Under the pieces are notes generated by a model that ran no database searches, was not told where the DNA came from, and saw nothing but the letters and a program-made list of their open reading frames with translations. Shown here piece after piece: positions 1-64,000 of a DNA stretch of 64,000 nt. The stretch lies in NCBI GenBank assembly GCA_027037535.1, contig JALVZQ010000008.1:1-64000 (forward strand), in the 5' to 3' direction. Made by a program: the position numbers and the translations under genes. The DNA comes from Acidilobaceae archaeon. Its GTDB lineage: Archaea > Thermoproteota > Thermoprotei_A > Sulfolobales > Acidilobaceae. The stretch's first letter is position 1. The number at the start of each line of letters is the position of its first letter.

Positions 1-20
1 ATTCCGCACACAAGTATTTA

Positions 21-1433
21 GTTAAAAACAAGCAAAACTAAGAGTATAAGTGTGGTCCCTCTTTTGTTTATACTTGTATAAAGTTAAAAACAAGCAAAAC
101 TAAGAGCTGAGTGCCTCACAGCTAGGGGGAAGGATTAATGCCGCACCGCAAGTTAAAAACAAGCAAAACTAAGAGTTATCCTAGGGTCTGATACAATATG
201 TGGGTATGGAGTTAAAAACAAGCAAAACTAAGAGATACCGAGTTTTGCTAGGTATCCCGTAACCTGTTAAAAACAAGCAAAACTAAGAGAGAAATGTGTA
301 TATCTATCCCCTATCAACGCCAAGTTAAAAACAAGCAAAACTAAGAGAGGATGGCTGTGCAGGGGCAGGAGAGTGTTAGGCGTGTTAAAAACAAGCAAAA
401 CTAAGAGGCTTAGAGAAGAAGGCTAGGCTGAAACGCGCTTATCACGCGTTAAAAACAAGCAAAACTAAGAGTTAGGCGTGGCGTGGCACGTGTATGCGGT
501 ACCGCGTTAAAAACAAGCAAAACTAAGAGACACATACTATAACGAGGAGGCCACATACCTAGGGTTAAAAACAAGCAAAACTAAGAGCCGAGGACTTGGT
601 ATTCGGTATACACATATCGAGTTAAAAACAAGCAAAACTAAGAGTTATCACCACCTACTATAATATATGTATATTAAGAGTTAAAAACAAGCAAAACTAA
701 GAGACTACGAAGAAGGAGGAGAAGCCCTATTCAAATGGCTAGTTAAAAACAAGCAAAACTAAGAGACTTCCCAATCTAGTGGGTAGTCTGTTACTTCGTT
801 AAAAACAAGCAAAACTAAGAGACGCCACCAGGACCACCCCCTAGAAACTATAGTTAAAAACAAGCAAAACTAAGAGCTGTTACTGTCGCGTTGCCCTCTA
901 TAGCGAACGCTATAGGTATATCATGTTAAAAACAAGCAAAACAAAGAGATTCACCCCTGCGCATTTTTACACTTAACCCGTTAAAAACAAGCAAAACAAA
1001 GAGCGTGTATATGGCGCCTATAAGAAATGGGCGCATTACTGGTTAAAAACAAGCAAAACAAAGAGAGGAGCTTTCTAAGATATTCCAGCTCCTCCCTGTC
1101 ATGTTAAAAACAAGCAAAACAAAGAGTATATGCTATGAGCGGACTCATACTGATGTGGTTAAGCTACTAGTTAAAAACAAGCAAAACAAAGAGAGTACTA
1201 CCATGTGGGCATACTCATACAAGTCCTGTTAAAAACAAGCAAAACAAAGAGTGGTAGCGAGTGTGAGTAGGAAGGATAGGAATCGTTAAAAACAAGAAAA
1301 ACAAAGAGGTAATAATATAGGTCTTGTTATCCCTATAGTGCATATTATGTTAAAAACAAGAAAAACAAAGAGATACTCTAGGCTCTTATTCCCCATATTA
1401 TGCACCCTTGTTAAAATCAAGCAAAACATAAAG
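21..1433 (+). CRISPR. CRISPR array, trailer end, 24 repeats
   Basis: Twenty-four 24-base repeats begin GTTAAAAAC and end AACTAAGAG. They start at 21, 83, 152, 211, 266, 324, 384, 448, 506, 564, 621, 680, 742, 798, 853, 925, 980, 1042, 1103, 1170, 1228, 1285, 1349 and 1410, and the 23 spacers are 31-48 bases long. Repeats 1-15 are identical. Repeats 16-21 change the end to AACAAAGAG. Repeats 22-23 also change AAGCAAAAC to AAGAAAAAC. Repeat 24 (1410-1433) is clearly degenerate. Decay towards the right marks that side as the trailer, so the leader and probably the cas genes lie left of the window and transcription runs left to right. The expected 8-nt 5' handle of the crRNAs would be ACTAAGAG or ACAAAGAG, resembling the handles of crenarchaeal type I-A/III systems. 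The array is cut by the window edge. No cas gene is present here. Confidence 0.98.
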
Positions 1434-1837
1434 TTGAAGCAGTATATACCGCTTTCGTAATAGTGGACGGTGTACCCTTCATAGCCCGAGCATACAAGGA
1501 AGAGAATAGGATACAGGAAGAGGTACAAGCCCGGAAAGCATGGTCATCCAAAAATATAATACCTCTACGTAAAGCCCGCCGCGGAGCGTGGAAAGGCGGT
1601 CAAACAAAATATTGCCAGGGATAATAGTGATTGCGGAGCACTATGCTATGTAATCAACAGGCTACTAGAAGAAGCGAACACACTCATAATGTTCAACAAG
1701 AAAACACGGTTCTGGGTGCGGAAGAAAATACTCGGGGCGACTAGACTACTTGACAAAGCCGGAGACCAAACGAAAATAACATGTGGAAAATATGGGCTAT
1801 GGAGAATCTAGTACTGGGTATTCATAGGTGTAAATAG
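1434..1837 (+). pseudogene. decayed coding stretch after the CRISPR array
   Basis: There is no intact gene here. One frame is open from the last repeat to a stop at about 1618 and reads like protein (a segment EAVYTAFVIVDGVPFIAR), but it lacks a convincing start. A second frame is open from about 1558 to 1811 (a segment ALCYVINRLLEEANTLIMFN) and also has no start codon. The two frames overlap, as expected for a frameshifted or truncated gene. I do not recognise the family. It may be the remains of a mobile-element or viral gene. Confidence 0.35.
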
Positions 1838-2272
1838 TTGGTTGATAAGAGGGGACAATGCAGGGTTAGATATCCTGGCTACCGAGTATTTGACCATGCA
1901 GTAAGCATATTGCGTGAACTTTACCCAGACGACCTGATAAGATGGAAGGGTGGTGGCAGAGCACAGGTTGACCAGGCAATAGCTGCTGCGAGATGGTCTT
2001 TCCAATTCTCAAAGAATAAACCATGTTACTCTAGGAAACTAGCTGCTGCAGCTGCACTCTTTTACGAGATAATAATGCTGCATCCTCTGATAGATGGAAA
2101 CAAGAGATTGGCGACAATCATGCTATGGATATTCCTCAAGGCTAACAGGCTTCCCCGCCCGAGAAATATTGCTGACGCGGCCCTGCGAGTTGCCGTGGGA
2201 GAATGGAGTCAAGAAGACGTCTACAAATGGCTACTAAGGGTATACCGAGCCCATAGGACTAGGCAGAAGTAG
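1838..2272 (+). CDS. Fic/Doc-family protein (probable toxin or AMP/phosphotransferase)
   Basis: This 144-residue protein has the Fic/Doc active-site motif HPLIDGNKR at about residues 81-89, followed by LATIMLWIFLKANRLP, which is typical of death-on-curing (Doc) proteins. Fic/Doc enzymes move AMP, UMP or phosphate onto target proteins, and bacterial Doc phosphorylates EF-Tu. The catalytic His and the DGN(K)R anion-binding loop are present. The usual Phe at the third motif position is Leu, as in many Doc proteins. The start is uncertain: the first in-frame codon after a stop is TTG at 1838, and no in-frame ATG lies near the N-terminus. No Phd-like antitoxin lies upstream. A small ORF overlaps the 3' end on the other strand. 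The location beside CRISPR remnants suggests accessory DNA. Confidence 0.85.
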   Translation: MVDKRGQCRVRYPGYRVFDHAVSILRELYPDDLIRWKGGGRAQVDQAIAAARWSFQFSKNKPCYSRKLAAAAALFYEIIMLHPLIDGNKRLATIMLWIFLKANRLPRPRNIADAALRVAVGEWSQEDVYKWLLRVYRAHRTRQK

Positions 2273-2387
2273 GTTGCCTAGCCTTAGCCTTCAGATCGTT
2301 CTCTCTAAGATAATCAAGCTGGGGCTTAAGCTCTCTTACAGCCTCTTCAAGAAGCTTATTCCAGTCAACTTTCTTCTTACTAGTCAC
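2259..2387 (-). CDS. small basic/acidic helical ORF, convergent with the Fic gene
   Basis: This is a 42-codon ORF starting with GTG at 2387. It predicts a charged, helix-prone peptide containing VDWNKLLEEAVRELK and ending KARQPTSA. It overlaps the last 14 bases of the Fic gene tail to tail. A TATA-like AT-rich site (about 2424-2430, read on the minus strand) lies 37-43 bases ahead. A GAGGTG stretch abuts the start and is too close for a normal Shine-Dalgarno site. It could encode an antitoxin for the Fic protein or be a chance ORF. The composition favours a real peptide, but I recognise no family. Confidence 0.35.
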   Translation of the reverse strand: MTSKKKVDWNKLLEEAVRELKPQLDYLRENDLKAKARQPTSA

Positions 2388-2553
2388 ACCTCAATCCCAT
2401 ACCAAAATAGCCAGTATCACAACTATTAAGGCTTAGTGGTGATCCTCTTCCATCAACATGAATAAGAGAACCTGCAGGTATCTCAAATTATAATGCCTCG
2501 TCAATGCCGCTCCCGCTGCTTCTCAAGCTTTAGCACTAGTGAAACTGCTACAA

Positions 2554-2578
2554 GTAAAAAAACAAGCAAAACTAAGAG
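2554..2578 (+). repeat. orphan CRISPR repeat copy
   Basis: This 25-base sequence is a copy of the array repeat 1.1 kb beyond the array end and in the same orientation. Its last 21 bases are identical to the repeat version found in repeats 1-15 (ending AACTAAGAG). Only the first bases differ: GTAAAAAAAC here against GTTAAAAAC in the array. It therefore matches the leader-proximal repeat type, not the degenerate types at the adjacent trailer end. The Cas6 cleavage region near the 3' end is intact, so a transcript could in principle be processed into a crRNA-like RNA carrying the bases after 2578 as guide. Confidence 0.9.
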
Positions 2579-2705
2579 TAGACGTGCTAATAGCGGTTAG
2601 GGCGTAGATGGCTGATGCTATACTTGTGACAACGGATTGAGTTCTGGCCAGGTTCTACATGAATATAGCCTCGGGTAGAGCTGCAAGAGCTAATAGTTGC
2701 CAACC

Positions 2706-2715
2706 GATAATATAC
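2706..2715 (+). promoter_or_regulatory. TATA box for leaderless ORF at 2736
   Basis: ATAATATACA lies about 25 bases ahead of the GTG at 2736. This is the spacing expected if transcription starts at or within a base or two of the start codon. The ATG at 2731 is followed at once by a stop in its frame, so GTG 2736 is the supported start. Confidence 0.5.
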
Positions 2716-2735
2716 ATACCGGTTAGGCTGATGGG

Positions 2736-2996
2736 GTGACTGGTGTAGGTTATACTCTCGACTATGACGAGCTAGAGGAGCTCGGGAAGAAGAGGACCAA
2801 CAAGTTCTTCTACCTATACTTCAAAGCAGCAAAGAAATATCCCAAGAAGGCAGAGAAGATTCGCCGAGACTTCATAAAAGACAAGATAACCTATGAGGAA
2901 GCCATCAAGAAGTTGAGAGAGTTAAAAATAAGAAAAACAAAGAGGCAGACATATACAACAGAGAGATCCAAATCTACAAATGAAAAAGGAGAATGA
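2736..2996 (+). CDS. small Lys-rich protein with a CRISPR repeat inside its gene
   Basis: This 86-residue, strongly basic protein belongs to no family I recognise. Residues about 15-62 are predicted helical and match a second small ORF at 3207-3425. Shared positions include the pattern D-x3-K/G-K-I/L-T-Y-x-E-A-x-K-K-L-x-E-L. The GTG start is supported by a well-placed TATA box and no leader. Codons for Glu-Leu-Lys-Ile-Arg-Lys-Thr-Lys-Arg (2919-2945) contain a 24-base CRISPR repeat with one mismatch. After it, the C-terminus becomes low-complexity (TYTTERSKSTNEKGE). The homologous ORF has codons of similar meaning but different sequence at this place. Function is unknown. Confidence 0.6.
   Translation: MTGVGYTLDYDELEELGKKRTNKFFYLYFKAAKKYPKKAEKIRRDFIKDKITYEEAIKKLRELKIRKTKRQTYTTERSKSTNEKGE
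2921..2944 (+). repeat. CRISPR repeat embedded in coding sequence
   Basis: This 24-base sequence, starting GTTAAAAAT and ending AACAAAGAG, differs at a single position (C to T at base 9) from array repeats 22 and 23 (1285-1308, 1349-1372). It includes the AAGAAAAAC change that is unique to those two repeats. It is in the same orientation as the array and lies inside the 2736-2996 reading frame, reading Leu-Lys-Ile-Arg-Lys-Thr-Lys. Even in A-rich Lys codons, 23 of 24 matches so near the array is not plausibly chance. Confidence 0.92.
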
Positions 2997-3017
2997 CTGT
3001 CGTCATGACCCGCTTTT

Positions 3018-3026
3018 CTTATATTA
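3018..3026 (+). promoter_or_regulatory. TATA box upstream of TTG 3047
   Basis: CTTATATTA is centred about 25 bases ahead of a TTG at 3047, the same arrangement as for the 2736 ORF. It suggests a transcript starting near 3047 that covers the overlapping small ORFs downstream. Confidence 0.4.
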
Positions 3027-3046
3027 TTAGGATCATTGCTTGATAT

Positions 3047-3313
3047 TTGACTACGTATTTTGGAGTGTTCTTGTTGGGTTGCCTAGGCTTGGCCGTATTC
3101 ATAGGCTGCTGGGATACAGATATTTACTGGCGCGGGACAGGTTCATGTGGCGACACGCATATTACTTCGGCCTCATATACGTTAACTGGAAGACTCACAG
3201 AGGTAGATGTCCTTGCTCCAGAAGAAGCCACTCCACAAATGGACAAGCCAGGACCTCAGAAAATGGCGAGAGAGACTCAGCAACCTCATACTCCTCGCAT
3301 ACGAGACAAGTGA
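3047..3313 (+). CDS. possible small membrane protein overlapping the next ORF
   Basis: This 88-codon ORF starts with TTG at the predicted transcription start. Its N-terminus (about residues 3-20, YFGVFLLGCLGLAVFIGC) is a clear hydrophobic segment, followed by a polar region. From 3207 it overlaps, in another frame, the Lys-rich ORF that has a paralogue, so at most one frame is under strong selection there. The N-terminal half looks protein-like; the C-terminal part may be accidental. A third frame (3040-3510) is also open and is probably a by-product of base composition. Confidence 0.3.
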   Translation: MTTYFGVFLLGCLGLAVFIGCWDTDIYWRGTGSCGDTHITSASYTLTGRLTEVDVLAPEEATPQMDKPGPQKMARETQQPHTPRIRDK

Positions 3314-3425
3314 AAAAACGAAAGCAAGAAACATCATCGAAGACTATAAGAAAGGCAAACTCACATACCGCGAGGCGGAGAAGAAGCTCAAGGAGCTCGC
3401 CAGCAAAACCAAAGCAAAAGCCTAA
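3207..3425 (+). CDS. small Lys-rich protein, paralogue of the 2736 ORF
   Basis: This 72-residue basic protein ends KKLKELASKTKAKA. Its second half aligns with residues 24-67 of the ORF at 2736-2996 (both have K-x-T-Y-x-E-A-x-K-K-L-K/R-E-L and a Lys/Thr-rich tail). It starts at ATG with GAGGT two bases ahead, which is closer than usual. The tail codons (gcc agc aaa acc aaa) keep an AGCAAAAC core shared with the CRISPR repeat but otherwise diverge. After the stop, the next frame stays open (GIGAAGLASGGFLSPVV) and may be a fragment of another gene. Function unknown. Confidence 0.5.
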   Translation: MSLLQKKPLHKWTSQDLRKWRERLSNLILLAYETSEKTKARNIIEDYKKGKLTYREAEKKLKELASKTKAKA

Positions 3426-3557
3426 GAGTAACGCTGCTAGGCATAGGGGCCGCAGGCCTAGCAAGCGGCGGCTTTCTCTCTCCGGTAGTGGATACCTTCA
3501 ATATACTTAATGGTGGGTTCGCGGACTACCTGTTTGTATTTAGTTTTATTATTGATG

Positions 3558-4103
3558 TTATGGTTTTGCTATTAGGAGTCCTGATTCGCTTGGTATTATT
3601 TTGTATGTGACTTTGTGTTGGTCTAGGAGTTGGAAGAATTTTTGTGGTGGCCTTGGCGTGTAGGCGTTGTGAAATGCTAGTGTTGCTCCTGGTGCTAGTC
3701 GTGGGAGTAGTTCTTGGAGTGCTTGTGGGTATTGGTGTTTTTCTATGTCTATGAATGCTAGTGCTATTGTTTTCTCGGGTAGTGTTTTCAGGTATTCTAT
3801 TGCTTCTGCTTTTACTGGTATTATTTCTATTCCTGTTGCTTTCGTTATTTCTTCTGCGTAGTGTTCTAGTTCTGTGTATAGGTTTTGGTCGTATTCTACT
3901 GCTATTATCTTGTGGTGTGGTTGTGCGCCTATTGCTAGCCATAGGGTGGAGTATCCTATGCCTGCTCCTAGGTCTAGTATCGTTCCTTTTGGTGCTTGGA
4001 ATGCGAGGGAGGCTAGTGCTGCTCCGTCTATGCGGGAGATGCTGGGTATGAAGTGTTTGCGTGACATTGATTCTAGCTGGTCGAGTAGTCTTAGTATGCC
4101 CAA
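3558..4103 (-). CDS. class I SAM-dependent methyltransferase (O-methyltransferase-like)
   Basis: This 181-residue protein has a Rossmann-type SAM-binding fold. Motif I is ILDLGAGIGYSTLWLA (about residues 42-57), motif II an acidic residue in IIAVEYDQN, and a FIDIEKHQYPQAL segment resembles the D-x-D/K region of COG4122 caffeoyl-CoA-like O-methyltransferases. The substrate cannot be told. Its start overlaps the 3' end of the upstream PAP2 gene by 13 bases, so the two are probably co-transcribed. Length is a little short for the family, but the core is complete. Confidence 0.8.
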   Translation of the reverse strand: MGILRLLDQLESMSRKHFIPSISRIDGAALASLAFQAPKGTILDLGAGIGYSTLWLAIGAQPHHKIIAVEYDQNLYTELEHYAEEITKATGIEIIPVKAEAIEYLKTLPEKTIALAFIDIEKHQYPQALQELLPRLAPGATLAFHNAYTPRPPQKFFQLLDQHKVTYKIIPSESGLLIAKP

Positions 4104-4756
4104 AGTGTTGCACCGTTTTTATTAGAACTTGTTGTTTTCTGGAAAATATCCTTGAGCTTATAGTAGAGACCGTTATAGAACAGGTACGCGGTTATTATTC
4201 CTATCCCGTACCCTGCTAGGACGTCTCCTATATAATGGTAGCCTAGCAATATACGGCTCGCTCCTACTAGTAGGGTCCAGGCGAGGAATAGGTGCTTGTA
4301 GTTGTCTGTTTTCCATGCGTAGTAGGCGTAGACCATGGAGCCGGCCGCGTGACCGCTGGGATAGCTGTAGACGTCTATTTTTTCAAGTAGTGTAATTGCT
4401 GGGCTGTAGGGGCTTGGCCGTGGGGATTCGACCAGTATTTTTGTTATTGCTACTATTAGGCCTGTTGCTAGTATTGAGAAGGCTAGTTTCTTGTATATTT
4501 CGTGTCTTTTTGCATTGATGATATAGAGGGCAAGTGTTATCAATGTTATTACTCGTATGTCTGCAGTGTAGGATATGGCTTGTAGGATTATTCTGGCTGT
4601 TTCTGGCAGGGTTACTGCTATTGTGAGTTTGCGTGATAGGTATCCTGCAGTTATTAGGATTATTCCTACTTGTAGTTCTTTTGTCTTATACGTCGTTCCT
4701 AGTACACCACTAGCTAGTGGTCGAATCTTACTAGTATAAATCCATGAATCCCACAA
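4091..4756 (-). CDS. PAP2-family membrane phosphatase
   Basis: This 221-residue multi-span membrane protein carries the three phosphatidic-acid phosphatase type 2 motifs in order: K-x6-RP (KILVESPRP), PSGH, and SR-x5-H-x3-D (SRILLGYHYIGD). The active site would dephosphorylate a lipid phosphate or polyprenyl (dolichyl) diphosphate at the membrane surface. About five or six hydrophobic segments are visible. It is likely co-transcribed with the methyltransferase whose start it overlaps. The ORF may begin later than the first ATG, because the first 12 residues are polar and unconserved-looking. Confidence 0.85.
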   Translation of the reverse strand: MWDSWIYTSKIRPLASGVLGTTYKTKELQVGIILITAGYLSRKLTIAVTLPETARIILQAISYTADIRVITLITLALYIINAKRHEIYKKLAFSILATGLIVAITKILVESPRPSPYSPAITLLEKIDVYSYPSGHAAGSMVYAYYAWKTDNYKHLFLAWTLLVGASRILLGYHYIGDVLAGYGIGIITAYLFYNGLYYKLKDIFQKTTSSNKNGATLWAY

Positions 4757-4841
4757 TTATTCTGCCAACATTGGTTTCCAGGAAAGATAGAGGAAAGCAA
4801 GAGACATTATCAGGGCGAGCTCTTCCAGGTATGGGAGAAGA

Positions 4842-6065
4842 CTATGTCGACAATATGTCTTTCAACTCTCGTACAAGTCGATGAATATCGCCTAGGGTAT
4901 TGTAGATGTATACGCTGGCACGCACCGAGCCGTGTTCTAGGCCTAGAGAGTGGTGGAGTGGGCCGGCACAGTGCATGCCTGTTCTAACAGCCACTCCTCT
5001 CAACCCTAGCTCCATTCCTATAGTGTCTGGATGAATAGATTCTGCTATGAATGATACTAGCCCTCTCCTCTCACCTGGCTCGGGCCCAATTATATTGACC
5101 CCCGGTATTTTTTCGAGTTCTTCGTATAGTGCTTGTATGAGTTTTTCCTCGTACTCTGCGATATTCTTCATGCCGACATCCTTGAGGAGTTTTACCGCCG
5201 CTTCCAGCCCCGCCGCTTCAATTATGGGCGGGGTACCGTGCTCGAATCTCCATGGGGGCTCGAGCCACTCTATTTCTAGAGAATTGCCTTGTGGCTTTAC
5301 ATCTACTACTGCTCCTCCCCCGCCATATGCTGGTTCCAGGCTGTATGCTAGGTCTCTCTGTATCCATAGTACGCCTATGCCAGTGGGGCCCAGCATTTTG
5401 TGTCCGCTGAATGCGAGCATGCATGCGTTGAGGGAGGAGACATCTATGGGTAGGTGTGGTACGCTCTGGGCTCCGTCTACTATTAGGCATGCTCCGTGTT
5501 TCTGGGCCTGGCGTGAGATATACGAGATAGGGGCCTCGTATCCTGTTACATTCGATACGTGTCCAGCCACGATAATGGCGTTGTCTGTCTCTGGGAGTAT
5601 TTCTTCTAGCCTTGTCCACTGGGGTCTTCCCTTCTGGTCTAGGTTTAGTAGGATTATCTTGGATCTCTTCCCTACGCCTGCCCTGTAGAATGGGAGTATT
5701 GCGCTGTGGTGTAGGTCTTTTGGCAGGATTAGATGCGTTTTCTCGTTTATCATGTCGTTGTATTCTAGTAGTCTTGCAGCTAGTTGTAGGCCGCTTGTTG
5801 TGCCTGCTGTGAATACTATTTCTTCTGGTTTCGCTGATAAGAAGTCTGCTATTGTTTCGTGGGCTCGTTCATAGTCTTCTGTGGCCTTGGACGCTAGGGG
5901 GTATACTCCTCTGTGCACGTTGGTGTATTGGTATTTCATCTTTGTGGTCATTGCTTCTATTATTTGTATGGGTTTTAGTGTTGATGCTGCGTTGTCTAGG
6001 AAGGCTATGTTTTGTTTTTGTAGTGTTGGGAACCAGGATCTTATGGTTTCTACGTCAAGGGTCAT
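4842..6065 (-). CDS. sufS: cysteine desulfurase, SufS/CsdA type
   Basis: This 407-residue PLP enzyme of the class V aminotransferase fold releases sulfane sulfur from cysteine for Fe-S cluster or thiolation pathways. The PLP lysine is in SGHKMLGPTG (Lys about 223), and the His-Asp contacts appear as IVDGAQSVPH. The sulfur-accepting Cys lies in RTGMHCAGP (Cys about 366), the group II (SufS) form. Length matches SufS. A TusA-like protein gene lies 37 bases upstream on the same strand, so the pair probably forms a sulfur-relay operon. No SufU or SufE is seen nearby. Confidence 0.93.
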   Translation of the reverse strand: MTLDVETIRSWFPTLQKQNIAFLDNAASTLKPIQIIEAMTTKMKYQYTNVHRGVYPLASKATEDYERAHETIADFLSAKPEEIVFTAGTTSGLQLAARLLEYNDMINEKTHLILPKDLHHSAILPFYRAGVGKRSKIILLNLDQKGRPQWTRLEEILPETDNAIIVAGHVSNVTGYEAPISYISRQAQKHGACLIVDGAQSVPHLPIDVSSLNACMLAFSGHKMLGPTGIGVLWIQRDLAYSLEPAYGGGGAVVDVKPQGNSLEIEWLEPPWRFEHGTPPIIEAAGLEAAVKLLKDVGMKNIAEYEEKLIQALYEELEKIPGVNIIGPEPGERRGLVSFIAESIHPDTIGMELGLRGVAVRTGMHCAGPLHHSLGLEHGSVRASVYIYNTLGDIHRLVRELKDILST

Positions 6066-6102
6066 GTAGGGATCACTCTCCGGTTACTGTAACTATTGTA
6101 TT

Positions 6103-6366
6103 CTAGGTTTTGCAGGCCTTTATCTTGTATGTTAGGCCGTCGTAGTCTTTCTCTAGTATTTCGAATCCCTGTGCTTCTAATAGTTTTAGGAGTTTCTGGT
6201 AGGGATAGTATAGGTCTTCTCCTGTTACTACTAGTGTGTCTCCTGGATCCATTGCTAGGAGCGTGACCAATAGTTTGGCCGTGGGCTTGTCCTTACACGA
6301 TCTGGCGGCTTCCAGCGTGAGCTCTACTTCGTACGTCAGCATCATCTCCCCTGTATCTTTTTCCAC
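6103..6366 (-). CDS. TusA-like sulfur carrier protein
   Basis: The protein has at most 87 residues. It fits the small alpha/beta TusA/YeeD fold: a strand (VELTL), a Cys-bearing helix start (SCKDKPTAKLLVTLLAM), then PGDTLVVTGED and a second helix and strand. The family motif CPxP is altered to CKDKP, but the candidate sulfur-carrying Cys remains. The likely role is accepting sulfur from the desulfurase encoded 37 bases downstream. The start could be GTG 6366 or, matching family length better, ATG 6345/6342. Family assignment is by pattern and context, not strong identity. Confidence 0.55.
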   Translation of the reverse strand: MEKDTGEMMLTYEVELTLEAARSCKDKPTAKLLVTLLAMDPGDTLVVTGEDLYYPYQKLLKLLEAQGFEILEKDYDGLTYKIKACKT

Positions 6367-6450
6367 GGTGAAAAATTATCAAATACTATGATGTTTTATT
6401 CTAATAAGGATTTTTTAATCCACTTATAATAGAAAACATATACATAGTCA

Positions 6451-7600
6451 TCAACCACGATATTTAATGACAACCCACGAGTACGCAGAAAACAACAATG
6501 TAGAACCATCATCACCCAACAACACCAACAACGGCAAACCCAGTAACCCCCAATAAACCAGATAACAATTACTGCAACCTTCACAACACAAGCAATGAAG
6601 AATCCACAACTCAAACCCTCAAAATATCGCTGCGAAACCCTGAATAGGAGCTCAAGTTAAGAAACACCACCGTTAATACCCGGGTATCTACCACCCGATC
6701 GCCGCTCAAAACTATCCCGCTACAACACCTACATCCGACTAACTAATAGCGGGGGTATCATTAATCCCGTCACCGATAAATACAACCCTCCTACCCATAA
6801 CTCTTAGCCTGTCGATGAAACCAGCCTCTTCATCTGGCCTCATATCCCAATAATACTCATCTCTACCGAGAATTCTAGCAATCTTCTCAACATTCTCGCG
6901 CTTATCCCCACAGGCCAGTATAACGTTTTTACCAAGACCCCCTAAGAAATCTTACGAGATCATCTACTCCATCATAGGACTCTTCATCGAAACAGAACAC
7001 TGCCTCGCCATAGCAATAGGCTACCAGTATCTCCTTCGCCTCGCAGACCTCGACTGGCCCAGTACATAGTTCTTATCCCATTATACACACAGTCATGGCC
7101 TTCCCCACGATCTCATAGATCACTACCCGAAATACCCATTCAAGCCCGCGGACAACAGCTTGTGCCACTGAATGCAGGCTCTGTCCCAGTTCCATTGGAG
7201 ACTTTATAGATCGAGAACTGCCTTTAACCTTGTAAGTGTACCGGTCTTATCCAGCACGATGATACCACTCTCTTTGAATGCTTCGAGGATAACGGGGTCT
7301 TGTACTAGTACTCGTCTAGAGGCCAGTCTTCTCACTGCTAGTACCGTTAATTAAGCCCGAAGCTATTATGAATGCGGAAGGGCATCCTGCAAGTAGAACA
7401 GCAAGGGGCTCTTATAGGATCGGCCGGAACTGCTAGAACTAATATGTTGGAGGATCGATGCTATCAGGTATGAGGACCTTTCTAATGGTCTCTGTGTCTT
7501 GCTCTTGTTCTCGAGAGATTCCTCTGCTAGATCTACTGTTTCTTTATGTATAAGTCCTTGTGGTTCTCGACGACATCGATTTTGGTGGATCTCCTCGCTA
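6451..7600 (-). pseudogene. decayed heavy-metal (P1B-type) P-type ATPase
   Basis: Pieces of a P1B ATPase lie in order on the minus strand, split by frameshifts and stops. They are: LENKSKTQRPLERSSYLIAS (around 7490-7550); the metal-site motif GCPSAFIIASG (about 7350-7390, replacing CPC/CPx); the phosphorylation site DKTGTLT (near 7250) followed soon by a stop; an N-domain-like SVAQAVV...EIVGKAM; the hinge GDGINDTPAIS (about 6740-6775) running into a stop; then SDVGVVAG in continuation; and a C-terminal membrane part GLPLLVLLGDDGSTLL ending at 6451. The actuator domain and N-terminal metal-binding region are missing. The gene is clearly non-functional. This accounts for the stretch between the TusA-like gene and 7700. 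Confidence 0.88.
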
Positions 7601-7699
7601 CAATATAGTGGTATAAAGGAAGCAGGAAATACTCACAAATTGTGGATAATCCTATATCAAGCCCGGTTACAAGCATAGAATACTATATGGTGCAACAAG

Positions 7700-8029
7700 A
7701 TGGGTACGGAATTAGCTATACTATTAGGAATAATTATACTCCCACCACTAGCAACCTTCCTCAACGTGATAGGACTACTCATAGGAGGATTCATCGTGGG
7801 AGTGGTAGCAGGTAAAGGACCAGGAAACGGTGCGAAGGCTGCTTTTCTCTCGGGGCTAATAACCGGTCTACTTATGGCGGTCGCTCTAGTAATCTTTGGA
7901 CCGATGTTTGGTCCACACGGGGCTGTCCTAGGACTATTCGCCGGATGGCTCTCCGTCTTCGCAGGTATTGTAATGGGGGCAATCGCTGCGGTCGGAGGCG
8001 CCCTAGGAGGACTAATCGCCGGAAAATAA
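7700..8029 (+). CDS. small Gly/Ala-rich membrane protein (DUF5518-like)
   Basis: This 109-residue protein consists almost wholly of hydrophobic segments: about residues 5-22, 24-38, 48-68 and 74-108. Small residues are frequent (GGFIVGVVAGKGPG, GAIAAVGGALGGLIAGK). This resembles the archaeal DUF5518-type membrane proteins of unknown function. ATG 7700 follows a TATA-like TACTATATGG by about 15 bases, a little close for a leaderless start. No conserved catalytic residues are seen. It stands alone between a pseudogene and a nitroreductase gene. Confidence 0.7.
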   Translation: MGTELAILLGIIILPPLATFLNVIGLLIGGFIVGVVAGKGPGNGAKAAFLSGLITGLLMAVALVIFGPMFGPHGAVLGLFAGWLSVFAGIVMGAIAAVGGALGGLIAGK

Positions 8030-8116
8030 CCAAAGAAGAACAATCCTTCACACATACCCATACTTTACAATAATAATCCGTCTAACTTCAAACAAAACTA
8101 CCCGGTGTAAAAAGCA

Positions 8117-8839
8117 GTGAACAAGTGTATAGAGACAATAGAAAACCATGTTAGTATAAGAAAATATAAGCCAGACCCCATACCGAAGGAACATCTCCAA
8201 CTAATAATGCGTGCTGCTCAACGCGCTCCCACTGACGCCGCATTACACCTGTGGACAGCAATACGAGTCACGGACAGAGAGGCTAGGAAGAAGATAGCCG
8301 AGGCAATACGCCAACCCCACGTCTATGAAGCCGCGGAATTCTTCGTATTCATCGCAGATCTCCATAGACTAAGAAAACTACTACAATATCGTGGAGAAGA
8401 TCTAGGAAAAGTCGACTTCTCTCTACTATTATTCTCTGCCATTGACGCAGGCCTCGCAGCAGAGAACATGGCTATCGCAGCTGAGAGTCTCGGATACGGG
8501 ATTTGCTTTATAGGAGCGATAATGAATGCTCCAGAACTAATAATTGAACTTCTAGGACTACCTGAGAAGACTTTCCCGCTATTCGGCCTAGTCATAGGCG
8601 TCCCCGATGAGAAACCGGGTAAAAGGCCCAGGATACCGTTAGAGTACCTAGTGCATGAGAACCACTACCGAGACTACGACAACAATGATCTTCAAAGGAT
8701 ATACGAGGCGATGAACCCGATAACCAGGAGGGGAGACTACCTAAGGCTCATCAAGAGGTATGCGGGGCCAGGTGGATACTTTGAGATGAGGAACGAACTA
8801 ATACGAGAGCTAGCTAGAAAGATGGGGTTCAATGTCTAA
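8117..8839 (+). CDS. nitroreductase-family FMN oxidoreductase
   Basis: This 240-residue protein has the nitroreductase fold. An N-terminal SIRKYKPDPIP binds the FMN phosphate, RAPTDAALHLWTAI is the flavin-contact helix, and AAENMAIAAESLGYGICFIGAI and GLPEKTFPLFGLVIGVPDE form the second half of the fold. This matches the NfsA/FRP group, which reduces nitro-aromatics, quinones or flavins with NAD(P)H; the true substrate is not visible. The start is GTG 8117. The C-terminal 60 residues, rich in Tyr, Asp and Arg, are typical of NfsA-type excursions. It precedes the ABCE1 gene by 104 bases and is probably a separate unit. Confidence 0.87.
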   Translation: MNKCIETIENHVSIRKYKPDPIPKEHLQLIMRAAQRAPTDAALHLWTAIRVTDREARKKIAEAIRQPHVYEAAEFFVFIADLHRLRKLLQYRGEDLGKVDFSLLLFSAIDAGLAAENMAIAAESLGYGICFIGAIMNAPELIIELLGLPEKTFPLFGLVIGVPDEKPGKRPRIPLEYLVHENHYRDYDNNDLQRIYEAMNPITRRGDYLRLIKRYAGPGGYFEMRNELIRELARKMGFNV

Positions 8840-8943
8840 TGTCCCTTGAACTATATGAAAGGTCGCAATCCTACTACTAGTCGCGTCTAATACGCTATTT
8901 TTATTGTTCTCAACAGAGTCAATCATTTCTATCGGGGAAGATA

Positions 8944-10770
8944 ATGAAGGGAAAAGTAAGACTAGCAGTAATAGACTATGAATCCTGCAAACCAAAGAAA
9001 TGCAGCTATGAGTGTATAAACGTATGTCCAGTTAATAGAACGCTTAAAGGAAAAGCGATAGAGGCGGATAAAGCAGTTAGAGGCAAGCCGGTCATATATG
9101 AGGATGCGTGTATAGGTTGTGGCTTATGTGTGAAGGCTTGTCCCTTTGATGCTATATTCATTGTGAATCTGCCCAGTGAGCTCGAGGAGTCAGCCGTTCA
9201 CAGATATGGGAGGAATGGGTTCAAGCTGTATAAGCTCCCTATCCCGAGGGAGGGCTCCATAGTCGGTTTACTCGGTAAGAATGGTACTGGTAAGACGACG
9301 GCGATAAGGATCCTTCTCGGAGAGCTAAAGCCGAATCTCGGCGATCCTGACGCTGACCCCGACTGGGACGAGATAATTCGTCGGTTCAGGGGAAGCGAGC
9401 TACAAGTCTACTTCCAGAAGCTGGCGGATGGCAAGCTACGGACTGCTCATAAAATCCAGTACGTCGACCTCGTACCTAGGCATGTTAAGGGAACAGTAGG
9501 CCAATTACTGACCAAAGCGGACGAGCGGGGAGTGGCGAAAGAACTTGCCAAGGAACTAGGCCTTGACAAGGTCTGGGACCGTGATATAAGGAAGCTTAGC
9601 GGTGGAGAACTCCAGAAGCTCCTAGTAGCCGCTGTAATATCAAAGGACGCCGACGTCTACGTATTCGACGAGCCCAGCGGATACCTAGATGTTAGGGAGA
9701 GAATACGTGTAGCCAAGATGATAAACGAGCTAGCCAAGCCTGGCAAGCACGTATTAGTGATAGAACACGACCTAGCCGTACTAGACTATGTAAGCGAAAC
9801 ACTCCACATACTATACGGCGAGCCAGGAGCATACGGTATAGTAAGCCAGCCCTACGGTGTACGAGTAGGCATAAACAATTTCCTAGAGGGATACCTGCCA
9901 GCCGAGAACATAAGGTTGAGGAAGGAGCCGATAAAGTTCAAGAAGATAACCGAGGCTGAGCAAGCCGGTAAGGAGGGAACTGGGGGGAGGAAGAAGTTCC
10001 TTGAGTGGACTGATCTCAAGGTTAAGAGAGGAGAATTCGAGCTAAGGGTAGAGGCAGGAGAAATCTGGAGCGGAGAAGTGATAGGTATCGTGGGACCTAA
10101 CGGTATAGGAAAAACGACGTTCGTCCTCACACTAGCAAAGAAGATCGAGCCAGTCGACGGAATGGTTCTAGAATTCGAGGAACTATCCGTGAGCTACAAG
10201 CCACAGCATGTGGGCCCAGAAATGTTCCCAGAGGACGTCACAGTACGAGAGCTCCTGCGCGAGGCAAATCCAGAGTCTATTATCCCCGGTAGCTGGCTAT
10301 ACCTCGAGCTAGTCAAGAAGCTGAGACTTGACAAGTTCTACGATCGTGAGCCACGCAGACTTAGCGGAGGAGAGATGCAGAAGCTAGCAGTAGCACTAGC
10401 ACTTGCCAGAGAAGCAGATATCTATCTACTAGATGAGCCCAGCGCCTACCTAGATGTCGAGGAAAGGCTGAGCGTTGCAAGAATAATAAGAAGACTAACA
10501 GAGACAAGGCAAGCAGCAGCATTCGTCGTGGAGCACGATCTACTATTTATAGACTACATAAGCGATAAGCTCGTGCCCATACTGGGAGAGCCAGGTTACA
10601 AGGGCAACGCATATAGGCCAGAGAATCTCCGAAAGGCCATGAACATGTTCTTAAAAGAGCTCGGCGTAACCTTTAGGCGGGATCCACAGACTGGGAGACC
10701 CAGAGTAAACAAGCCTGGAAGCTATCTGGACAGGATGCAGAAGGCTAAGGGAGAATACTATTTTGGCTGA
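8944..10770 (+). CDS. ribosome-recycling ATPase ABCE1/Rli1
   Basis: This 608-residue protein has the full ABCE1 architecture. Two [4Fe-4S] ferredoxin motifs occupy residues 1-80 (CKPKKCSYECINVCP and CIGCGLCVKACP). The first ABC domain follows, with Walker A GKNGTGKTT, signature LSGGELQK and Walker B VYVFDEPSGYLD, then a hinge, then the second ABC domain with GPNGIGKTT, LSGGEMQK and IYLLDEPSAYLD. ABCE1 splits terminated ribosomes into subunits and joins initiation in archaea. Length and motif spacing are canonical. The 3' end overlaps a convergent phosphatase gene by 13 bases. Confidence 0.97.
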   Translation: MKGKVRLAVIDYESCKPKKCSYECINVCPVNRTLKGKAIEADKAVRGKPVIYEDACIGCGLCVKACPFDAIFIVNLPSELEESAVHRYGRNGFKLYKLPIPREGSIVGLLGKNGTGKTTAIRILLGELKPNLGDPDADPDWDEIIRRFRGSELQVYFQKLADGKLRTAHKIQYVDLVPRHVKGTVGQLLTKADERGVAKELAKELGLDKVWDRDIRKLSGGELQKLLVAAVISKDADVYVFDEPSGYLDVRERIRVAKMINELAKPGKHVLVIEHDLAVLDYVSETLHILYGEPGAYGIVSQPYGVRVGINNFLEGYLPAENIRLRKEPIKFKKITEAEQAGKEGTGGRKKFLEWTDLKVKRGEFELRVEAGEIWSGEVIGIVGPNGIGKTTFVLTLAKKIEPVDGMVLEFEELSVSYKPQHVGPEMFPEDVTVRELLREANPESIIPGSWLYLELVKKLRLDKFYDREPRRLSGGEMQKLAVALALAREADIYLLDEPSAYLDVEERLSVARIIRRLTETRQAAAFVVEHDLLFIDYISDKLVPILGEPGYKGNAYRPENLRKAMNMFLKELGVTFRRDPQTGRPRVNKPGSYLDRMQKAKGEYYFG

Positions 10771-11309
10771 TCAATAGCCTGGGCTAGAAACTCTTCGAAA
10801 TCTGTTATACTCTCCAGGATCTCCTTGGCTTTTTTCTCACCATGTTTTCTGACAAGTCTTTCTAGACCAAGTAGAAACATGTATTGCTCATAGCTACCCA
10901 CTGGGCCGCATCCCCTCGCCATATAAAACTTGGAGAGGGCAGATGAGGCACCGAAGCCTGATAGGATTAGATATGCCGATACTACTATACCGGTTCTGTC
11001 ACATCCGTTTTTGCAATGGACGTATACTTTTTTACATGACTCCAGGCTCGTATAGAGATCTATCACTGCATCGATTAGCTGTCTGAACGGCTGGATAGTT
11101 CCCGGCTCAATAGGATAGCATGACTCATCGATCACTCCCGTGTTATTTGCTCTGCAGTCTGGATCTAGGCAAATAATCTTGTCGACTTGAGGAGGATCAA
11201 TGCAGCCTGCCCCCGCGTAAAGTTTGTCAACTATCCTAGAATAACTCAAAGGCCCTCTCACCCATCTCCCCAGAACTACGCTAGGATAAGCATTATTATT
11301 GTATATCAA
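10758..11309 (-). CDS. protein tyrosine / dual-specificity phosphatase
   Basis: This 183-residue protein contains the cysteine phosphatase signature C-x5-R in VHCKNGCDRTGIVVSAYL. The general-acid region lies earlier in the chain. Such enzymes remove phosphate from Tyr/Ser/Thr in proteins. An extra Cys sits inside the P-loop (HCKNGCDR) and could form a regulatory disulfide with the nucleophile; this is inference. Four further Cys occur around residues 35-65. It is convergent with ABCE1 and divergent from the MscS gene. Confidence 0.85.
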   Translation of the reverse strand: MIYNNNAYPSVVLGRWVRGPLSYSRIVDKLYAGAGCIDPPQVDKIICLDPDCRANNTGVIDESCYPIEPGTIQPFRQLIDAVIDLYTSLESCKKVYVHCKNGCDRTGIVVSAYLILSGFGASSALSKFYMARGCGPVGSYEQYMFLLGLERLVRKHGEKKAKEILESITDFEEFLAQAIDQPK

Positions 11310-11354
11310 TAATATAATGAGCTAACATGTATATTTATCTGGAGGTGAATAATA

Positions 11355-12188
11355 ATGGCTCTAGGAGACATTTTGTCCAATACTATACCGGGTACCTCTA
11401 TCACCGTAGGAGGCCTAATATGGGCTCTAATAGTCCTAATAGTAGGCTATATCGTTGTCGTATCGTTCCTAGCAATCTTTAAACGTAGCCTTTCAAAAAT
11501 AGGCCTTCCTCCGCTCGTAGCAGGAGTTCTCACAAGACTAGTCTCCGTAATACTCTACTTAGCCCTCGTGCTCGCAGCCGCATCAGCAGCAGGATTCAAT
11601 ACCGGGAGCGTAGTACTAGGTCTAAGCGCCGTTATCGGTTTAATCCTTGGCTTCGGTCTTCAAGACACTATTAATAATCTCGCTGCCGGTGTGTGGATAG
11701 CTGTAACGCGTCCCTTCGATAAGGGAGACCTAGTCGAGGTCGGCGGATATCTGGGCACCATAAAAGACGTCGGGATTCTCTCCACAATAATAATTAGGCC
11801 CAATAATGAAGTCGTGTTGCTCCCTAACAAGAGCGTCTGGGGATCCCCTATAGTGAACTATACTCGGAACCCGACGAGGAGAATCACTCTAGACGTGGGA
11901 GTCGCATATGGAACTGACCTAGACAAAGCAGTTAAGATAGCACTAGAAGCTGTAAAGAATGTAGACGGGGTACTAGAGGATCCAGCACCCCAAGTAGTCA
12001 TCACCGAGCTCGCCGACTCATCAGTGAATCTCCAGGTACGGGTATGGGTAAAGAAAGAAGACTATGGCCGAGTAAAGCCGGAAATCATTAAAGCAATATA
12101 CAATGCGTTCAATGAGGCTGGAATAGAGATACCGTATCCACAGCTAGATGTCCATATAAGAGACATGCCCGACAAGCAGAACCAATAA
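11355..12188 (+). CDS. MscS-family mechanosensitive channel
   Basis: This 277-residue protein has three N-terminal membrane helices (about residues 18-40, 55-78 and 83-105). The third continues into the pore helix GLSAVIGLILGFGLQDTINNLAAG, rich in Gly/Ala as in MscS TM3. A beta domain follows (DKGDLVEVGGYLGTIKDVG, PNNEVVLLPNKSV) and then the C-terminal alpha/beta vestibule. Such channels open under membrane tension to release osmolytes. A strong Shine-Dalgarno GGAGGTGA precedes ATG 11355. Length is typical of MscS-type channels. Confidence 0.95.
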   Translation: MALGDILSNTIPGTSITVGGLIWALIVLIVGYIVVVSFLAIFKRSLSKIGLPPLVAGVLTRLVSVILYLALVLAAASAAGFNTGSVVLGLSAVIGLILGFGLQDTINNLAAGVWIAVTRPFDKGDLVEVGGYLGTIKDVGILSTIIIRPNNEVVLLPNKSVWGSPIVNYTRNPTRRITLDVGVAYGTDLDKAVKIALEAVKNVDGVLEDPAPQVVITELADSSVNLQVRVWVKKEDYGRVKPEIIKAIYNAFNEAGIEIPYPQLDVHIRDMPDKQNQ

Positions 12189-12397
12189 GGCAAGGTCCTT
12201 CAATATAGAAGCGTGGGTGTCGGGTGAGACAGGTCTCTTCATCCCCCTCTAAGGGGGTTGGACCCGTGGAGTCTTCATCCACCAATTATACTATTTTCAC
12301 TGCCCCTAAAGGGCTATATTCTCTCAAATAGCCCAGCCGTATCCGGAGAGAAATATAAAATATTGAGTAGTATGGAATTCTTGACAACCATTCTAAA
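12189..12397. other. intergenic stretch with several inverted repeats
   Basis: No ORF is convincing between the mscS-like gene and the convergent transporter ATPase gene. The stretch holds hairpin-forming sequences: CCCCCTCTAAGGGGG (about 12243-12257), GTGG...CCAC around 12266-12282, and GGGCTA...TAGCCC (about 12310-12333). It also holds TCTTCATCC twice (12236-12244 and 12272-12280). It may be a 3' UTR with terminators for both genes or a small structured RNA. C/D-box motifs were not found. Confidence 0.35.
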
Positions 12398-13375
12398 TTA
12401 TAGGTTTTCATTTATTGGATAATGGCATGCGACTTTGTGGCCTGGGGCAATTTCTTTCAGATCTGGTTCTTTCTCCTTGCACGTTTGTTTAGCTATAGGA
12501 CACCTTGGATGATATCTGCACCCGGGCGGTACATTTGTAGGATCTGCTATGTCTCCTATTATTGGGAACCTTTTCCTTATCTTTCGCTTTATGCTTGGAA
12601 CGCTTGTTATTAGTGCTCTGGTATAGGGGTGCCTTGGATTGCTTAATACCTCGTCGGCTGGTCCCTCCTCAACTATTTTTCCCACATACATTACAGCGAT
12701 CTTATCGCTGATTAGCTTCGCGACTGCTAGGTCGTGTGTAATGAATATGATCGCTGTATTCATTTCCCTTCGTAGCTGGTCTAGTAGTTCAAGTATGCTC
12801 GCCCTCATACTCACATCCACCATTGAGACAGCCTCATCCGCGACAACTAGCTCTGGTTCTAATGCTATTGCACGAGCTATGACTGCTCTCTGTCTTTGTC
12901 CCCCGCTCAGCTGGCTTGGGAGCCGCTCATAGAAGTCCCTTGCCGGTGTTAGTCCGACTCTTTCGAGAAGCTCGAGAGCCTTTTTCTGGGCCCTCTCCCA
13001 ATCCATTATCCCGTGGACTACTAGTGGCTCCGCTATTGCTCGCCCAATCTTCATCCTGGGGTTGAGGCTAGCATAGGGATCCTGGAATATCATCTGGAAT
13101 CTTTTTCTAAGAGGCCTAAGCTGTTTCTCCGGTATATAGGTGATATCGATTCCGTCGAAGACTATCTTTCCTGATGTCGGCGTGTAGAGACGGGTCACTA
13201 GTCTACCGACCGTTGTTTTACCACTGCCGGACTCTCCTACCAGGGATAGTATCTCTCCTCGTCGAAGACTGAAGCTTACTCCGTCTACCGCTTTGAGTAT
13301 CTTTTTCTCTCCTTTCCGCTTGACCTCGAAGTACTTTTTGAGATCCTTAACCTCTAACAGTACTTTTTCCGGCAT
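12398..13375 (-). CDS. oligopeptide/dipeptide ABC transporter ATPase (OppF/DppF-like)
   Basis: This 325-residue ATPase has Walker [11 protein letters not shown]-loop [11 protein letters not shown], signature LSGGQRQR, Walker [13 protein letters not shown] and the H-loop THD. The C-terminal oligopeptide-transporter domain carries four Cys (GCRYHPRCP...C...C), the pattern linked to an Fe-S cluster in Dpp/Opp ATPases. DEAVSMVD replaces the usual DEPTSALD but keeps the catalytic Glu. It is the last gene of the minus-strand peptide-uptake cluster, 18 bases after OppD, and would energise the permeases from the cytosolic side. Confidence 0.93.
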
Positions 13376-13393
13376 GACTCGTCACCACCCTTC

Positions 13394-14353
13394 TCACTTG
13401 TAGAGATGACAAGCCACACGTCTCTTGTTCAACCTTGTATAGGCTGGGAAACTCTCTCTGCAGACCTTCATTGCTTTGGGGCATCGTGGGTGGAAAGGAC
13501 AGCCTGGTGGCGGGTTCCGTAGGTCTGGCGGGTTTCCTGGTATAGACTTGATCTCCTTCTCTCCCCATAGGTCTGGAGTGCTCTCGAGTAATCCCTCGGT
13601 GTAAGGATGCTTGGGATCGTTTACTATCTCGTCTACTGGCCCATCCTCTACTATCCTGCCCGCATACATTACTACTATTCGCGTACTCCTCTCCGCGGCG
13701 AGTGCTATATCGTGGGTTATGAGGATTATTGTCATATTGTATTTTCTCTTGAGCTCCTCTAGTAGATCCATGATTTTTGCTTGTACCACTACGTCTAGGG
13801 CGGTTGTCGGCTCGTCTGCTATGAGTATTTTTGGCTGGAGGGCTACTGCTGCAGCTATCAGGACTCTCTGTCTTTGTCCCCCGCTCAGCTGGTGTGGATA
13901 ACTGTTGATCCTGTTCTCCGGTATTCCTACCTCTTTGAGTGCTTTCTTTGCCCTCTCTAGGGCTTCTTCTTTATCCGAGACTATTCCGTGTTCTAGTAAT
14001 GCTTCTGCTATCTGGTCACCTATCCTGCGTAGGGGGTCAAGGCTTGTCATGGGGTCTTGGAATATCATCCCTATTTCGGGGCCTCTTATTCTGCGTAGTT
14101 CTTTCTCCGATAACTTAGCTAGATCCGTGTCCTTGTAAATGATGCTTCCACTGACTATTCGGCCTGGGGGAGGTATGAGCCTCATTATACCGTATACTAG
14201 GGTGCTCTTGCCTGAGCCTGATTCTCCTACTATGGATACCCATTCTCCTGGCTCGATTTCTAGTGAGGCGTCTACTACTGCTTTTACCGGGCCGGACAGA
14301 GTATAGTATACTATGTTTAGATCCTTTATCCTGAGTAGGCTCATCCCGTTCAC
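13394..14353 (-). CDS. oligopeptide/dipeptide ABC transporter ATPase (OppD/DppD-like)
   Basis: This 319-residue ATPase has Walker [11 protein letters not shown]-loop [11 protein letters not shown], signature LSGGQRQR, Walker [13 protein letters not shown] and H-loop THD. The C-terminal Cys-containing domain ([15 protein letters not shown]) is shared with OppF. OppD and OppF form the heterodimeric motor of peptide importers. The start overlaps the end of the upstream permease gene by four bases (ATG inside), showing translational coupling in the operon. Confidence 0.94.
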
Positions 14354-15219
14354 CTCTCAGTTCTGATCTCGAGTTTTTCGGCTAGTCCTTCTCCTAGCAG
14401 TGCGAAGCCTAGTGCTAGTAGTGTAATCATTAGTCCTGGGAAGAATATCATCCACCATGCTCCGGCTAGGAAGTAGGATTTACCCATGTACAAGTCTAGT
14501 CCCCAGTCTGGCTGTGGGAATGATACTGTGAGACCAAAGAATGATAGTCCTGCCTCCGTTAGTATAGCGTCGGTTGATCCAAGACCGAAGACTACTAGCA
14601 CGGTGGGCGCCACGTTTGGTAGTATGTGGTTAACTAGGATAACGCGGTCTGGTAATCCTAGGCTTCTTGCCGCCTCTACGAAGAGGCTCTGTTTGAGCTT
14701 GAGGACGCTTCCCCTTACCATCCTAAAGTACGTTGGCACATATACCACTGAGAGGCTTATCGCGGCGTTCTTAGGGCTTGCTCCTAGAACGCTTGCCACT
14801 GCTATTGCTAGGATTATTCCTGGGAAGGCGTAGATGCTGTCCATTATCATTGAGAGTACCCTGTCTAGTTTGCCCCCATAGTATCCGGATATGAGGCCTA
14901 GTGGTATTCCTATGCTCATGCTTATGACTGCTGCAAGTATGACGACGTAGAGGATTACTCGTCCTCCGTAGAGGATCCTGCTGAAGACATCGTATCCTAG
15001 ATTAGTGGTTCCCATGAGATGCTCTCTGCTTGGTGGTAGTGGTATTCCTTGGTATTCTTCGGGTACGCTTGGAGCATCTGGTGGATAGGGGGCTATGTAG
15101 GGTGCTAGCAGGGATAGTATTGTTATTGTTAGGATTATAGTTAGACCTGTTAGTATCATTGCCTTACCAGGATATCTGCCCCGTAGAAGTCCTCCGATAG
15201 TTTCTCCTATCGTCTTCAT
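14350..15219 (-). CDS. peptide ABC transporter permease (OppC/DppC-like)
   Basis: This 289-residue membrane protein has an N-terminal hydrophobic helix (ILTGLTIILTITILSLLAPY), the OppC N-terminal signature HLMGTTNLGYDVFSRILYGGR, and five further membrane spans. The EAA loop that docks onto the ATPase is VEAARSLGLPDRVILVNHILPN. OppC pairs with OppB to form the pore for di- or oligopeptides. It lies 17 bases after the OppB gene and overlaps OppD, in a typical B-C-D-F order. Confidence 0.94.
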   Translation of the reverse strand: MKTIGETIGGLLRGRYPGKAMILTGLTIILTITILSLLAPYIAPYPPDAPSVPEEYQGIPLPPSREHLMGTTNLGYDVFSRILYGGRVILYVVILAAVISMSIGIPLGLISGYYGGKLDRVLSMIMDSIYAFPGIILAIAVASVLGASPKNAAISLSVVYVPTYFRMVRGSVLKLKQSLFVEAARSLGLPDRVILVNHILPNVAPTVLVVFGLGSTDAILTEAGLSFFGLTVSFPQPDWGLDLYMGKSYFLAGAWWMIFFPGLMITLLALGFALLGEGLAEKLEIRTER

Positions 15220-15236
15220 AACGTCCCCACCTTCTG

Positions 15237-16265
15237 CTAGTATCTTATTCTTGGATCTATGAGGGCGTAGATGACGTCGACTATTAGGCTTATTAGCCCT
15301 ACGAAGAACGCGAAGAATATCACTGCTCCCTGTATCGCTGTATAGTCTCTATACGTCACCTTCTCCAGCAGGTATGACCCCATTCCTGGCCAAGAGAACG
15401 TTGTCTCGGTAAGTACTGCTCCTCCTAGAAGTATAGCGAACTGGAGGCCCATCATGGTAACAATAGGTATGAACGCGTTCTTCAACGCGTGTCGGAGAAC
15501 CTTGGTGTCTCGTATTCCTCTGGCCTTGTATGCTCTTATGAAGTCGCTAGCCAACACTTCGGAAAGATTGGTCCTTACTAGCCTAGTGTATGCACCGCTA
15601 AGCACTATGCCTAGAGTCAGGCTTGGTAGTATTAGGTGTTTTACTGCATCGATGAAAGCGGGCAGATTCCCTGTAAGTATAGCGTCCAAAGTATATATTC
15701 CTGTAATCGTATCGAGCTGTATTCTCGCACTCAACCTACCGCTAGTGGGTAGCCAGCCTAGCCATAGACCGAAAACGAGCTGTAGCATCATGCCCAGCCA
15801 TGGAATGAATAGTGTATAGGCCACTATGCTGAATACCCTCATGGATGTATCTATCTTAGTTCCCCGCTTTACAGCTGCAAGAGTCCCTGTCACCAGGCCT
15901 AGGAGAACGCTTATCGTGAACCCCCATATGGTAAGCTCTAAAGTAGCCGGGAACCGTGCTTTTAGATCCTCCCATATGGGGCGGCCTCGGATAACTAGGC
16001 TTTCTCCAAAATCCCCATGAAGTATATTCCAGAGATACTCAAAGTACTGGACGTAGAGCGGCTTGTTTAACCCGAGCCTCTCGGCTAGCTGTTGTTTTAG
16101 TTCCTCGGGGATATAACGGGTTCCGAGAGCGGCTTCGATGGGGTTACCAGGTATAACTCTGAGCACAATGAAGACTAGGGTGTAGAGTATTAGTATAGTT
16201 GGGATTATCAATAGTGCCCTTGTGAGAATATATCTTGCAAGCGGGCTAAGCCTCGGTTTTCCCAC
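15237..16265 (-). CDS. peptide ABC transporter permease (OppB/DppB-like)
   Basis: This 342-residue permease has the OppB N-terminus (YILTRALLIIPTILILYTLVF then RVIPGNPIEAALG) and six membrane spans. The EAA loop is SDFIRAYKARGIRDTKVLRHALKNAF, and the protein ends in VIYALIDPRIRY as is usual for the family. The start is GTG 16265. A TATA-like element about 50-60 bases upstream suggests the B-C-D-F genes have their own promoter, separate from the binding-protein gene. Confidence 0.94.
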   Translation of the reverse strand: MGKPRLSPLARYILTRALLIIPTILILYTLVFIVLRVIPGNPIEAALGTRYIPEELKQQLAERLGLNKPLYVQYFEYLWNILHGDFGESLVIRGRPIWEDLKARFPATLELTIWGFTISVLLGLVTGTLAAVKRGTKIDTSMRVFSIVAYTLFIPWLGMMLQLVFGLWLGWLPTSGRLSARIQLDTITGIYTLDAILTGNLPAFIDAVKHLILPSLTLGIVLSGAYTRLVRTNLSEVLASDFIRAYKARGIRDTKVLRHALKNAFIPIVTMMGLQFAILLGGAVLTETTFSWPGMGSYLLEKVTYRDYTAIQGAVIFFAFFVGLISLIVDVIYALIDPRIRY

Positions 16266-16311
16266 CTTGATTCCCTCTAGTATTCTATTGCCTGGGAAAA
16301 TAACGAGATCC

Positions 16312-16325
16312 TTTATATTATATAT
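16312..16325 (-). promoter_or_regulatory. TATA element for the OppB-C-D-F operon
   Basis: Read on the minus strand the site is ATATATAATATAAA, 47-60 bases before the GTG at 16265. It would give a leader of about 20-30 bases containing GAGGGAATCAAGG, a possible ribosome binding site. Position and composition support a promoter; no operator is recognisable. Confidence 0.5.
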
Positions 16326-16883
16326 GGAATCCCTAGACCACTATCAATACACTATGTAAAAAAGTAATCCATTAATCTCTATTCCCAGATATATGATGAG
16401 TACAATTAGGAGATGATTAATCAGTAGACACAATAATAATTGGCCGAGGTATAGTGGACCGGCTACGATTCTCTAACGCTAGTATGAGATAATAGGCTGC
16501 TTTATAGCGAGGTTTCCCTACAAGGGAGACATTTACTTGGAGTATTTTAGATTCCTCATACATGCTGATATATTGCGGGTATCGAGACCATTAGCCAAAC
16601 TCCAACTCTGATAGTAGTTAACGAGAGAAAAGCAATCTGCCTAGATTATATTATTAAATTTATCACATAAGCTCTAAGAGATAAAAATCCTCCTTTTGGC
16701 TAAACTCAAGTCTACTCTTCTATAATAAACATAAGAAGACATTATTGTATACCGTTCATCGATATAGCTTTCATCCTATATGACTATGGTTTACAATATA
16801 CTAGGGGATTCTCATATAGAAATTAGTGTTATCGTCGATAACGGGGAAAAAGAGTGGAGGATCATAGTGGTTTAGGGCTATGT
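16326..16883. other. gene-free stretch between permease and binding-protein genes
   Basis: No intact gene is found in about 560 bases. On the plus strand two short open stretches in adjacent frames read like protein (IIGRGIVDRLRFSNASMR about 16435-16490, then FIARFPYKGDIYLEYFRFLI about 16500-16560, ending at a stop near 16612). They have no start and could be the remains of a decayed gene. The rest is AT-rich with no recognised signal. Confidence 0.3.
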
Positions 16884-18464
16884 CTAGCTCTTTAGTTGTA
16901 TTGTGTCATATAGTAGGAACATTAGTGGGCTTACTTTGAGTGATTCTACGTTTGGTCCTAGTACGACGTAGAGCTTGCCTTGTATTAGTGGTATGTATGG
17001 TACGTCATCTGCCAGTATTTCTTGGACTTGGATGTATATCTGCTCTCTCTGCGCCTGGTCGGTTAGCTGTGTGGCCTGGGTTAGGAGCTCATTTACTTGT
17101 GTGTTGTTGTATCCTGTGCCGGTCCATGAGTTCGCTGGCGCCTTTAGGAATGGTGTTAGATAGTTGTCTGGGTCAAGATAGTCTGGGTACCAGCCCAGTA
17201 GGCTTACCATGAACTGGCCCTGGCTGAGCTGTTCTACGTACTGGGCCCACTCGCTGCTGTGTATGTTTACAGTTATCATTCCTGTCGCTTCCCACTGCTC
17301 CTTGAGCACTGCCGCTAGCTGGGCCTCGGTGTCGCCGTAGTGAGTCGGCGTGTACCAGAGATCTATCTCTAGCTTGTTGTCTTGGCTATAGCCTGCTTGT
17401 GTCAGTAACTCTTGCGCTAGTGTTATGTTTCCGTCTCCGTACTTCTTGAATGCATCGATGTGGCTCCACATTCCCGCTGGGACAAGGCTGTATAGTGGCA
17501 CTACTGTTCCCTGGTAGACTCTCTGCGCTATTTCTTCTCTGTCAATGGCCGCTGCTAATGCTCTCCTCACTAGAACGTTATCTGTTGGTGGCTGATCAGT
17601 CTTTATGACTACGTATCGGATGTAGAGTCCTGGTATCTCCATTACGTTGTATCCTTTGTCTTTTAGATCCTGTATGTCTTGCGGGTTGAGTGTTCTCCAT
17701 GCTACGTCGATTTCCCCGTTCTCAAGTGCTAGTCTTAGTGCCTGTGCGTTGCTGTAGAACTTTATCACTACCTTGTCGTTCTTTGGTTTCTCACCATAGT
17801 AGTATGGGTTCGGTACGAGCACCAGTTGCTCGTCTCTCTTCCAGTCCTGTATCATGTATGGTCCGCATCCTCCCCAGACGGCGTCGCTAGCTATCTCGTT
17901 GTCTGGATAGTTGGGATGTACTGGGAAGTATGGTGGCGTGGCTACTACTGCTAGGAAGTAGCTTGCAGGAGTCTTTAGAGTGAACTTTACTGTGTAGTTG
18001 TCTAGTGCCTCTACGCTCTCGACGAAGTCAGTTACTAGCCAGGATGGGTCTCCCTTGATATTCATTACTCTTTCTATGCTTCTTACAACGTCATGTGCTG
18101 TACATGGGGTTCCATCCGCGAACTTAGCGTCTTGTCTTAGGTGGAATATCCATACTGATCCATTGTCCTGTACTTCCCAGTCTGTGGCGAGATCGCCTAC
18201 TATCTTGCCTGTGTCAGGGTCATACTTGACTAGTCCCGCCATTATGTTGCTCAGAACCTCCCATGTGAAGAAATCATATGCATTGGCGGGATCCAGGTCG
18301 GTTATCTTATCAGTTACACCTATCACTACCACCTGTTCCGGTTGCTGCTCCTCAGTAGTATTGCCCTTGCCGGCGAAGTACCATGCTCCAGCAGCAACAA
18401 CTATTATTATAACTAAAACAATTGCCGCCGCCATTTTAGAAAGAGCTTTTCTAGACATGTCCAT
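16884..18464 (-). CDS. peptide-binding protein of the ABC transporter (SBP family 5)
   Basis: This 526-residue extracellular binding protein has a positively charged N-terminus, a single hydrophobic anchor/signal segment (AAAIVLVIIIVVAAGAWYFA) and a Glu/Gln-rich linker. The family 5 (OppA/DppA) body follows: DLATDWEVQDNGSVWIFHLR, FADGTPCTAHDVVRSIERV, and later YSLVPAGMW. No lipobox Cys follows the hydrophobic stretch, so it is probably held by an uncleaved N-terminal helix. ATG 18458 is the better start, because GGGTGA lies six bases ahead of it. The gene is 618 bases upstream of the permeases but on the same strand. Confidence 0.93.
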   Translation of the reverse strand: MDMSRKALSKMAAAIVLVIIIVVAAGAWYFAGKGNTTEEQQPEQVVVIGVTDKITDLDPANAYDFFTWEVLSNIMAGLVKYDPDTGKIVGDLATDWEVQDNGSVWIFHLRQDAKFADGTPCTAHDVVRSIERVMNIKGDPSWLVTDFVESVEALDNYTVKFTLKTPASYFLAVVATPPYFPVHPNYPDNEIASDAVWGGCGPYMIQDWKRDEQLVLVPNPYYYGEKPKNDKVVIKFYSNAQALRLALENGEIDVAWRTLNPQDIQDLKDKGYNVMEIPGLYIRYVVIKTDQPPTDNVLVRRALAAAIDREEIAQRVYQGTVVPLYSLVPAGMWSHIDAFKKYGDGNITLAQELLTQAGYSQDNKLEIDLWYTPTHYGDTEAQLAAVLKEQWEATGMITVNIHSSEWAQYVEQLSQGQFMVSLLGWYPDYLDPDNYLTPFLKAPANSWTGTGYNNTQVNELLTQATQLTDQAQREQIYIQVQEILADDVPYIPLIQGKLYVVLGPNVESLKVSPLMFLLYDTIQLKS

Positions 18465-18613
18465 TCACCCATTGTGACTTCATGTGGGTGAATATGCCCA
18501 CCTATATCTTATAATAAATATTAGGCTTATATTAAAATATACGTTGGTTCTCTTCACGTATAAATACAATATAATTCTCCGCCATTATCCTTTTACGGCT
18601 GGAGGATAAAGTT

Positions 18614-19579
18614 ATGGGTACGGGACTCCTCGAATATCTCTGGAAGCCCCTCTCTATGTTACCACCCAAAGTATCCTATACGATCGTCCATTCGTCTCCG
18701 GGCAGGCTACAAAAACCATTATCACGGATCCTAGCATCCAAGTGTCCCGAAAGCCTCAAGATAAGGATTCTTAACAATACTTTGACTAATCCCATCGGTC
18801 TTGCAGCTGGATTGAATAAGAACGGGAACCTGACTTGGCTGGGAGACGCTTTATGCCTCGGATTCACAGTTGTGGGCAGTATTTTACCCTATAGATATAA
18901 AGGGGCTGAAACCAAGCTTCTACTGAGACCTACTCCCTTATCCGCCGTTAACAGACTAGGATTGCCTAGTGATGGAATAGAAAAAGTTCTACAGAACATA
19001 AACCATTATAGGCCAAGATATACTCGGCTCGTGGCAAATATAGCTGGCCTGAGAAGAAACGACTATAAAGAACTTTCGGGACAGCTCGGCGAAGAGTTCT
19101 TGTTCGTAGAGGTAAATATTAGTTGTCCGAACACAGAAGAGCACGGTACTTTCGAGAAGCCCGAGTATGCCGAGAAAATACTGATAGGTCTTCCGGCTAG
19201 CCAACGGTACCTCCTAAAAATCCCTCATACTACTAATCGTGACTTGCTAGTAAACTACGTCGATCTTGTCAAGAAGTATGGTTTGCAGGGTATTGTAGCT
19301 GGCAACACGAGTAAAATCTGGATTCGAGGCTTCCAGGCTGGTCTCAGCGGGAGACCCATATTCCATGGAACCAAGAAAATGGTGGTGGCTCTAAGGGAAT
19401 TATTGGGAGAGGATAAAATTATAGTAGCGTCTGGAGGTGTTTTCTCTGCAGACGATGCTATAGAGTTGCTTGAGAATGGTGCTAATCTTATCGAGGTCTT
19501 AACTGTCTTGCTGAGGAGGGGTCCTAGAGCTGTCTTAGATATTGTCGAGGGAGTACATAGGTATCTCGCTAAGAGGTAG
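18614..19579 (+). CDS. pyrD: dihydroorotate dehydrogenase, class 2-like
   Basis: This 321-residue FMN enzyme of pyrimidine synthesis has the class 2 (quinone-type) pattern LTNPIGLAAGLNKNG, a VVGSILP strand, NRLGLPSDG, the active-site loop VNISCPNTE and VASGGVFSADDA. In class 2 enzymes the catalytic base is normally Ser (SSPNT); here it is Cys as in class 1. The N-terminal helical region that holds class 2 enzymes to the membrane is short but present (residues 1-50). No other pyr genes are nearby. It is divergent from the binding-protein gene. Confidence 0.9.
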   Translation: MGTGLLEYLWKPLSMLPPKVSYTIVHSSPGRLQKPLSRILASKCPESLKIRILNNTLTNPIGLAAGLNKNGNLTWLGDALCLGFTVVGSILPYRYKGAETKLLLRPTPLSAVNRLGLPSDGIEKVLQNINHYRPRYTRLVANIAGLRRNDYKELSGQLGEEFLFVEVNISCPNTEEHGTFEKPEYAEKILIGLPASQRYLLKIPHTTNRDLLVNYVDLVKKYGLQGIVAGNTSKIWIRGFQAGLSGRPIFHGTKKMVVALRELLGEDKIIVASGGVFSADDAIELLENGANLIEVLTVLLRRGPRAVLDIVEGVHRYLAKR

Positions 19580-19581
19580 AC

Positions 19582-19818
19582 TTACTTCTTGTTCCATTCT
19601 CCTCCTCTACGACTCCATAAAACTCTTCCACTTGTATCCCTGATCTCGATTACTCTATGGTATGGTAGTGCGGTATCATCGTCCAGATATATGGCCCAGC
19701 TATCGCTATATACTATTCTGTGGCCTGGAACACATTTTACTACTTCTCCCTTATCATTCCTGTGAACATAACATACGATGAACTTGTCTTTCAACTCCCA
19801 CATTGCTCTTCTTATCAT
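19582..19818 (-). CDS. UPF0248/DUF504 small protein
   Basis: This 78-residue protein matches the archaeal UPF0248 (MJ1316-type) pattern: a basic N-terminus, RIVYSDSWAIYLDDDTALPYHRVIEI in the middle and a basic tail. The fold has been linked to RNA-end recognition or repair domains, but its role in archaea is not established. It is convergent with pyrD, with only two bases between stops. Confidence 0.8.
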   Translation of the reverse strand: MIRRAMWELKDKFIVCYVHRNDKGEVVKCVPGHRIVYSDSWAIYLDDDTALPYHRVIEIRDTSGRVLWSRRGGEWNKK

Positions 19819-19992
19819 AGATTTGATCGTAGCCTTACCCAGTATAATTCACCATAGCATAGTTCGTCGAGGAAGAGCTTTTATCAATAATATCTTTCGA
19901 ATAATTGGAATAACGGGAGAAAATAAATAGGAGGACCCTGAGACATTCCTGTGTCATTCCTTTTTGATTGGATGACTGCCTAGAGTTTTAAT

Positions 19993-20943
19993 CTACCAGG
20001 TAACATACGTTATTCTTAGTTTCTTGCTTGCCTCGTCGAGTAGCCTCCAGTCGTCGTAGTTTAGTCTCCAGCCTACTGCGCCGGCGTTGTCTTCTACCTG
20101 TTGTGGGTTCTTTGCTCCGGGGATCGGTATTATCACGTCGCTATAGCCTATTAGCCAGTTTAGTGCTATCTGGGCTGGAGTCTTCTCGTACTTCTCTGCC
20201 ATTTGTTTTACAAGATTTGCTAGTTCAATTATTTGTTCATAGTTTTCTTTCTTGAATAGGGGATCGTTGCTTCTTACATCTTGGAACTTCTCTATGTCTT
20301 CAAGAGTGTATTTGCCTAGTACCGCTCCCTTCGCCAGTGGGCTCCATGCAAGTATGCTCATGTCGTTCTCCTCTGCGTAGGGTATGAGCTCTTTTTCGGC
20401 TTGTCTCTCGACTAGATTGTATCTAATTTGTAGAACTTCGATATCTATCCTGGATAGACAGTATCTTGCGGCTTCTGCGAGCTCTACTGGGAAGTCGCTT
20501 AGGCCAATGTAGTCTACTTTTCCTAGAACTACCAGTCTCTCTAGGGCCTTCATGTACTCGCAGGTTGGATGATTGTGCCAGCACGGTGGCCAGTGTACCT
20601 GGAGTAGGTCTATATAGTCTGTTTGTAGTCGTTTGAGGCTTCTATCCACGGCTTTGAAGACGTCGTTATACGCTAGGAATTCTCCGGGAATCTTCGTCGA
20701 TATGACCACGTCGTCTCTCTTCACTCCCAGATCCTTTAGGGCTTTTCCTATAAACTGCTCGCTCATTCCCCTACCATAGATCATTGCTGTGTCAACAAGG
20801 TTTATGCCTAGCTCGAATGCCTTCGCTAGGATTTCTTTAGCCTTTTCGTAGTCTGTTACGCCCCATGTATTGCTGAATTGCCATGCTCCTAAACCTATTC
20901 TTGAGACTTTAAGGTCTGTTGAGCCTAGGATCGTGTACTCCAT
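19993..20943 (-). CDS. aldo/keto reductase
   Basis: This protein of about 316 residues has a TIM barrel and the AKR catalytic tetrad. The Asp and Tyr lie in LVDTAMIYGRGMSEQFIG, the Lys in VVISTKIPG and the His in DLLQVHWPP. The NADPH-binding end (IPIPGAKNPQQVEDNAGA) is also present. It reduces aldehydes or ketones; the substrate is unknown. An in-frame GTG at 20955 exists, but GAGGTG nine bases before ATG 20943 and the family N-terminus (MEYTILGSTDLKVSRIGLG) favour 20943. It stands as a single gene. Confidence 0.93.
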   Translation of the reverse strand: MEYTILGSTDLKVSRIGLGAWQFSNTWGVTDYEKAKEILAKAFELGINLVDTAMIYGRGMSEQFIGKALKDLGVKRDDVVISTKIPGEFLAYNDVFKAVDRSLKRLQTDYIDLLQVHWPPCWHNHPTCEYMKALERLVVLGKVDYIGLSDFPVELAEAARYCLSRIDIEVLQIRYNLVERQAEKELIPYAEENDMSILAWSPLAKGAVLGKYTLEDIEKFQDVRSNDPLFKKENYEQIIELANLVKQMAEKYEKTPAQIALNWLIGYSDVIIPIPGAKNPQQVEDNAGAVGWRLNYDDWRLLDEASKKLRITYVTW

Positions 20944-21128
20944 AGTATTCCACACCTCATAGCATCGTTATATGATTACTCCATTGACGAGGCTTTTATT
21001 TAGATAATTATATTTCCCGTAAAAACAATAAGATGACAAAACATACAACAAGAACCTAACTGTAGGTTCGCGTTATTACGTGTATATAACTATATAGAAA
21101 AGCTCTTCGAGAAGACCACTTGGAGGGG

Positions 21129-21194
21129 GTGACAGCTACTGTACTTCAGAGGAGACATAACCTGAATAGAGACAGTTTAGAATACTGTGACTAA
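21129..21194 (+). CDS. tiny ORF ahead of the YwiC-like gene
   Basis: This 21-codon ORF starts GTG at 21129 directly after GGAGGGG and ends 12 bases before the next gene. A TATA-like TGTATATAAC (about 21080-21089) would start transcription near 21110, so the ORF would lie in the 5' leader. It could be a leader peptide or chance. No family. Confidence 0.2.
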   Translation: MTATVLQRRHNLNRDSLEYCD

Positions 21195-21206
21195 GAGAGA
21201 CATTAT

Positions 21207-21956
21207 ATGCCAGGCATGGAGCGTGTTACGGGATTGGACAAGGGCTGGGAAGCATATAGCAGGAGAACACGTGGGCTAATTCCTAGAGAGGGCGGGATTG
21301 CGGGAGTATGGTTTGCTAGCCTAGTGTATGGACTTCTATACAGTGTTTCCAGGGGGATTGACAGATTCGATCTCATACTCGCGGTTATCGGTTCAATATT
21401 GGTGCTAGTGTTAAGTGGTGCCGCTTGGCGGGTGACTTCGCTAAAAAGGCTTATTCTTATGATTCCTCCTGGACTTGTATTCATATATCTTTCACTTAGT
21501 ACAGGTACACCAGGCATAGTATTCTTGGCTATCGTCTCTGCGCTGGCTATTATTACGCTATGGCTTAAGGAACTAGACGTTATAGTTATAGGGGGGACTC
21601 TCGTTGCCGCGCATGGAGGACTATATGTTGTTGCATCTGGTGCTCCTAGCATTGTATACGGACTGTTACCAATAGCTTATACGTTTATGACTGTTAGCCA
21701 CGCCGGATATCGTGTGACAAATAGGTCGCGAAAAGCTGTGGTGTACTTCGTGTTGTCAAACACTGTACTAGTTTTATTCATTGCATACTCCTTCTTCATA
21801 GGATATAGGAACCTGGCATTATTGCTCGTGGCTGACCTCATTTTCAGGCTTATGCTATTCGCAACAGGGGTCTTCCCACGTATGAGTCCTCGAGCCTATG
21901 GATTCCATGAGGCCTTTCACAGCCTATTCTTTCTTGCATTAACAATCTTCATATAG
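21207..21956 (+). CDS. YwiC-like polytopic membrane protein
   Basis: This 249-residue protein has about seven hydrophobic spans. The opening motif IPREGGIAGVWFASLVYGLL resembles the R-E-H/G-G start of YwiC-like family proteins, and a late HEAFHSLFFLALTIF closes the last helix. His residues near helix ends (AAHGGLYV, VSHAGY, HEAFH) could bind metal or heme, which is speculation. Function is unknown in the family. It may be co-oriented with the two-gene unit downstream but has its own promoter-like site. Confidence 0.6.
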   Translation: MPGMERVTGLDKGWEAYSRRTRGLIPREGGIAGVWFASLVYGLLYSVSRGIDRFDLILAVIGSILVLVLSGAAWRVTSLKRLILMIPPGLVFIYLSLSTGTPGIVFLAIVSALAIITLWLKELDVIVIGGTLVAAHGGLYVVASGAPSIVYGLLPIAYTFMTVSHAGYRVTNRSRKAVVYFVLSNTVLVLFIAYSFFIGYRNLALLLVADLIFRLMLFATGVFPRMSPRAYGFHEAFHSLFFLALTIFI

Positions 21957-22044
21957 TTATATCTGGAGACGTTATTTCCCTTTCCGAATATAGTAATAGT
22001 ATAATTTAGTTGCTCAAGCATGATTATGATAGGGGTAAGAAAAC

Positions 22045-22404
22045 TTGGATACACCCATATCTGAGTGTACTGAGTCTAGGCTGGAGGGATGTGGCTACAT
22101 AATTGTTTGCAGGAAAGGACTCCTAGACATGTTAGGAAGAGAGAAGCTCCTTAAGCTGAGATACATGATGCCGGGCCAGATAGTCACAGGCGTCGACATG
22201 GAGAATGACTTAGCACTGTACCTCTATGTAAGTCCTGGTTCTATGGGTGGATTTTATCTCGAGGCTCCATTTATCTCTTTGAACAAGCATGAATGTAGTA
22301 GGAAGCTCAGAGAAACGTTGCTACAACAGATACACGAAAAACTAGGCGATGATCCTAGGATAACCCAGGTTACAATGATAATAGAGGAGAAGATGCTTCG
22401 TTGA
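22045..22404 (+). CDS. hypothetical protein paired with the kinase-like gene
   Basis: This 119-residue soluble protein of unknown family starts at TTG 22045, with AGGGGT about eleven bases ahead and an AT-rich TATA-like site (about 21994-22002). It contains a Cys-bearing strand (GYIIVCRKGLLDML) and an acidic C-terminal helix region. The kinase-like gene starts ten bases after its stop, so the two are almost surely one operon and may act together. Confidence 0.6.
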   Translation: MDTPISECTESRLEGCGYIIVCRKGLLDMLGREKLLKLRYMMPGQIVTGVDMENDLALYLYVSPGSMGGFYLEAPFISLNKHECSRKLRETLLQQIHEKLGDDPRITQVTMIIEEKMLR

Positions 22405-22414
22405 GGAGCCGGAG

Positions 22415-23770
22415 ATGTGCAGGGCATTAATCAGGTCTCCCACGTATGAGATCGAGATCTGTTCTAACTGTATACTTAACTTGATCTCCAAGCCTCCGAA
22501 GACTCCATTTTACATGCTATCTCTTGACGCAGAATACGGTATACTTGGCGAGAAACTAGCCGGAATCTTTCTCGGACCCTTCTATATAGAAGGAGACTGT
22601 AGGGAAAAAATCCTATCCTTAGCAGAAACCTATAGAAAAAGAATAATCCTAGAGCAACTCCATGACCTTTACACTAGAATCGGCAAAATAACGATGCTAG
22701 CCCAGATCGATCCATATTATATTCCATTATCAAGAAGCATCCTACTAGGCAAAAATCATTACTGTAACGTTATCGAGAACTACTATGAGGGCGACCCATC
22801 CGGGCTAAGAAAAGAGTATAGTAGACTTGCAGGTATTCTTGGAGTACTGGGAGATGGAAGTATAAATCTCATCGTGTTGGAAGAACTATATAAGAAGCTT
22901 TTCAACCGTATCAGAGAGTTTTTGTCGAGTACAAGTATTAGGATTCCTGGGAGGCTACTCTGGTTTCCGCTGGACGGTGAATGTAAACTAGATATCATTG
23001 ATCCGGGAAATTTGATCTCGTTGCCGGAAGGACGCCTATCATTGATAGCTTACCGACCCGAAAAACTATTATCAGAACATCTAGGCGGCTCATGGAGATG
23101 TGAGCAAACTACTTTCCTAGCGAGTAGTCTCAAGTGTACAAGGAACAATGATAAGAAAACGGTTATAGCGAAAATATATGAGAAGATGCAGGTGAAATGG
23201 ATCCCGGCATATATAGCTAGCCCGGCGCCTGTTAGATACCTTGTTTCTTCTAGGGCAAGACTTTCCAACGAGTACTATTGGCTTAGACGGCTGAGAGATA
23301 CGATACGTACTCCCCATATATTGCTTATATCCGCGTCTCATTCTAATAGGATTATGATAAGAGAATATCTCGAAGGAGTCCCTGTCATATCTTCTCGATA
23401 CAGCAAACAATGGGAAGAGGCAGGGAGAGCACTGGCAGAGATCCACTCTGCTGGATATGCTCTGGGAGATCCTAATCCTGGTAACTTCATCTATAGAGAG
23501 GGAGATATTGCTCTAATAGATGCGGAGCAGGCGCGTAGATACTCGTTGGAGGCGGGGGCCTGGGATCTAGTGGTCTTCGTAGTCTACTCTATAGTTTTTG
23601 GAGTGAATAGGAATCTTGTAGGAACAGCTATTAAGGGATATGCTAGCATTAGTCCAGTAAGGTTCCAGCGTATTAAGAAATTATTGTTGTCTGGTAAGGG
23701 TTGGGGAGGGGTCCGTTTCCTCCCTATATACTATAATACTGCAAAAAAGATTATCGAGGAAGTCGGCTAG
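22415..23770 (+). CDS. protein-kinase-like protein with novel N-terminal domain
   Basis: Residues about 255-451 of this 451-residue protein look like a RIO/Bud32/LPS-kinase-type catalytic domain. The ATP-site Lys is in KTVIAKIYEK, the catalytic loop is AGYALGDPNPGNFIY (HRD replaced by ALGD, with the following Asn kept) and the metal-binding Asp is in ALIDAEQA (in place of DFG). The first 250 residues match no family I know and contain scattered Cys (CSNCILN). The last four bases overlap the convergent TIP49 gene. Substrate unknown; the upstream 119-residue protein is a likely partner. Confidence 0.65.
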   Translation: MCRALIRSPTYEIEICSNCILNLISKPPKTPFYMLSLDAEYGILGEKLAGIFLGPFYIEGDCREKILSLAETYRKRIILEQLHDLYTRIGKITMLAQIDPYYIPLSRSILLGKNHYCNVIENYYEGDPSGLRKEYSRLAGILGVLGDGSINLIVLEELYKKLFNRIREFLSSTSIRIPGRLLWFPLDGECKLDIIDPGNLISLPEGRLSLIAYRPEKLLSEHLGGSWRCEQTTFLASSLKCTRNNDKKTVIAKIYEKMQVKWIPAYIASPAPVRYLVSSRARLSNEYYWLRRLRDTIRTPHILLISASHSNRIMIREYLEGVPVISSRYSKQWEEAGRALAEIHSAGYALGDPNPGNFIYREGDIALIDAEQARRYSLEAGAWDLVVFVVYSIVFGVNRNLVGTAIKGYASISPVRFQRIKKLLLSGKGWGGVRFLPIYYNTAKKIIEEVG

Positions 23771-25116
23771 TATAACATTAGGTCTTTGTACTTCTCTAGT
23801 AACTCTACACTAGTCTTTATATCGGCGAAGAGCTTTGAAGCAGCCTCAACGTCTTGCTTCTCTACCTTAATTCTTCCCTGGGACTCTGCGATTATTCTCG
23901 CTGGTTCAAGGAGTTGCAGAGCGTAACGTAGGCTGTGCGTTGATCCTAGCCTTGTTAGTTCTTCTAGGGCGTCCTGGCTGAGAGGGATTTCTTGTTCTTC
24001 GCTTCTTATCCTTATTATTTCGCGTATTTCGTCTGTTGTATAAGGTCTTGTGGGAATGATTAGGAGCCTGTCTAATAGGTCTCTGGGCATTCCGTGTGGT
24101 GATTCTATGTCGGTTCCTCGTATCTTCGTCATACCTCTATTTGTTGCCAGTATAATTATTGGGGCGAAATCGCTTTCCATTGCTTTTGTTATAAAGCTAT
24201 AGACTTCTAGATCTAGTAGATGTGCATCGTCTATGAATAATACTCCGGGAACAAGTTCGGCTCTCTTTTCTTCTATCCAGTTCTTTACAATCTCATCTGT
24301 TTTCCTCCTAACTTCGTCGCTTATTTCCTTCTCTCCTCCAAACAATGCCAAGAGACCGGTAAATACCGCTCTTTGCGCCGCTATGCTTAGATCTATATCA
24401 TGTAGGGTAAAGGTCCTTAGTATGTCCTTTGTCTTCTCAACGCTGCCTGAAGGAATCTCTACTTCCTCTGTGATATCTATGTCGTATAACTTGGTGCCTT
24501 TTCCCTTGGCTCTTCCAACTTTTCGTACATCAAGGGTCTCTGCATCGATAATTATCACATCACCCTTCTTAACTCCTAGGCGGAGTAGTTGGACAGCCAC
24601 TTCTGGAGGAGCACTGAAGCTCATTGAGTCGTCCTTAGTCTCTAGAGTCAGCTTAACACCTGCTATCTGCGGATAAGGAGACCACACACTTCTCTTCCTA
24701 AGATACTTGATCTCGGTTACTACTCCTTCGAGAACTCGTCTCGTCTCCCTGACTCTTACACCTATAGCTCTACGAAGCGCCTGCATTAGCACCTCTGTCT
24801 TCTTCTTTTCAAGACTATAGACCTCGCTTGCATTTAGAGCAACAAAGGGGGTGTCTTCGCCTAATTCTCTAGCAATAGCTATTGCGATAGCAGTTTTACC
24901 TGTCCCCGGAGGACCTGCCAATAGTATGCCTTTACCGGCTAGCCTACCGTACTTTATCATTTTAACGACTATTCCGGCGGCTTCTCTAGCCTCTTCTTGG
25001 CCGACAAGGCCGCCTCCTATCTTCTTTGCTTTCCCGTCCTTGTCCAATCCTAGGCCTCTGATATGGCTGTGTGCTGCCGCGCTCAGTACATCTGAGGAGA
25101 TTCTTACTTCGGCCAT
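23767..25116 (-). CDS. TIP49/RuvBL-like AAA+ ATPase
   Basis: This protein of about 449 residues is the archaeal homologue of eukaryotic RUVBL1/2 (TIP49). It shows HSHIRGLGLD and GGLVGQEEAREAAG, Walker A LAGPPGTGKTAIA, the TIP49 insertion domain (about residues 120-280), Walker B GVLFIDDAHLLD, sensor 1 LATNRG, and sensor 2 TRLGSTHSLRYALQLL. RUVBL proteins form hexamers used in assembly of large complexes. Walker B has Asp-Asp where eukaryotic forms have Asp-Glu. An upstream ATG (25152) exists, but GGTGATAG before ATG 25116 and the family start (MAEVRISS) support 25116. Confidence 0.92.
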   Translation of the reverse strand: MAEVRISSDVLSAAAHSHIRGLGLDKDGKAKKIGGGLVGQEEAREAAGIVVKMIKYGRLAGKGILLAGPPGTGKTAIAIAIARELGEDTPFVALNASEVYSLEKKKTEVLMQALRRAIGVRVRETRRVLEGVVTEIKYLRKRSVWSPYPQIAGVKLTLETKDDSMSFSAPPEVAVQLLRLGVKKGDVIIIDAETLDVRKVGRAKGKGTKLYDIDITEEVEIPSGSVEKTKDILRTFTLHDIDLSIAAQRAVFTGLLALFGGEKEISDEVRRKTDEIVKNWIEEKRAELVPGVLFIDDAHLLDLEVYSFITKAMESDFAPIIILATNRGMTKIRGTDIESPHGMPRDLLDRLLIIPTRPYTTDEIREIIRIRSEEQEIPLSQDALEELTRLGSTHSLRYALQLLEPARIIAESQGRIKVEKQDVEAASKLFADIKTSVELLEKYKDLMLY

Positions 25117-25317
25117 TTGCCTATCACCCCTTGGTTCTAAGGTGCACTTCATCTATGCTGATTCCCATTATATTGTTATCATGATGCTCATCAATGTATT
25201 TAAACAATTGTAATATGATCCATGATCCCACTATAATGCGTCCCACCATAGAGAACTACCAAAACGCTTAGAGGGGTTTAAAACCATCGCTTGACCTATG
25301 ACAGGTGGTGATATACA

Positions 25318-25542
25318 ATGAGCATACCTATAGTAATAAGAAAAGCAATCAGGCGTGGAACAAACTCAGCAGTACAGCCAGCAGCATTACCCCCGTCTAT
25401 AGCTGACGAACTACTGGAGATGTCGATAGACAATCCAATCGTTTATAGTCCCTCAACACTAGAAAACAATAGGCCGGGAAGAGAGAAAGAGAAGATATAT
25501 GCTAAATACGGATATCTATTGTTCTTAGGCCCATTCAAATAA
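25318..25542 (+). CDS. small hypothetical protein
   Basis: This 74-residue protein opens IPIVIRKAIRRGTNSAVQPAA and ends in a Tyr-rich tail. It belongs to no family I recognise. A good Shine-Dalgarno site, GGTGGTGAT, stands six bases before ATG 25318, which argues that it is translated. It is divergent from TIP49 and precedes the lipoylation genes by about 100 bases. Confidence 0.55.
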   Translation: MSIPIVIRKAIRRGTNSAVQPAALPPSIADELLEMSIDNPIVYSPSTLENNRPGREKEKIYAKYGYLLFLGPFK

Positions 25543-25648
25543 GCTCTTGGAAGCCAAGCTCACGTTACATACTTCTCCAAACTAGAATAATTCTATTTTT
25601 TCCTAGAATCATTTAATTGCCCATCCCAGTATCTCTCGTTATACGGGC

Positions 25649-25915
25649 GTGAACTATATGAATAGTCATTATGTAGTTAAGATTCCAGAGGAGCTCTGGG
25701 GGACTCGGAAAGAGGATGCTGTAGGAACCGTTGTAGACGTATATGTTAACCCGGGGGACACCGTGAAGGAGGGCGATATCCTAGTAGATGTCGAGATTGA
25801 AAAGGCCATTCTATCTATAGAGTCTCCCATAACAGGTACAGTTATCGAGGTACACGTGAAGAAAAACGACCAGGTAATCCCTGGATCCAAGCTAGTTACA
25901 TTGAAACCGGAGTAA
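25649..25915 (+). CDS. free-standing lipoyl-domain carrier protein
   Basis: This protein of 85-88 residues consists of one biotinyl/lipoyl domain of the E2 type. It has two mirror-image halves ([18 protein letters not shown] and [18 protein letters not shown]) around the hairpin [13 protein letters not shown], whose Lys is the lipoylation site. The start is GTG 25649 or ATG 25658. It is shorter than GcvH (about 125 residues) and not fused to an acyltransferase. The next three genes make and attach lipoate, so it is their likely substrate. No oxoacid dehydrogenase or glycine-cleavage gene is in the window. Confidence 0.88.
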
Positions 25916-25955
25916 TACGATATCCTATACTTGTTGGTTAGGGGTAGAACTAGGA

Positions 25956-26825
25956 TTGAAACCCAGGATTCGCATAAAGCCTACACCGAATATGGGCATT
26001 ATAGCAAGCACACTTAGGAAACACAGGCTCCACACTGTGTGCGAAGAGGCTCTATGCCCCAATATCTCCGAGTGCTGGGGAAAGGGACATACAACATTCA
26101 TGATCCTAGGAGATATATGTACACGTGGCTGCCGGTTCTGCTCAGTCAAGAGGGGAAAACCCTCTTCTCCTGATCCCAGCGAACCATATAGAATAGCATT
26201 AGCAGTAAAGGACCTTGGCCTTAAATACGTTGTATTGACAAGTGTTACTAGAGACGACCTCCCGGACGGAGGTGCAAGCCACTACGCCAAAACAATCCAT
26301 CTAATCAAAAAACTATCACCAGGGACCATAGTTGAAGCCCTCACGCCTGACTTCAACGGAGTAAAGAACCATATCAAGATCGTAATCGATAGTGGGCTAG
26401 ACGTATTCGCACACAACATAGAGACCGTGGAGCGACTAACACCCCTAATACGAGACCCAAGAGCAGGCTACAAGCAAAGCTTAAGGGTATTGAGTTACGC
26501 GAAAGAGCTAAATCCGTCAATTATAACGAAATCAAGCATTCTGGTAGGTCTTGGAGAGGAAAAAGAAGAGATTATACAAGCATTAAGAGATCTTAGAGAA
26601 GCGGGTGTTGATATAATTGTTATATCACAGTATCTTCGACCGACGCCTAAACAGGTACCTGTACGAAAACTATACGCAATGAAGGAATTCAAGGAGCTCG
26701 AACGAATAGCGTATACACTAGGATTCAGCTATGTCCACGCTCATCCCTTGGCAAGAACCTCGCACAAAGCCTACGAAGCCTACAAGGCAGTCATAGCTAG
26801 GAGGAGGCCTAGAGATGGCTCGTGA
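25956..26825 (+). CDS. lipA: lipoyl synthase
   Basis: This 289-residue radical SAM enzyme inserts two sulfurs into octanoyl groups on lipoyl domains. The auxiliary cluster motif C-x4-C-x5-C ([12 protein letters not shown]) and the radical SAM motif C-x3-C-x2-C (CTRGCRFC) are both present. The closing Ser ligand motif RSSY appears as ARTSHKAY, with Ser kept. The start is TTG 25956. The 3' end overlaps the next ligase gene by 11 bases, indicating an operon. Confidence 0.95.
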
Positions 26826-27627
26826 ACTTATAGTAAGAATAGACGGCCCCTTAGACCCATACTATAACATGGCATTCGACGAAGCAATGCTTTACTATAC
26901 TATAAAAGAAAAAGTAGCTATCCTCAGGTTCTATATGTGGAGCCAGAAAACTGTTACTCTCGGCAGAAGACAACCATATCCCTCTGTCCCTCCTTGGAAG
27001 AGCATACAGGTAGCTGTAACAAGGCGGATAACGGGTGGAAGCAGCCTACTACATGTACCTAGAAAGGAACTAACCTACTCTATAGCAATTCCCAGCACGC
27101 ATTCTTTCTATAAGAAACATAATATAGTCTCATCCGCCCACGAACTTGCGAAATCAATAGCCCGCGCTCTAACCGGCCTAGGTTTTAATGCTCATGCTCC
27201 AGGTATAACTAGCCAGGACACCAGCAGACCCTATATATGTCTTTTAGGAAGTGGATCAGCCGACATCTATGTGGAGGGGAAGAAAGTATCAGGAGCCGCA
27301 CAATATAGGGAAAGACGTGGACTTCTCCAACACGGTGTCATTTTACTAGATTATGACCACTACGAATGGACTTCAGTATACAAAGTGGATTCTAAAGATG
27401 AGGATGCTCTAATGAATAAGATTACAGGACTTAGAAGCATAGAAGACGTGGACTTATCAAGTTTAATAGAGGAGATTATAGTTCAACTATCAGGCCTGCT
27501 CGATCTAGAGGTATCTTACTCGAATGACCTAGTTAAACTAGTCCACGAATCAATGAAGTTATCTAATAATTATAGGGATCCGAGATGGGTTATACAGGGA
27601 GAGAAATTCTGGGCGCTTACAATATAG
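26815..27627 (+). CDS. lipoate-protein ligase / octanoyltransferase family protein, first copy
   Basis: This 270-residue protein has the LplA/LipM fold: [23 protein letters not shown], the adenylate-binding [11 protein letters not shown] (usually RRxSGGGAVxH) and the catalytic Lys in [14 protein letters not shown]. It would attach lipoate, or transfer octanoate, onto the carrier protein encoded upstream. The GGSS variant distinguishes it from the second copy. It overlaps lipA and the second ligase, so all are one transcript. Confidence 0.88.
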
Positions 27628-28361
27628 TATGGGAGCCTTTACCCCCGGGTGTGGGCTTAGCACTGGAAGAACTCATATTGCACCGATTAAACGAGCATCT
27701 TAGAAGATTCCTTCTAGTCTGGAGAAGCACCAGTAGTATCGTCATAGGTAGGAGGCTCTCGCTTTGCGAGGAAGTAAATTGTAGTAACGCGTGTATCCAT
27801 AATATTCCCATATGCCGTAGGCTGAGCGGTGGAGGAGCAGTATACCATGATCCAGGTAATCTCAATATTTCATTACTAGCATATACTGGTCATCGGTATC
27901 CCGTAGACAAGGTTTATGAGTACGGTCTGGGAATTATACGCAGACTACTCTCGATACTAGGATACGATTCTCATATCGAGAATCAGAATGATATTGTTAT
28001 TGGAAAATACAAGGTTTCTGGAAGCAGCGCGCTAATACTCAAAGACAGATACTTGTTCCACGCAACATTGCTTATAGAAGCAGATACCTCTCTGCTAGAC
28101 CAAGTAATTGTACCTAGACTGGACAGAGTTGCCAGAGGGGAGGTTACGCCTGCAAAGTATAATCCCTGGAATCTGTCATCAATTGGACCAATGATAAGAC
28201 TCCACAACGTATTACACGTATTGAAGCAAGAGATTGTCAAAGACATGGTCAACCATAGAGAACTGGTGATGATGTTGCTTCCCTATGCGTATTCGCGGGC
28301 ACTCGACTATTGTATGGAACCATGTGGTAGAGCTAGCACAGAGTCCCCGGTAAATGTCTAG
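27585..28361 (+). CDS. lipoate-protein ligase family protein, second copy
   Basis: This 258-residue LplA-family protein has GVGLALEELILHRL, IVIGRRLSLCEEVN, RRLSGGGAVYHDPGNLNIS and the Lys motif NDIVIGKYKVSGSSALI. It is diverged from the first copy, so one may ligate free lipoate and the other transfer octanoate, a division of labour known in other organisms. It overlaps the upstream ligase by 43 bases if ATG 27585 is used; no later start fits as well. It has a Cys-rich insertion (CEEVNCSNACIHNIPIC) that could bind a metal. Confidence 0.88.
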   Translation: MGYTGREILGAYNIVWEPLPPGVGLALEELILHRLNEHLRRFLLVWRSTSSIVIGRRLSLCEEVNCSNACIHNIPICRRLSGGGAVYHDPGNLNISLLAYTGHRYPVDKVYEYGLGIIRRLLSILGYDSHIENQNDIVIGKYKVSGSSALILKDRYLFHATLLIEADTSLLDQVIVPRLDRVARGEVTPAKYNPWNLSSIGPMIRLHNVLHVLKQEIVKDMVNHRELVMMLLPYAYSRALDYCMEPCGRASTESPVNV

Positions 28362-28487
28362 TCAATATATCTGTCTCTACAAACTCTCTTTGTTGATACG
28401 TTTATTATATGGTAGAAATATTGTATTGAGCCCGGGAGAAGGGAGAAACCACAAATAATGCTAACTCTGAATAAAGGGTGACGATAA

Positions 28488-30539
28488 ATGCTATTGCCAA
28501 GGAGAGTCGAGGAAGTAGTGGTTGCCGTTCCGAGACACCTATACGACAAGACCGTAGCGAAGCTTGCAGAGATAGGCGTGCTCCACGTAGATACTCCTCC
28601 CAAAGTAAAGGGTGGTGAAGTAAACAAAGCCTACCGTACCCTATATGTGAAGATCTCGGAGAAAGCCAACAAGTTGGAGAATTATTTCAGGGTTTTGGGC
28701 CTAGAGCCTGAGACGATCAGTGGCCTCTCACTAGAGGCTGGTGGATGGGAAGAAGCATATGAGAAGATCGTAAGTCTCCACTCCGAGCTAGAGGAGACTT
28801 TTGACAGAGGAGTCTCAAGGCTTCAGGAGATAGAGTCTAAGATCTCCGAGTTGCAGGCGCTTAAGGCTGTGCTAGAACCAATAAGCCATCTCGACGCAGA
28901 TATTAGGAGTGCAACTCACACGTCATTCATCGGGTATACTGTTGGATTCTACAATGAGACAAGTGTTGAAAGCGCATCAGGGTATCTGGGGAAGCTAGCA
29001 GAGAAACATGGAGTCATAGTAGCTCTAGAACCTGCCGGAGATCAAGGCATCCTAATAGCCGTCGCCGGACACCCCAAAAAGGTACGTGTCTTCATGCAAC
29101 AGATCCGGCAGAGATTTACACCCATAACGATACCAGAGGATCTTCCGGGCTCTCCAAAACAAGCATATAATGAGATAAGTAGGCTCCTAAAGGAGCTCAT
29201 GGATTCACACGACAGGATAGTTTCAATGCTAATCAAGAAGAAAAATGAACTAGTCCAATACTATACTTATGTGTCTGCCCTCCGCTACGTGGCAAAACTC
29301 CTCTCCAACACCGTAAATACTAGGACTACAGCGTTCTTCAGAGGATTCGTTGATACCGGGGAGCGAAAGAAGCTTGTCAAAGCACTCGATGAGGCGACGA
29401 GCGGCGCATATCTTCTAGGTAAAGTGAAGATACATAAGGCGAAGAAAAAGGTCCCCACCAAAGTGGAGCTTCCCTGGTTCCTAAAACCGTTCCACGAGAT
29501 AGTGAGAATGTATGGTGAGCCTGAACCTGATGAGATTGTGCCTACTGTATTCCTAGCAGTTACACTCCCAATAATCTTCGGACTAATGTTTCCAGACGCG
29601 GGACACGGACTGCTAGTAATACTGTTCGCTCTTCTCATGACAAAGAAAGGAAGTCCCTGGAGATTCATTCTTACAACGCTAGGAGCTGTCAGCGTAATAA
29701 CAGGTATACTTGCAGGAGAATTCTTCGGCCCAGTAGTCTCAGCAAAAATAGGACTATATGACTTCTGGCACCATCTAGGCTTCGAGACGCCGCCATTAGC
29801 GCAGCCAACCTTCGCGGCAGAGGAGAATCTTGGAAACGAGGTTGCAAAAGAAATCTTCTTCAGGATAGCGAGTATCAGCCTCTGGATAGGCGCCTTCATG
29901 CTATCATTTGGTACACTGCTAGGGGTAGTCGATTCATATATTAAACGAGACTATGAGGCACTACTGGCATCAAAGCTGCCAGCTTTCATATTCTTCACTT
30001 CTGTAACTCTACCCTTCCTAGTAGTCCCCAACGCGGCCGAGGCAGGAGGCATAATCAAAGAAGCAATATTCACGCTAGGATCAGCAGGAGTTCTACAAGC
30101 AATAGTATTCTACGGCGCAGTGATAGGCCTCGTATGGAAGATGCTAGGCGAACCAATTATATTAGCATTCGAGGGAGAAAACCCGCTCCATGGACTAGGA
30201 TCCTCCTTCATGGAAGCATACGAGATGATAGCAATGATACTAGGAAACGTCCCCAGCTTCCTTAGAATCCTAGGACTGGGGTTAGCCCACGCAGGACTAA
30301 TGCTTGGATTCACAAAACTCTATGACATACTAGCTGAGGGAGGCATTATTGGCCTAGCCATGGGAATAATAGTATACATTATCGGAAACCTACTCGTCGC
30401 CGGCCTAGAGGCAATAATAGCGTTCGCACACAGCCTCAGGCTTCACTTCTACGAATGGTTCAGCAAGTTCTATTCTGGAGGAGGAATCTCCTTCGAACCT
30501 CTGACAGCTGAAGGAGTAAAATTCATAATAAGAGGCTAA
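28488..30539 (+). CDS. atpI: A-type ATP synthase subunit I (a)
   Basis: This 683-residue protein has a cytosolic N-terminal half with long coiled coils (about residues 90-130 and 230-270) and a C-terminal half with about eight membrane helices. The first span is in PTVFLAVTLPIIFGLMFPDAGHG and the proton-pathway Arg region is AFAHSLRLHFYEWFSKFYSG near the end. It forms the stator and proton half-channels of the archaeal ATP synthase. A GGGTGA Shine-Dalgarno site precedes ATG 28488. The other atp genes are not in this window. Confidence 0.95.
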   Translation: MLLPRRVEEVVVAVPRHLYDKTVAKLAEIGVLHVDTPPKVKGGEVNKAYRTLYVKISEKANKLENYFRVLGLEPETISGLSLEAGGWEEAYEKIVSLHSELEETFDRGVSRLQEIESKISELQALKAVLEPISHLDADIRSATHTSFIGYTVGFYNETSVESASGYLGKLAEKHGVIVALEPAGDQGILIAVAGHPKKVRVFMQQIRQRFTPITIPEDLPGSPKQAYNEISRLLKELMDSHDRIVSMLIKKKNELVQYYTYVSALRYVAKLLSNTVNTRTTAFFRGFVDTGERKKLVKALDEATSGAYLLGKVKIHKAKKKVPTKVELPWFLKPFHEIVRMYGEPEPDEIVPTVFLAVTLPIIFGLMFPDAGHGLLVILFALLMTKKGSPWRFILTTLGAVSVITGILAGEFFGPVVSAKIGLYDFWHHLGFETPPLAQPTFAAEENLGNEVAKEIFFRIASISLWIGAFMLSFGTLLGVVDSYIKRDYEALLASKLPAFIFFTSVTLPFLVVPNAAEAGGIIKEAIFTLGSAGVLQAIVFYGAVIGLVWKMLGEPIILAFEGENPLHGLGSSFMEAYEMIAMILGNVPSFLRILGLGLAHAGLMLGFTKLYDILAEGGIIGLAMGIIVYIIGNLLVAGLEAIIAFAHSLRLHFYEWFSKFYSGGGISFEPLTAEGVKFIIRG

Positions 30540-30752
30540 ACGTAAACAAGTATATCTTTTCCAGCCACCTTATATCCTTATCAAGGGCGATGAAGACGGC
30601 TGGTATTACAGATATATTCCTGATGACGACTGACACCAGAACCGAGCCCCTATCCTTCCTAGAATTAATTTTTATATCCAAGAAATTTCAACTATATATT
30701 TGATCAGACATAAATCGGAGTATAAGTGGTACAACCGGGACACAGATAATAC

Positions 30753-30759
30753 AAGGAGG
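30753..30759 (+). promoter_or_regulatory. strong ribosome binding site fixing the PadR start
   Basis: AAGGAGG lies nine bases before ATG 30769. The same frame is open back to TTG 30700, so this site decides between the two starts in favour of 30769. TATA-like sequences at about 30669-30678 and 30690-30698 give a leader of 50-70 bases. Confidence 0.65.
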
Positions 30760-30768
30760 CTGACAGTT

Positions 30769-31227
30769 ATGCGTCCACGGTCAAGAAACGGAAGTTCTCT
30801 GTACAGGGAGAGCCTAAGAAACCTAGTGCTTAGAATACTAGCAGAAGGCCCTACTCATGGATACCACATAATGAGGAGAGTAGAAGAGATAACCGATGGA
30901 AAATGGAGACCTGCAGCCGGAACATTGTATCCATTGCTCGAACAGATGCAAGAGGAAGGCTATATCGAAATTAGAGAAGTTTCCACGGGCCGGGTCAGGG
31001 GAGGAAAAAGAATTGTTTATTCACTTACCGATAAGGGCTGGAAGAAACTAGCAGAAATATTATTGGAAAAGAGCGAAGCAAAGATGAAAATGCTCTACTA
31101 TCTTATCGTAGAGGGAGCAGTATTATTACGTAACAAAGGGTATAGTGAAGAAGCAGATCAGATATGTAACATTCTTAACACCTCGACTAATCAGTTTATG
31201 GAAGAGCTAGAGAAAAGTTGCCGATAA
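30769..31227 (+). CDS. PadR-family transcriptional regulator
   Basis: This 152-residue winged-helix protein has NLVLRILAEGPTHGYHIMRRV, the recognition-helix region AAGTLYPLLEQMQEEGYIE, a wing with basic residues (GRVRGGKRIVYSLTDKG) and a C-terminal dimer helix. PadR proteins usually repress a neighbouring transporter or detoxification gene in response to a small ligand. Here neither neighbour (ATP synthase subunit I, helicase) is an obvious target, and the regulator may control itself or a distant gene. Confidence 0.92.
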   Translation: MRPRSRNGSSLYRESLRNLVLRILAEGPTHGYHIMRRVEEITDGKWRPAAGTLYPLLEQMQEEGYIEIREVSTGRVRGGKRIVYSLTDKGWKKLAEILLEKSEAKMKMLYYLIVEGAVLLRNKGYSEEADQICNILNTSTNQFMEELEKSCR

Positions 31228-31274
31228 CCGGAGGCTACTCTATTCAGTCTAAGAAATAATCTCATGAGCATCAA

Positions 31275-34200
31275 CTACTCTTTAAGATATAAGTAGATAG
31301 ACATATAGGGATATCCCCTTATTCTTTCAAGGAAGTTCTCAATCCTAGACGTATCCTTAGCAATCAATACAATGTATCCATAGTCGAGGAGTTTGTGAAG
31401 TCCTCGCCTACTTGCGCCCAGCACTCGCCTATATGCTCTTCGATGCTCCTCACTTATTTGTTTTTTGAAGCGCCTTAGATAGATGGCGTTTAGCTCGTCA
31501 AATATCTCCTCTTTCTGCACTGCTATAGTGACGAGCATAGAACTACCCATAACTCTTTCAGCTTCACCGATTCTTTCAGCTGCGTGATTGAGGCATTCTT
31601 TCAGAGTTGAACAATATGTTTTTGAGAACAGTAACTTTCCTGGAATAGTATTCTTCTCATATACAGTTAATGATGATAAATACTCGTCTATTTTTTCTTT
31701 GATTAACGAATCCTGCTCATCTAGTTTATTGAGGGCAACGGCTTCTTTCATCATGTCCCAGTATTGGTCAAAGCTCTCGATTTCATGTACCGATAGTCTT
31801 GATAAATGGAGGAAGTCCCCTGCGTCAAAAACAGTTAATTTTTGATGGAATGTGTCTAGAGACAATTGTATAAGTGAAATCGTCTCGATCTGTGTAGGCT
31901 CATATCTAGTCCACTCTTTACAGTTTCCTATTTTAAATGTTCTCCCTCCAGCCTTCACAGTTATGGGAAATATTGGATATCCTTGGCTATCCATAGATTC
32001 TCCGCAACTATAGAATGCTGGCTTTATCTTTTTCCAGCCCGGGATCCTTTCCTTATCCGAAGTCAGAATAGTATCGGGTGCTATGTACATATACCATGAT
32101 AAGTAGTCTGCTGGGTCCTCACCCTTTGGAACTTGATATGCTACTATTTTGTCATTAATCTGCCAGTAGTCGAGTTTTCCTATAGATTGTAACAAGTCGA
32201 GAGATTTACTCGTCCTTATACCTCCCAGTAAGCTGTTGGGTAGTACCACTAGTGGAAGACCTCCTCCTTGGAGTGAACGGGTTTTCTCTGTTATTTCTTG
32301 TACAGTGTTATAGAGGGTGATTATATTAGATAGCCTGAGCCTTTGTGCTTGGATAAGTCTTCTTTTTTGATTAAAGTCTTCCTCGTGATATAAGGATACT
32401 ACTCTTGAGGGTAAACCATCTCTTCCCGCTCTGCCTACTTCCTGGTAATAATCTTCTACTCCATCGCTTGGAGTCACGTGTAGTATCCATCTAATGTTTG
32501 GAATATCCATACCCATGCCGAAGGCTTTAGTCGCCACTATTATCCTGGGACCTTGGCCTGTTCTAGAGGCTCTATAGACTAAGTTCTCGGCTTCCCTTCT
32601 TTCCCTGCCAGATAGTTGCCCGTGATATCCAATAGATTTAATCCCTGTAAGCTTTTCTATAGCTTCCGCTAGAACCTCCACGTTTGCCCATTCACTCTTC
32701 TCGCTCTTTACATAAGAGGTGAATACTATGCCGAGCCATGGATCGCTTACCGAAGATGCCCACTGAGACAACGAGATTATCGTGCGTGCTATATCATTAT
32801 GCCTTTCCTTACTAGTATATTCTTTTACTTGAAATACTAGATTGGGCCTTACACTCGGTGCTCTTAGAATGAGTGGCTTGTCTACATTCCAGTCGTCTAG
32901 ATGTGACTTTTCGTCTAGTGTAATTCTGATTGATAGCGGTTCCTCTTGGAAGCCGAGCTCGTTTAGGATCGATTTTAGCAATTCACTGCTTGCGCTTGCA
33001 GTGAAGAGTGTTATGGGCGGCCAGTTCGCCACCTTATAGATTTCCGATATTGTTCGGGCAGCGTGTAGATAGGAGGGCCTGAAGCTCGTACCCCATTTAC
33101 TTATTGTATGCGCCTCATCAAGTACTATTAGGCTTGGAAGTCTTTTTACGAAGACCTCGACGAATGATTGGTCATAGAATCTTTCTGGTGTCACATATAC
33201 GAAGTCTACTAGTCCACGCTCCATGACCTCGAGTATTGCTTTTTTGTCGCTCGGTTTGGTTGATGAATAGATTTTTACGGCTACGAATCCTTTTTCTTGA
33301 AGGCTTTCTATTTGGTCTCTCATTAATGCTCTTAGAGGGGAGACAACCAGAACATAGCCTGGCTCGATTCTGGAAAGGATAACTCCCGAGAGCTGGAATA
33401 TTGCTGATTTACCCGCTCCCGTAGGTAATATTATGGATACGGGTAACGGCTTTTTTGATAGGGATGAAAGCATTATTGCTTTTATACCAGTGTATTGGTA
33501 GGGTTTTAGGCTATACATGGGGTTCCAGTGTTTCTTCATGAGTCTCTCTGCTACTCCTACTATTTCTTCGACAATATCGTATGGATCACGTAGGAAGCTT
33601 TGTTCTAGTCCTTCCATTTTGGGACCCACGAATTCGATCTTTGCATTGTTTAGTCGTAGCGTTGTCGTTACTCCTATCGCGTTCATCGAGCCTAGGATCG
33701 AGGTTATCCTCGCAGTTGATGCTTGTAGATACTCGTCATAGAGTCCCCTTGATAGAAGATCACCTAGATATCTAGGTGCCGGATATCTCTCCGGGTATAA
33801 GGCTATCTTTGGACTATTTCGAGCAAATACTTCCGGGTATAGGGCATAGACATCCCAGCTCACAATTAGGACGTCGAAGTCCTCCGCTTCAAGCTCGTCA
33901 GTTAAAATAGTATGTGATGTTATACTCTTGGCCCTTAACCTCTCATTGAGAATGTGTTTTAAAATGTATGTCGATGAATCGTCTGGAGTAATGATTAATG
34001 GTATAGTATCTTTCTTCTTTTGAGCGTTGTACTCGAGGAACTTAACTATTAACGATGCTGCTCTTGGTACATTAATTGCGTGCTCTGTGCCGTTTAGTAG
34101 CTTTATCTTTGGTGCTCCACGTATAATGACGTCTTTCTTAGTTCTCTTACTACTGCACTCCTGTTTCTCAATGGCTATGCCCCAGGTTTTCAGCTGGTCT

Positions 34201-35375
34201 TCATAGGGTCCAGGCCCTTTCCAGTTTCGGCAGTCTTGCTCGGACAATAGACAATTATACGTTATGTCTTTTCGTCCTCTGATATTAACACAATGAATAT
34301 ACCATGGTTCTATCTGTATTTTCTTATCCAACAGTCTTTTGCCTGTTAGGTCAATAGATTTTACTAGTTCGTCTGCTATTTCTTTTTTGCCGGCGAGTAG
34401 GAGTGATACAGCTGCTATTATAGGGTTTCCTCGTCGTTTCCTTAGGGATTCTATGTAGGGTCTTGCCGGTCCTTTTTGGCCATTATTATTAACAAAATAT
34501 GGAGAATAATAGTTGCATGCATATTTTGGCTTATCTGTTACTAGTATTGTATCGATATCGCAGTGAATTGGTTCAGATTTTATTCCTGCTAGGAAGCTCA
34601 AATTATATGCTGTAACTGTGTCGTGGAGCTGGTAGGTTTCTATAAGGTATTTTAGCTTCTTGGATATTTTCTCAATGTTATCAATAATATTTCTTTCAGC
34701 ATTTTCTATGCCTAGATGATAGTTTAGACTAGATATGCTCGGATACGCTTCTGGGAGAACCTGCAATGCCAGTTCTCTTAGATCTAGTCCCGGGCATCCC
34801 CATGAGATCAGTGTCCTTGGCCCATACTCTGCGTGTTTAAGAGGCGTAAACTGTATTTGTACATAGGATCTGTAGGGTTCTGGAAGCGTATCTGTATTGT
34901 AGTTTTCGTCGTTTATTCTTATAATTATCTGTTTCTTCCCACAGTATGCAATTACTTTATTGGCTTGTGGATTCCTTATCGCTAGGAACTTGATAACGTT
35001 GTCTACGAGCTCAGTTCTTTCTCCTAGGTCACATCCTTTTAGTCTTAAAAGGATTACTAGTTCGGGCCTGTTTCTTTGCTCAAGCAAGGGTATTATGCTT
35101 CTAGGAGGACACCAGTATTTCGCGTAATTCGTGATAACCGTGGAGAGTAGTTTGTCGTTGCATTTATTAGCGCATGTAGCTAGAATATCGTCATTTATTC
35201 TGGTATTTTTTCTCAAGAGTTCTCTTGCTCCATAGAATACTATCGTATTTATTAACGGTATTTTGGAGAATACGGCGAGATATTTGCTTTTAGGAGCTAT
35301 AAAGTAGAGTATCCCAGCTATACCCGTAATGGTAACAAGTATTGCAGGTATCATTATTAGACCCGTTGCCTCCAT
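31275..35375 (-). CDS. large RecQ-like helicase with N-terminal membrane segment
   Basis: The protein has 1366 residues. Residues 6-27 (LIMIPAILVTITGIAGILYF) look like a membrane anchor. Residues 50-600 match no family I know and include four Cys at 362, 375, 382 and 407 that could bind zinc or Fe-S. The helicase core follows, with motif I PTGAGKSAIF (651), Ia SPLRALMRDQ, II DEAHTISKWG (753), III FTASAS, V ATKAFGMGMDIPN (948) and VI QEVGRAGRDG (978), most like RecQ. The last 350 residues are helical and uncharacterised. RecQ itself is about 600 residues. A role in DNA repair or in defence (compare RecQ-like DpdF) is possible. Confidence 0.85.
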   Translation of the reverse strand: MEATGLIMIPAILVTITGIAGILYFIAPKSKYLAVFSKIPLINTIVFYGARELLRKNTRINDDILATCANKCNDKLLSTVITNYAKYWCPPRSIIPLLEQRNRPELVILLRLKGCDLGERTELVDNVIKFLAIRNPQANKVIAYCGKKQIIIRINDENYNTDTLPEPYRSYVQIQFTPLKHAEYGPRTLISWGCPGLDLRELALQVLPEAYPSISSLNYHLGIENAERNIIDNIEKISKKLKYLIETYQLHDTVTAYNLSFLAGIKSEPIHCDIDTILVTDKPKYACNYYSPYFVNNNGQKGPARPYIESLRKRRGNPIIAAVSLLLAGKKEIADELVKSIDLTGKRLLDKKIQIEPWYIHCVNIRGRKDITYNCLLSEQDCRNWKGPGPYEDQLKTWGIAIEKQECSSKRTKKDVIIRGAPKIKLLNGTEHAINVPRAASLIVKFLEYNAQKKKDTIPLIITPDDSSTYILKHILNERLRAKSITSHTILTDELEAEDFDVLIVSWDVYALYPEVFARNSPKIALYPERYPAPRYLGDLLSRGLYDEYLQASTARITSILGSMNAIGVTTTLRLNNAKIEFVGPKMEGLEQSFLRDPYDIVEEIVGVAERLMKKHWNPMYSLKPYQYTGIKAIMLSSLSKKPLPVSIILPTGAGKSAIFQLSGVILSRIEPGYVLVVSPLRALMRDQIESLQEKGFVAVKIYSSTKPSDKKAILEVMERGLVDFVYVTPERFYDQSFVEVFVKRLPSLIVLDEAHTISKWGTSFRPSYLHAARTISEIYKVANWPPITLFTASASSELLKSILNELGFQEEPLSIRITLDEKSHLDDWNVDKPLILRAPSVRPNLVFQVKEYTSKERHNDIARTIISLSQWASSVSDPWLGIVFTSYVKSEKSEWANVEVLAEAIEKLTGIKSIGYHGQLSGRERREAENLVYRASRTGQGPRIIVATKAFGMGMDIPNIRWILHVTPSDGVEDYYQEVGRAGRDGLPSRVVSLYHEEDFNQKRRLIQAQRLRLSNIITLYNTVQEITEKTRSLQGGGLPLVVLPNSLLGGIRTSKSLDLLQSIGKLDYWQINDKIVAYQVPKGEDPADYLSWYMYIAPDTILTSDKERIPGWKKIKPAFYSCGESMDSQGYPIFPITVKAGGRTFKIGNCKEWTRYEPTQIETISLIQLSLDTFHQKLTVFDAGDFLHLSRLSVHEIESFDQYWDMMKEAVALNKLDEQDSLIKEKIDEYLSSLTVYEKNTIPGKLLFSKTYCSTLKECLNHAAERIGEAERVMGSSMLVTIAVQKEEIFDELNAIYLRRFKKQISEEHRRAYRRVLGASRRGLHKLLDYGYIVLIAKDTSRIENFLERIRGYPYMSIYLYLKE

Positions 35376-35514
35376 GTCCGTGTCCCGCCCAGCAATACCT
35401 TTAGATTTAGTATACGTGTGTCATCCGAGTATTACGTTGAGACCGGCAAGGGTCTTTAACGGATAAAGGTCTCCTAACATTTTATGCTTCCTTGTTAATC
35501 TTTTTACTAGAGGG

Positions 35515-35595
35515 ATGAGGATAATCCCATGGTCCGGAGCCTGGTATACGGCGATGGGGACTCTGGCAGGATCCGACCTCACAGCGTATAGTTAG
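35515..35595 (+). CDS. tiny ORF in the divergent intergenic region
   Basis: This 26-codon ORF starts at ATG 35515 after a purine run AGAGGG and would encode MRIIPWSGAWYTAMGTLAGS followed by DLTAYS. The same bases could also fold (GGTCCGGA about 35531-35538 against TCCGACC about 35572-35578, and CCTG against CAGG inside), so a structured RNA is an alternative. Apart from this, the gap from 35376 to 35676 holds nothing recognisable. Confidence 0.25.
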   Translation: MRIIPWSGAWYTAMGTLAGSDLTAYS

Positions 35596-35676
35596 GGGCC
35601 AGGATGATTATGCTATCATGCTCCCATATATTGGTAATAAGATAATACCTGTTAAACTATAAATGGGGTCTCGACG

Positions 35677-36144
35677 TTGAGAGAGTCTACTCATTTGCTG
35701 GTTGGACTCGGAGTCTCGGCTGCAATATGCAAGCATGCCTCGTGTGATACGCTTGTTTATGGGGCGGCGCTTGTATCAAGTATTCTCGTTAATGAAATAA
35801 TCGACGTATTTGGTCACGAGTACTTGTGGTGGCAACGCTATCCACGTAGAATAAAGATCACTCATAGCCTATTCGGAGTAATTGCGGTATCCCTCATCGT
35901 GACAACAGTCCTCCAGATTCTCTTGGTCCATATTGGTACTAGTTATTATTCGTCTTCTTTGATTTTTTGGGCGGCGCTTTCTACAGGTATATCGCACCTA
36001 GTATTAGACTCTCTTAACCCCTCAGGAGTCTACATATGTGGAAAAAGGATATCGTTCAGGGTTGTCCGGGCGGGGAACCCCGTTGCTAACTTGATTTTCC
36101 AGGTTCTCGGCGTCTTATTGCTATGTTACGGTCTTTGCAGTTGA
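35677..36144 (+). CDS. DUF1286-like membrane protein
   Basis: This 155-residue protein has four or five membrane spans and conserved polar residues: STHLLVGLG at the N-terminus, NEIIDVFGHEYLWWQRYPRR, ITHSLFGV, and HLVLDSLNPSGVY. The pattern of His and Asp at membrane ends resembles the archaeal DUF1286 proteins and, more distantly, membrane-bound YdjM-type metal hydrolases. The start is TTG 35677. Function not established. Confidence 0.65.
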   Translation: MRESTHLLVGLGVSAAICKHASCDTLVYGAALVSSILVNEIIDVFGHEYLWWQRYPRRIKITHSLFGVIAVSLIVTTVLQILLVHIGTSYYSSSLIFWAALSTGISHLVLDSLNPSGVYICGKRISFRVVRAGNPVANLIFQVLGVLLLCYGLCS

Positions 36145-36150
36145 TTCTCT

Positions 36151-36603
36151 CTAGTACGGCTCCCAGTATAGTATATCGTCTATGGTTCCTCTACGTTCTT
36201 CCTCGGGCTTGAAGACTGGACGTACCCGTAGTCCTATCTCAGGCTTTATTCCGGGCTTTAGATAGTGTATTAGTCCTCCCTCCCATCCTAGTGGCTGTAC
36301 GAGGATCATTACTACTGGCTCCTCTAGCTGGTTCCCGTAGAGGTCCCGGTATACTTCTGTATAGTATTGTACCGTCCACTCAGTGTCTACTTCTACGAGT
36401 TCCCCTTCGCTGAAGTCTGGGCAGAAGGTTGTTGGGGGGACAATGAACTTGTCTCCGCACTTCATGCCTAGTATCTTGCCTTTTATCAATGCTTCTGCGA
36501 ACTGCTTACCGTGGATTCCTGGCGTGTACACGTATTCCTCGGTTTCCTGTCTCCCCGGATAGAATATTACATCCTCATGGCTCCTAGGCTTCCACCAACT
36601 CAT
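36151..36603 (-). CDS. DUF35 OB-fold protein with incomplete zinc site
   Basis: This 150-residue protein of the DUF35 family has an N-terminal helix (FAEALIKGKILGMKC), a rubredoxin-like knuckle, then an OB-fold (VEVDTEWTVQYYTEVY) with a PVMILVQPLGWEGGLIHYL strand pair. The knuckle is degenerate (KCGDKF...FCPDF) with only two Cys instead of four. DUF35 proteins bind acyl-CoA and clamp onto thiolase-fold partners. It ends a four-gene run with a second DUF35 and two thiolase-fold genes, and probably partners one of them. Confidence 0.85.
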   Translation of the reverse strand: MSWWKPRSHEDVIFYPGRQETEEYVYTPGIHGKQFAEALIKGKILGMKCGDKFIVPPTTFCPDFSEGELVEVDTEWTVQYYTEVYRDLYGNQLEEPVVMILVQPLGWEGGLIHYLKPGIKPEIGLRVRPVFKPEEERRGTIDDILYWEPY

Positions 36604-36621
36604 CTCCAGCCCCTCCGCAAC

Positions 36622-37152
36622 CTAGGATTCTACCGGCTCGAAACACTCTATGTCGGTGACTGAGCCTGTTCTCTCATTTTCCGGCTTCCACCGAGGCTTT
36701 ACCCTCATCCCGATGGCTTTGCCTGATATGACGTCTTCTTCCGTGATTCCACAGAATCTATGAAATAGTCCTGCGAACTCATAGCTCTCTTTTGTATAGC
36801 CGGGCGCATCTAGTTTTACTACACCTACTATTTCTGGCTTGTCCATTCTCTGCCTAAACGTTGATATGTAGCTTATCACGGCTGTATGTATTTCGCCTGT
36901 TCCTGGGAGTTCGACGTATTCGTTCATTGGAACATGGCAGTATTCGCAGAATGCTCTTGGAGGCACGTATACTCTGCCACAGCTGGGGCATTTGACGCCT
37001 ATAATTTTTCCTTTCTTGAGCCCTTCTAAGAACTTTGTCTGTGCTATTCCTGCGCTAAAGCTGTATTTTGCGGTAGGCTTGTATCTTACGAGTCCTGGGA
37101 GACTATACATTTCGTCCCTCTTAAGATATGTTCCCGGATACTTCTTCGTCAT
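36622..37152 (-). CDS. DUF35 OB-fold acyl-CoA-associated protein, intact zinc knuckle
   Basis: This 176-residue protein has an N-terminal helix (FLEGLKKGKIIGVKC), a four-Cys rubredoxin-like zinc ribbon (KCPSCGRVYVPPRAFCEYC) and an OB-fold (GTGEIHTAVISYISTF). In studied archaeal and bacterial complexes such proteins bridge thiolase-fold enzymes and guide CoA. The gene starts 12 bases after the upstream thiolase-fold gene, giving tight coupling. Confidence 0.9.
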   Translation of the reverse strand: MTKKYPGTYLKRDEMYSLPGLVRYKPTAKYSFSAGIAQTKFLEGLKKGKIIGVKCPSCGRVYVPPRAFCEYCHVPMNEYVELPGTGEIHTAVISYISTFRQRMDKPEIVGVVKLDAPGYTKESYEFAGLFHRFCGITEEDVISGKAIGMRVKPRWKPENERTGSVTDIECFEPVES

Positions 37153-37164
37153 ACTACATCACCC

Positions 37165-38343
37165 CTAGTTTCCAAGAACAATCACTGTTCCCGCCTGCAT
37201 GAGATCTCCCCATGCCTGTGCTACGCCTCGGTGGACTGGCTTCTTCACTTGCCTGGCTCCAGCCTCGTAGCGTAGTTGCCAGAAGAGTTCGGCAACCTTC
37301 ATTAGACCCGCAGCCGCAATCGGGTTACCTACTCCTAGGAGTCCACCGCTTGGACTCGTGGGGAGTTCACCGCTTCTATTGAACCATCCTTCTTTGAGTA
37401 GTCTCGGTGCTTCGCATGGTCTTGCGAGCATTAATCCTTCAATATGGTGGAGTTCTTTATAGTCGAATGGATCGTATGGTTCTGCTACATCTATCTCCTT
37501 CCATGGCCTCTCTATGCCAGCCATCTTATACGCCAATCTTGCAGCATAGTTTACGTATCTCGGGAATCCTAGCTCTCTATTGTACCAGTGAGTATTGTCG
37601 AGCGTGAACCCTATTCCCTCGACCCATACTGGGGAATCTGTTACACGTCTAGCCATGTTCTCGCTTGCTAATACGAGGGCTGCGGCGCCGTCGCTTACAG
37701 GGCTTATATCTAGCCTGTTGACTGGCCATACTAGGAGCTCGCTTGAGAGAACGTCTTCTACAGTTATGTTCGCTGCGGCTTGGGCTACAGGATTGTCGAG
37801 GGCGTTTCTCTTGTTTTTCACGCTTACAAGGGCTATATCTTCTTTCTTTGCATCACACTTATGCATGTATCTTCTCATCTCCATCGCGAATATCCATATT
37901 AGATTAGGTCCTAGGGGTCTCTCCAGGATAGGATCCCAAATATAGGCGAATACTCCCTGCGGGTGTGGATGTGCGGGGCTCATCTTTTCCTCGGCTACTG
38001 CTAGTACTGTCTTGCAGTGACCGCTGGCTACATGCCACCAGGCGGCTATTGGGACCATTACTCCTGTTCCACCGCCCACATATACTCTGACAGTGGGCTT
38101 GGAGAATCCTCCGCTTCCGTCAGCCAAGTATTCTCCGTTGAGGTGTATGCCATCGAAGGCGTCTGGGGCTGTTCCTATAACTACACAGTCTATATCCTTC
38201 AAGGTCAATCCCGCATTGTCAAGGGCCATTTTCGCGGCTTCCCAGGCAAGCTCGCGTGGAGTCTCGAGGAGTCTCCTCCTGAAGAGTGTTATGCCTGCGC
38301 CTACTATCGCGACCTTATCTTTTACGTGTATATTGCTTCTCAT
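37165..38343 (-). CDS. thiolase-fold protein (SCP-x type) lacking thiolase catalytic residues
   Basis: This 392-residue protein has the thiolase fold: KVAIVGAGITLFRRR, SDGAAALVLASENMARR, and SPSGGLLGVGNPIAAAGL. The nucleophile loop, normally CASG, reads YVGGGTG (residues 88-94), so the Cys is Gly. The His of the HDxF/HEAF motif is Tyr (EPYDPFDY, Tyr 290), and the GHPLGATG His is Asn (GVGNPIAAAG). Classical thiolysis is therefore unlikely. SCP2-thiolase-like aldolases such as Ltp2, which need a DUF35 partner, also lack the Cys, so a CoA-ester aldolase is a good alternative. Confidence 0.88.
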   Translation of the reverse strand: MRSNIHVKDKVAIVGAGITLFRRRLLETPRELAWEAAKMALDNAGLTLKDIDCVVIGTAPDAFDGIHLNGEYLADGSGGFSKPTVRVYVGGGTGVMVPIAAWWHVASGHCKTVLAVAEEKMSPAHPHPQGVFAYIWDPILERPLGPNLIWIFAMEMRRYMHKCDAKKEDIALVSVKNKRNALDNPVAQAAANITVEDVLSSELLVWPVNRLDISPVSDGAAALVLASENMARRVTDSPVWVEGIGFTLDNTHWYNRELGFPRYVNYAARLAYKMAGIERPWKEIDVAEPYDPFDYKELHHIEGLMLARPCEAPRLLKEGWFNRSGELPTSPSGGLLGVGNPIAAAGLMKVAELFWQLRYEAGARQVKKPVHRGVAQAWGDLMQAGTVIVLGN

Positions 38344-38363
38344 GATACACCACCTTCTCTATC

Positions 38364-39512
38364 CTACCTAGATAAAATCAAAACACTGGTCGTGTACGTT
38401 GGAGGACCTCTCCAAGAGGCTACAAGTGCATTCTCTACTTCGTGATGTCTATAACCAGCCTTACCTTTGAGCTGTAGGTATGCTTCAAGAAGCCTAGCTC
38501 CTCCCGTCGCCTCTAGTAGTACTCCTATGCTCTGACTTCCACCGCTCATGTTGACTGGCATGTGCGCGTTTTTGTCTAGGTCGCCTGTTCTGAGGAGCTC
38601 TACCGAGTATCCTATTGTTGATAATCCTATTTCGTCCAGGAACAGGGGCTCTAGGTATGTGAATCTATCTTCTATCTCTATACTATCCATATCAGTTAGG
38701 TTTAAGCCCGACATCTTGAATGCTTGTTTAGCTGCTTCTCTGGCGGAGATCATGCGTCCCCAGACGTGGTGGTTCCATCCTCCGGTGCCTGTCTCTGTGC
38801 TCCATCCGATTCCTTTGACCCACACTGGGTCATCTGTGAACTTTCTAGCGACTTCACTGCTGGCTAGTACGAAGACTACTGCCCCGTCTGTGAATCCTGC
38901 GGCTTCGAGGTTCTTTATCGGCTTCATATAGTAGCCTGAGGATATGACGTCGTCGAGAGTGATCGTTGACGAGTAGCTTGCCCGCGGGTTATCTATACCG
39001 TTATTCCTGTTTTTGACGCTTACTAGTGCTAGGTCTTCCTCGCTGGCTCCTGCTTCCATCATATAAGCCTGGGCATCTATACCAGCCATGAACAATGGGT
39101 TCGGCGGCCTTAGCTTTCTAAGATATAATGGGTCCAGGGCTAGTTCGTAGATCTCCTGGAGTGTTTTTATATCGCTTTGTTTCGAGTGCGACTCTACTGC
39201 CACAATGTCGAAGAGACCTGTCTTTATCATCATGTATGCTTGTGCTATACCTTGTAATAGATCTCCTGCTACTGTAAATGTTGGTCTAAGTACTCCTCCC
39301 AAGGGTTCCGGCGCGAATTCATCGGCTATAGCAATGCCCTCCCAGAAGTCTTCTTGACACGATATGAAACCGGCGATGTCTTTTCTGGGATCTATTCCTG
39401 CCTCAGCATAGGCACGGCGTGCGGCTTCGAATACTAGTTCTCTGAAGGAGAGTTCTGGGACCGAGGGTTTGAACCCGTAGAATCCCGCTCCTATTATAGC
39501 TACATCTGGCAA
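38364..39512 (-). CDS. second thiolase-fold protein lacking thiolase catalytic residues
   Basis: This 382-residue protein is a paralogue of the downstream gene product, with VAIIGAGFYGFKP, FTDGAVVFVLASSEVARK and MSGGSQSIGVLLEATGG. The nucleophile loop reads TVAGDLLQG (about 80-88) with no Cys. The HDxF His is Glu (IEDRFTY, Glu 281), and the C-terminal GHP motif is lost entirely. It probably forms a complex with its paralogue and the DUF35 proteins, perhaps as the structural partner. First gene of the four-gene minus-strand operon. Confidence 0.87.
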   Translation of the reverse strand: MPDVAIIGAGFYGFKPSVPELSFRELVFEAARRAYAEAGIDPRKDIAGFISCQEDFWEGIAIADEFAPEPLGGVLRPTFTVAGDLLQGIAQAYMMIKTGLFDIVAVESHSKQSDIKTLQEIYELALDPLYLRKLRPPNPLFMAGIDAQAYMMEAGASEEDLALVSVKNRNNGIDNPRASYSSTITLDDVISSGYYMKPIKNLEAAGFTDGAVVFVLASSEVARKFTDDPVWVKGIGWSTETGTGGWNHHVWGRMISAREAAKQAFKMSGLNLTDMDSIEIEDRFTYLEPLFLDEIGLSTIGYSVELLRTGDLDKNAHMPVNMSGGSQSIGVLLEATGGARLLEAYLQLKGKAGYRHHEVENALVASWRGPPTYTTSVLILSR

Positions 39513-39569
39513 GGATCAGACCCGTTTGGTTCTAGGGTGTTTATAGGGAATTAAAGAATTAGAATACTG

Positions 39570-39583
39570 ACAATATATGTTGT
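39570..39583. promoter_or_regulatory. near-palindrome in the divergent promoter region
   Basis: ACAATATATGTTGT is a 14-base palindrome broken at one base pair. It lies in the 239-base AT-rich region between the divergent thiolase-fold operon and acyl-CoA dehydrogenase gene, a natural place for a fatty-acid or CoA-ester responsive operator. No regulator gene is adjacent. Assignment rests only on symmetry and place. Confidence 0.3.
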
Positions 39584-39751
39584 ACTAGAATATTTATCGC
39601 CATTGTTTTAGTATGATAATATATCGTTATTTGAGAATATGACAATATTTGATTGATAGAATTGAAAGAATTATATCCTTGATCTCATAATCTATATTAG
39701 AATTAGTGTCCGATTTTTATTTACATTATCCATATAATTATTTTTAATCAG

Positions 39752-40909
39752 GTGTACAAGATGTATGACGACGATTCTATTAAACTAATAAGAGACTCCG
39801 TAAGAGAATTCTCAGAAAGATATCTCTCAAGTGTAGCTGAGAAGATCGACAAAGAGAATATTGTTCCTCGCGATATCCTTGAAAAAGTCGCCGAAATGGG
39901 CTATTTCTCTCTAAGAGTACCCGAGGAGTACGGTGGGCCAGGTCTCAGCGTGTTGGAGTCTGTAATCGTAGTAGAAGAACTCTCGAGGATAAGTAGCGGT
40001 ATCGGTATCATGTCTACTGTCAGTGGAAGTATGGTTCCGTTTCCTATAATTCACTATGGGAGCGAAGAATTAAAGGAAAAGTATCTCGGTACTCTTGCGA
40101 GAGGAGGCATAGGTGCTTTTGCTCTAACAGAGCCCTGCTGTGGCTCAGACGCAGCCTCTCTTGGGACCAGAGCCGAACGTGACGGCGACGAATTCGTGAT
40201 ATCAGGCGAAAAAATATTCATTACAAATGCTACTTATGCTGATTTCTTCATAGTGGCTGCTAGAACGGGTAAGAGAGAGGATAGACACAGAGGCATTTCA
40301 CTATTTGTAGTAGACAAGTCTGACTGTGTAGAGATTAGTAAACTGGAAATGATGGGATATAGAGGGAGTGGAACAAGCCTAGTTAGATTCAATGACTGCA
40401 GAGTACCCTCAGCAAATCTCCTCGGCGAGATCAATACTGGGTTCAAGAAGGTAATGATGACTCTTAACGAGGGTAGAATAACCACCTCAGCAACAGGTCT
40501 CGGAGTAATGCAGGCCGCGTTAGAAGAAGCCCTTGAATACGCTAAACAGAGGGAAAGCATGGGTAAACTACTCATAGACCACCAGATGGTCCAATATATG
40601 TTATCGGAAATATCAAGGCTCCTGGAGACATCGAGGCTAATGGTATACGAGGCGGCAAGAAAAGCAGACAGTAGGAGCCCTGATCTTCCCCTGTACTCGA
40701 GCCTTGCCAAATTACACACTGCTACCTCTGGTGTTGAGGCTGTAAGACTTGCTATGCAGGTTCTTGGAGGTCTTGGTTATAGCAAAGAGAGTCGTGTAGA
40801 GAGGCTTTATAGAGATATCAAGATGATTGAAATAGGTGACGGAACTAATGAAGTGCAGAGAATGGTTATAGTCAAGAGCTTGCTGGGAAAGATAAGGGTG
40901 GAATGGTGA
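39752..40909 (+). CDS. acyl-CoA dehydrogenase
   Basis: This 385-residue FAD enzyme introduces a double bond next to the CoA thioester. Family blocks are present: RVPEEYGGPGLSVLE, FALTEPCCGSDAASLGTRA, GEKIFITNATYADFFIVAA, MQVLGGLGYSKES and the C-terminal EIGDGTNEVQR. At the usual catalytic Glu position before GT (YEGT) stands Asp (GDGT), a variant seen in some family members whose base may lie elsewhere. The start is GTG 39752 or ATG 39761. It is divergent from the thiolase-fold/DUF35 operon and probably supplies it with enoyl-CoA. Confidence 0.94.
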   Translation: MYKMYDDDSIKLIRDSVREFSERYLSSVAEKIDKENIVPRDILEKVAEMGYFSLRVPEEYGGPGLSVLESVIVVEELSRISSGIGIMSTVSGSMVPFPIIHYGSEELKEKYLGTLARGGIGAFALTEPCCGSDAASLGTRAERDGDEFVISGEKIFITNATYADFFIVAARTGKREDRHRGISLFVVDKSDCVEISKLEMMGYRGSGTSLVRFNDCRVPSANLLGEINTGFKKVMMTLNEGRITTSATGLGVMQAALEEALEYAKQRESMGKLLIDHQMVQYMLSEISRLLETSRLMVYEAARKADSRSPDLPLYSSLAKLHTATSGVEAVRLAMQVLGGLGYSKESRVERLYRDIKMIEIGDGTNEVQRMVIVKSLLGKIRVEW

Positions 40910-40930
40910 GAGATAATAGAGAGTAACGAG

Positions 40931-42190
40931 TTAGACCTTAATCCTCTCCCTAATATGCTTCGATAACCTAGAAAAATCTGCTAGGTCTTTGCCGCTTATT
41001 TTTCCAGAGTCTAGTCTTACAGATTCCCTAACAGCGTTCTTCAAAGCTATAAGCCCCCGTAAGGGACTTGAGCCAACGTCATCGACTGTTCTATATACTA
41101 TAATACCACTAACACTATGCCTGTCTATTTTCACGACCATTAACTTATCTCTATAATAGAATAGTTCAATGCCGCTACCTAGTGTCATTGACGAAACCAG
41201 CTTATCAAGCATCTGGAGGCTAGGTCTTATCACAATACTTGTCGAGCATCCTGGCTCAAACATTGATAGACACTTTACTCCCTGCTCATACTTCCTAGCT
41301 ACAACGAGCTTAGCTCCCAGCCCCGTGGTATAGAGCATACTTAGAGCAGACGCCAATGGGCTATGAGGTCTACAGGAGACAGTTCCATCACCGGTGAGCT
41401 GCCATAATGCTTCGCCGAGGAGTCCGGCTTCTATCATGGTTCTTGACCTGCACGGATAGACGTGTCTAATTCCTTTTGAAAGAAGTCTTATGCCGACAAG
41501 TATACTGGGCCATCCTACACCTAATCTCTCAAAGTATGCTCCAATGGTGTATCCAAGCTTCATGTAGAGAAGACTTTCTCCATACTCTTCTTTCAATTTA
41601 TTCGAGGCTTCTATGATATATTTTGGTCTATCTAGGATACCTATAAGAGATCTAACTATGCTTCGTAGAGCTGTTAGCTGGGTCGCGAGAACAGGATCTA
41701 TGTTTGAGGGAGGAAAGTATATAGAGCTAGTATTTATGTCGTCTTCACTTATCGTTTTCTCCTCTATAATCGAATCGGCTGCTAGGAGATACGTTATGGC
41801 TGTAAATAACCGCTCACAATCACCACGCTTATACATAGAGCCCATTAGTTCTGTTAACCGTTCACGGCAAATTTTCTTGGGCTTGCTTCTACGAGATGCT
41901 TGCAATAAATAGCTGAATATCTTGTTGTGCTCCTTTCTATTATCCTCAAGCCAAGAATAATAGAGGTACGAGGGAAGCTCCTTAATATCGTCAACAATAA
42001 TCCTAGGAGGCCAGTCTCTCCGCGGAAACTCAACCGTTATCCTGCCATTCTCGGAATATACCCTTATACCCGTCCCCTGTCCAGCTATTTGTATCCCTAT
42101 AGGCAAGTATACATTTATCCCATTACCATATGTCTCCGCTACAAAACCATATTTTGCAAGAATTCTCAACACATCATCCATAACCGCCAC
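40931..42190 (-). CDS. hypothetical protein, 419 residues
   Basis: I recognise no family. The N-terminal 70 residues look like a beta-rich domain (GFVAETYGNGINVYLPIG, GITVEFPRRDWPPRIIVDDI). The middle is helical (residues 100-230), with a repeated-looking helix pair around KLGYTIGAYFERLG. The C-terminal third mixes strands and helices (IELFYYRDKLMVVKIDRH). There are no membrane segments or signal. It is convergent with the acyl-CoA dehydrogenase and divergent from dphB. Codon use is like its neighbours. Confidence 0.7.
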   Translation of the reverse strand: MAVMDDVLRILAKYGFVAETYGNGINVYLPIGIQIAGQGTGIRVYSENGRITVEFPRRDWPPRIIVDDIKELPSYLYYSWLEDNRKEHNKIFSYLLQASRRSKPKKICRERLTELMGSMYKRGDCERLFTAITYLLAADSIIEEKTISEDDINTSSIYFPPSNIDPVLATQLTALRSIVRSLIGILDRPKYIIEASNKLKEEYGESLLYMKLGYTIGAYFERLGVGWPSILVGIRLLSKGIRHVYPCRSRTMIEAGLLGEALWQLTGDGTVSCRPHSPLASALSMLYTTGLGAKLVVARKYEQGVKCLSMFEPGCSTSIVIRPSLQMLDKLVSSMTLGSGIELFYYRDKLMVVKIDRHSVSGIIVYRTVDDVGSSPLRGLIALKNAVRESVRLDSGKISGKDLADFSRLSKHIRERIKV

Positions 42191-42315
42191 ATCTAACCCC
42201 CGGGACCGGTTGTTAGCTAATTTCCTACTACTAGCTCCTCTTCCGTCTGGGTATAGCCCAGTGATACTATTATTTTGTTATCCCCGACATATCGTTATGG
42301 AGGATAGAGAAAACA

Positions 42316-43164
42316 ATGACGCTCTACCTAGTGGGAGGTGGAATATCCGTAGAAACAATAACCCTAGGTTTAAGATCGCTCATCGAAGTCGTAGATAAAA
42401 TATATGTTGAGACATATACCATTCCTGGCTCAGAATGGTTATATGAATTTATCAAAAAGCTTGCTCCTCAAAAAACTATCATCGCACATAGGCCCGATCT
42501 AGAAGACTCCATAAATCGGATAATTGAAGAAGCAAAATCTATGAGAATATTAATAGTTTCTCCCGGGGATCCACTAATAGCTACTACTCACCGATCGATT
42601 ATTCTCGAGGCTAAGAAAAACGATATAGAATACAGAATTCTTCCCGGTGTCTCAGGAGTATGTGCTGCAAAAACAATAACTGGCCTTGACTACTATAAGT
42701 TTGGAAGAACAATCACGATTCCAGGCCCATGGCGTGGCATTAAACCGTATAGTACCTATTACTATCTTGTATCAAACCTCTGCGTAGGACTTCATACACT
42801 CCTACTCTTGGATATCGACGATAAGAGGCGTCAACTATCACCCTGTCTAGCACTAAGACAACTTTACGATGTAGAGATAGAGCTCTCCCATGAAGCTGGA
42901 TACGAACCAATCCTAGATAAATTATTTTATATAGTGGTCTCACAAGCTGGATTAGCTGACTCACGGGTCATAGGTGGAAAGGGAATAGAAAAAATTTGCA
43001 GTAGTGATCTCAAAGCCCCCATAAGTATAGTAGTTCCGGGAAGACTATCATCATACGAGATAGAATACCTCGAGACCATGCATAGTCTCAAGATCCAGGA
43101 ATCATCGATTCTACAAGAACGCGATTATTGTAGGATAATGAATCTAGTATCCGAAATCATATAA
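42316..43164 (+). CDS. dphB: diphthine synthase
   Basis: This 282-residue SAM-dependent methyltransferase of the tetrapyrrole-methylase fold methylates the modified His of elongation factor 2 on the way to diphthamide. Family features are TLYLVGGGIS at the N-terminus, KIYVETYTIPGSE, LIVSPGDPLIATTH, the VSGVCAAKTITGLDYYKFG block, and LLLLDIDDKRRQL. GGAGGATAG precedes ATG 42316. Length and order are canonical for archaeal DphB. Confidence 0.94.
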   Translation: MTLYLVGGGISVETITLGLRSLIEVVDKIYVETYTIPGSEWLYEFIKKLAPQKTIIAHRPDLEDSINRIIEEAKSMRILIVSPGDPLIATTHRSIILEAKKNDIEYRILPGVSGVCAAKTITGLDYYKFGRTITIPGPWRGIKPYSTYYYLVSNLCVGLHTLLLLDIDDKRRQLSPCLALRQLYDVEIELSHEAGYEPILDKLFYIVVSQAGLADSRVIGGKGIEKICSSDLKAPISIVVPGRLSSYEIEYLETMHSLKIQESSILQERDYCRIMNLVSEII

Positions 43165-43171
43165 TATTCGA

Positions 43172-43600
43172 CTAATCTATGATACTTATATAGACTGTTC
43201 CAATAGCCCCTCTCTTCAACAATTCAATAATCCTCCTGTCAATATCCTTGGCCGACTTATTGGCTCTAATCATAAGCGTCTTTTCGTCCCTATACACGCT
43301 CTTCCTTATTATCATCCTTATATTATCTTTCAATGTCAGTCCTGGATCTCCTCTGCCAACAACTGCATCGCATAAATCTCCGACACACACTACCAAAACC
43401 ACGGGCTTTGACTGCCAGATTCCCTCCTTTATCCAAATAGGCAAGTCTGATACTGAAGCCTCTGCTCTTATACCAATTATACAATCGCCTCTCGGAGTCA
43501 GGAAATCCTCTTTTGTGAATTCCAGAGTTGTCCGATGAGTTCCCTTAACATTTGGATGTCCATAGATTCTAAACTTAAACCATGCCAATGACATATTCAC
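43172..43600 (-). CDS. DUF371 protein
   Basis: This 142-residue archaeal protein of unknown role has the DUF371 hallmark run RIYGHPNVKGTHRTTLEFT, then DFLTPRGDCIIGIRAEASV, and a C-terminal helix (DIDRRIIELLKRG). It is convergent with dphB with seven bases between stops. Confidence 0.88.
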   Translation of the reverse strand: MNMSLAWFKFRIYGHPNVKGTHRTTLEFTKEDFLTPRGDCIIGIRAEASVSDLPIWIKEGIWQSKPVVLVVCVGDLCDAVVGRGDPGLTLKDNIRMIIRKSVYRDEKTLMIRANKSAKDIDRRIIELLKRGAIGTVYISIID

Positions 43601-43680
43601 CTAGTTACCGGCTGTTCGCCTCTATCCTAATTCCTATTACAAGTTCAAGTATATGCATAGTTTCTCAAGCTCTTAGTTCT

Positions 43681-44721
43681 CTACTTCTCAATCTCTAAAT
43701 CAAGTGAAAAGACATGTGTTGATGGACCATGATCGATTACTTTCCTACAACCAATTATCTGTATACTGCATGCTCCAAGTTGTCTCAACTCCGTTTCGAC
43801 ATCTTCACATGTCTTTGCTAATCTATAATAGTGGATTATCGCGTTGCGTCGTGCGAGTTTGCATGCTATGGGGAGAAACTGTGTTACCATTGTAGGATTA
43901 TTCATTATTATTCTATCGAATCCCTCCCGTAATATCTTATCTAGTATCATAGCATCAGCTTTCATGGGTATGATAGTGCCCAATAATTGTTTCTTGTTTA
44001 ATTCTATGTTTTTTATCATATAATTGGCTGCATAGGGGTTAATATCATTAGCTACTATTAGTGCCGGGGTTAATGAAGCTATGTGTAATGGAAATACTCC
44101 TATGCCGGCGAACATGTCGAGTATCTTTTCATCTGGCTTGACCTGTTCTGCAACTCTTCTTCTCTCGCCCGAGAGCCTTTGATTATAGTATACTTTCTCA
44201 ACGTCTAGCTCGAATACAAGGCCATACTCCTTTACACGAGTTACAGTCTTCTTCTCGCCGGCCAGGTGGATAAGGATAGGCGTTCTATATTCTCCGCTTG
44301 TTTCCTTTTTGAGATAGACCGAGCGTATCTTCTTGTTATTAGTTACTAGCTCTATAGCTGCACGCTTGTATTCTTCAACTGGTATTTTATGAGTATAGCT
44401 GAAGATAGCGATGTCTCCTAGGATGCTGTAGGATTTAATCACGGTAGTGAGTCTCTTCATGCGTTGTTCTTTTCTTTCAAACTCGACAAAGCATGGCTCG
44501 GCATCTATTCCCTTGGATAATAGGGTTTTGAGTGCTTCGTCGACGTTTATCACCGGTATATAGACCTTATCCTCATTAGAGGCTATCTTATAATGCGTGG
44601 ATAAGAGCGAGCTTGCAGAAAGAATCTTTATAGATTCATTAGCCCATCTTTTTGGCACTGCAACACAATAGGCTTCTCCTCGGGGCATCATTATTCTCTT
44701 CCCTTCTATAAGTATACCCAA
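43681..44721 (-). CDS. Trm5-like tRNA (guanine-37) methyltransferase family protein
   Basis: This 346-residue protein has the Trm5/TYW2 layout. An N-terminal substrate-binding region precedes EYGLVFELDVEKVYYNQRLSGER (Trm5-type strand, then N-x-R-L). A class I SAM fold follows with motif I ILDMFAGIGVFPL, motif II VANDINPYAANYMIKNIELN and motif IV MNNPTMVTQFL. Archaeal members methylate G37 of tRNA or take part in wyosine synthesis. MNNPT replaces the common MNLPK, so specificity may differ. Confidence 0.85.
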   Translation of the reverse strand: MGILIEGKRIMMPRGEAYCVAVPKRWANESIKILSASSLLSTHYKIASNEDKVYIPVINVDEALKTLLSKGIDAEPCFVEFERKEQRMKRLTTVIKSYSILGDIAIFSYTHKIPVEEYKRAAIELVTNNKKIRSVYLKKETSGEYRTPILIHLAGEKKTVTRVKEYGLVFELDVEKVYYNQRLSGERRRVAEQVKPDEKILDMFAGIGVFPLHIASLTPALIVANDINPYAANYMIKNIELNKKQLLGTIIPMKADAMILDKILREGFDRIIMNNPTMVTQFLPIACKLARRNAIIHYYRLAKTCEDVETELRQLGACSIQIIGCRKVIDHGPSTHVFSLDLEIEK

Positions 44722-44793
44722 GGTATTTGTCTTGGGAATTCACGAACTTAATATTCTCCTGGAAGATTATCGTTATAATTGGGGTCTTTTATA

Positions 44794-45633
44794 ATGGAGA
44801 GAATAGGCATTGTTATCAAACCTGATAGTAGCATAGCATTGAGTATTGCCAGTAGAGTAATTAAGACCTTGCTGGAGAATAGTATTATGCCGCTGATCGA
44901 GGAGGGAAGCGCCCGTAGCTATCCCACGTTATCGGATTATGGAACTTTTACCCTAGATAATCCTCCTAAAAAAATCATTGTTATCGGTGGAGACGGGACA
45001 CTTCTTAGAACAATAATGTTTCTAGGCGACCCGGACACGATTATAATGACTGTTAGGGCTGGGAAACGTGGATTCCTCCTAGACGTAGAGCCGTATGAGG
45101 CCGAGGAGAGAGTCATCGATTTTATACGGGACAATTATCGTCTAACGAGATACTCAAGACTAAAGGTTAAGGCTCCTGATAGACAGGAATATTGTGTTCT
45201 TAATGACGCGGTGTTTATCACGAAGATGGCGAAACTGGTGTCTCTCAGCATAAATATTAATGGAGAGCGTGCAATGAACCTTGACGGAGACGGGGTAATT
45301 GTGTCGACCACTGCAGGCTCCACAGCATACAGCTTGAGCGCTGGCGGGCCCATAATTGATCCTGGACTGGATGTGATAATTATTACGCCGCTTAACCCTG
45401 TCCAGCTACATCTAAGACCCCTAGTTATAAGATTTGATTCTAGAATCGAAGTAGATATCTCGCAGAGCAGCAACTCGCTCTATTTAGTTCTAGACGGCCA
45501 GATATCGCTTGACTTGTTACCAGGAGATATTGTTACACTTGAGCACTGTCCTTATCCAGCGATAATAGCGAGGTTCAAGTGGTGGGAGAACTATTATGAA
45601 AAACTATATTCGAGAATATACTCGTATCTTTAA
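44794..45633 (+). CDS. nadK: NAD kinase
   Basis: This 279-residue kinase phosphorylates NAD to NADP. Motifs are VIGGDGTLLRTIMF (GGDG), VLNDAVFI (the NE/D motif) and DGDGVIVSTTAGSTAYSLSAGGPI (substrate site). ATG 44794 is preferred over TTG 44779: TATA-like GTTATAATTG sits about 20-25 bases upstream, giving a leaderless message, and the family starts at MERIGIVIKP. Length is normal. Confidence 0.94.
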   Translation: MERIGIVIKPDSSIALSIASRVIKTLLENSIMPLIEEGSARSYPTLSDYGTFTLDNPPKKIIVIGGDGTLLRTIMFLGDPDTIIMTVRAGKRGFLLDVEPYEAEERVIDFIRDNYRLTRYSRLKVKAPDRQEYCVLNDAVFITKMAKLVSLSININGERAMNLDGDGVIVSTTAGSTAYSLSAGGPIIDPGLDVIIITPLNPVQLHLRPLVIRFDSRIEVDISQSSNSLYLVLDGQISLDLLPGDIVTLEHCPYPAIIARFKWWENYYEKLYSRIYSYL

Positions 45634-45686
45634 ACTCTTATCTGTGTCGATAGGCTTCATCCTGGGAAAAAGAGTTATTGAAATAA

Positions 45687-46166
45687 TTAGAGAGGCTTAT
45701 ACATTTCTATCTGTAATGGTATGAAGCGTTTTCCTTTGTAGAACTTCTCTGCGATAATGTTTCCTGCAGGATATATCACTGTTATGAGTCCCGCTCCGTC
45801 GCTTGAAGCTTTCTCAACTGCTTTGTCTAGTAATAGGGTTCCCACTCTCTTTCTTCTATATCTTGGGAGAACATAGAATTCGGTTATAACTGCTTTTATC
45901 CTGGGCTTGTAGAATATTCTGTCTATCAACGTGTATACTATGAGTCCTGCTATCTCTCCTGTGGACTCATCTACTGCTACTATCACGCGTGTCTTTTCGT
46001 CGCTAAATATTTTGTCAACGTATTCTCTTACAACGGTCTCTAGGTCGTCTACAACTTTGTAGTGTGGGTCAAGTTCTTCGTTTAGCATCTTAAGTCTGGC
46101 TATTAGATTGGATACTTGTTCTTTTTCGTTTTCTCTTGCTTCTCTTACAATTATTCTCGAAGACAT
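45687..46166 (-). CDS. GNAT-family N-acetyltransferase, copy 1
   Basis: This 159-residue GNAT has the acetyl-CoA-binding motif A AVITEFYVLPRYRRKRVGTLLLDKAVE (R-x2-R-K/G-x-G/A pattern), preceded by GEIAGLIVYTL. It probably acetylates a protein N-terminus or a small amine. It lies four bases after a paralogous GNAT gene of nearly the same length, pointing to a tandem duplication. Substrate unknown. Confidence 0.88.
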   Translation of the reverse strand: MSSRIIVREARENEKEQVSNLIARLKMLNEELDPHYKVVDDLETVVREYVDKIFSDEKTRVIVAVDESTGEIAGLIVYTLIDRIFYKPRIKAVITEFYVLPRYRRKRVGTLLLDKAVEKASSDGAGLITVIYPAGNIIAEKFYKGKRFIPLQIEMYKPL

Positions 46167-46170
46167 CTCT

Positions 46171-46644
46171 TCACACCTCTCTTAGATATAGGCTCGTGTA
46201 AGGCCTGAATTTACGAGATCTATAGAATCCTTCGGCTACAACGTTAGCTGATGGGAATTCTGCTGCGATGTAGTATATGTTATTATCCTTAAGCATGTCT
46301 TGTAGCTCGTCAACTAGTCTTGTTGCTATACCTTGGCCTCTGAACTGAGGTATAACATATAGTTCCTTTATGACACCTATTCGCCCTGATGCCAGCATAG
46401 GTTTTTCAATGATCTCTGCATGTATGAATCCTATTATTCTGTCTTCAAACTGGGCAATCAGTGTATATCCTTGGCCGTTAGCATATAATTCAGCAATTTC
46501 TCTTGCTCTCTCACGTGCGTTTTCGACCATGCTCCATGCAGGATCAAATTCCTCGTTGAACAGGTAGAACCTAAAGATGAGCTCCGCAAGCTGGTCTACG
46601 TCTCTTTCCTCCACCTTTCTTACCACTATTCCTGGCTCATACAT
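46171..46644 (-). CDS. GNAT-family N-acetyltransferase, copy 2
   Basis: This 157-residue paralogue of the downstream GNAT has motif A GVIKELYVIPQFRGQGIATRLVDELQD, the R/Q-x2-G-x-G/A loop for acetyl-CoA. The matching N-terminal segments of both copies (VRKVEERDVDQLAELIFRF and VREARENEKEQVSNLIARL) support duplication. The malic enzyme gene ends close upstream, so the three genes may share a transcript. Confidence 0.88.
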   Translation of the reverse strand: MYEPGIVVRKVEERDVDQLAELIFRFYLFNEEFDPAWSMVENARERAREIAELYANGQGYTLIAQFEDRIIGFIHAEIIEKPMLASGRIGVIKELYVIPQFRGQGIATRLVDELQDMLKDNNIYYIAAEFPSANVVAEGFYRSRKFRPYTSLYLREV

Positions 46645-46658
46645 TACCTACACACCTC

Positions 46659-48008
46659 CTACGGTTCATAATCATAAGGAGGCCTGGGTATCAGTTCAGA
46701 GTCCCACATTAACTGGTACTTTTTCCTTGTAAGTCCAATGATCTCTTTTGCTCTCTCGTATTCCTCCTTGAACGTAGTGGTTCTTCTAGCTTTGCCCTCT
46801 TCTACAGCTTTCACTGCTACTGCAGCGGCAACTCTTGGATAGACGTCCCATTCCTCCATTGTAGGTATAATATAGTCTTCGCGGAGGCCTTTTTCTCTCG
46901 CATACTTGGCTAGTTCCTCCGCAGCCGAGATCGCCATGGTATCTGTTACAGTGGTGGCTCTTACGTCCAATACTCCTCTGAAGACCCCTGGGAATACAAG
47001 GCTGTTATTTACCTGGTTGGGGAAGTCGCTTCTACCGGTTGCAACTATTTTAGCTCCCGCTTCTTTGGCTTCCCACGGCCATATTTCTGGGACGGGATTA
47101 GCTTCTGCAAATACGATAGCGTCTTTAGCCATCTTAGAGACCCATTCTTTCTTTATGACGCCCGGGCCTGGCCTGCTGGCCGCGACGAGGGCATCGGCTC
47201 CTTCCATTGCTTTTTCGATGGGCGCGCCCGGTGGGAGTCCTCCGCCTTTTGTCTCTACTGCTACTTGATACTTCCATGGATGACTAATCATGAGCTTGTC
47301 TATGTCAAATCTATCTGGGTGTAAGACGCCTTTGCTATCTAGAACAACCATGTTCTCTGGTGGGACCCCATAAATTTTTAGGAGCCTGTATAGTGCTAGG
47401 TTCGCTGCTCCTGCTCCGAATATAACTATTCTGCTCTTCCTCATGTCTTTCCCTACATAATAGAAGGCGTTTATCAATCCTGCCAATGTTACCGCTGCTG
47501 TTCCTTGCTGATCATCATGCCATACAGGTATTTTCAGTCTCTTTCTCGCTTCTTCCAATATATAGAAGCACTTTGGACTTTCGATATCCTCAAGATTAAT
47601 ACCGCCAAAAGTGGGCTCAATTAGCTCTAAGAGCTCTAAGAATTTTTCTGGATCCCTAGCCCTGTGTACTAGGGGGACCGCGTCTACTCCTCCAAGATAC
47701 TTGAATATTAGTGACTTACCTTCCATTACAGGATAAGCTCCTTCTGGCCCGATCTTTCCTAGGCCTAGGACTCTTGTTCCATCGCTTACTACAGCGATGG
47801 TGTTCCATCTACTGGTTAGCTCGAAGCTTAAGTCGGGGTTTTCAGCGATTCTTCTACTCGGTTCTGCCACTCCTGGGGTGTACCATATTGCGAAGTCTTT
47901 GATCCTCCTAACCGGTACTTTGGGGATTGTTTCTATTTTTCCTCCATAGAATCTGTGGAGTTTGACGCTCAAATCATACCAGTCTACTTTTGGTTTTTCC
48001 TCTGTCAA
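46659..48008 (-). CDS. malic enzyme (oxaloacetate-decarboxylating malate dehydrogenase)
   Basis: This 449-residue enzyme converts malate to pyruvate and CO2 with NAD(P). Features are [16 protein letters not shown], the catalytic Lys region [20 protein letters not shown], metal-binding [12 protein letters not shown] and [11 protein letters not shown], the Rossmann motif [16 protein letters not shown], and [12 protein letters not shown] with [17 protein letters not shown]. Length is that of the shorter prokaryotic form. It could link C4 acids from the fumarase in the same region to pyruvate. Confidence 0.95.
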
Positions 48009-48195
48009 TATTCCTCGCCCTTCCTACACAGATACTAGTCTCTTGTCGAATATTATTATAGACACTAGTCTTATTTATAAAAAGAGTACTACATGTATTT
48101 ACGCTTATAAGATAACAGAGAGATCAAGCCCGATTAATAGACTCGCTAATAAATTGTTATTTTAGTAGGAAAAACTGTAATTAATAATCTATATC

Positions 48196-49875
48196 CTATT
48201 GTTGATCTACAAGTATATTTCTAAACTTCTCTCTTAACGCTCTCTTGTTGATCTTGCCAACGCTTGTCATCGGTAATTCTTCTACTACTATTACTTTGTC
48301 TGGCAGCCACCATTTTGGTATTTCTCCTTTCTCGACGTAGTTCTTCATTAGATAATTGTTAATTTCTTCAGTAGTGATTTTATCCTCCCATCCTGGCTTA
48401 GGGACAATTATTGCTACTGGTCTTTCCTGCCACTTTGGATGATAAGCCGCTATAACCGCTACTTGACCTACACCTGGATGCCTGCTTATTGCGTCTTCTA
48501 GTCTAACGCTACTTATCCATTCTCCACCGCTCTTTATTACATCTTTGTCTCTATCCACTATTACTATGCTGCCGTCTTCATACCATACAGCGATATCTCC
48601 TGTGTGGAACCATCCTCCCTTCCAGGCTGCCTCTGTTTTCTCCTTGTTCATATAGTACTCTGGAGTGACCCAGGGTGCTCTTACCACTATTTCGCCCATT
48701 GTCTTTCCATCTTTTGGAACTGGTTTTCCTTCTGGATCAACTACTCTTAGATCAACTAGCGGTATTGGCCATCCTGTTCGTAGAGCATAGTCGAAGTAGT
48801 TTTCTTCTGTTACGTCTAGGTACGCAGGAGGCGCTGCTAGCGTAAGTATTGGTGCAGTCTCTGTCATTCCATAGCCTACGAAGATCTTCATTCCCATCTT
48901 CTTTGCTAGCTCTGCTAGGCCTCTCGGGAGTGCGCTTCCACCGTTCACGTAGAGGACATTAGATAGGTCGTATTTCTGTGCGTCTGGGTGAGTTAGCAAC
49001 ATATAGAGTATTGTTGGGACTCCTGCCATGAATGTTACTTTTTCCTCGTGTATGAGTCTGAGGATTACTCCTGCATCTAGTTTTCCTGGATAGACTTGTT
49101 TCATACCTAGGAGTGTAGCAATATAAGGTAGACCCCATGAATATACGTGGAACATTGGTACTAGGTGGAGTATGACGTCTTCTGTTTTAACGCTTATGTA
49201 TCTGCTTATTGTCGAGAGATGGAGTGCTCCACTCATGGCATGAAGGACTAATGCTTTGTGGCTATGATACGCTCCTTTTGGAAGCCCTGTTGTACCACTC
49301 GTATAGCCCATGGCTGCTGGCTGATCCTCGCTTACCTCTGGCCATTCATACTTTGAGCCATATGTCTTTAGTAGATCCTCGTAATGGTATGTTTTAATGC
49401 CTTGGATCTTGTCTGGGACAGAGTCTGTGTCTACAACGATTATTGCTTCTAGACTCTTGATTTTTGGAGCTATTGCTTCTATTAGTGGTAGAAAGTCGCT
49501 GTTTGTTACAACTACTTTGTCCTCTGCCTGGCTCATAACGTATACTATTTCTGCCGGAGCTAATCGTATGTTGACAGGGTGTAGTACTGCTCCCATCATT
49601 GGTACCGAGAAGTAGAGCTCGTAGTGCCAGTGCGTGTTCCAGTCGAGTGTTGCTACTCTATCTAGTTTGCCGATGCCTAGCGCCGCTAATGCGCTTGCTA
49701 TTTTCTCTATTCTGTCTGCCGTCTGCGAGAACCTGAACCTTTCTACTCCCTTCTTTGTCCTTGAGACTATTTCCATGTTGTAGAAGAGTTCTTTTGCTCT
49801 ATTGTATAATGAATGAAGGGTTACCTCGTAGCCAGGTCTCTGAGGTAGTTTCTCCGGTAGTCCCATTTTATTCAC
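48196..49875 (-). CDS. acyl-CoA synthetase (fatty-acid-CoA ligase-like)
   Basis: This 559-residue member of the adenylate-forming family has the P-loop MGYTSGTTGLPKGAYHSH, A5 VGYGMTETAP, A7 GWFHTGDIAVW, A8 DRDKDVIKSGGEWIS and the A10 Lys in PMTSVGKINKRAL. It activates a carboxylic acid to its CoA thioester. The sequence most resembles medium/long-chain ligases. It could feed the acyl-CoA dehydrogenase and thiolase-fold/DUF35 genes 8-10 kb away. Confidence 0.93.
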   Translation of the reverse strand: MNKMGLPEKLPQRPGYEVTLHSLYNRAKELFYNMEIVSRTKKGVERFRFSQTADRIEKIASALAALGIGKLDRVATLDWNTHWHYELYFSVPMMGAVLHPVNIRLAPAEIVYVMSQAEDKVVVTNSDFLPLIEAIAPKIKSLEAIIVVDTDSVPDKIQGIKTYHYEDLLKTYGSKYEWPEVSEDQPAAMGYTSGTTGLPKGAYHSHKALVLHAMSGALHLSTISRYISVKTEDVILHLVPMFHVYSWGLPYIATLLGMKQVYPGKLDAGVILRLIHEEKVTFMAGVPTILYMLLTHPDAQKYDLSNVLYVNGGSALPRGLAELAKKMGMKIFVGYGMTETAPILTLAAPPAYLDVTEENYFDYALRTGWPIPLVDLRVVDPEGKPVPKDGKTMGEIVVRAPWVTPEYYMNKEKTEAAWKGGWFHTGDIAVWYEDGSIVIVDRDKDVIKSGGEWISSVRLEDAISRHPGVGQVAVIAAYHPKWQERPVAIIVPKPGWEDKITTEEINNYLMKNYVEKGEIPKWWLPDKVIVVEELPMTSVGKINKRALREKFRNILVDQQ

Positions 49876-50022
49876 CCACTGTTAGGACACTTTAGCATCA
49901 TATTATAGTATGATCCATTAGTGTTTTTTATAATTTATAGGAGATAGAATCATTATTATTAGATTAAAATATAATAGGTAAAAATGAAGTTAATGAAGTT
50001 TTTAACTCTTCTATTTAGTAGA

Positions 50023-52251
50023 TTATTTTCTTATCAGTACAGCAGCGACACCCGTTATTATTAGGATTAGTACTACTATTGCTACCATAATTCCTGTATT
50101 GTTTCCGCCCGCTTCCTCGGTTGTGGTTGTTGTTTTTTCCTCTGTTGTCTGCTGAGCGGTTGTTGTAGTTGTTTGCCCTGGTGTTTGTTCACTTGTAGTC
50201 GTAGTGGTAGTAGTTTGCTGTGTAGTAGTTGTAGTAGTCTCCTCTGTGGTCGTAGTAGTGGTTTCTACCGGTGGTTCTGGACCCGACAATGTTAGAGTAT
50301 ACGAGTGGCTCGCCATGTGTCCGGCATAGTCGACTGCTGTTATATTGATTGTTACGTTTGTCATGTACTGGCTTACTACTGCGAAGGTTAGTAGATACGT
50401 TGATCCCGAGTAGCGTTTCAAGTTATACTGTACTACTTCACCGTGCTCGGCTGTCACTGCTCCATATACCTTTTCAACACCCCATCCTTCATCTGAGACG
50501 TCGATGAATACTTTGATTGTCCTATTGATTGCTGGTGCTCTGGGCAGTATTCTCTTCAGTTCTATTGTAGGTGGTGCTTGGTCTTCCACTGTGTAGAGGA
50601 CGTATTTTAGGTAGCTATGGGCAGGTAGCGTCATGTTAAGGGCTATTGCTACTCTGCCTACTTCATGTAGATATTGGTACCCTAGCATTGATATGTTCGC
50701 TCCACCACTGCTTTCAAGTACTTGTAGGTTAACAGGAGCGTTTTCCGGCCATGGGAGTGTTATTACAAAGGAGTTGCTTATATTGATCGGATCATACATA
50801 TTCTCGAGAGTCATTACGATTCCTGTTGATCCTTGGTCTATTGTACCGAAGAAATAGGTGTCGTCGAAGAGGTCTTGTCTCCAATTCTCAGTATATTCTG
50901 GCTTCGTTATCGGTATCGAGTTATATACATCATATCTGCTAACATTACTGTATCCAACAAACCACTGCCATGCATATGGGTATGATATCTCACCTGTTGT
51001 AAGGTTGAGCTGATCGACTTGTAGGCCTTGATAGTTTCCTGTTCCGTGTGATAGAGTTGTTGTTGTCTGGAATAGGGTTGTCGTGTTGGTTCTTGTTGAG
51101 TGATATGCCACGTATTGGTCTCTATGTATATGACCTGCTAGTACAAGTGTCACATTATAGTCTTCGACGAGCCTGAGAAGCCACCTTGTTTCTGTTATAT
51201 TTCCTCCCCAATAGTAGCTGATGATACTGCCTGATACGCTTCGTGGATCCCCTAGTAATGGTGAGTCACTTGTACTGTTTATGTATACTTGGCCTTGATA
51301 ATAGAATACTGGATGATGCATCAGCAGTATCTTGTATGGAATATCAGAGTTGTTTTCAAGTATTTCTTCGATCTTTACCATTGTTTCATAGTATGGATGC
51401 CCGAGTTCTCCGTCTGTGTTAACTAGAACAACGAGGATTTTTCCTCCTATTATCCTGTATGCAACTGTTTCTTCATAATATTTAACGAAGTTGTTATTTG
51501 GATAGTCGTGGTTACCTGGGGACATGAACATTGGAATATTATACGCGAAAGAATATCTATAGCTTAGACTGTTAATGTATTGCGAGCTCGCCTGAGTATC
51601 AGCTTCATCACCTGTATTTAGGATCATGTTTACTCCTAGGAGGGAGGACATAAGGTATCCTGTGAAACGTCTCTGCTGTCCCGTAGCCTCGTCCGGGAAT
51701 CCGGCTCCAAAGTGTAGGTCTGTCATGTGTATAAATCTTATGATATCGTCTATGCCTGTTATGACCCAAACAGATCTCGGTAGTATAATTTGGTCGTTGT
51801 TTGATAAGTTAAATACTAGATCATATAGACCTCCTATAGTATCTTCCGGTATTGTTATATTTATTTTCGCTCCATTAGTTTCGTTCCCGTACGAGACTAC
51901 TGTACAGCTGATTGGTTTTCTTATAACTACTAGCTGATTTTCTTCGAGGAACGCTCCTAAGAGGTAAGCGTTAGTTATGTTAATAGGGTTTCCTTGATCG
52001 TCGAGTAAGGGTGTTTTCAATATGGCTGTGAAGCTTTCTCCAGGGGCCAGTACTGCTGGGAGAGCAGGCCCTATATTGAGACCTGGATTAGGGAACGCAG
52101 CTGTGTTAATGTTAGGTATTATAGGGTTAAACTCTGTGTCTTCTGCTGTTGCATTAATTATTGATACATTGTATGAAACTGTGCCAATTATTGGTATTAT
52201 AAACAATAATATGAGAAGAAGTGTAATTCCCCTGTTAAAGGTTTTTTTCAT
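50023..52251 (-). CDS. extracellular membrane-anchored metallophosphoesterase
   Basis: The protein has 742 residues. A signal segment (GITLLLILLFIIPIIGTVSY) is followed by an N-terminal beta domain and a calcineurin-like phosphoesterase domain (MTDLHFGAG, NTGDEAD, MSPGNHDYPNN, MHHPVF, LAGHIHRDQ), giving the full two-metal site. Ig-like beta domains follow, then a Thr-rich stalk and a C-terminal membrane helix (IMVAIVVLILIITGVAAVL). It probably hydrolyses phosphoesters outside the cell. The stalk DNA is identical over 102 bases to that of the next gene. Confidence 0.92.
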   Translation of the reverse strand: MKKTFNRGITLLLILLFIIPIIGTVSYNVSIINATAEDTEFNPIIPNINTAAFPNPGLNIGPALPAVLAPGESFTAILKTPLLDDQGNPINITNAYLLGAFLEENQLVVIRKPISCTVVSYGNETNGAKINITIPEDTIGGLYDLVFNLSNNDQIILPRSVWVITGIDDIIRFIHMTDLHFGAGFPDEATGQQRRFTGYLMSSLLGVNMILNTGDEADTQASSQYINSLSYRYSFAYNIPMFMSPGNHDYPNNNFVKYYEETVAYRIIGGKILVVLVNTDGELGHPYYETMVKIEEILENNSDIPYKILLMHHPVFYYQGQVYINSTSDSPLLGDPRSVSGSIISYYWGGNITETRWLLRLVEDYNVTLVLAGHIHRDQYVAYHSTRTNTTTLFQTTTTLSHGTGNYQGLQVDQLNLTTGEISYPYAWQWFVGYSNVSRYDVYNSIPITKPEYTENWRQDLFDDTYFFGTIDQGSTGIVMTLENMYDPINISNSFVITLPWPENAPVNLQVLESSGGANISMLGYQYLHEVGRVAIALNMTLPAHSYLKYVLYTVEDQAPPTIELKRILPRAPAINRTIKVFIDVSDEGWGVEKVYGAVTAEHGEVVQYNLKRYSGSTYLLTFAVVSQYMTNVTINITAVDYAGHMASHSYTLTLSGPEPPVETTTTTTEETTTTTTQQTTTTTTTSEQTPGQTTTTTAQQTTEEKTTTTTEEAGGNNTGIMVAIVVLILIITGVAAVLIRK
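50162..50263. repeat. 102-bp perfect direct repeat, copy A
   Basis: This block is identical base for base to 52507-52608, 2.3 kb away and in the same orientation. Both copies encode the Thr-rich stalk (TTTTTQQTTTTTTTSEQTPG and flanks) of neighbouring anchored proteins. The identity includes silent positions, pointing to recent duplication or gene conversion. Confidence 0.93.
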
Positions 52252-52394
52252 GACGTTAACCCCGCCTGGAAATCTTCTGGTTAGAAGTATGCCTTGAATA
52301 GATTTATAAGAATTAATATGATAATTACACGTCGATGTAAAATAAATTTAACGTATATTTATTTAATTTATAGGAAAAAAAGAGATTTTTATTG

Positions 52395-53621
52395 TTACTT
52401 CCTTAATGCGAATGCTCCTGCTATTATTATGATTATGATTACCACAGCAGCTACTACTAGTCCTGTGTTTATGCCACCCTCCCCAGCGGCTTGTTGAGTT
52501 GTAGTAGTTGTAGTTGTTTGCCCTGGTGTTTGTTCACTTGTAGTCGTAGTGGTAGTAGTTTGCTGTGTAGTAGTTGTAGTAGTCTCCTCTGTGGTCGTAG
52601 TAGTGGTTGTGGTCTGAGTTGTGGTCGTAGTGGTTGTCTCGTTTGTGGTCGTAGTAGTCTCCATCGATGGCCAGATCTGGAGTATTAGTGTGTTGAACCA
52701 GCTTATCATATTGGTTACATACTGTGGTCCATCAAGCTGTACTCCGTAGTACTCCCATGCGAATCCTGGCTCGTAGTCTCCGTAGGGTGACTCACCACTT
52801 ACGACTACTAGGCTGTGGACGTCTTCCCAGTACTCTGCGGCTAAGAATACAAATGTATGGTTGCCTGAGCCTTGTCCGTAGAATAGTGGGTCATATAGCA
52901 TCGGAGCCGGTTCATTGTTGTCTCCTATATATGCTGTATCATAGGACCATAGTATCCTAATTAGACCAGGGAACGTCTCGTTTGTTATGTCGTGTGGTGT
53001 TCCAGTATCGTCTACCCATAACAGTGGTGCGGGACCGTGAGCTAGTATTGGCTTAGTAATGTTCTGACTTATTATAGACGTATCCAGCTCGGGGTAGTCG
53101 TCTACTGCCATGTGGACGAGTACTCTGTAGAATCTTCCACAGTTGTGGTAGTCGTCGTAGAAGCTAGCATATTCTATTCTTAGCTTTGCTCCGATATATT
53201 CGAGAAGATCGTTGACGTATTCCTGGGTCTGCCATCCGCTACCATAGTCGCTGTCTCCGGCGACCCATAGTACTTTGTTCCCGGAGACAAGCCAGTTATA
53301 GATAGCGTCCATTTCATCTGGGCTAAATCCTACCGTTGGCTGCCCTAATATGAGCACGTCGACGTTTGAGAGATTCTCAGGTGTTATCGAGAGGTTCTGG
53401 CCGTCGAACACTACCCAGTTTACAAAAGTAATATTTGACATGATATAGTCTAGGTACTTGTCGCTTTCACCGTGGCTTAAATCGACTGCTACCGTTATCG
53501 TGTTGGTTGTCTGCGCTTTTGCCGGCATAGCTGCTAGAGGAGCAGTTATCGAGAGGAGGAATAGGCTTGCTACGATCAAGCCAAGCTTTATGTTTTTATT
53601 CAAACCATATCCACCCTTCAA
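52395..53621 (-). CDS. extracellular anchored protein with GATase-like domain
   Basis: The protein has 408 residues. A signal segment (IKLGLIVASLFLLSITAPLAAMPAKA) precedes an alpha/beta domain like the periplasmic GATase-like/DUF4350 group (VDVLILGQPTVGFSPDEMDAIYNWLVSGNKVLWVAGDSDYG). A Thr-rich stalk and a C-terminal membrane helix ending RK follow. No catalytic Cys-His pair of true glutaminases is evident. It may bind a ligand or sugar. The same stalk and anchor design as the adjacent phosphoesterase suggests both sit on the cell surface together. Confidence 0.75.
   Translation of the reverse strand: MKGGYGLNKNIKLGLIVASLFLLSITAPLAAMPAKAQTTNTITVAVDLSHGESDKYLDYIMSNITFVNWVVFDGQNLSITPENLSNVDVLILGQPTVGFSPDEMDAIYNWLVSGNKVLWVAGDSDYGSGWQTQEYVNDLLEYIGAKLRIEYASFYDDYHNCGRFYRVLVHMAVDDYPELDTSIISQNITKPILAHGPAPLLWVDDTGTPHDITNETFPGLIRILWSYDTAYIGDNNEPAPMLYDPLFYGQGSGNHTFVFLAAEYWEDVHSLVVVSGESPYGDYEPGFAWEYYGVQLDGPQYVTNMISWFNTLILQIWPSMETTTTTNETTTTTTTQTTTTTTTTEETTTTTTQQTTTTTTTSEQTPGQTTTTTTTQQAAGEGGINTGLVVAAVVIIIIIIAGAFALRK
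52507..52608. repeat. 102-bp perfect direct repeat, copy B
   Basis: Partner of the block at 50162-50263. The identity stops sharply at both ends (a versus t before, g versus t after). Beyond it, this copy has extra ACC/ACT-type Thr codons that make its stalk longer. Confidence 0.93.
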
Positions 53622-53795
53622 GGTTTCTCGGGTAGATGATTACAAGGCCTTGTCTTAATAAACCTAGTCTCTAGGTTTACAGAATCGTTTAAATGAAAAA
53701 CAGTATTAATCAAGCTCCTATGTTTTATTTACAGTCCATGTGCATGATTATTTATATTGTAGGTTGGAAGTCGTTTTATCTCGAGGGAAAAGGAG

Positions 53796-55478
53796 ATGAA
53801 TAAACTCCTGACAGGTATATTCATGATAATTCTAATCTCCATATCGAGTCTTGCCCTCCTAGCTGCTCCCACTGCAACCGCACAGAGCGAGAATTGGCCT
53901 TGGGGAAATGCGCCTGAGCCATTTCCATGGCTTGAATACTTAAAATCACTGCCACACGAGTCAAACATAACACTAATCATCATTACGAGACATGAAGCCA
54001 CGATCACAGAAAAAGTTAGGGCTGAGTTCCTTAATAGCCCAATAGCAAAGCAGCTTGGAATCGACAATATCAGGTTCGTTAGCGCTGGTCCCGAACTCTG
54101 GGAGTCCTATATACAGAGAAGTATAGAGAGCGGTACTCCTATCGATATTGCATGGGGTGGAGGACCAACACTCTTCAACTTTATAGATGAAAAAGGATTT
54201 CTCCAGTCCATAAACCCTGAGATTAACCCTGCGTATTACGCTGTTCTCTATGAGATGTCGAAGATACCAAAAGAAATCGCCGGCGTATCCACAATAAAAT
54301 ATGGTCCCGACGGCTCGGTCCACTGGATAGGGGCGGCAATAAGTAGCTTCGGCTTCACTATAAACCATCAACTCATCAATAACCTAAACCTACCTGTACC
54401 TCAGACGTGGACTGACCTTACCAAACCTGAATACGCGAAACTATTGCCTGACACCCCTCTAATCGGAATCGCCGATCCAACAATGAGTACTAGTAACACA
54501 AGAATGTACGAGATAATACTTCAAGCCTATGGATGGGATCAAGGCTGGAGAATACTTACACTAATGGCAGCAAACTCAAAAATATTCGATAGCAGTAGCG
54601 GTGTAAGAGATGCAGTTATTAGAAACGAGATAGCCGCAGGCATTACAATTGACTTCTACGGATATACTGCAATGCACCAGAACCCCAACTGTGAGTATAT
54701 CCTTCCGCAGGGAGCAACCATAATCAACGCGGACCCAATCGCGATCATTAACGGCACAAAACACCCTGTACAAGCCGCTGCTTTCGTAGCATGGGTTCTA
54801 AGCCAGTACGGAGGCCAACAGATATGGCTTGATCCCGACATAAACAGATTACCTATAAACCCAGAAGTCTTCAACACAACCGTAGGACAGGAACGAACTG
54901 ATCTAAAACAAGCATACGAGTTGGCAACTACAAGCCCCGGAATAGACTTCAACGACACACTAGCACTTCTCACAGAGAGAGCAATGCAGTTCTACTTCAA
55001 AGCAACACTAGTCAACGCACACGATGATCTACAGGCTGTATGGGCACACATAGCAAAGGCCTATCTCAACGGCGAAATCAATGATGCAGAATTTAATTAT
55101 CTAGTCCAGAAACTAACTGATCCAGTAACATTCACTGATCCCGTAACTGGCGAGACAGTAACATTCACACAAGAGTACGCTATACGGATCAACGACAAAC
55201 TATCCGATCCACAAATATATCAGAGCCTCATGACGCAATGGGAAGAAAACGCACGTGAAAGATACCTAAACGCATACGATCTCCTAAATCAGATACTTAA
55301 TGGCGAACTAACAATAACAAGTGGACAGCAAACTGGGGGAGCTGCAACAGGTACACAAGGAGAAACCCAGACAACAACTGAAGGAGGATCCATAGGCTCT
55401 ACACTAACCAACAATATTACATTAATAATCGGAATTATAATAATAATCGCTGCAGCATACTTCATACTTAAACGCTAG
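53796..55478 (+). CDS. extracellular solute-binding protein (SBP family 1) with C-terminal anchor
   Basis: This 560-residue binding protein has an N-terminal signal (LLTGIFMIILISISSLALLAAP) and a two-lobed family 1 body (SNITLIIITRHEATITEKVRAEF, DIAWGGGPTLFNFIDEKG, WIGAAISSFGFTINHQLI). A Thr/Gly-rich linker and a C-terminal membrane helix (NITLIIGIIIIIAAAYFIL) follow. The family binds Fe(III), thiamine, polyamines or phosphonates. It heads an importer operon with a fused permease and an ATPase. C-terminal rather than lipid anchoring is the archaeal style. Confidence 0.92.
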   Translation: MNKLLTGIFMIILISISSLALLAAPTATAQSENWPWGNAPEPFPWLEYLKSLPHESNITLIIITRHEATITEKVRAEFLNSPIAKQLGIDNIRFVSAGPELWESYIQRSIESGTPIDIAWGGGPTLFNFIDEKGFLQSINPEINPAYYAVLYEMSKIPKEIAGVSTIKYGPDGSVHWIGAAISSFGFTINHQLINNLNLPVPQTWTDLTKPEYAKLLPDTPLIGIADPTMSTSNTRMYEIILQAYGWDQGWRILTLMAANSKIFDSSSGVRDAVIRNEIAAGITIDFYGYTAMHQNPNCEYILPQGATIINADPIAIINGTKHPVQAAAFVAWVLSQYGGQQIWLDPDINRLPINPEVFNTTVGQERTDLKQAYELATTSPGIDFNDTLALLTERAMQFYFKATLVNAHDDLQAVWAHIAKAYLNGEINDAEFNYLVQKLTDPVTFTDPVTGETVTFTQEYAIRINDKLSDPQIYQSLMTQWEENARERYLNAYDLLNQILNGELTITSGQQTGGAATGTQGETQTTTEGGSIGSTLTNNITLIIGIIIIIAAAYFILKR

Positions 55479-55498
55479 AGAACTAGAAAAATATAGAT

Positions 55499-55515
55499 TT
55501 CAACCCTTTTTCCCT
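55499..55515 (+). terminator. T-rich terminator after the binding-protein gene
   Basis: A pyrimidine run with five consecutive T (CCCTTTTTCCCTCC) lies about 20 bases after the stop codon, as is usual for archaeal intrinsic termination. It may be partial, since the permease follows. Confidence 0.4.
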
Positions 55516-55659
55516 CCTCTATAGTTATCCTGCTACGAGAAGACAAATTATTCTAGAGGCTAATACCCGCATATAATAAAGATACTCGTCTCGGATCATG
55601 ATATTCTATTTAATCCCTCAGAGTCCAAGTTATGGGTCATGGTCTGGGAGAGGAGGGCT

Positions 55660-57867
55660 ATGGCGAATGCAACTAACACTACTGACCATTACAAGATAAG
55701 GGATTTACTGCTGGTAGGATTAATCGGCGCAGTCCTCTACTATATAGGAGTGAACTATAATATCCCCGACTTAGACCTAATAGCCTGGATCCTTGCAATA
55801 ATAATCCCTATATCTATGTATAAAAGAGGCCTAGATGTAGAGAAATTAAAGTATAGCTTCTCGCTAAGCTTCCTCTCGATTGTCAGTTATTTATATGTCT
55901 TCATGGTACTTCTCTTAAGACTACCCGGGATTCCAAAAGCCATCTCAATACTACTAACACCCATAGTAGTGGTCTCCTTTGTTTACTCGGTAGACACTTA
56001 TCTAAAGAAAAGAAAAACAGCACGTCAAGAAATCAAATTACCATTCTCGAAAAAAGTAAAGGCAACACTGTACTCGCTTGATACTCTAGTTATAGCTTTC
56101 CTAGTTATCGGAACAGTAATGCTAGTAGTATTTCTACTAGCTCCGGTCCTAATAATGCTATGGAATGCGTTCATCACTCCGCCTGGAACACCGTTCTATG
56201 AGAACTTCAAGACTATATTTACTACTAGAAAATATATCAGGCTTATCACTTTCGGCGAATCGCCATGGAGCTTCCAATATATAGGCGACGAGAAAGTTCT
56301 TGTCATAACCGGCGTTAACTATGGAGTACTCTTAAACAGCCTTATCAACAGCGTGATAGTCACGACAGTAGCCACAATACTAGGGATAATAGTGGCATTC
56401 GTATTGGCCAGATACAGGTTTCCAGGCAAGACCTTCCTAAGGATACTTGCACTTGTACCCTTGTTCGTCACCCCCTTCATAAACAGCTACGTTATAAAGA
56501 TCTTGTTTAGTGCAAGCGGACCCATATCAATTATAACCAAGAACCTGTTTGGATTCGCAGTACAAATCGACTCACTGGCCGGTGTGACAATCGCCCAAAT
56601 CATGGCATTCTACCCAATAGTTTACCTTAACGCATATGCCAGCTTCTTGAATATAGATCCTAGTATGGAGGAACAAGCAGAGAATCTAGGAGCCAAAGGA
56701 TTCAAGCTATTCTCGACTGTAACACTACCCCTAGCCCTTCCCGGCATAGCGGCAGGCAGCATAATCGTTTTCATATTCAGCCTCGAGGATCTAGGAGCGC
56801 CCATAGTATTCCAAGAAAGAAGACTAATGAGCTACCTGATATACAGCGGGTTCACAAGTGAGACCGGAGTCATATCGCCCGAGCTCGCAGCGCTTGGATT
56901 CGTCATGCTGTTCCTAGCGGTAGTAAGCTTCCTAAGTATCAAAAACTACGTTGGAATGCGTAGCTATGCCATGATTAGTAGAGGTGGAAGATGGAAACCT
57001 CGAGAAAGAAAACTAGGAATAAAAGGCTTACTCGTAGTGTATCTTATACTACTACCACTTATTATTTGGACAGCAATGCCACAAATAGGGGTAGTGCTCC
57101 TAGCATTCAATATGATGAGTCCAACCGGCTTCTATATACATCCAGAGCAGGCTACACCAACATACTTCCTAGAGCTATTCCAGAACCCCAATATCTTCAT
57201 ATATATCAAGAACACTATCACATATGCTCTAGTAGCCGTATTTATAGCTACTACACTATCCATAATCATAGGATATGCTGTTAGCAGGGTCAAAATAAGA
57301 TTCATAACCTCGGCCCTAGACGCTCTCTCGACAATACCAATAGCAATACCTGGACTAGTAATTGCCCTAGGATACTACTTCTTCTTCGCCACACTGTTTA
57401 AGGGAACGCCACTAGACCCTACAAGTGGGCCAACTGTGTTCCAAGCATGGATAGTGCTAATAATAGCATATAGTATAAGAAAGCTACCATTCGTAGTTAG
57501 AAGCGTATTCGCAGGATTCCAACAGGTCCATGTCGCGCTAGAAGAGGCAGCCCTCAACCTGGGAGCAACAAGGAGAAAAGTAGTCTTCGGAATAGTACTA
57601 CCATTAATCCTTGCCTATATTATAAGCGGAGCAATCATAGGCTTCATCTATATTAGCACAGAGGTAAGCACAAGCATAACCATAGGATCCCTAAGATCCG
57701 ATCAGGCACCCATGACATACTATATGAAAAATATCTATATTGGAGGCCAATTAGCAGGGATCCAATACGTGGCTGCAATGGGTGTACTACTCATACTCTT
57801 CCAGCTACTCGCAATACTTATAGTCATACTAGGATTAAAGCAGAGCTACGCCTTCATAGGTGCGTAG
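55660..57867 (+). CDS. fused ABC transporter permease (Fe/thiamine/phosphonate type)
   Basis: This protein of 735 residues (742 from ATG 55639) contains two binding-protein-dependent permease domains in one chain, with about 14-16 membrane spans. The two EAA loops are EEQAENLGAKGFKLFSTVTLPLALPG and EEAALNLGATRRKVVFGIVLPLI. Fusion of both halves is normal for the FbpB/ThiP/PhnV group. A strong GAGAGGAGGG site favours ATG 55660 (MANATNTTDHYK). The first 120 residues form extra N-terminal spans. It lies between its binding protein and ATPase genes. Confidence 0.92.
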   Translation: MANATNTTDHYKIRDLLLVGLIGAVLYYIGVNYNIPDLDLIAWILAIIIPISMYKRGLDVEKLKYSFSLSFLSIVSYLYVFMVLLLRLPGIPKAISILLTPIVVVSFVYSVDTYLKKRKTARQEIKLPFSKKVKATLYSLDTLVIAFLVIGTVMLVVFLLAPVLIMLWNAFITPPGTPFYENFKTIFTTRKYIRLITFGESPWSFQYIGDEKVLVITGVNYGVLLNSLINSVIVTTVATILGIIVAFVLARYRFPGKTFLRILALVPLFVTPFINSYVIKILFSASGPISIITKNLFGFAVQIDSLAGVTIAQIMAFYPIVYLNAYASFLNIDPSMEEQAENLGAKGFKLFSTVTLPLALPGIAAGSIIVFIFSLEDLGAPIVFQERRLMSYLIYSGFTSETGVISPELAALGFVMLFLAVVSFLSIKNYVGMRSYAMISRGGRWKPRERKLGIKGLLVVYLILLPLIIWTAMPQIGVVLLAFNMMSPTGFYIHPEQATPTYFLELFQNPNIFIYIKNTITYALVAVFIATTLSIIIGYAVSRVKIRFITSALDALSTIPIAIPGLVIALGYYFFFATLFKGTPLDPTSGPTVFQAWIVLIIAYSIRKLPFVVRSVFAGFQQVHVALEEAALNLGATRRKVVFGIVLPLILAYIISGAIIGFIYISTEVSTSITIGSLRSDQAPMTYYMKNIYIGGQLAGIQYVAAMGVLLILFQLLAILIVILGLKQSYAFIGA

Positions 57868-57934
57868 CGATGACGTCTTCTAATTTTTTACAATATACAA
57901 GAACACCTATGCATAGGAGGGAGGGAGAAAACGC

Positions 57935-58999
57935 TTGACAAGAATCAAGCTAGAAAACGTGACAAAGGTATTCGGGAACACAATAGCTGTGGATAACGTA
58001 AGCCTTGAAATAAACGAGGGAGAATTCTTCACAATCATAGGTCCAAGCGGTTGCGGTAAGACGACAACTCTAAGAATAATTGCTGGATTCGAACTCCCGG
58101 AGCAGGGCAAGATATACTTCGACGATCAAGACGTCACGTATCTCAAACCATATCATCGAAACACAGCAATGGTGTTCCAGAACTACGCCTTATGGCCTCA
58201 TATGACTGTATACGATAACATTGCATATGGTCTTAGGCTCAGAAAAGTCCCAGAAGAAGAAATCAAGAAAAGAGTCAAGTGGGCTCTTGAACTAGTAGAC
58301 CTAGAGGGCGTCGAGAAACGTTATCCATTACAATTAAGTGGAGGCCAACAACAGAGAGTGGCCCTGGCGAGAGCCCTCGTCGTTGAGCCAAACGTCCTTC
58401 TACTCGATGAGCCCCTAAGCAACCTAGACGCTAAGCTGAGAGTCGAAATGAGAGAAGAAATCAAATCGCTCCAGAAACGATTAAAAATAACAACTGTATA
58501 TGTAACACACGACCAGCTCGAAGCATTAAGCATGAGCGACCGGATAGCCGTCATGAACAAGGGTAAAGTCCTGCAGATCGATACTCCCACAAATCTCTAC
58601 TTCAAACCTAACAGCTTGTTCGTAGCTAGTTTCCTAGGCAGGAGTAATGTTCTAGAAGGACGTGTTACCGGTACTCTGGACAACAGCATGGTGAGAGTAT
58701 ATGTAGATCAACTAGACAAGGAACTAATAATATACACGCATGGCGGAATTGAGACCGGAAAAGTGCATGTTGTTATAAGGCCAGAGAGCTTCGAACTAGT
58801 AGAAGACCTCGTTGACAGAGATAACATTATAGAGGGAATAATAGAGGATTCAATGTTCCTAGGAGACAAAATAGAAGCCAGAGTAATATCCGGCCCGGCA
58901 AAACTAACTATCTACTTGCCCAACAAGACAATTGTAAGACAAGGACAAAAAGTAATGCTTCATATACCTCCTGATAGAATGGTGGCCCTGCCCGCATAG
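57935..58999 (+). CDS. ABC transporter ATPase (FbpC/PotA/ThiQ-like)
   Basis: This 354-residue ATPase has Walker A GPSGCGKTTTLR, Q-loop VFQNYALWPHMTV, signature LSGGQQQRVALARAL, Walker B VLLLDEPLSNLD, H-loop VTHD, and a C-terminal TOBE domain (about residues 240-350). It powers the adjacent fused permease. The start is TTG 57935, with AGGAGGGAGG about 9-10 bases ahead. The ligand cannot be read from the sequence. Confidence 0.94.
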   Translation: MTRIKLENVTKVFGNTIAVDNVSLEINEGEFFTIIGPSGCGKTTTLRIIAGFELPEQGKIYFDDQDVTYLKPYHRNTAMVFQNYALWPHMTVYDNIAYGLRLRKVPEEEIKKRVKWALELVDLEGVEKRYPLQLSGGQQQRVALARALVVEPNVLLLDEPLSNLDAKLRVEMREEIKSLQKRLKITTVYVTHDQLEALSMSDRIAVMNKGKVLQIDTPTNLYFKPNSLFVASFLGRSNVLEGRVTGTLDNSMVRVYVDQLDKELIIYTHGGIETGKVHVVIRPESFELVEDLVDRDNIIEGIIEDSMFLGDKIEARVISGPAKLTIYLPNKTIVRQGQKVMLHIPPDRMVALPA

Positions 59000-59037
59000 G
59001 CTATTTTTCCTATACCAAAACTATACTATTAAGCCTA

Positions 59038-60042
59038 CTAGAGATAGTCTCTTAGCTCTAGATACTCTATAACATCAGTGATCATTACCCGGGCCGTTCT
59101 CCAAGCAGGCCCCGCCGGGCCCTCAATAACTATATTCTCTCCCTCGACTCGGAATACAATCACGTTGCCCTCTTTCTCAGCCCTATACAAGGGATCATCC
59201 ATAGATACCTTGGCAGGATACACTTTGAAAACTTTCTTCTCTAAATCCGCAAATGCTACTTGTTTCACTCTGAATCCCTCATTCAATGCTTTTCTTATTT
59301 CTTCCTCGCTATACTCCTCTATAGGAGTTCTATCTACCTCATCTATGCTTATCCTTATCCCGAGCGTGTTAACAAGAATAGTTATCTTGGCGGCAGCGTC
59401 CAGACCATGAGTATCTACAGTATGATCTGGCTCTAGGAGCTTCGCTTCTTTAGCTTTTTCGATAGCCTCTTCAAAACTTAGACCTTTCTCCACGAGACCA
59501 AGGATATAGTTTGATGACGCGTTTAGGACTGCTCTTATCGACAACACGTCACGACCCCTTAGACCTTTGGCAGAATCTATAGCTGGCGTGCCTGCTGCTA
59601 CCGTAGCCCTATATCCTATATATACTCCTCTTCTCTTAGCGTAGTCCATTAATCCTTGATAGTCTCTGGCTAATACAGTCTTATCCGCGGTAATTATAGA
59701 GATCCCTGCTTCGGCAAGAGCCTTATAGATAGTGGTGTTCGGTTCGCCTGTTTCGTATGAGGGCGGCATAACTATCATAGCGAGCTCGGCTCCTGTAAGT
59801 AGAGCGCCTTCTACAGATCCTACCCCTGGCCTAAAGGATGGATGCTTTTCAAGCTTCTCGTCTTTCTCGATCAGCCTCAATAGGTTTACCTTATCAGCTG
59901 GACCGCCGACAAGTACAGAGCCCTTACTGGCACTGACTCCTACTAGTTCCATACCATATTTTTGTCCTTCTCTAAGTACAAGCTTCACGAGTTCCTTGCC
60001 TACATTACCGAAACCCACCACGAAAACATTTACTTCGACCAT
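59038..60042 (-). CDS. homoserine dehydrogenase
   Basis: This protein of about 334 residues has an NAD(P)-binding N-terminus VNVFVVGFGNVGKEL and GISIITADKTVLARDY. The catalytic domain is TVAAGTPAIDSAKGLRGRDVLSIRAVLNASSNYIL, with the Lys/Asp region AKEAKLLEPDHTVDTHGLDAAAK. It reduces aspartate semialdehyde to homoserine for Thr and Met synthesis. It has no ACT domain, so feedback control is probably elsewhere. ATG 60042 is preferred to TTG 60057. Convergent with the transporter operon. Confidence 0.92.
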   Translation of the reverse strand: MVEVNVFVVGFGNVGKELVKLVLREGQKYGMELVGVSASKGSVLVGGPADKVNLLRLIEKDEKLEKHPSFRPGVGSVEGALLTGAELAMIVMPPSYETGEPNTTIYKALAEAGISIITADKTVLARDYQGLMDYAKRRGVYIGYRATVAAGTPAIDSAKGLRGRDVLSIRAVLNASSNYILGLVEKGLSFEEAIEKAKEAKLLEPDHTVDTHGLDAAAKITILVNTLGIRISIDEVDRTPIEEYSEEEIRKALNEGFRVKQVAFADLEKKVFKVYPAKVSMDDPLYRAEKEGNVIVFRVEGENIVIEGPAGPAWRTARVMITDVIEYLELRDYL

Positions 60043-60175
60043 AACATTGAGCACCAATGATAAAGGTACCTGTCCTAGAATTATATACAGTTACTAGAGT
60101 TAGGTGTATTTTGTTCTAGCCCACACAATGAAATAGATAGAACTATACGAATATAATATGGAAGGGTGACGGCAA

Positions 60176-61084
60176 TTGACCGATCTAAACTTAGAAAAGA
60201 CATTCTATGAATTCATAAAGACAATTGCCACAGGGATTCCCGAAGATATATACACTACGATAAAGGGCGCATATGAAAAAGAAGATAACCCAGTCGCAAA
60301 AACACAGCTAAAAGCAATCCTAGAAGATATGGAAATAGCATGCAAGAAGAAGAGACCAATATGCCAAGACACGGGCACTCCCTATCTGTGGATCGAGATA
60401 GGAGAGGACTTCCCAGTTAAATCAACAAAGGTCATACAACAATTCACAAACGCTCTAAGAAAAGTAACAAAAGAAGGATACCTAAGACCCAACGCAGTAG
60501 ACCCGCTATACTTCAAAAACAGCGGTGACAATACAGGAAGATACATTCCATGGATCCATGTAGAACCAGTACCCGGAGACAAGCTCAAAGTATATCTCAT
60601 GACAAAAGGAGGAGGTAGTGAAGCCCCAAGCACCCTAGTAATGTCGACTCCTCTAAAAGGATTCGAGAACCTTAAGAAAACAGTTATAGACGCAATAGCA
60701 AGAGCAGGAGCACTTCCATGTCCTCCAGTCATAGTAGGCGTAGCCATCGGAGCCGGTGCAGACATAGTGATGTCTCTTGCCAAGAAAGCACTCCTAAGAC
60801 CAATAGGCGATAGGCATCCAGACCCTAAAGCCGCCAAAATAGAAGAAGAACTACTGAAAGCCCTTAACAAGCTCGAGATAGGACCACATGGATTTGGCGG
60901 TAAACTAACAGCCCTAGACGTAAAGTTTGATTACTCGTACAGGCACCCTGCAACGTTCGCCATAGGTGTAGTAACGAGCTGCTGGGCAACGAGACGAGGA
61001 ATAATAGAGATTTCTCCCGATGGATCCTCGAAGATGTTGACCCGGCATCTTAGACTCGTAGACGGTGAATGCAAGATAATCTAG
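60176..61084 (+). CDS. class I fumarate hydratase, alpha subunit
   Basis: This 302-residue protein is the N-terminal half of the [4Fe-4S] fumarase/tartrate dehydratase. Three cluster Cys are visible: Cys63 (PICQDTGT), Cys182 (LPCPPVIVG) and Cys269 (VTSCWATRRG). It interconverts fumarate and malate in the citric acid cycle with the beta subunit encoded next. The start is TTG 60176 after GGGTGA. Length is normal for split-type enzymes. Confidence 0.93.
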   Translation: MTDLNLEKTFYEFIKTIATGIPEDIYTTIKGAYEKEDNPVAKTQLKAILEDMEIACKKKRPICQDTGTPYLWIEIGEDFPVKSTKVIQQFTNALRKVTKEGYLRPNAVDPLYFKNSGDNTGRYIPWIHVEPVPGDKLKVYLMTKGGGSEAPSTLVMSTPLKGFENLKKTVIDAIARAGALPCPPVIVGVAIGAGADIVMSLAKKALLRPIGDRHPDPKAAKIEEELLKALNKLEIGPHGFGGKLTALDVKFDYSYRHPATFAIGVVTSCWATRRGIIEISPDGSSKMLTRHLRLVDGECKII

Positions 61085-61097
61085 GGAGGTGATTGGA

Positions 61098-61724
61098 ATG
61101 AGCGAAGCACGTGTATTTCATCTAAAGACTCCGCTAAGCGACGAGGATATTTCTAAGCTTAGAGTCGGAGATATAGTTTATGTTACCGGTATAATGGTTA
61201 CTGCTAGAGACGAGGCACATAAGAAGATTCTCGAAGTAATAGAGAGTGGTGAAAAGCTACCTATAGACCTAAAGGGACTGGTACTATACCACTGTGGACC
61301 TGTCGTGAGGAAAAAAGAGGACGGCTCCTGGGAAGTAGTTGCAGCGGGACCCACAACAAGCATGAGAATGGAAAGCGTCGAGGCAGAATTCATCGAGAAA
61401 ACAGGAGTCAAGATGATAGTGGGTAAAGGAGGAATGGGACAGCGTACAGCCGAGGCCATGAAAAAACACAAAGCAGTCTACGCAGTATTTACCGGTGGAG
61501 CCGGGGCCCTTGCCGCTGACAGAATAAAGCGCGTCGTCGACGTCTACTGGCTAGACGAACTCGGCATACCCGAGGCTGTTTGGGTATTCGAAGTCGAAGA
61601 ATTCGGTCCTCTCGTAGTGACAATAGACACAACAGGCAAAAACTACTATGAAGAGAAAATGAAGGAAGTCAAGATGAAGGCCGAGAAGATTAAGGAAGAA
61701 CTAATGAAAATAGAATTCGAGTAA
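61098..61724 (+). CDS. class I fumarate hydratase, beta subunit
   Basis: This 208-residue beta subunit has the family blocks FHLKTPLSDEDISKLRVGD, YVTGIMVTARDEAHKK, YHCGPVV, GPTTSMRME, VGKGGMG and FTGGAGALAADRI. The reading frame opens at GTG 61089, but GGGAGGTGAT (61084-61093) just before ATG 61098 fixes the start there. It begins 13 bases after the alpha subunit, so the two are translated from one message. Confidence 0.94.
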   Translation: MSEARVFHLKTPLSDEDISKLRVGDIVYVTGIMVTARDEAHKKILEVIESGEKLPIDLKGLVLYHCGPVVRKKEDGSWEVVAAGPTTSMRMESVEAEFIEKTGVKMIVGKGGMGQRTAEAMKKHKAVYAVFTGGAGALAADRIKRVVDVYWLDELGIPEAVWVFEVEEFGPLVVTIDTTGKNYYEEKMKEVKMKAEKIKEELMKIEFE

Positions 61725-61746
61725 CGAGCTATCAATTAACAATTAG

Positions 61747-61756
61747 ATTCTTTTTC
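61747..61756 (+). terminator. T-rich terminator after the fumarase genes
   Basis: TTCTTTTTCC lies about 25 bases after the beta-subunit stop, ahead of a convergent gene. Confidence 0.4.
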
Positions 61757-61778
61757 CCATGAATCCAATAGTTAACTA

Positions 61779-62957
61779 TTACATTTTTTCAACATAGATA
61801 TACGCTCCCTTCAGATAGTCAAGGTACTCGGCTCTCCTTAATACATGATCAGGTGCTGCTCCTTTGATACTACCTAGAATACTGTAGTCTAGATTACTAT
61901 CCATTAAGACGTCGTTCACCACGTTGAGAAACATCTCTCGTGTTAGGAAGTAGCTACAGCTACTCAGATATAGTATTCCTTGCCTCTGGATTCGGTTCGC
62001 GCTCCATCTATAGGACGAGTAGTATGCCGATAGACCTCTTCTCACAGATCTTTTATCTGATTTTTGTATGAACGCTGGTGGATCTACTATGACTACATCA
62101 AAACCAGTAAGACTTGGATTTTCTCGGATGACGTCCCATATCGATGCATTAATTATCCTATAGGATTTTACATTGTTGAGTTCGAGGTTTTTCCTCAGCA
62201 AGGCTACAGCAATCGGATCCTCCTCAATAAATGTTACGTTGGAGGCTCCTGCAAGCCATGCATGTACACCGAATGCTCCTGTATAGGCGAATACGTCCAG
62301 CACTCTTTCCCTGTATCCAATATACCGGTATAGTTCGAGCCTATTCATCCGTTGATCCAGGTAGAAACCTGTTTTCTGACCCATCTCTACATTAACTATA
62401 AATTTTGCTTCATTCTCCTCTATTGTTACTTGTTTAATCTTTTTTAGAAACCATCTCTTCCGGGGTTCTAGGCCGATATCTTTTCTGGAGCGTTGCGTGC
62501 TCTTCTCGAAGACTCCTTCTATACCTATTATCTGGTTTAAGATCCGTGCAATTTTTTCAATGTACATATCAATGGCGCTGCTACTTGATTGTATTACGGC
62601 GACTTTTTCGTCAAAAACATCTATTATAAGGCCCGATAACAGGTCGCCGTCACTATTAACGAGACGATAACTCCGTGTTTTTCTGAGCCCTGATAGCTCT
62701 CTTCTCCGTAGACTTGCCTCGAGCTTCATTCTAAACACTTGTACGGGATTAGTATCTGGACACTCATGGTGATATAGTATTCTTAATGCTACAGGTCCTA
62801 CAGCTTCATATATTCCGCAAGCTTTAATACCTGAGGGAGTCTTTATGTCGACTATGTCCCCATTTCTTACACCATGTGTTGCCCGCACCCATTTCCTGTA
62901 TATTATCCCGGTTCCCCTCTCTAGATGGCGCTCGCCTTCGCCGATCACTGTTATCAT
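61779..62957 (-). CDS. RlmI/YccW-like rRNA methyltransferase with PUA domain
   Basis: This protein of about 392 residues has an N-terminal PUA domain (RKWVRATHGVRNGDIVDIKTP), an EEHD-like middle (GLIIDVFDEKVAVIQSSS, GQKTGFYLDQRMNR) and a C-terminal SAM fold (VLDVFAYTGAFGVHAWLAG, VTFIEEDPIAVALLRKN, VVIVDPPAF). Bacterial RlmI makes m5C in 23S rRNA; the archaeal target is unproven. A Cys in SSCSYFLT may be the m5C catalytic residue. AGGAGG eight bases ahead supports ATG 62957 over ATG 62984. Confidence 0.9.
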   Translation of the reverse strand: MITVIGEGERHLERGTGIIYRKWVRATHGVRNGDIVDIKTPSGIKACGIYEAVGPVALRILYHHECPDTNPVQVFRMKLEASLRRRELSGLRKTRSYRLVNSDGDLLSGLIIDVFDEKVAVIQSSSSAIDMYIEKIARILNQIIGIEGVFEKSTQRSRKDIGLEPRKRWFLKKIKQVTIEENEAKFIVNVEMGQKTGFYLDQRMNRLELYRYIGYRERVLDVFAYTGAFGVHAWLAGASNVTFIEEDPIAVALLRKNLELNNVKSYRIINASIWDVIRENPSLTGFDVVIVDPPAFIQKSDKRSVRRGLSAYYSSYRWSANRIQRQGILYLSSCSYFLTREMFLNVVNDVLMDSNLDYSILGSIKGAAPDHVLRRAEYLDYLKGAYIYVEKM

Positions 62958-63046
62958 TTTTTCTTCCTCCTTTCTTGGTTGCAAGATTTAACATACGAAG
63001 CTTGGAAGGTTTCACTTCGATACACGTTGACGTATTTAGTGATTAA

Positions 63047-64000
63047 TCAAAGGGCGTTCCTAATTATGTTTCCTTTAGTTATTACAGTTAGAAGCCTATC
63101 ATAACCCCATATATATGATAGTTGGCTCAGCTTCTCGTAGTCCCAGATTAATATGTCGGCATAGGCTCCCTCGCGGATTGTTCCATGGTCCGGATATAAA
63201 TCGAGGCTCCATGCAGCGTTAACGGTGGCAGCGGCTAATGCTTCTAATGGTGTTAGACCCAGAAGATATACTGCGAGATCCAAAGTGGTTTGGAGTATTG
63301 GATTCATATTATTTGGATTATAGTCTGTTGCTACTCCTAGGTATACTCCGTTTTTCCTAAGTTGTTTTACCGGTGGTTTCTTGTCTGCAAATACTGATAA
63401 CATTGACGTTGGCAGGAGAGTAGCCACGGTTCTTGTCATGGCGAGGCCTGGTATTATAGACTCGGGGAGATACTCCAAGTGATCAATGCTGTATATCTCG
63501 TATTCCAAGGCCAGCCTAGAGCAGCCTATATTCGCTAGCTCATCTGAGTGTAGTCTTGTCTTTAACCCGTTTCTTATCCCCCAGGAAATTATCTTCTTTG
63601 TTTCTTCTACTGTAAATGCTCCTTTATCACAGAACACGTCCACGAATTCGAGCTTCTTTTCCGCGGCCAGAGGCACAAGTCTCCTAGTGAAACAGTCTAC
63701 GTATTCACTGCGCTTCTCCTTATACTCTCTCGGTATAACATGTGCTAGGAGGGTACCTATAACTGTCTGCTGAGCTCGTTTCTTTAGCTCCAATATTGCG
63801 TCAATGAGTTTTGCCTCATGCTCGTAGAGGAGTCCATAGCCTGTTTTAACTTCAACTACTGTTGTTCCGTGATCTAACATTTTGTCGAGGACTCTCAGCG
63901 CATCGCCGACTAGGTCTTCTAGAGGTGCTTTTCTAGTCTCTTCGACTGTATAATATATTCCACCGCCTGCTTCGAGTATCTCCGAGTATGTTCTCCCTTC
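63047..64000 (-). CDS. imidazolonepropionase (HutI-like amidohydrolase), partial
   Basis: The reading frame is open to the right edge, so the N-terminus with the first metal-binding His pair lies outside the window. Visible features are YSEILEAGGGIYYTVEETRKA, HGTTVVEVKTGYGL, LAHVIPREYK, DVFCDKGAFTVEETKKI, LHSDELANIG, IDHLEYL, LGVATDYNPNNMNP and LTPLEALAAATVNAA. These fit HutI, which opens imidazolone-5-propionate in histidine breakdown. An internal ATG (63880) should not be taken as the start. No other hut gene is visible here. Confidence 0.9.
   Translation of the reverse strand, partial: EGRTYSEILEAGGGIYYTVEETRKAPLEDLVGDALRVLDKMLDHGTTVVEVKTGYGLLYEHEAKLIDAILELKKRAQQTVIGTLLAHVIPREYKEKRSEYVDCFTRRLVPLAAEKKLEFVDVFCDKGAFTVEETKKIISWGIRNGLKTRLHSDELANIGCSRLALEYEIYSIDHLEYLPESIIPGLAMTRTVATLLPTSMLSVFADKKPPVKQLRKNGVYLGVATDYNPNNMNPILQTTLDLAVYLLGLTPLEALAAATVNAAWSLDLYPDHGTIREGAYADILIWDYEKLSQLSYIWGYDRLLTVITKGNIIRNAL

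Follow-up and report, generated by a model that had tools for sequence, protein, structure and literature searches.

The window, meaning the whole stretch of 64,000 nucleotides that was analysed, opens inside a CRISPR array. Beyond the terminal repeat of this array lie two further copies of the repeat, set among the remains of toxin–antitoxin-type genes, and the second copy is read through in frame by a small open reading frame. The features of the locus are the following, with positions counted from the first letter of the window.

21–1433, forward strand: end of a CRISPR array, 24 repeats of 24 nt (GTTAAAAACAAGCAAAACTAAGAG), with the leader outside the window
1434–2554, no strand assigned: first oversized insert, 1121 nt, between the terminal repeat and the first stray repeat
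1838–2272, forward strand: Fic/Doc-family toxin-like ORF with an HPLIDGNKR motif, inside the first insert (Pfam PF02661, E 8.7e-8)
2555–2578, forward strand: first stray CRISPR repeat (24 nt), which agrees with the consensus throughout its last 21 bases; missed in the original prediction
2579–2920, forward strand: second oversized insert, 342 nt, flanked by the two stray repeats and holding the C-terminal third of a toxin gene and the N-terminal 62 codons of an antitoxin-like gene
2581–2739, forward strand: what is left of a PIN (VapC-like) toxin gene, interrupted by two in-frame stops, with a translated match to locus L108 of genome G167
2736–2996, forward strand: antitoxin-like ORF of 86 codons, family A1
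2921–2944, forward strand: second stray CRISPR repeat, fused in frame to the ORF; putative Cas6 cut between 2936 and 2937 if the repeat is recognised
3107–3220, forward strand: C-terminal remnant of a second PIN toxin (..ARDRFMWRHAYYFGLIYVNWKTHRGRCPC; PIN-B profile, E 5e-17)
3207–3425, forward strand: antitoxin-like paralogue of 72 codons, with its own stop and without a repeat

The orientation of the array was taken from the C2 and C3 arrays of the same genome, which have the same repeat type and are both preceded by a conserved leader. Towards the distal end the repeats change to variants with CAAAGAG and then with GAAAAACAAAGAG, before the degenerate terminal repeat at 1410–1433. The contig itself (C8) begins inside the array (window 1–106), and spacers are common to this beginning, to the end of the C2 contig (L009 13940–14062) and to the C3 array (L010 ~5660–5550), so that joins among the arrays may be assembly-dependent; the region of the window after about 850 is unaffected.

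The second stray repeat (GTTAAAAATAAGAAAAACAAAGAG) runs in the same direction as the array and differs from the consensus at three positions, from repeats 16–21 at two, from the terminal repeat 24 at five and from repeats 22–23 at one only, namely position 9 (C to T), while their private A at position 13 is in common. The ORF, which starts with GTG, translates it as (GA)G TTA AAA ATA AGA AAA ACA AAG AG(G), that is residues E62-L-K-I-R-K-T-K-R70. The original prediction, that a CRISPR repeat lies here inside a protein-coding gene, is confirmed by the 23/24 match, the shared orientation, the in-frame reading and the rarity of such matches. Under an order-3 Markov model of the genome's own DNA, sites within one mismatch of repeats 22–23 are expected 3.6e-7 times per 64 kb and 9e-6 times per 1.65 Mb, and random back-translation of the encoded nine-residue peptide reaches 23/24 in 6e-4 of trials. 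A genome-wide search with up to three mismatches returned 91 sites, all within arrays except four (C2:115073, C3:204697, C8:2555 and C8:2921), the only copies outside arrays, each of them close to an array and in array orientation; the reversed pattern gave no match anywhere in the genome. The fourth stray repeat of the genome, with a one-base deletion (L009 9074–9097), stands amid structured-looking DNA between the first and second C2 arrays, at distances of 4.3 and 3.6 kb, respectively.

The ORF belongs to a family (A1) of small helical proteins of about 60–85 residues, present in 41 of the 214 genomes searched in the order, many of whose members come after a PIN-domain gene, with the toxin first and the small protein second. 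This arrangement is retained in the window, where the stop of the PIN remnant (TGA, 2737–2739) overlaps the GTG start of the ORF. The remnant shows 47% identity to the G167 locus over insert nt 3–155, and the second PIN remnant 80% DNA identity to contig C7 of G021, a Thermodiscus metagenome-assembled genome (MAG). As regards the toxin side, the array-linked PIN partner in G021 gave an AlphaFold model with pLDDT 88 and VapC toxins as best PDB matches (E 2.5e-4); the predicted structure of this relative fits the VapC/PIN fold, the window holding only C-terminal remnants. The small protein has neither a Pfam match above cut-off nor a PDB sequence relative, and the fold search was uninformative; membership of a known antitoxin family has no support from these three sources, and the protein is called antitoxin-like by gene position only. 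The ORF is a real gene, with a dead toxin partner.

Comparison with homologues indicates how the gene came by its present end. The G013 homologue ends in ..LRELAR-stop and the G021 homologue in ..LRELAARAKA-stop, neither with a repeat, whereas the window ORF reads LREL and then enters the repeat. The relatives' genes thus end at least two residues beyond the point at which the repeat starts, which bears out the suggestion that the repeat was copied into the tail, the 3′ end of the gene having received the repeat from elsewhere rather than produced it by drift. Since the antitoxin-like gene is cut at least two codons before its stop, the frame continues across the repeat and acquires a foreign tail. 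In the AlphaFold model residues 10–65 form ordered helices and residues 66–86 are disordered, the disordered part beginning just past the repeat start and comprising repeat-encoded residues and those beyond; the product may be an orphan antitoxin with a disordered tail.

The borders of the 342-nt insert are exact. It is enclosed by two repeats of the local type, both oriented alike; PIN homology begins 2 nt past the repeat at 2555–2578 and antitoxin homology ends 0 nt before 2921, which by the border test applied to SiL-E1 (see below) leaves no unaccounted bases between homology and repeats. Repeats of the local type likewise flank the inserts at the other array ends described below (C3, G021:C7, G021:C116, G065 and G167). 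In a 193-nt insert of G065 homology covers nt 1–192 of 193, and in the 1102-nt insert at the C3 array it leaves no base uncovered at the distal border. For the first insert of the window, DNA homologues of the Fic/Doc-like ORF exist in G013:C38 and G021:C112, and the first ~400 nt of the insert (1434–2554) gave no homologue.

The same layout recurs at other arrays and in other genera. At the G000:C3 array end of the same genome, the terminal repeat is followed by the 1102-nt insert, an exact stray repeat and a 237-nt insert with an antitoxin-like gene, the longer insert carrying a membrane ORF, a PIN-like gene, a small protein and a second membrane ORF truncated by the stray repeat. A possible degenerate repeat (18/24; L010 3460–3437, minus strand) would close the 237-nt insert directly past its small-protein gene. 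G021 possesses two arrays of two repeat types, with related modules in opposite orientations, each flanked by repeats of its own type: a 1706-nt insert and an exact stray repeat at C7, and an 875-nt insert with the module reversed at C116. Three inserts, measuring 277, 129 and 193 nt, occur at the array end of G065:C38, and one ordinary spacer of 46 nt lies among them. Those of 277 and 193 nt consist of antitoxin-like genes, each of which has its stop codon inside a repeat. In G167, which belongs to another family, a Fic/Doc gene occupies a 1145-nt gap between repeats, as in the window at 1433–2555. Past the terminal repeat of the C2 array of the present genome, a RelE-like ORF recognised by eye follows immediately (L009 4817–5183; Pfam gave no match), and its possible truncated partner reads out of the repeat.

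Among the small-protein loci examined, 14 of 51 lie within 2.5 kb of an array and one between 2.5 and 8 kb; 13 of the 14 are on the trailer side, an orientation that the shared leader confirms for this genome's repeat type only and that elsewhere was read from the repeat motif. When the loci that seeded the profile are left out, nine of 44 are within 2.5 kb, eight of them on the trailer side. The tail probability of this proximity is 2e-7 to 3e-4 if 2–5% is expected by chance, an expectation estimated from array number and length and not measured. Most of the array-linked homologous ORFs have a 3′ end without a repeat. Oversized inserts are not a universal feature of array ends, given that nine other ends (in G004, G011, G021 and G043) have none, nor any toxin–antitoxin gene obvious by eye downstream.

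The reading that probably accounts best for these observations is that 2555–2944 is a fossil distal array end with an oversized spacer, a 342-bp toxin–antitoxin piece captured exactly between two repeats. The piece, made up of the end of a PIN gene and most of the antitoxin-like gene after it, would have come to lie exactly between two repeats, with a cut at least two codons before the antitoxin stop, so that the distal repeat came to supply codons 62–70 and the frame to continue for 16 codons past it. It may have entered as spacers do, by Cas1–Cas2-type end joining with duplication of the repeat but with unusually long DNA. Spacer acquisition places arbitrary DNA exactly between two full repeats, and insertion of long DNA of the Cas1 type is therefore favoured; a Cas1 gene adjoins the C3 array. 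Spacer acquisition normally obeys a size rule that the oversized inserts break, and capture is proposed here from sequence. The order of the repeat variants along the window, old, degenerate, modern (2555) and old again (2921), follows no simple age gradient and counts against capture at the array end. The fusion of gene and repeat is most likely a by-product; should Cas6 recognise the old repeat, cleavage of the ORF mRNA close to its 3′ end would follow. Such cargo could persist at array ends if toxin–antitoxin genes are costly to lose or if lone antitoxins are harmless or useful, and its retention at the tail plausibly reflects selection.

As to the source of the cargo, nt 37–1095 of the 1102-nt C3 insert are collinear with a region of G072 judged by eye to resemble a mobile genetic element (MGE), with membrane proteins, a protease and DNA-binding proteins. 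In G072 the last membrane gene has its full length of 121 aa, whereas in C3 the repeat interrupts it after about 68 residues. An ordinary spacer of the window array, spacer 2 (107–151), matches at 43/45 a segment (L114 1508–1552) of this MGE-like region, which contains the PIN/small-protein/membrane cassette as well; at this site the expected CCN PAM is not apparent. The G072 comparison would fit capture of mobile DNA at both ordinary and oversized length. For the window insert itself (2579–2920), matches were found only to toxin–antitoxin homologues, and a mobile origin is suggested solely for the C3 relative. In G000:C3 and G021:C7 the breakpoints in the membrane gene are only a few codons apart, a closeness that inheritance or a hot border would explain as readily as independent capture.

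The main rival to Cas1-type insertion is recombination followed by decay, in which mobile DNA bearing toxin–antitoxin genes inserted in or beside the array end and was later pared by deletions with one end at a repeat, so that stray repeats came to abut truncated genes. Crenarchaeal CRISPR loci do sit in variable regions where toxin–antitoxin genes cluster (PMC4390879), the genes of the window are visibly decayed and array ends are degenerate. Random deletions, however, should leave scraps of spacers. For the window insert and the 193-nt G065 insert alike, homology stops 0–2 nt short of a repeat on either side, and for the C3 insert it includes the final base before the distal repeat; moreover, one genome has the module at arrays of two repeat types, in each case enclosed by repeats of the type concerned. 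This explanation is considered unlikely. A solitary repeat brought in by a virus or plasmid was also considered and rejected: viral contigs gave no homologue of the small protein or the PIN toxin, a phage search with the PIN toxin and the window DNA was negative, as was a plasmid search with the small protein, and the MGE-like region of G072 has no copy among seven repeat types tested (best, eight mismatches).

Far less probable is a regulatory role, whether through a crRNA-like RNA from a stray repeat that controls its neighbour in the manner of CreA/CreTA, or through Cas6 cleavage of the antitoxin mRNA that would make its level Cas6-dependent. The setting recalls CreTA, where stray repeats stand beside toxin–antitoxin genes (PMC8501985, PMC9458426); the genome has two Cas6 candidates, both below cut-off, and the 8-nt handle of the second stray repeat (ACAAAGAG) is that of repeats 16–23. 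By the rule of an 8-nt 5′ handle, from which the cut position was deduced, the stray repeats 2555–2578 and 2921–2944 have predicted handles ACTAAGAG and ACAAAGAG, starting at 2571 and 2937, respectively. Against this role, a seed scan on the CreTA criterion, in which pseudo-spacer nt 1–5 and 7–11 pair with a promoter next to a PAM, gave a best local seed of 8–9 of 12 for the two pseudo-spacers, compared with 10–11 in shuffled spacers, and a CreA-like guide was rejected on this ground. The idea of a mini-CRISPR with the downstream coding sequence as its guide is not supported by the same scan, and no second repeat follows 2921–2944 at spacer distance. Of the fusions in the window and G065, the stop codon precedes the expected Cas6 cut in one and follows it in two, with the window frame reading through, and this variation leaves no conserved regulatory design visible; most homologues, in addition, are without a repeat. 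Finally, the proposal that chance or codon convergence gave a lysine-rich tail resembling the A-rich repeat is rejected in view of the Markov and back-translation values above, the stray repeat 342 nt upstream and a junction of the same kind in another genus.

The closest precedent is SiL-E1, a 1.9-kb plasmid-derived pseudo-spacer in CRISPR_2 of Sulfolobus islandicus LAL14/1, for which the authors judged illegitimate recombination unlikely by the same border argument (PMC3718332). The window insert at 2579–2920 agrees with SiL-E1 in layout and borders. SiL-E1 is, however, one case in one strain, with conjugative-plasmid genes and further spacers after it, whereas the present ones are found repeatedly, at array ends and in several genera, with toxin–antitoxin cargo that is often decayed and with some repeat–gene fusions. 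Literature searches yielded SiL-E1 as the only comparable oversized spacer, and the recurrent toxin–antitoxin cargo and the gene–repeat fusions appear new relative to it. CreTA resembles the present loci in having stray repeats outside the array beside a toxin–antitoxin-like locus, but in that system the toxin (CreT) is itself an RNA and the seed of the guide RNA CreA is complementary to the creT promoter (PMC8501985, PMC9458426), while the toxin and antitoxin here are protein genes and gave no seed match. PIN toxins with small partner proteins are also linked to CRISPR regions in the VapBC modules near Sulfolobales CRISPR-cas loci, which were proposed to help maintain these systems (PMC4390879). 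The present modules differ in lying between the array's own repeats, in having the toxin before the small protein and in a partner that matches no antitoxin family above cut-off.

Chromosomal superintegrons carry toxin–antitoxin cassettes, and by analogy such cargo inside a repeat-based array could stabilise the array, although the arrays considered here have neither integrase nor attC sites. More tentatively, the arrays of these archaea may be partly integron-like: the adaptation machinery would occasionally insert kilobase DNA, toxin–antitoxin or antitoxin-only cargo would be kept at the tail and anchor or protect the array, and some antitoxin genes would be fused to a repeat, with Cas6 trimming their mRNA as it processes the array transcript. 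The observations suggest that genes, and not short memory fragments alone, can be acquired or retained by CRISPR arrays. Given the recurring layout, the exact borders and the nature of the cargo, it becomes testable whether Cas1–Cas2 is able to integrate DNA of kilobase size in vivo and whether toxin–antitoxin genes stabilise CRISPR arrays, and the genes with CRISPR-repeat 3′ ends form a ready-made set for testing the action of Cas6 on mRNA.

Two minor features accompany these loci. A C/D-box sRNA-like gene, with a weak Rfam snoPyro_CD match below the gathering score, makes up the insert of 129 nt in G065, where it lies between repeats; in G011:C8 it borders the array end, and its core recurs in G021:C116 as an ordinary spacer of 41 nt. 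Near small-protein genes it is present in four non-array loci as well (coordinates and loci for this gene: L092 3547–3419, L135 1656–1806, L141 7838–7798, L117, L113, L122 and L123). The other is a stretch of ~28–30 nt (AAAGCCTAAGAGTAACGCTGCTAGGCA) with 93% DNA identity between window 3416–3443 and L010 3490–3461, situated 3′ of two otherwise diverged small-protein genes; it contains a possible hairpin (GCCTA..TAGGC), and its TAAGAG resembles the end of the repeat.
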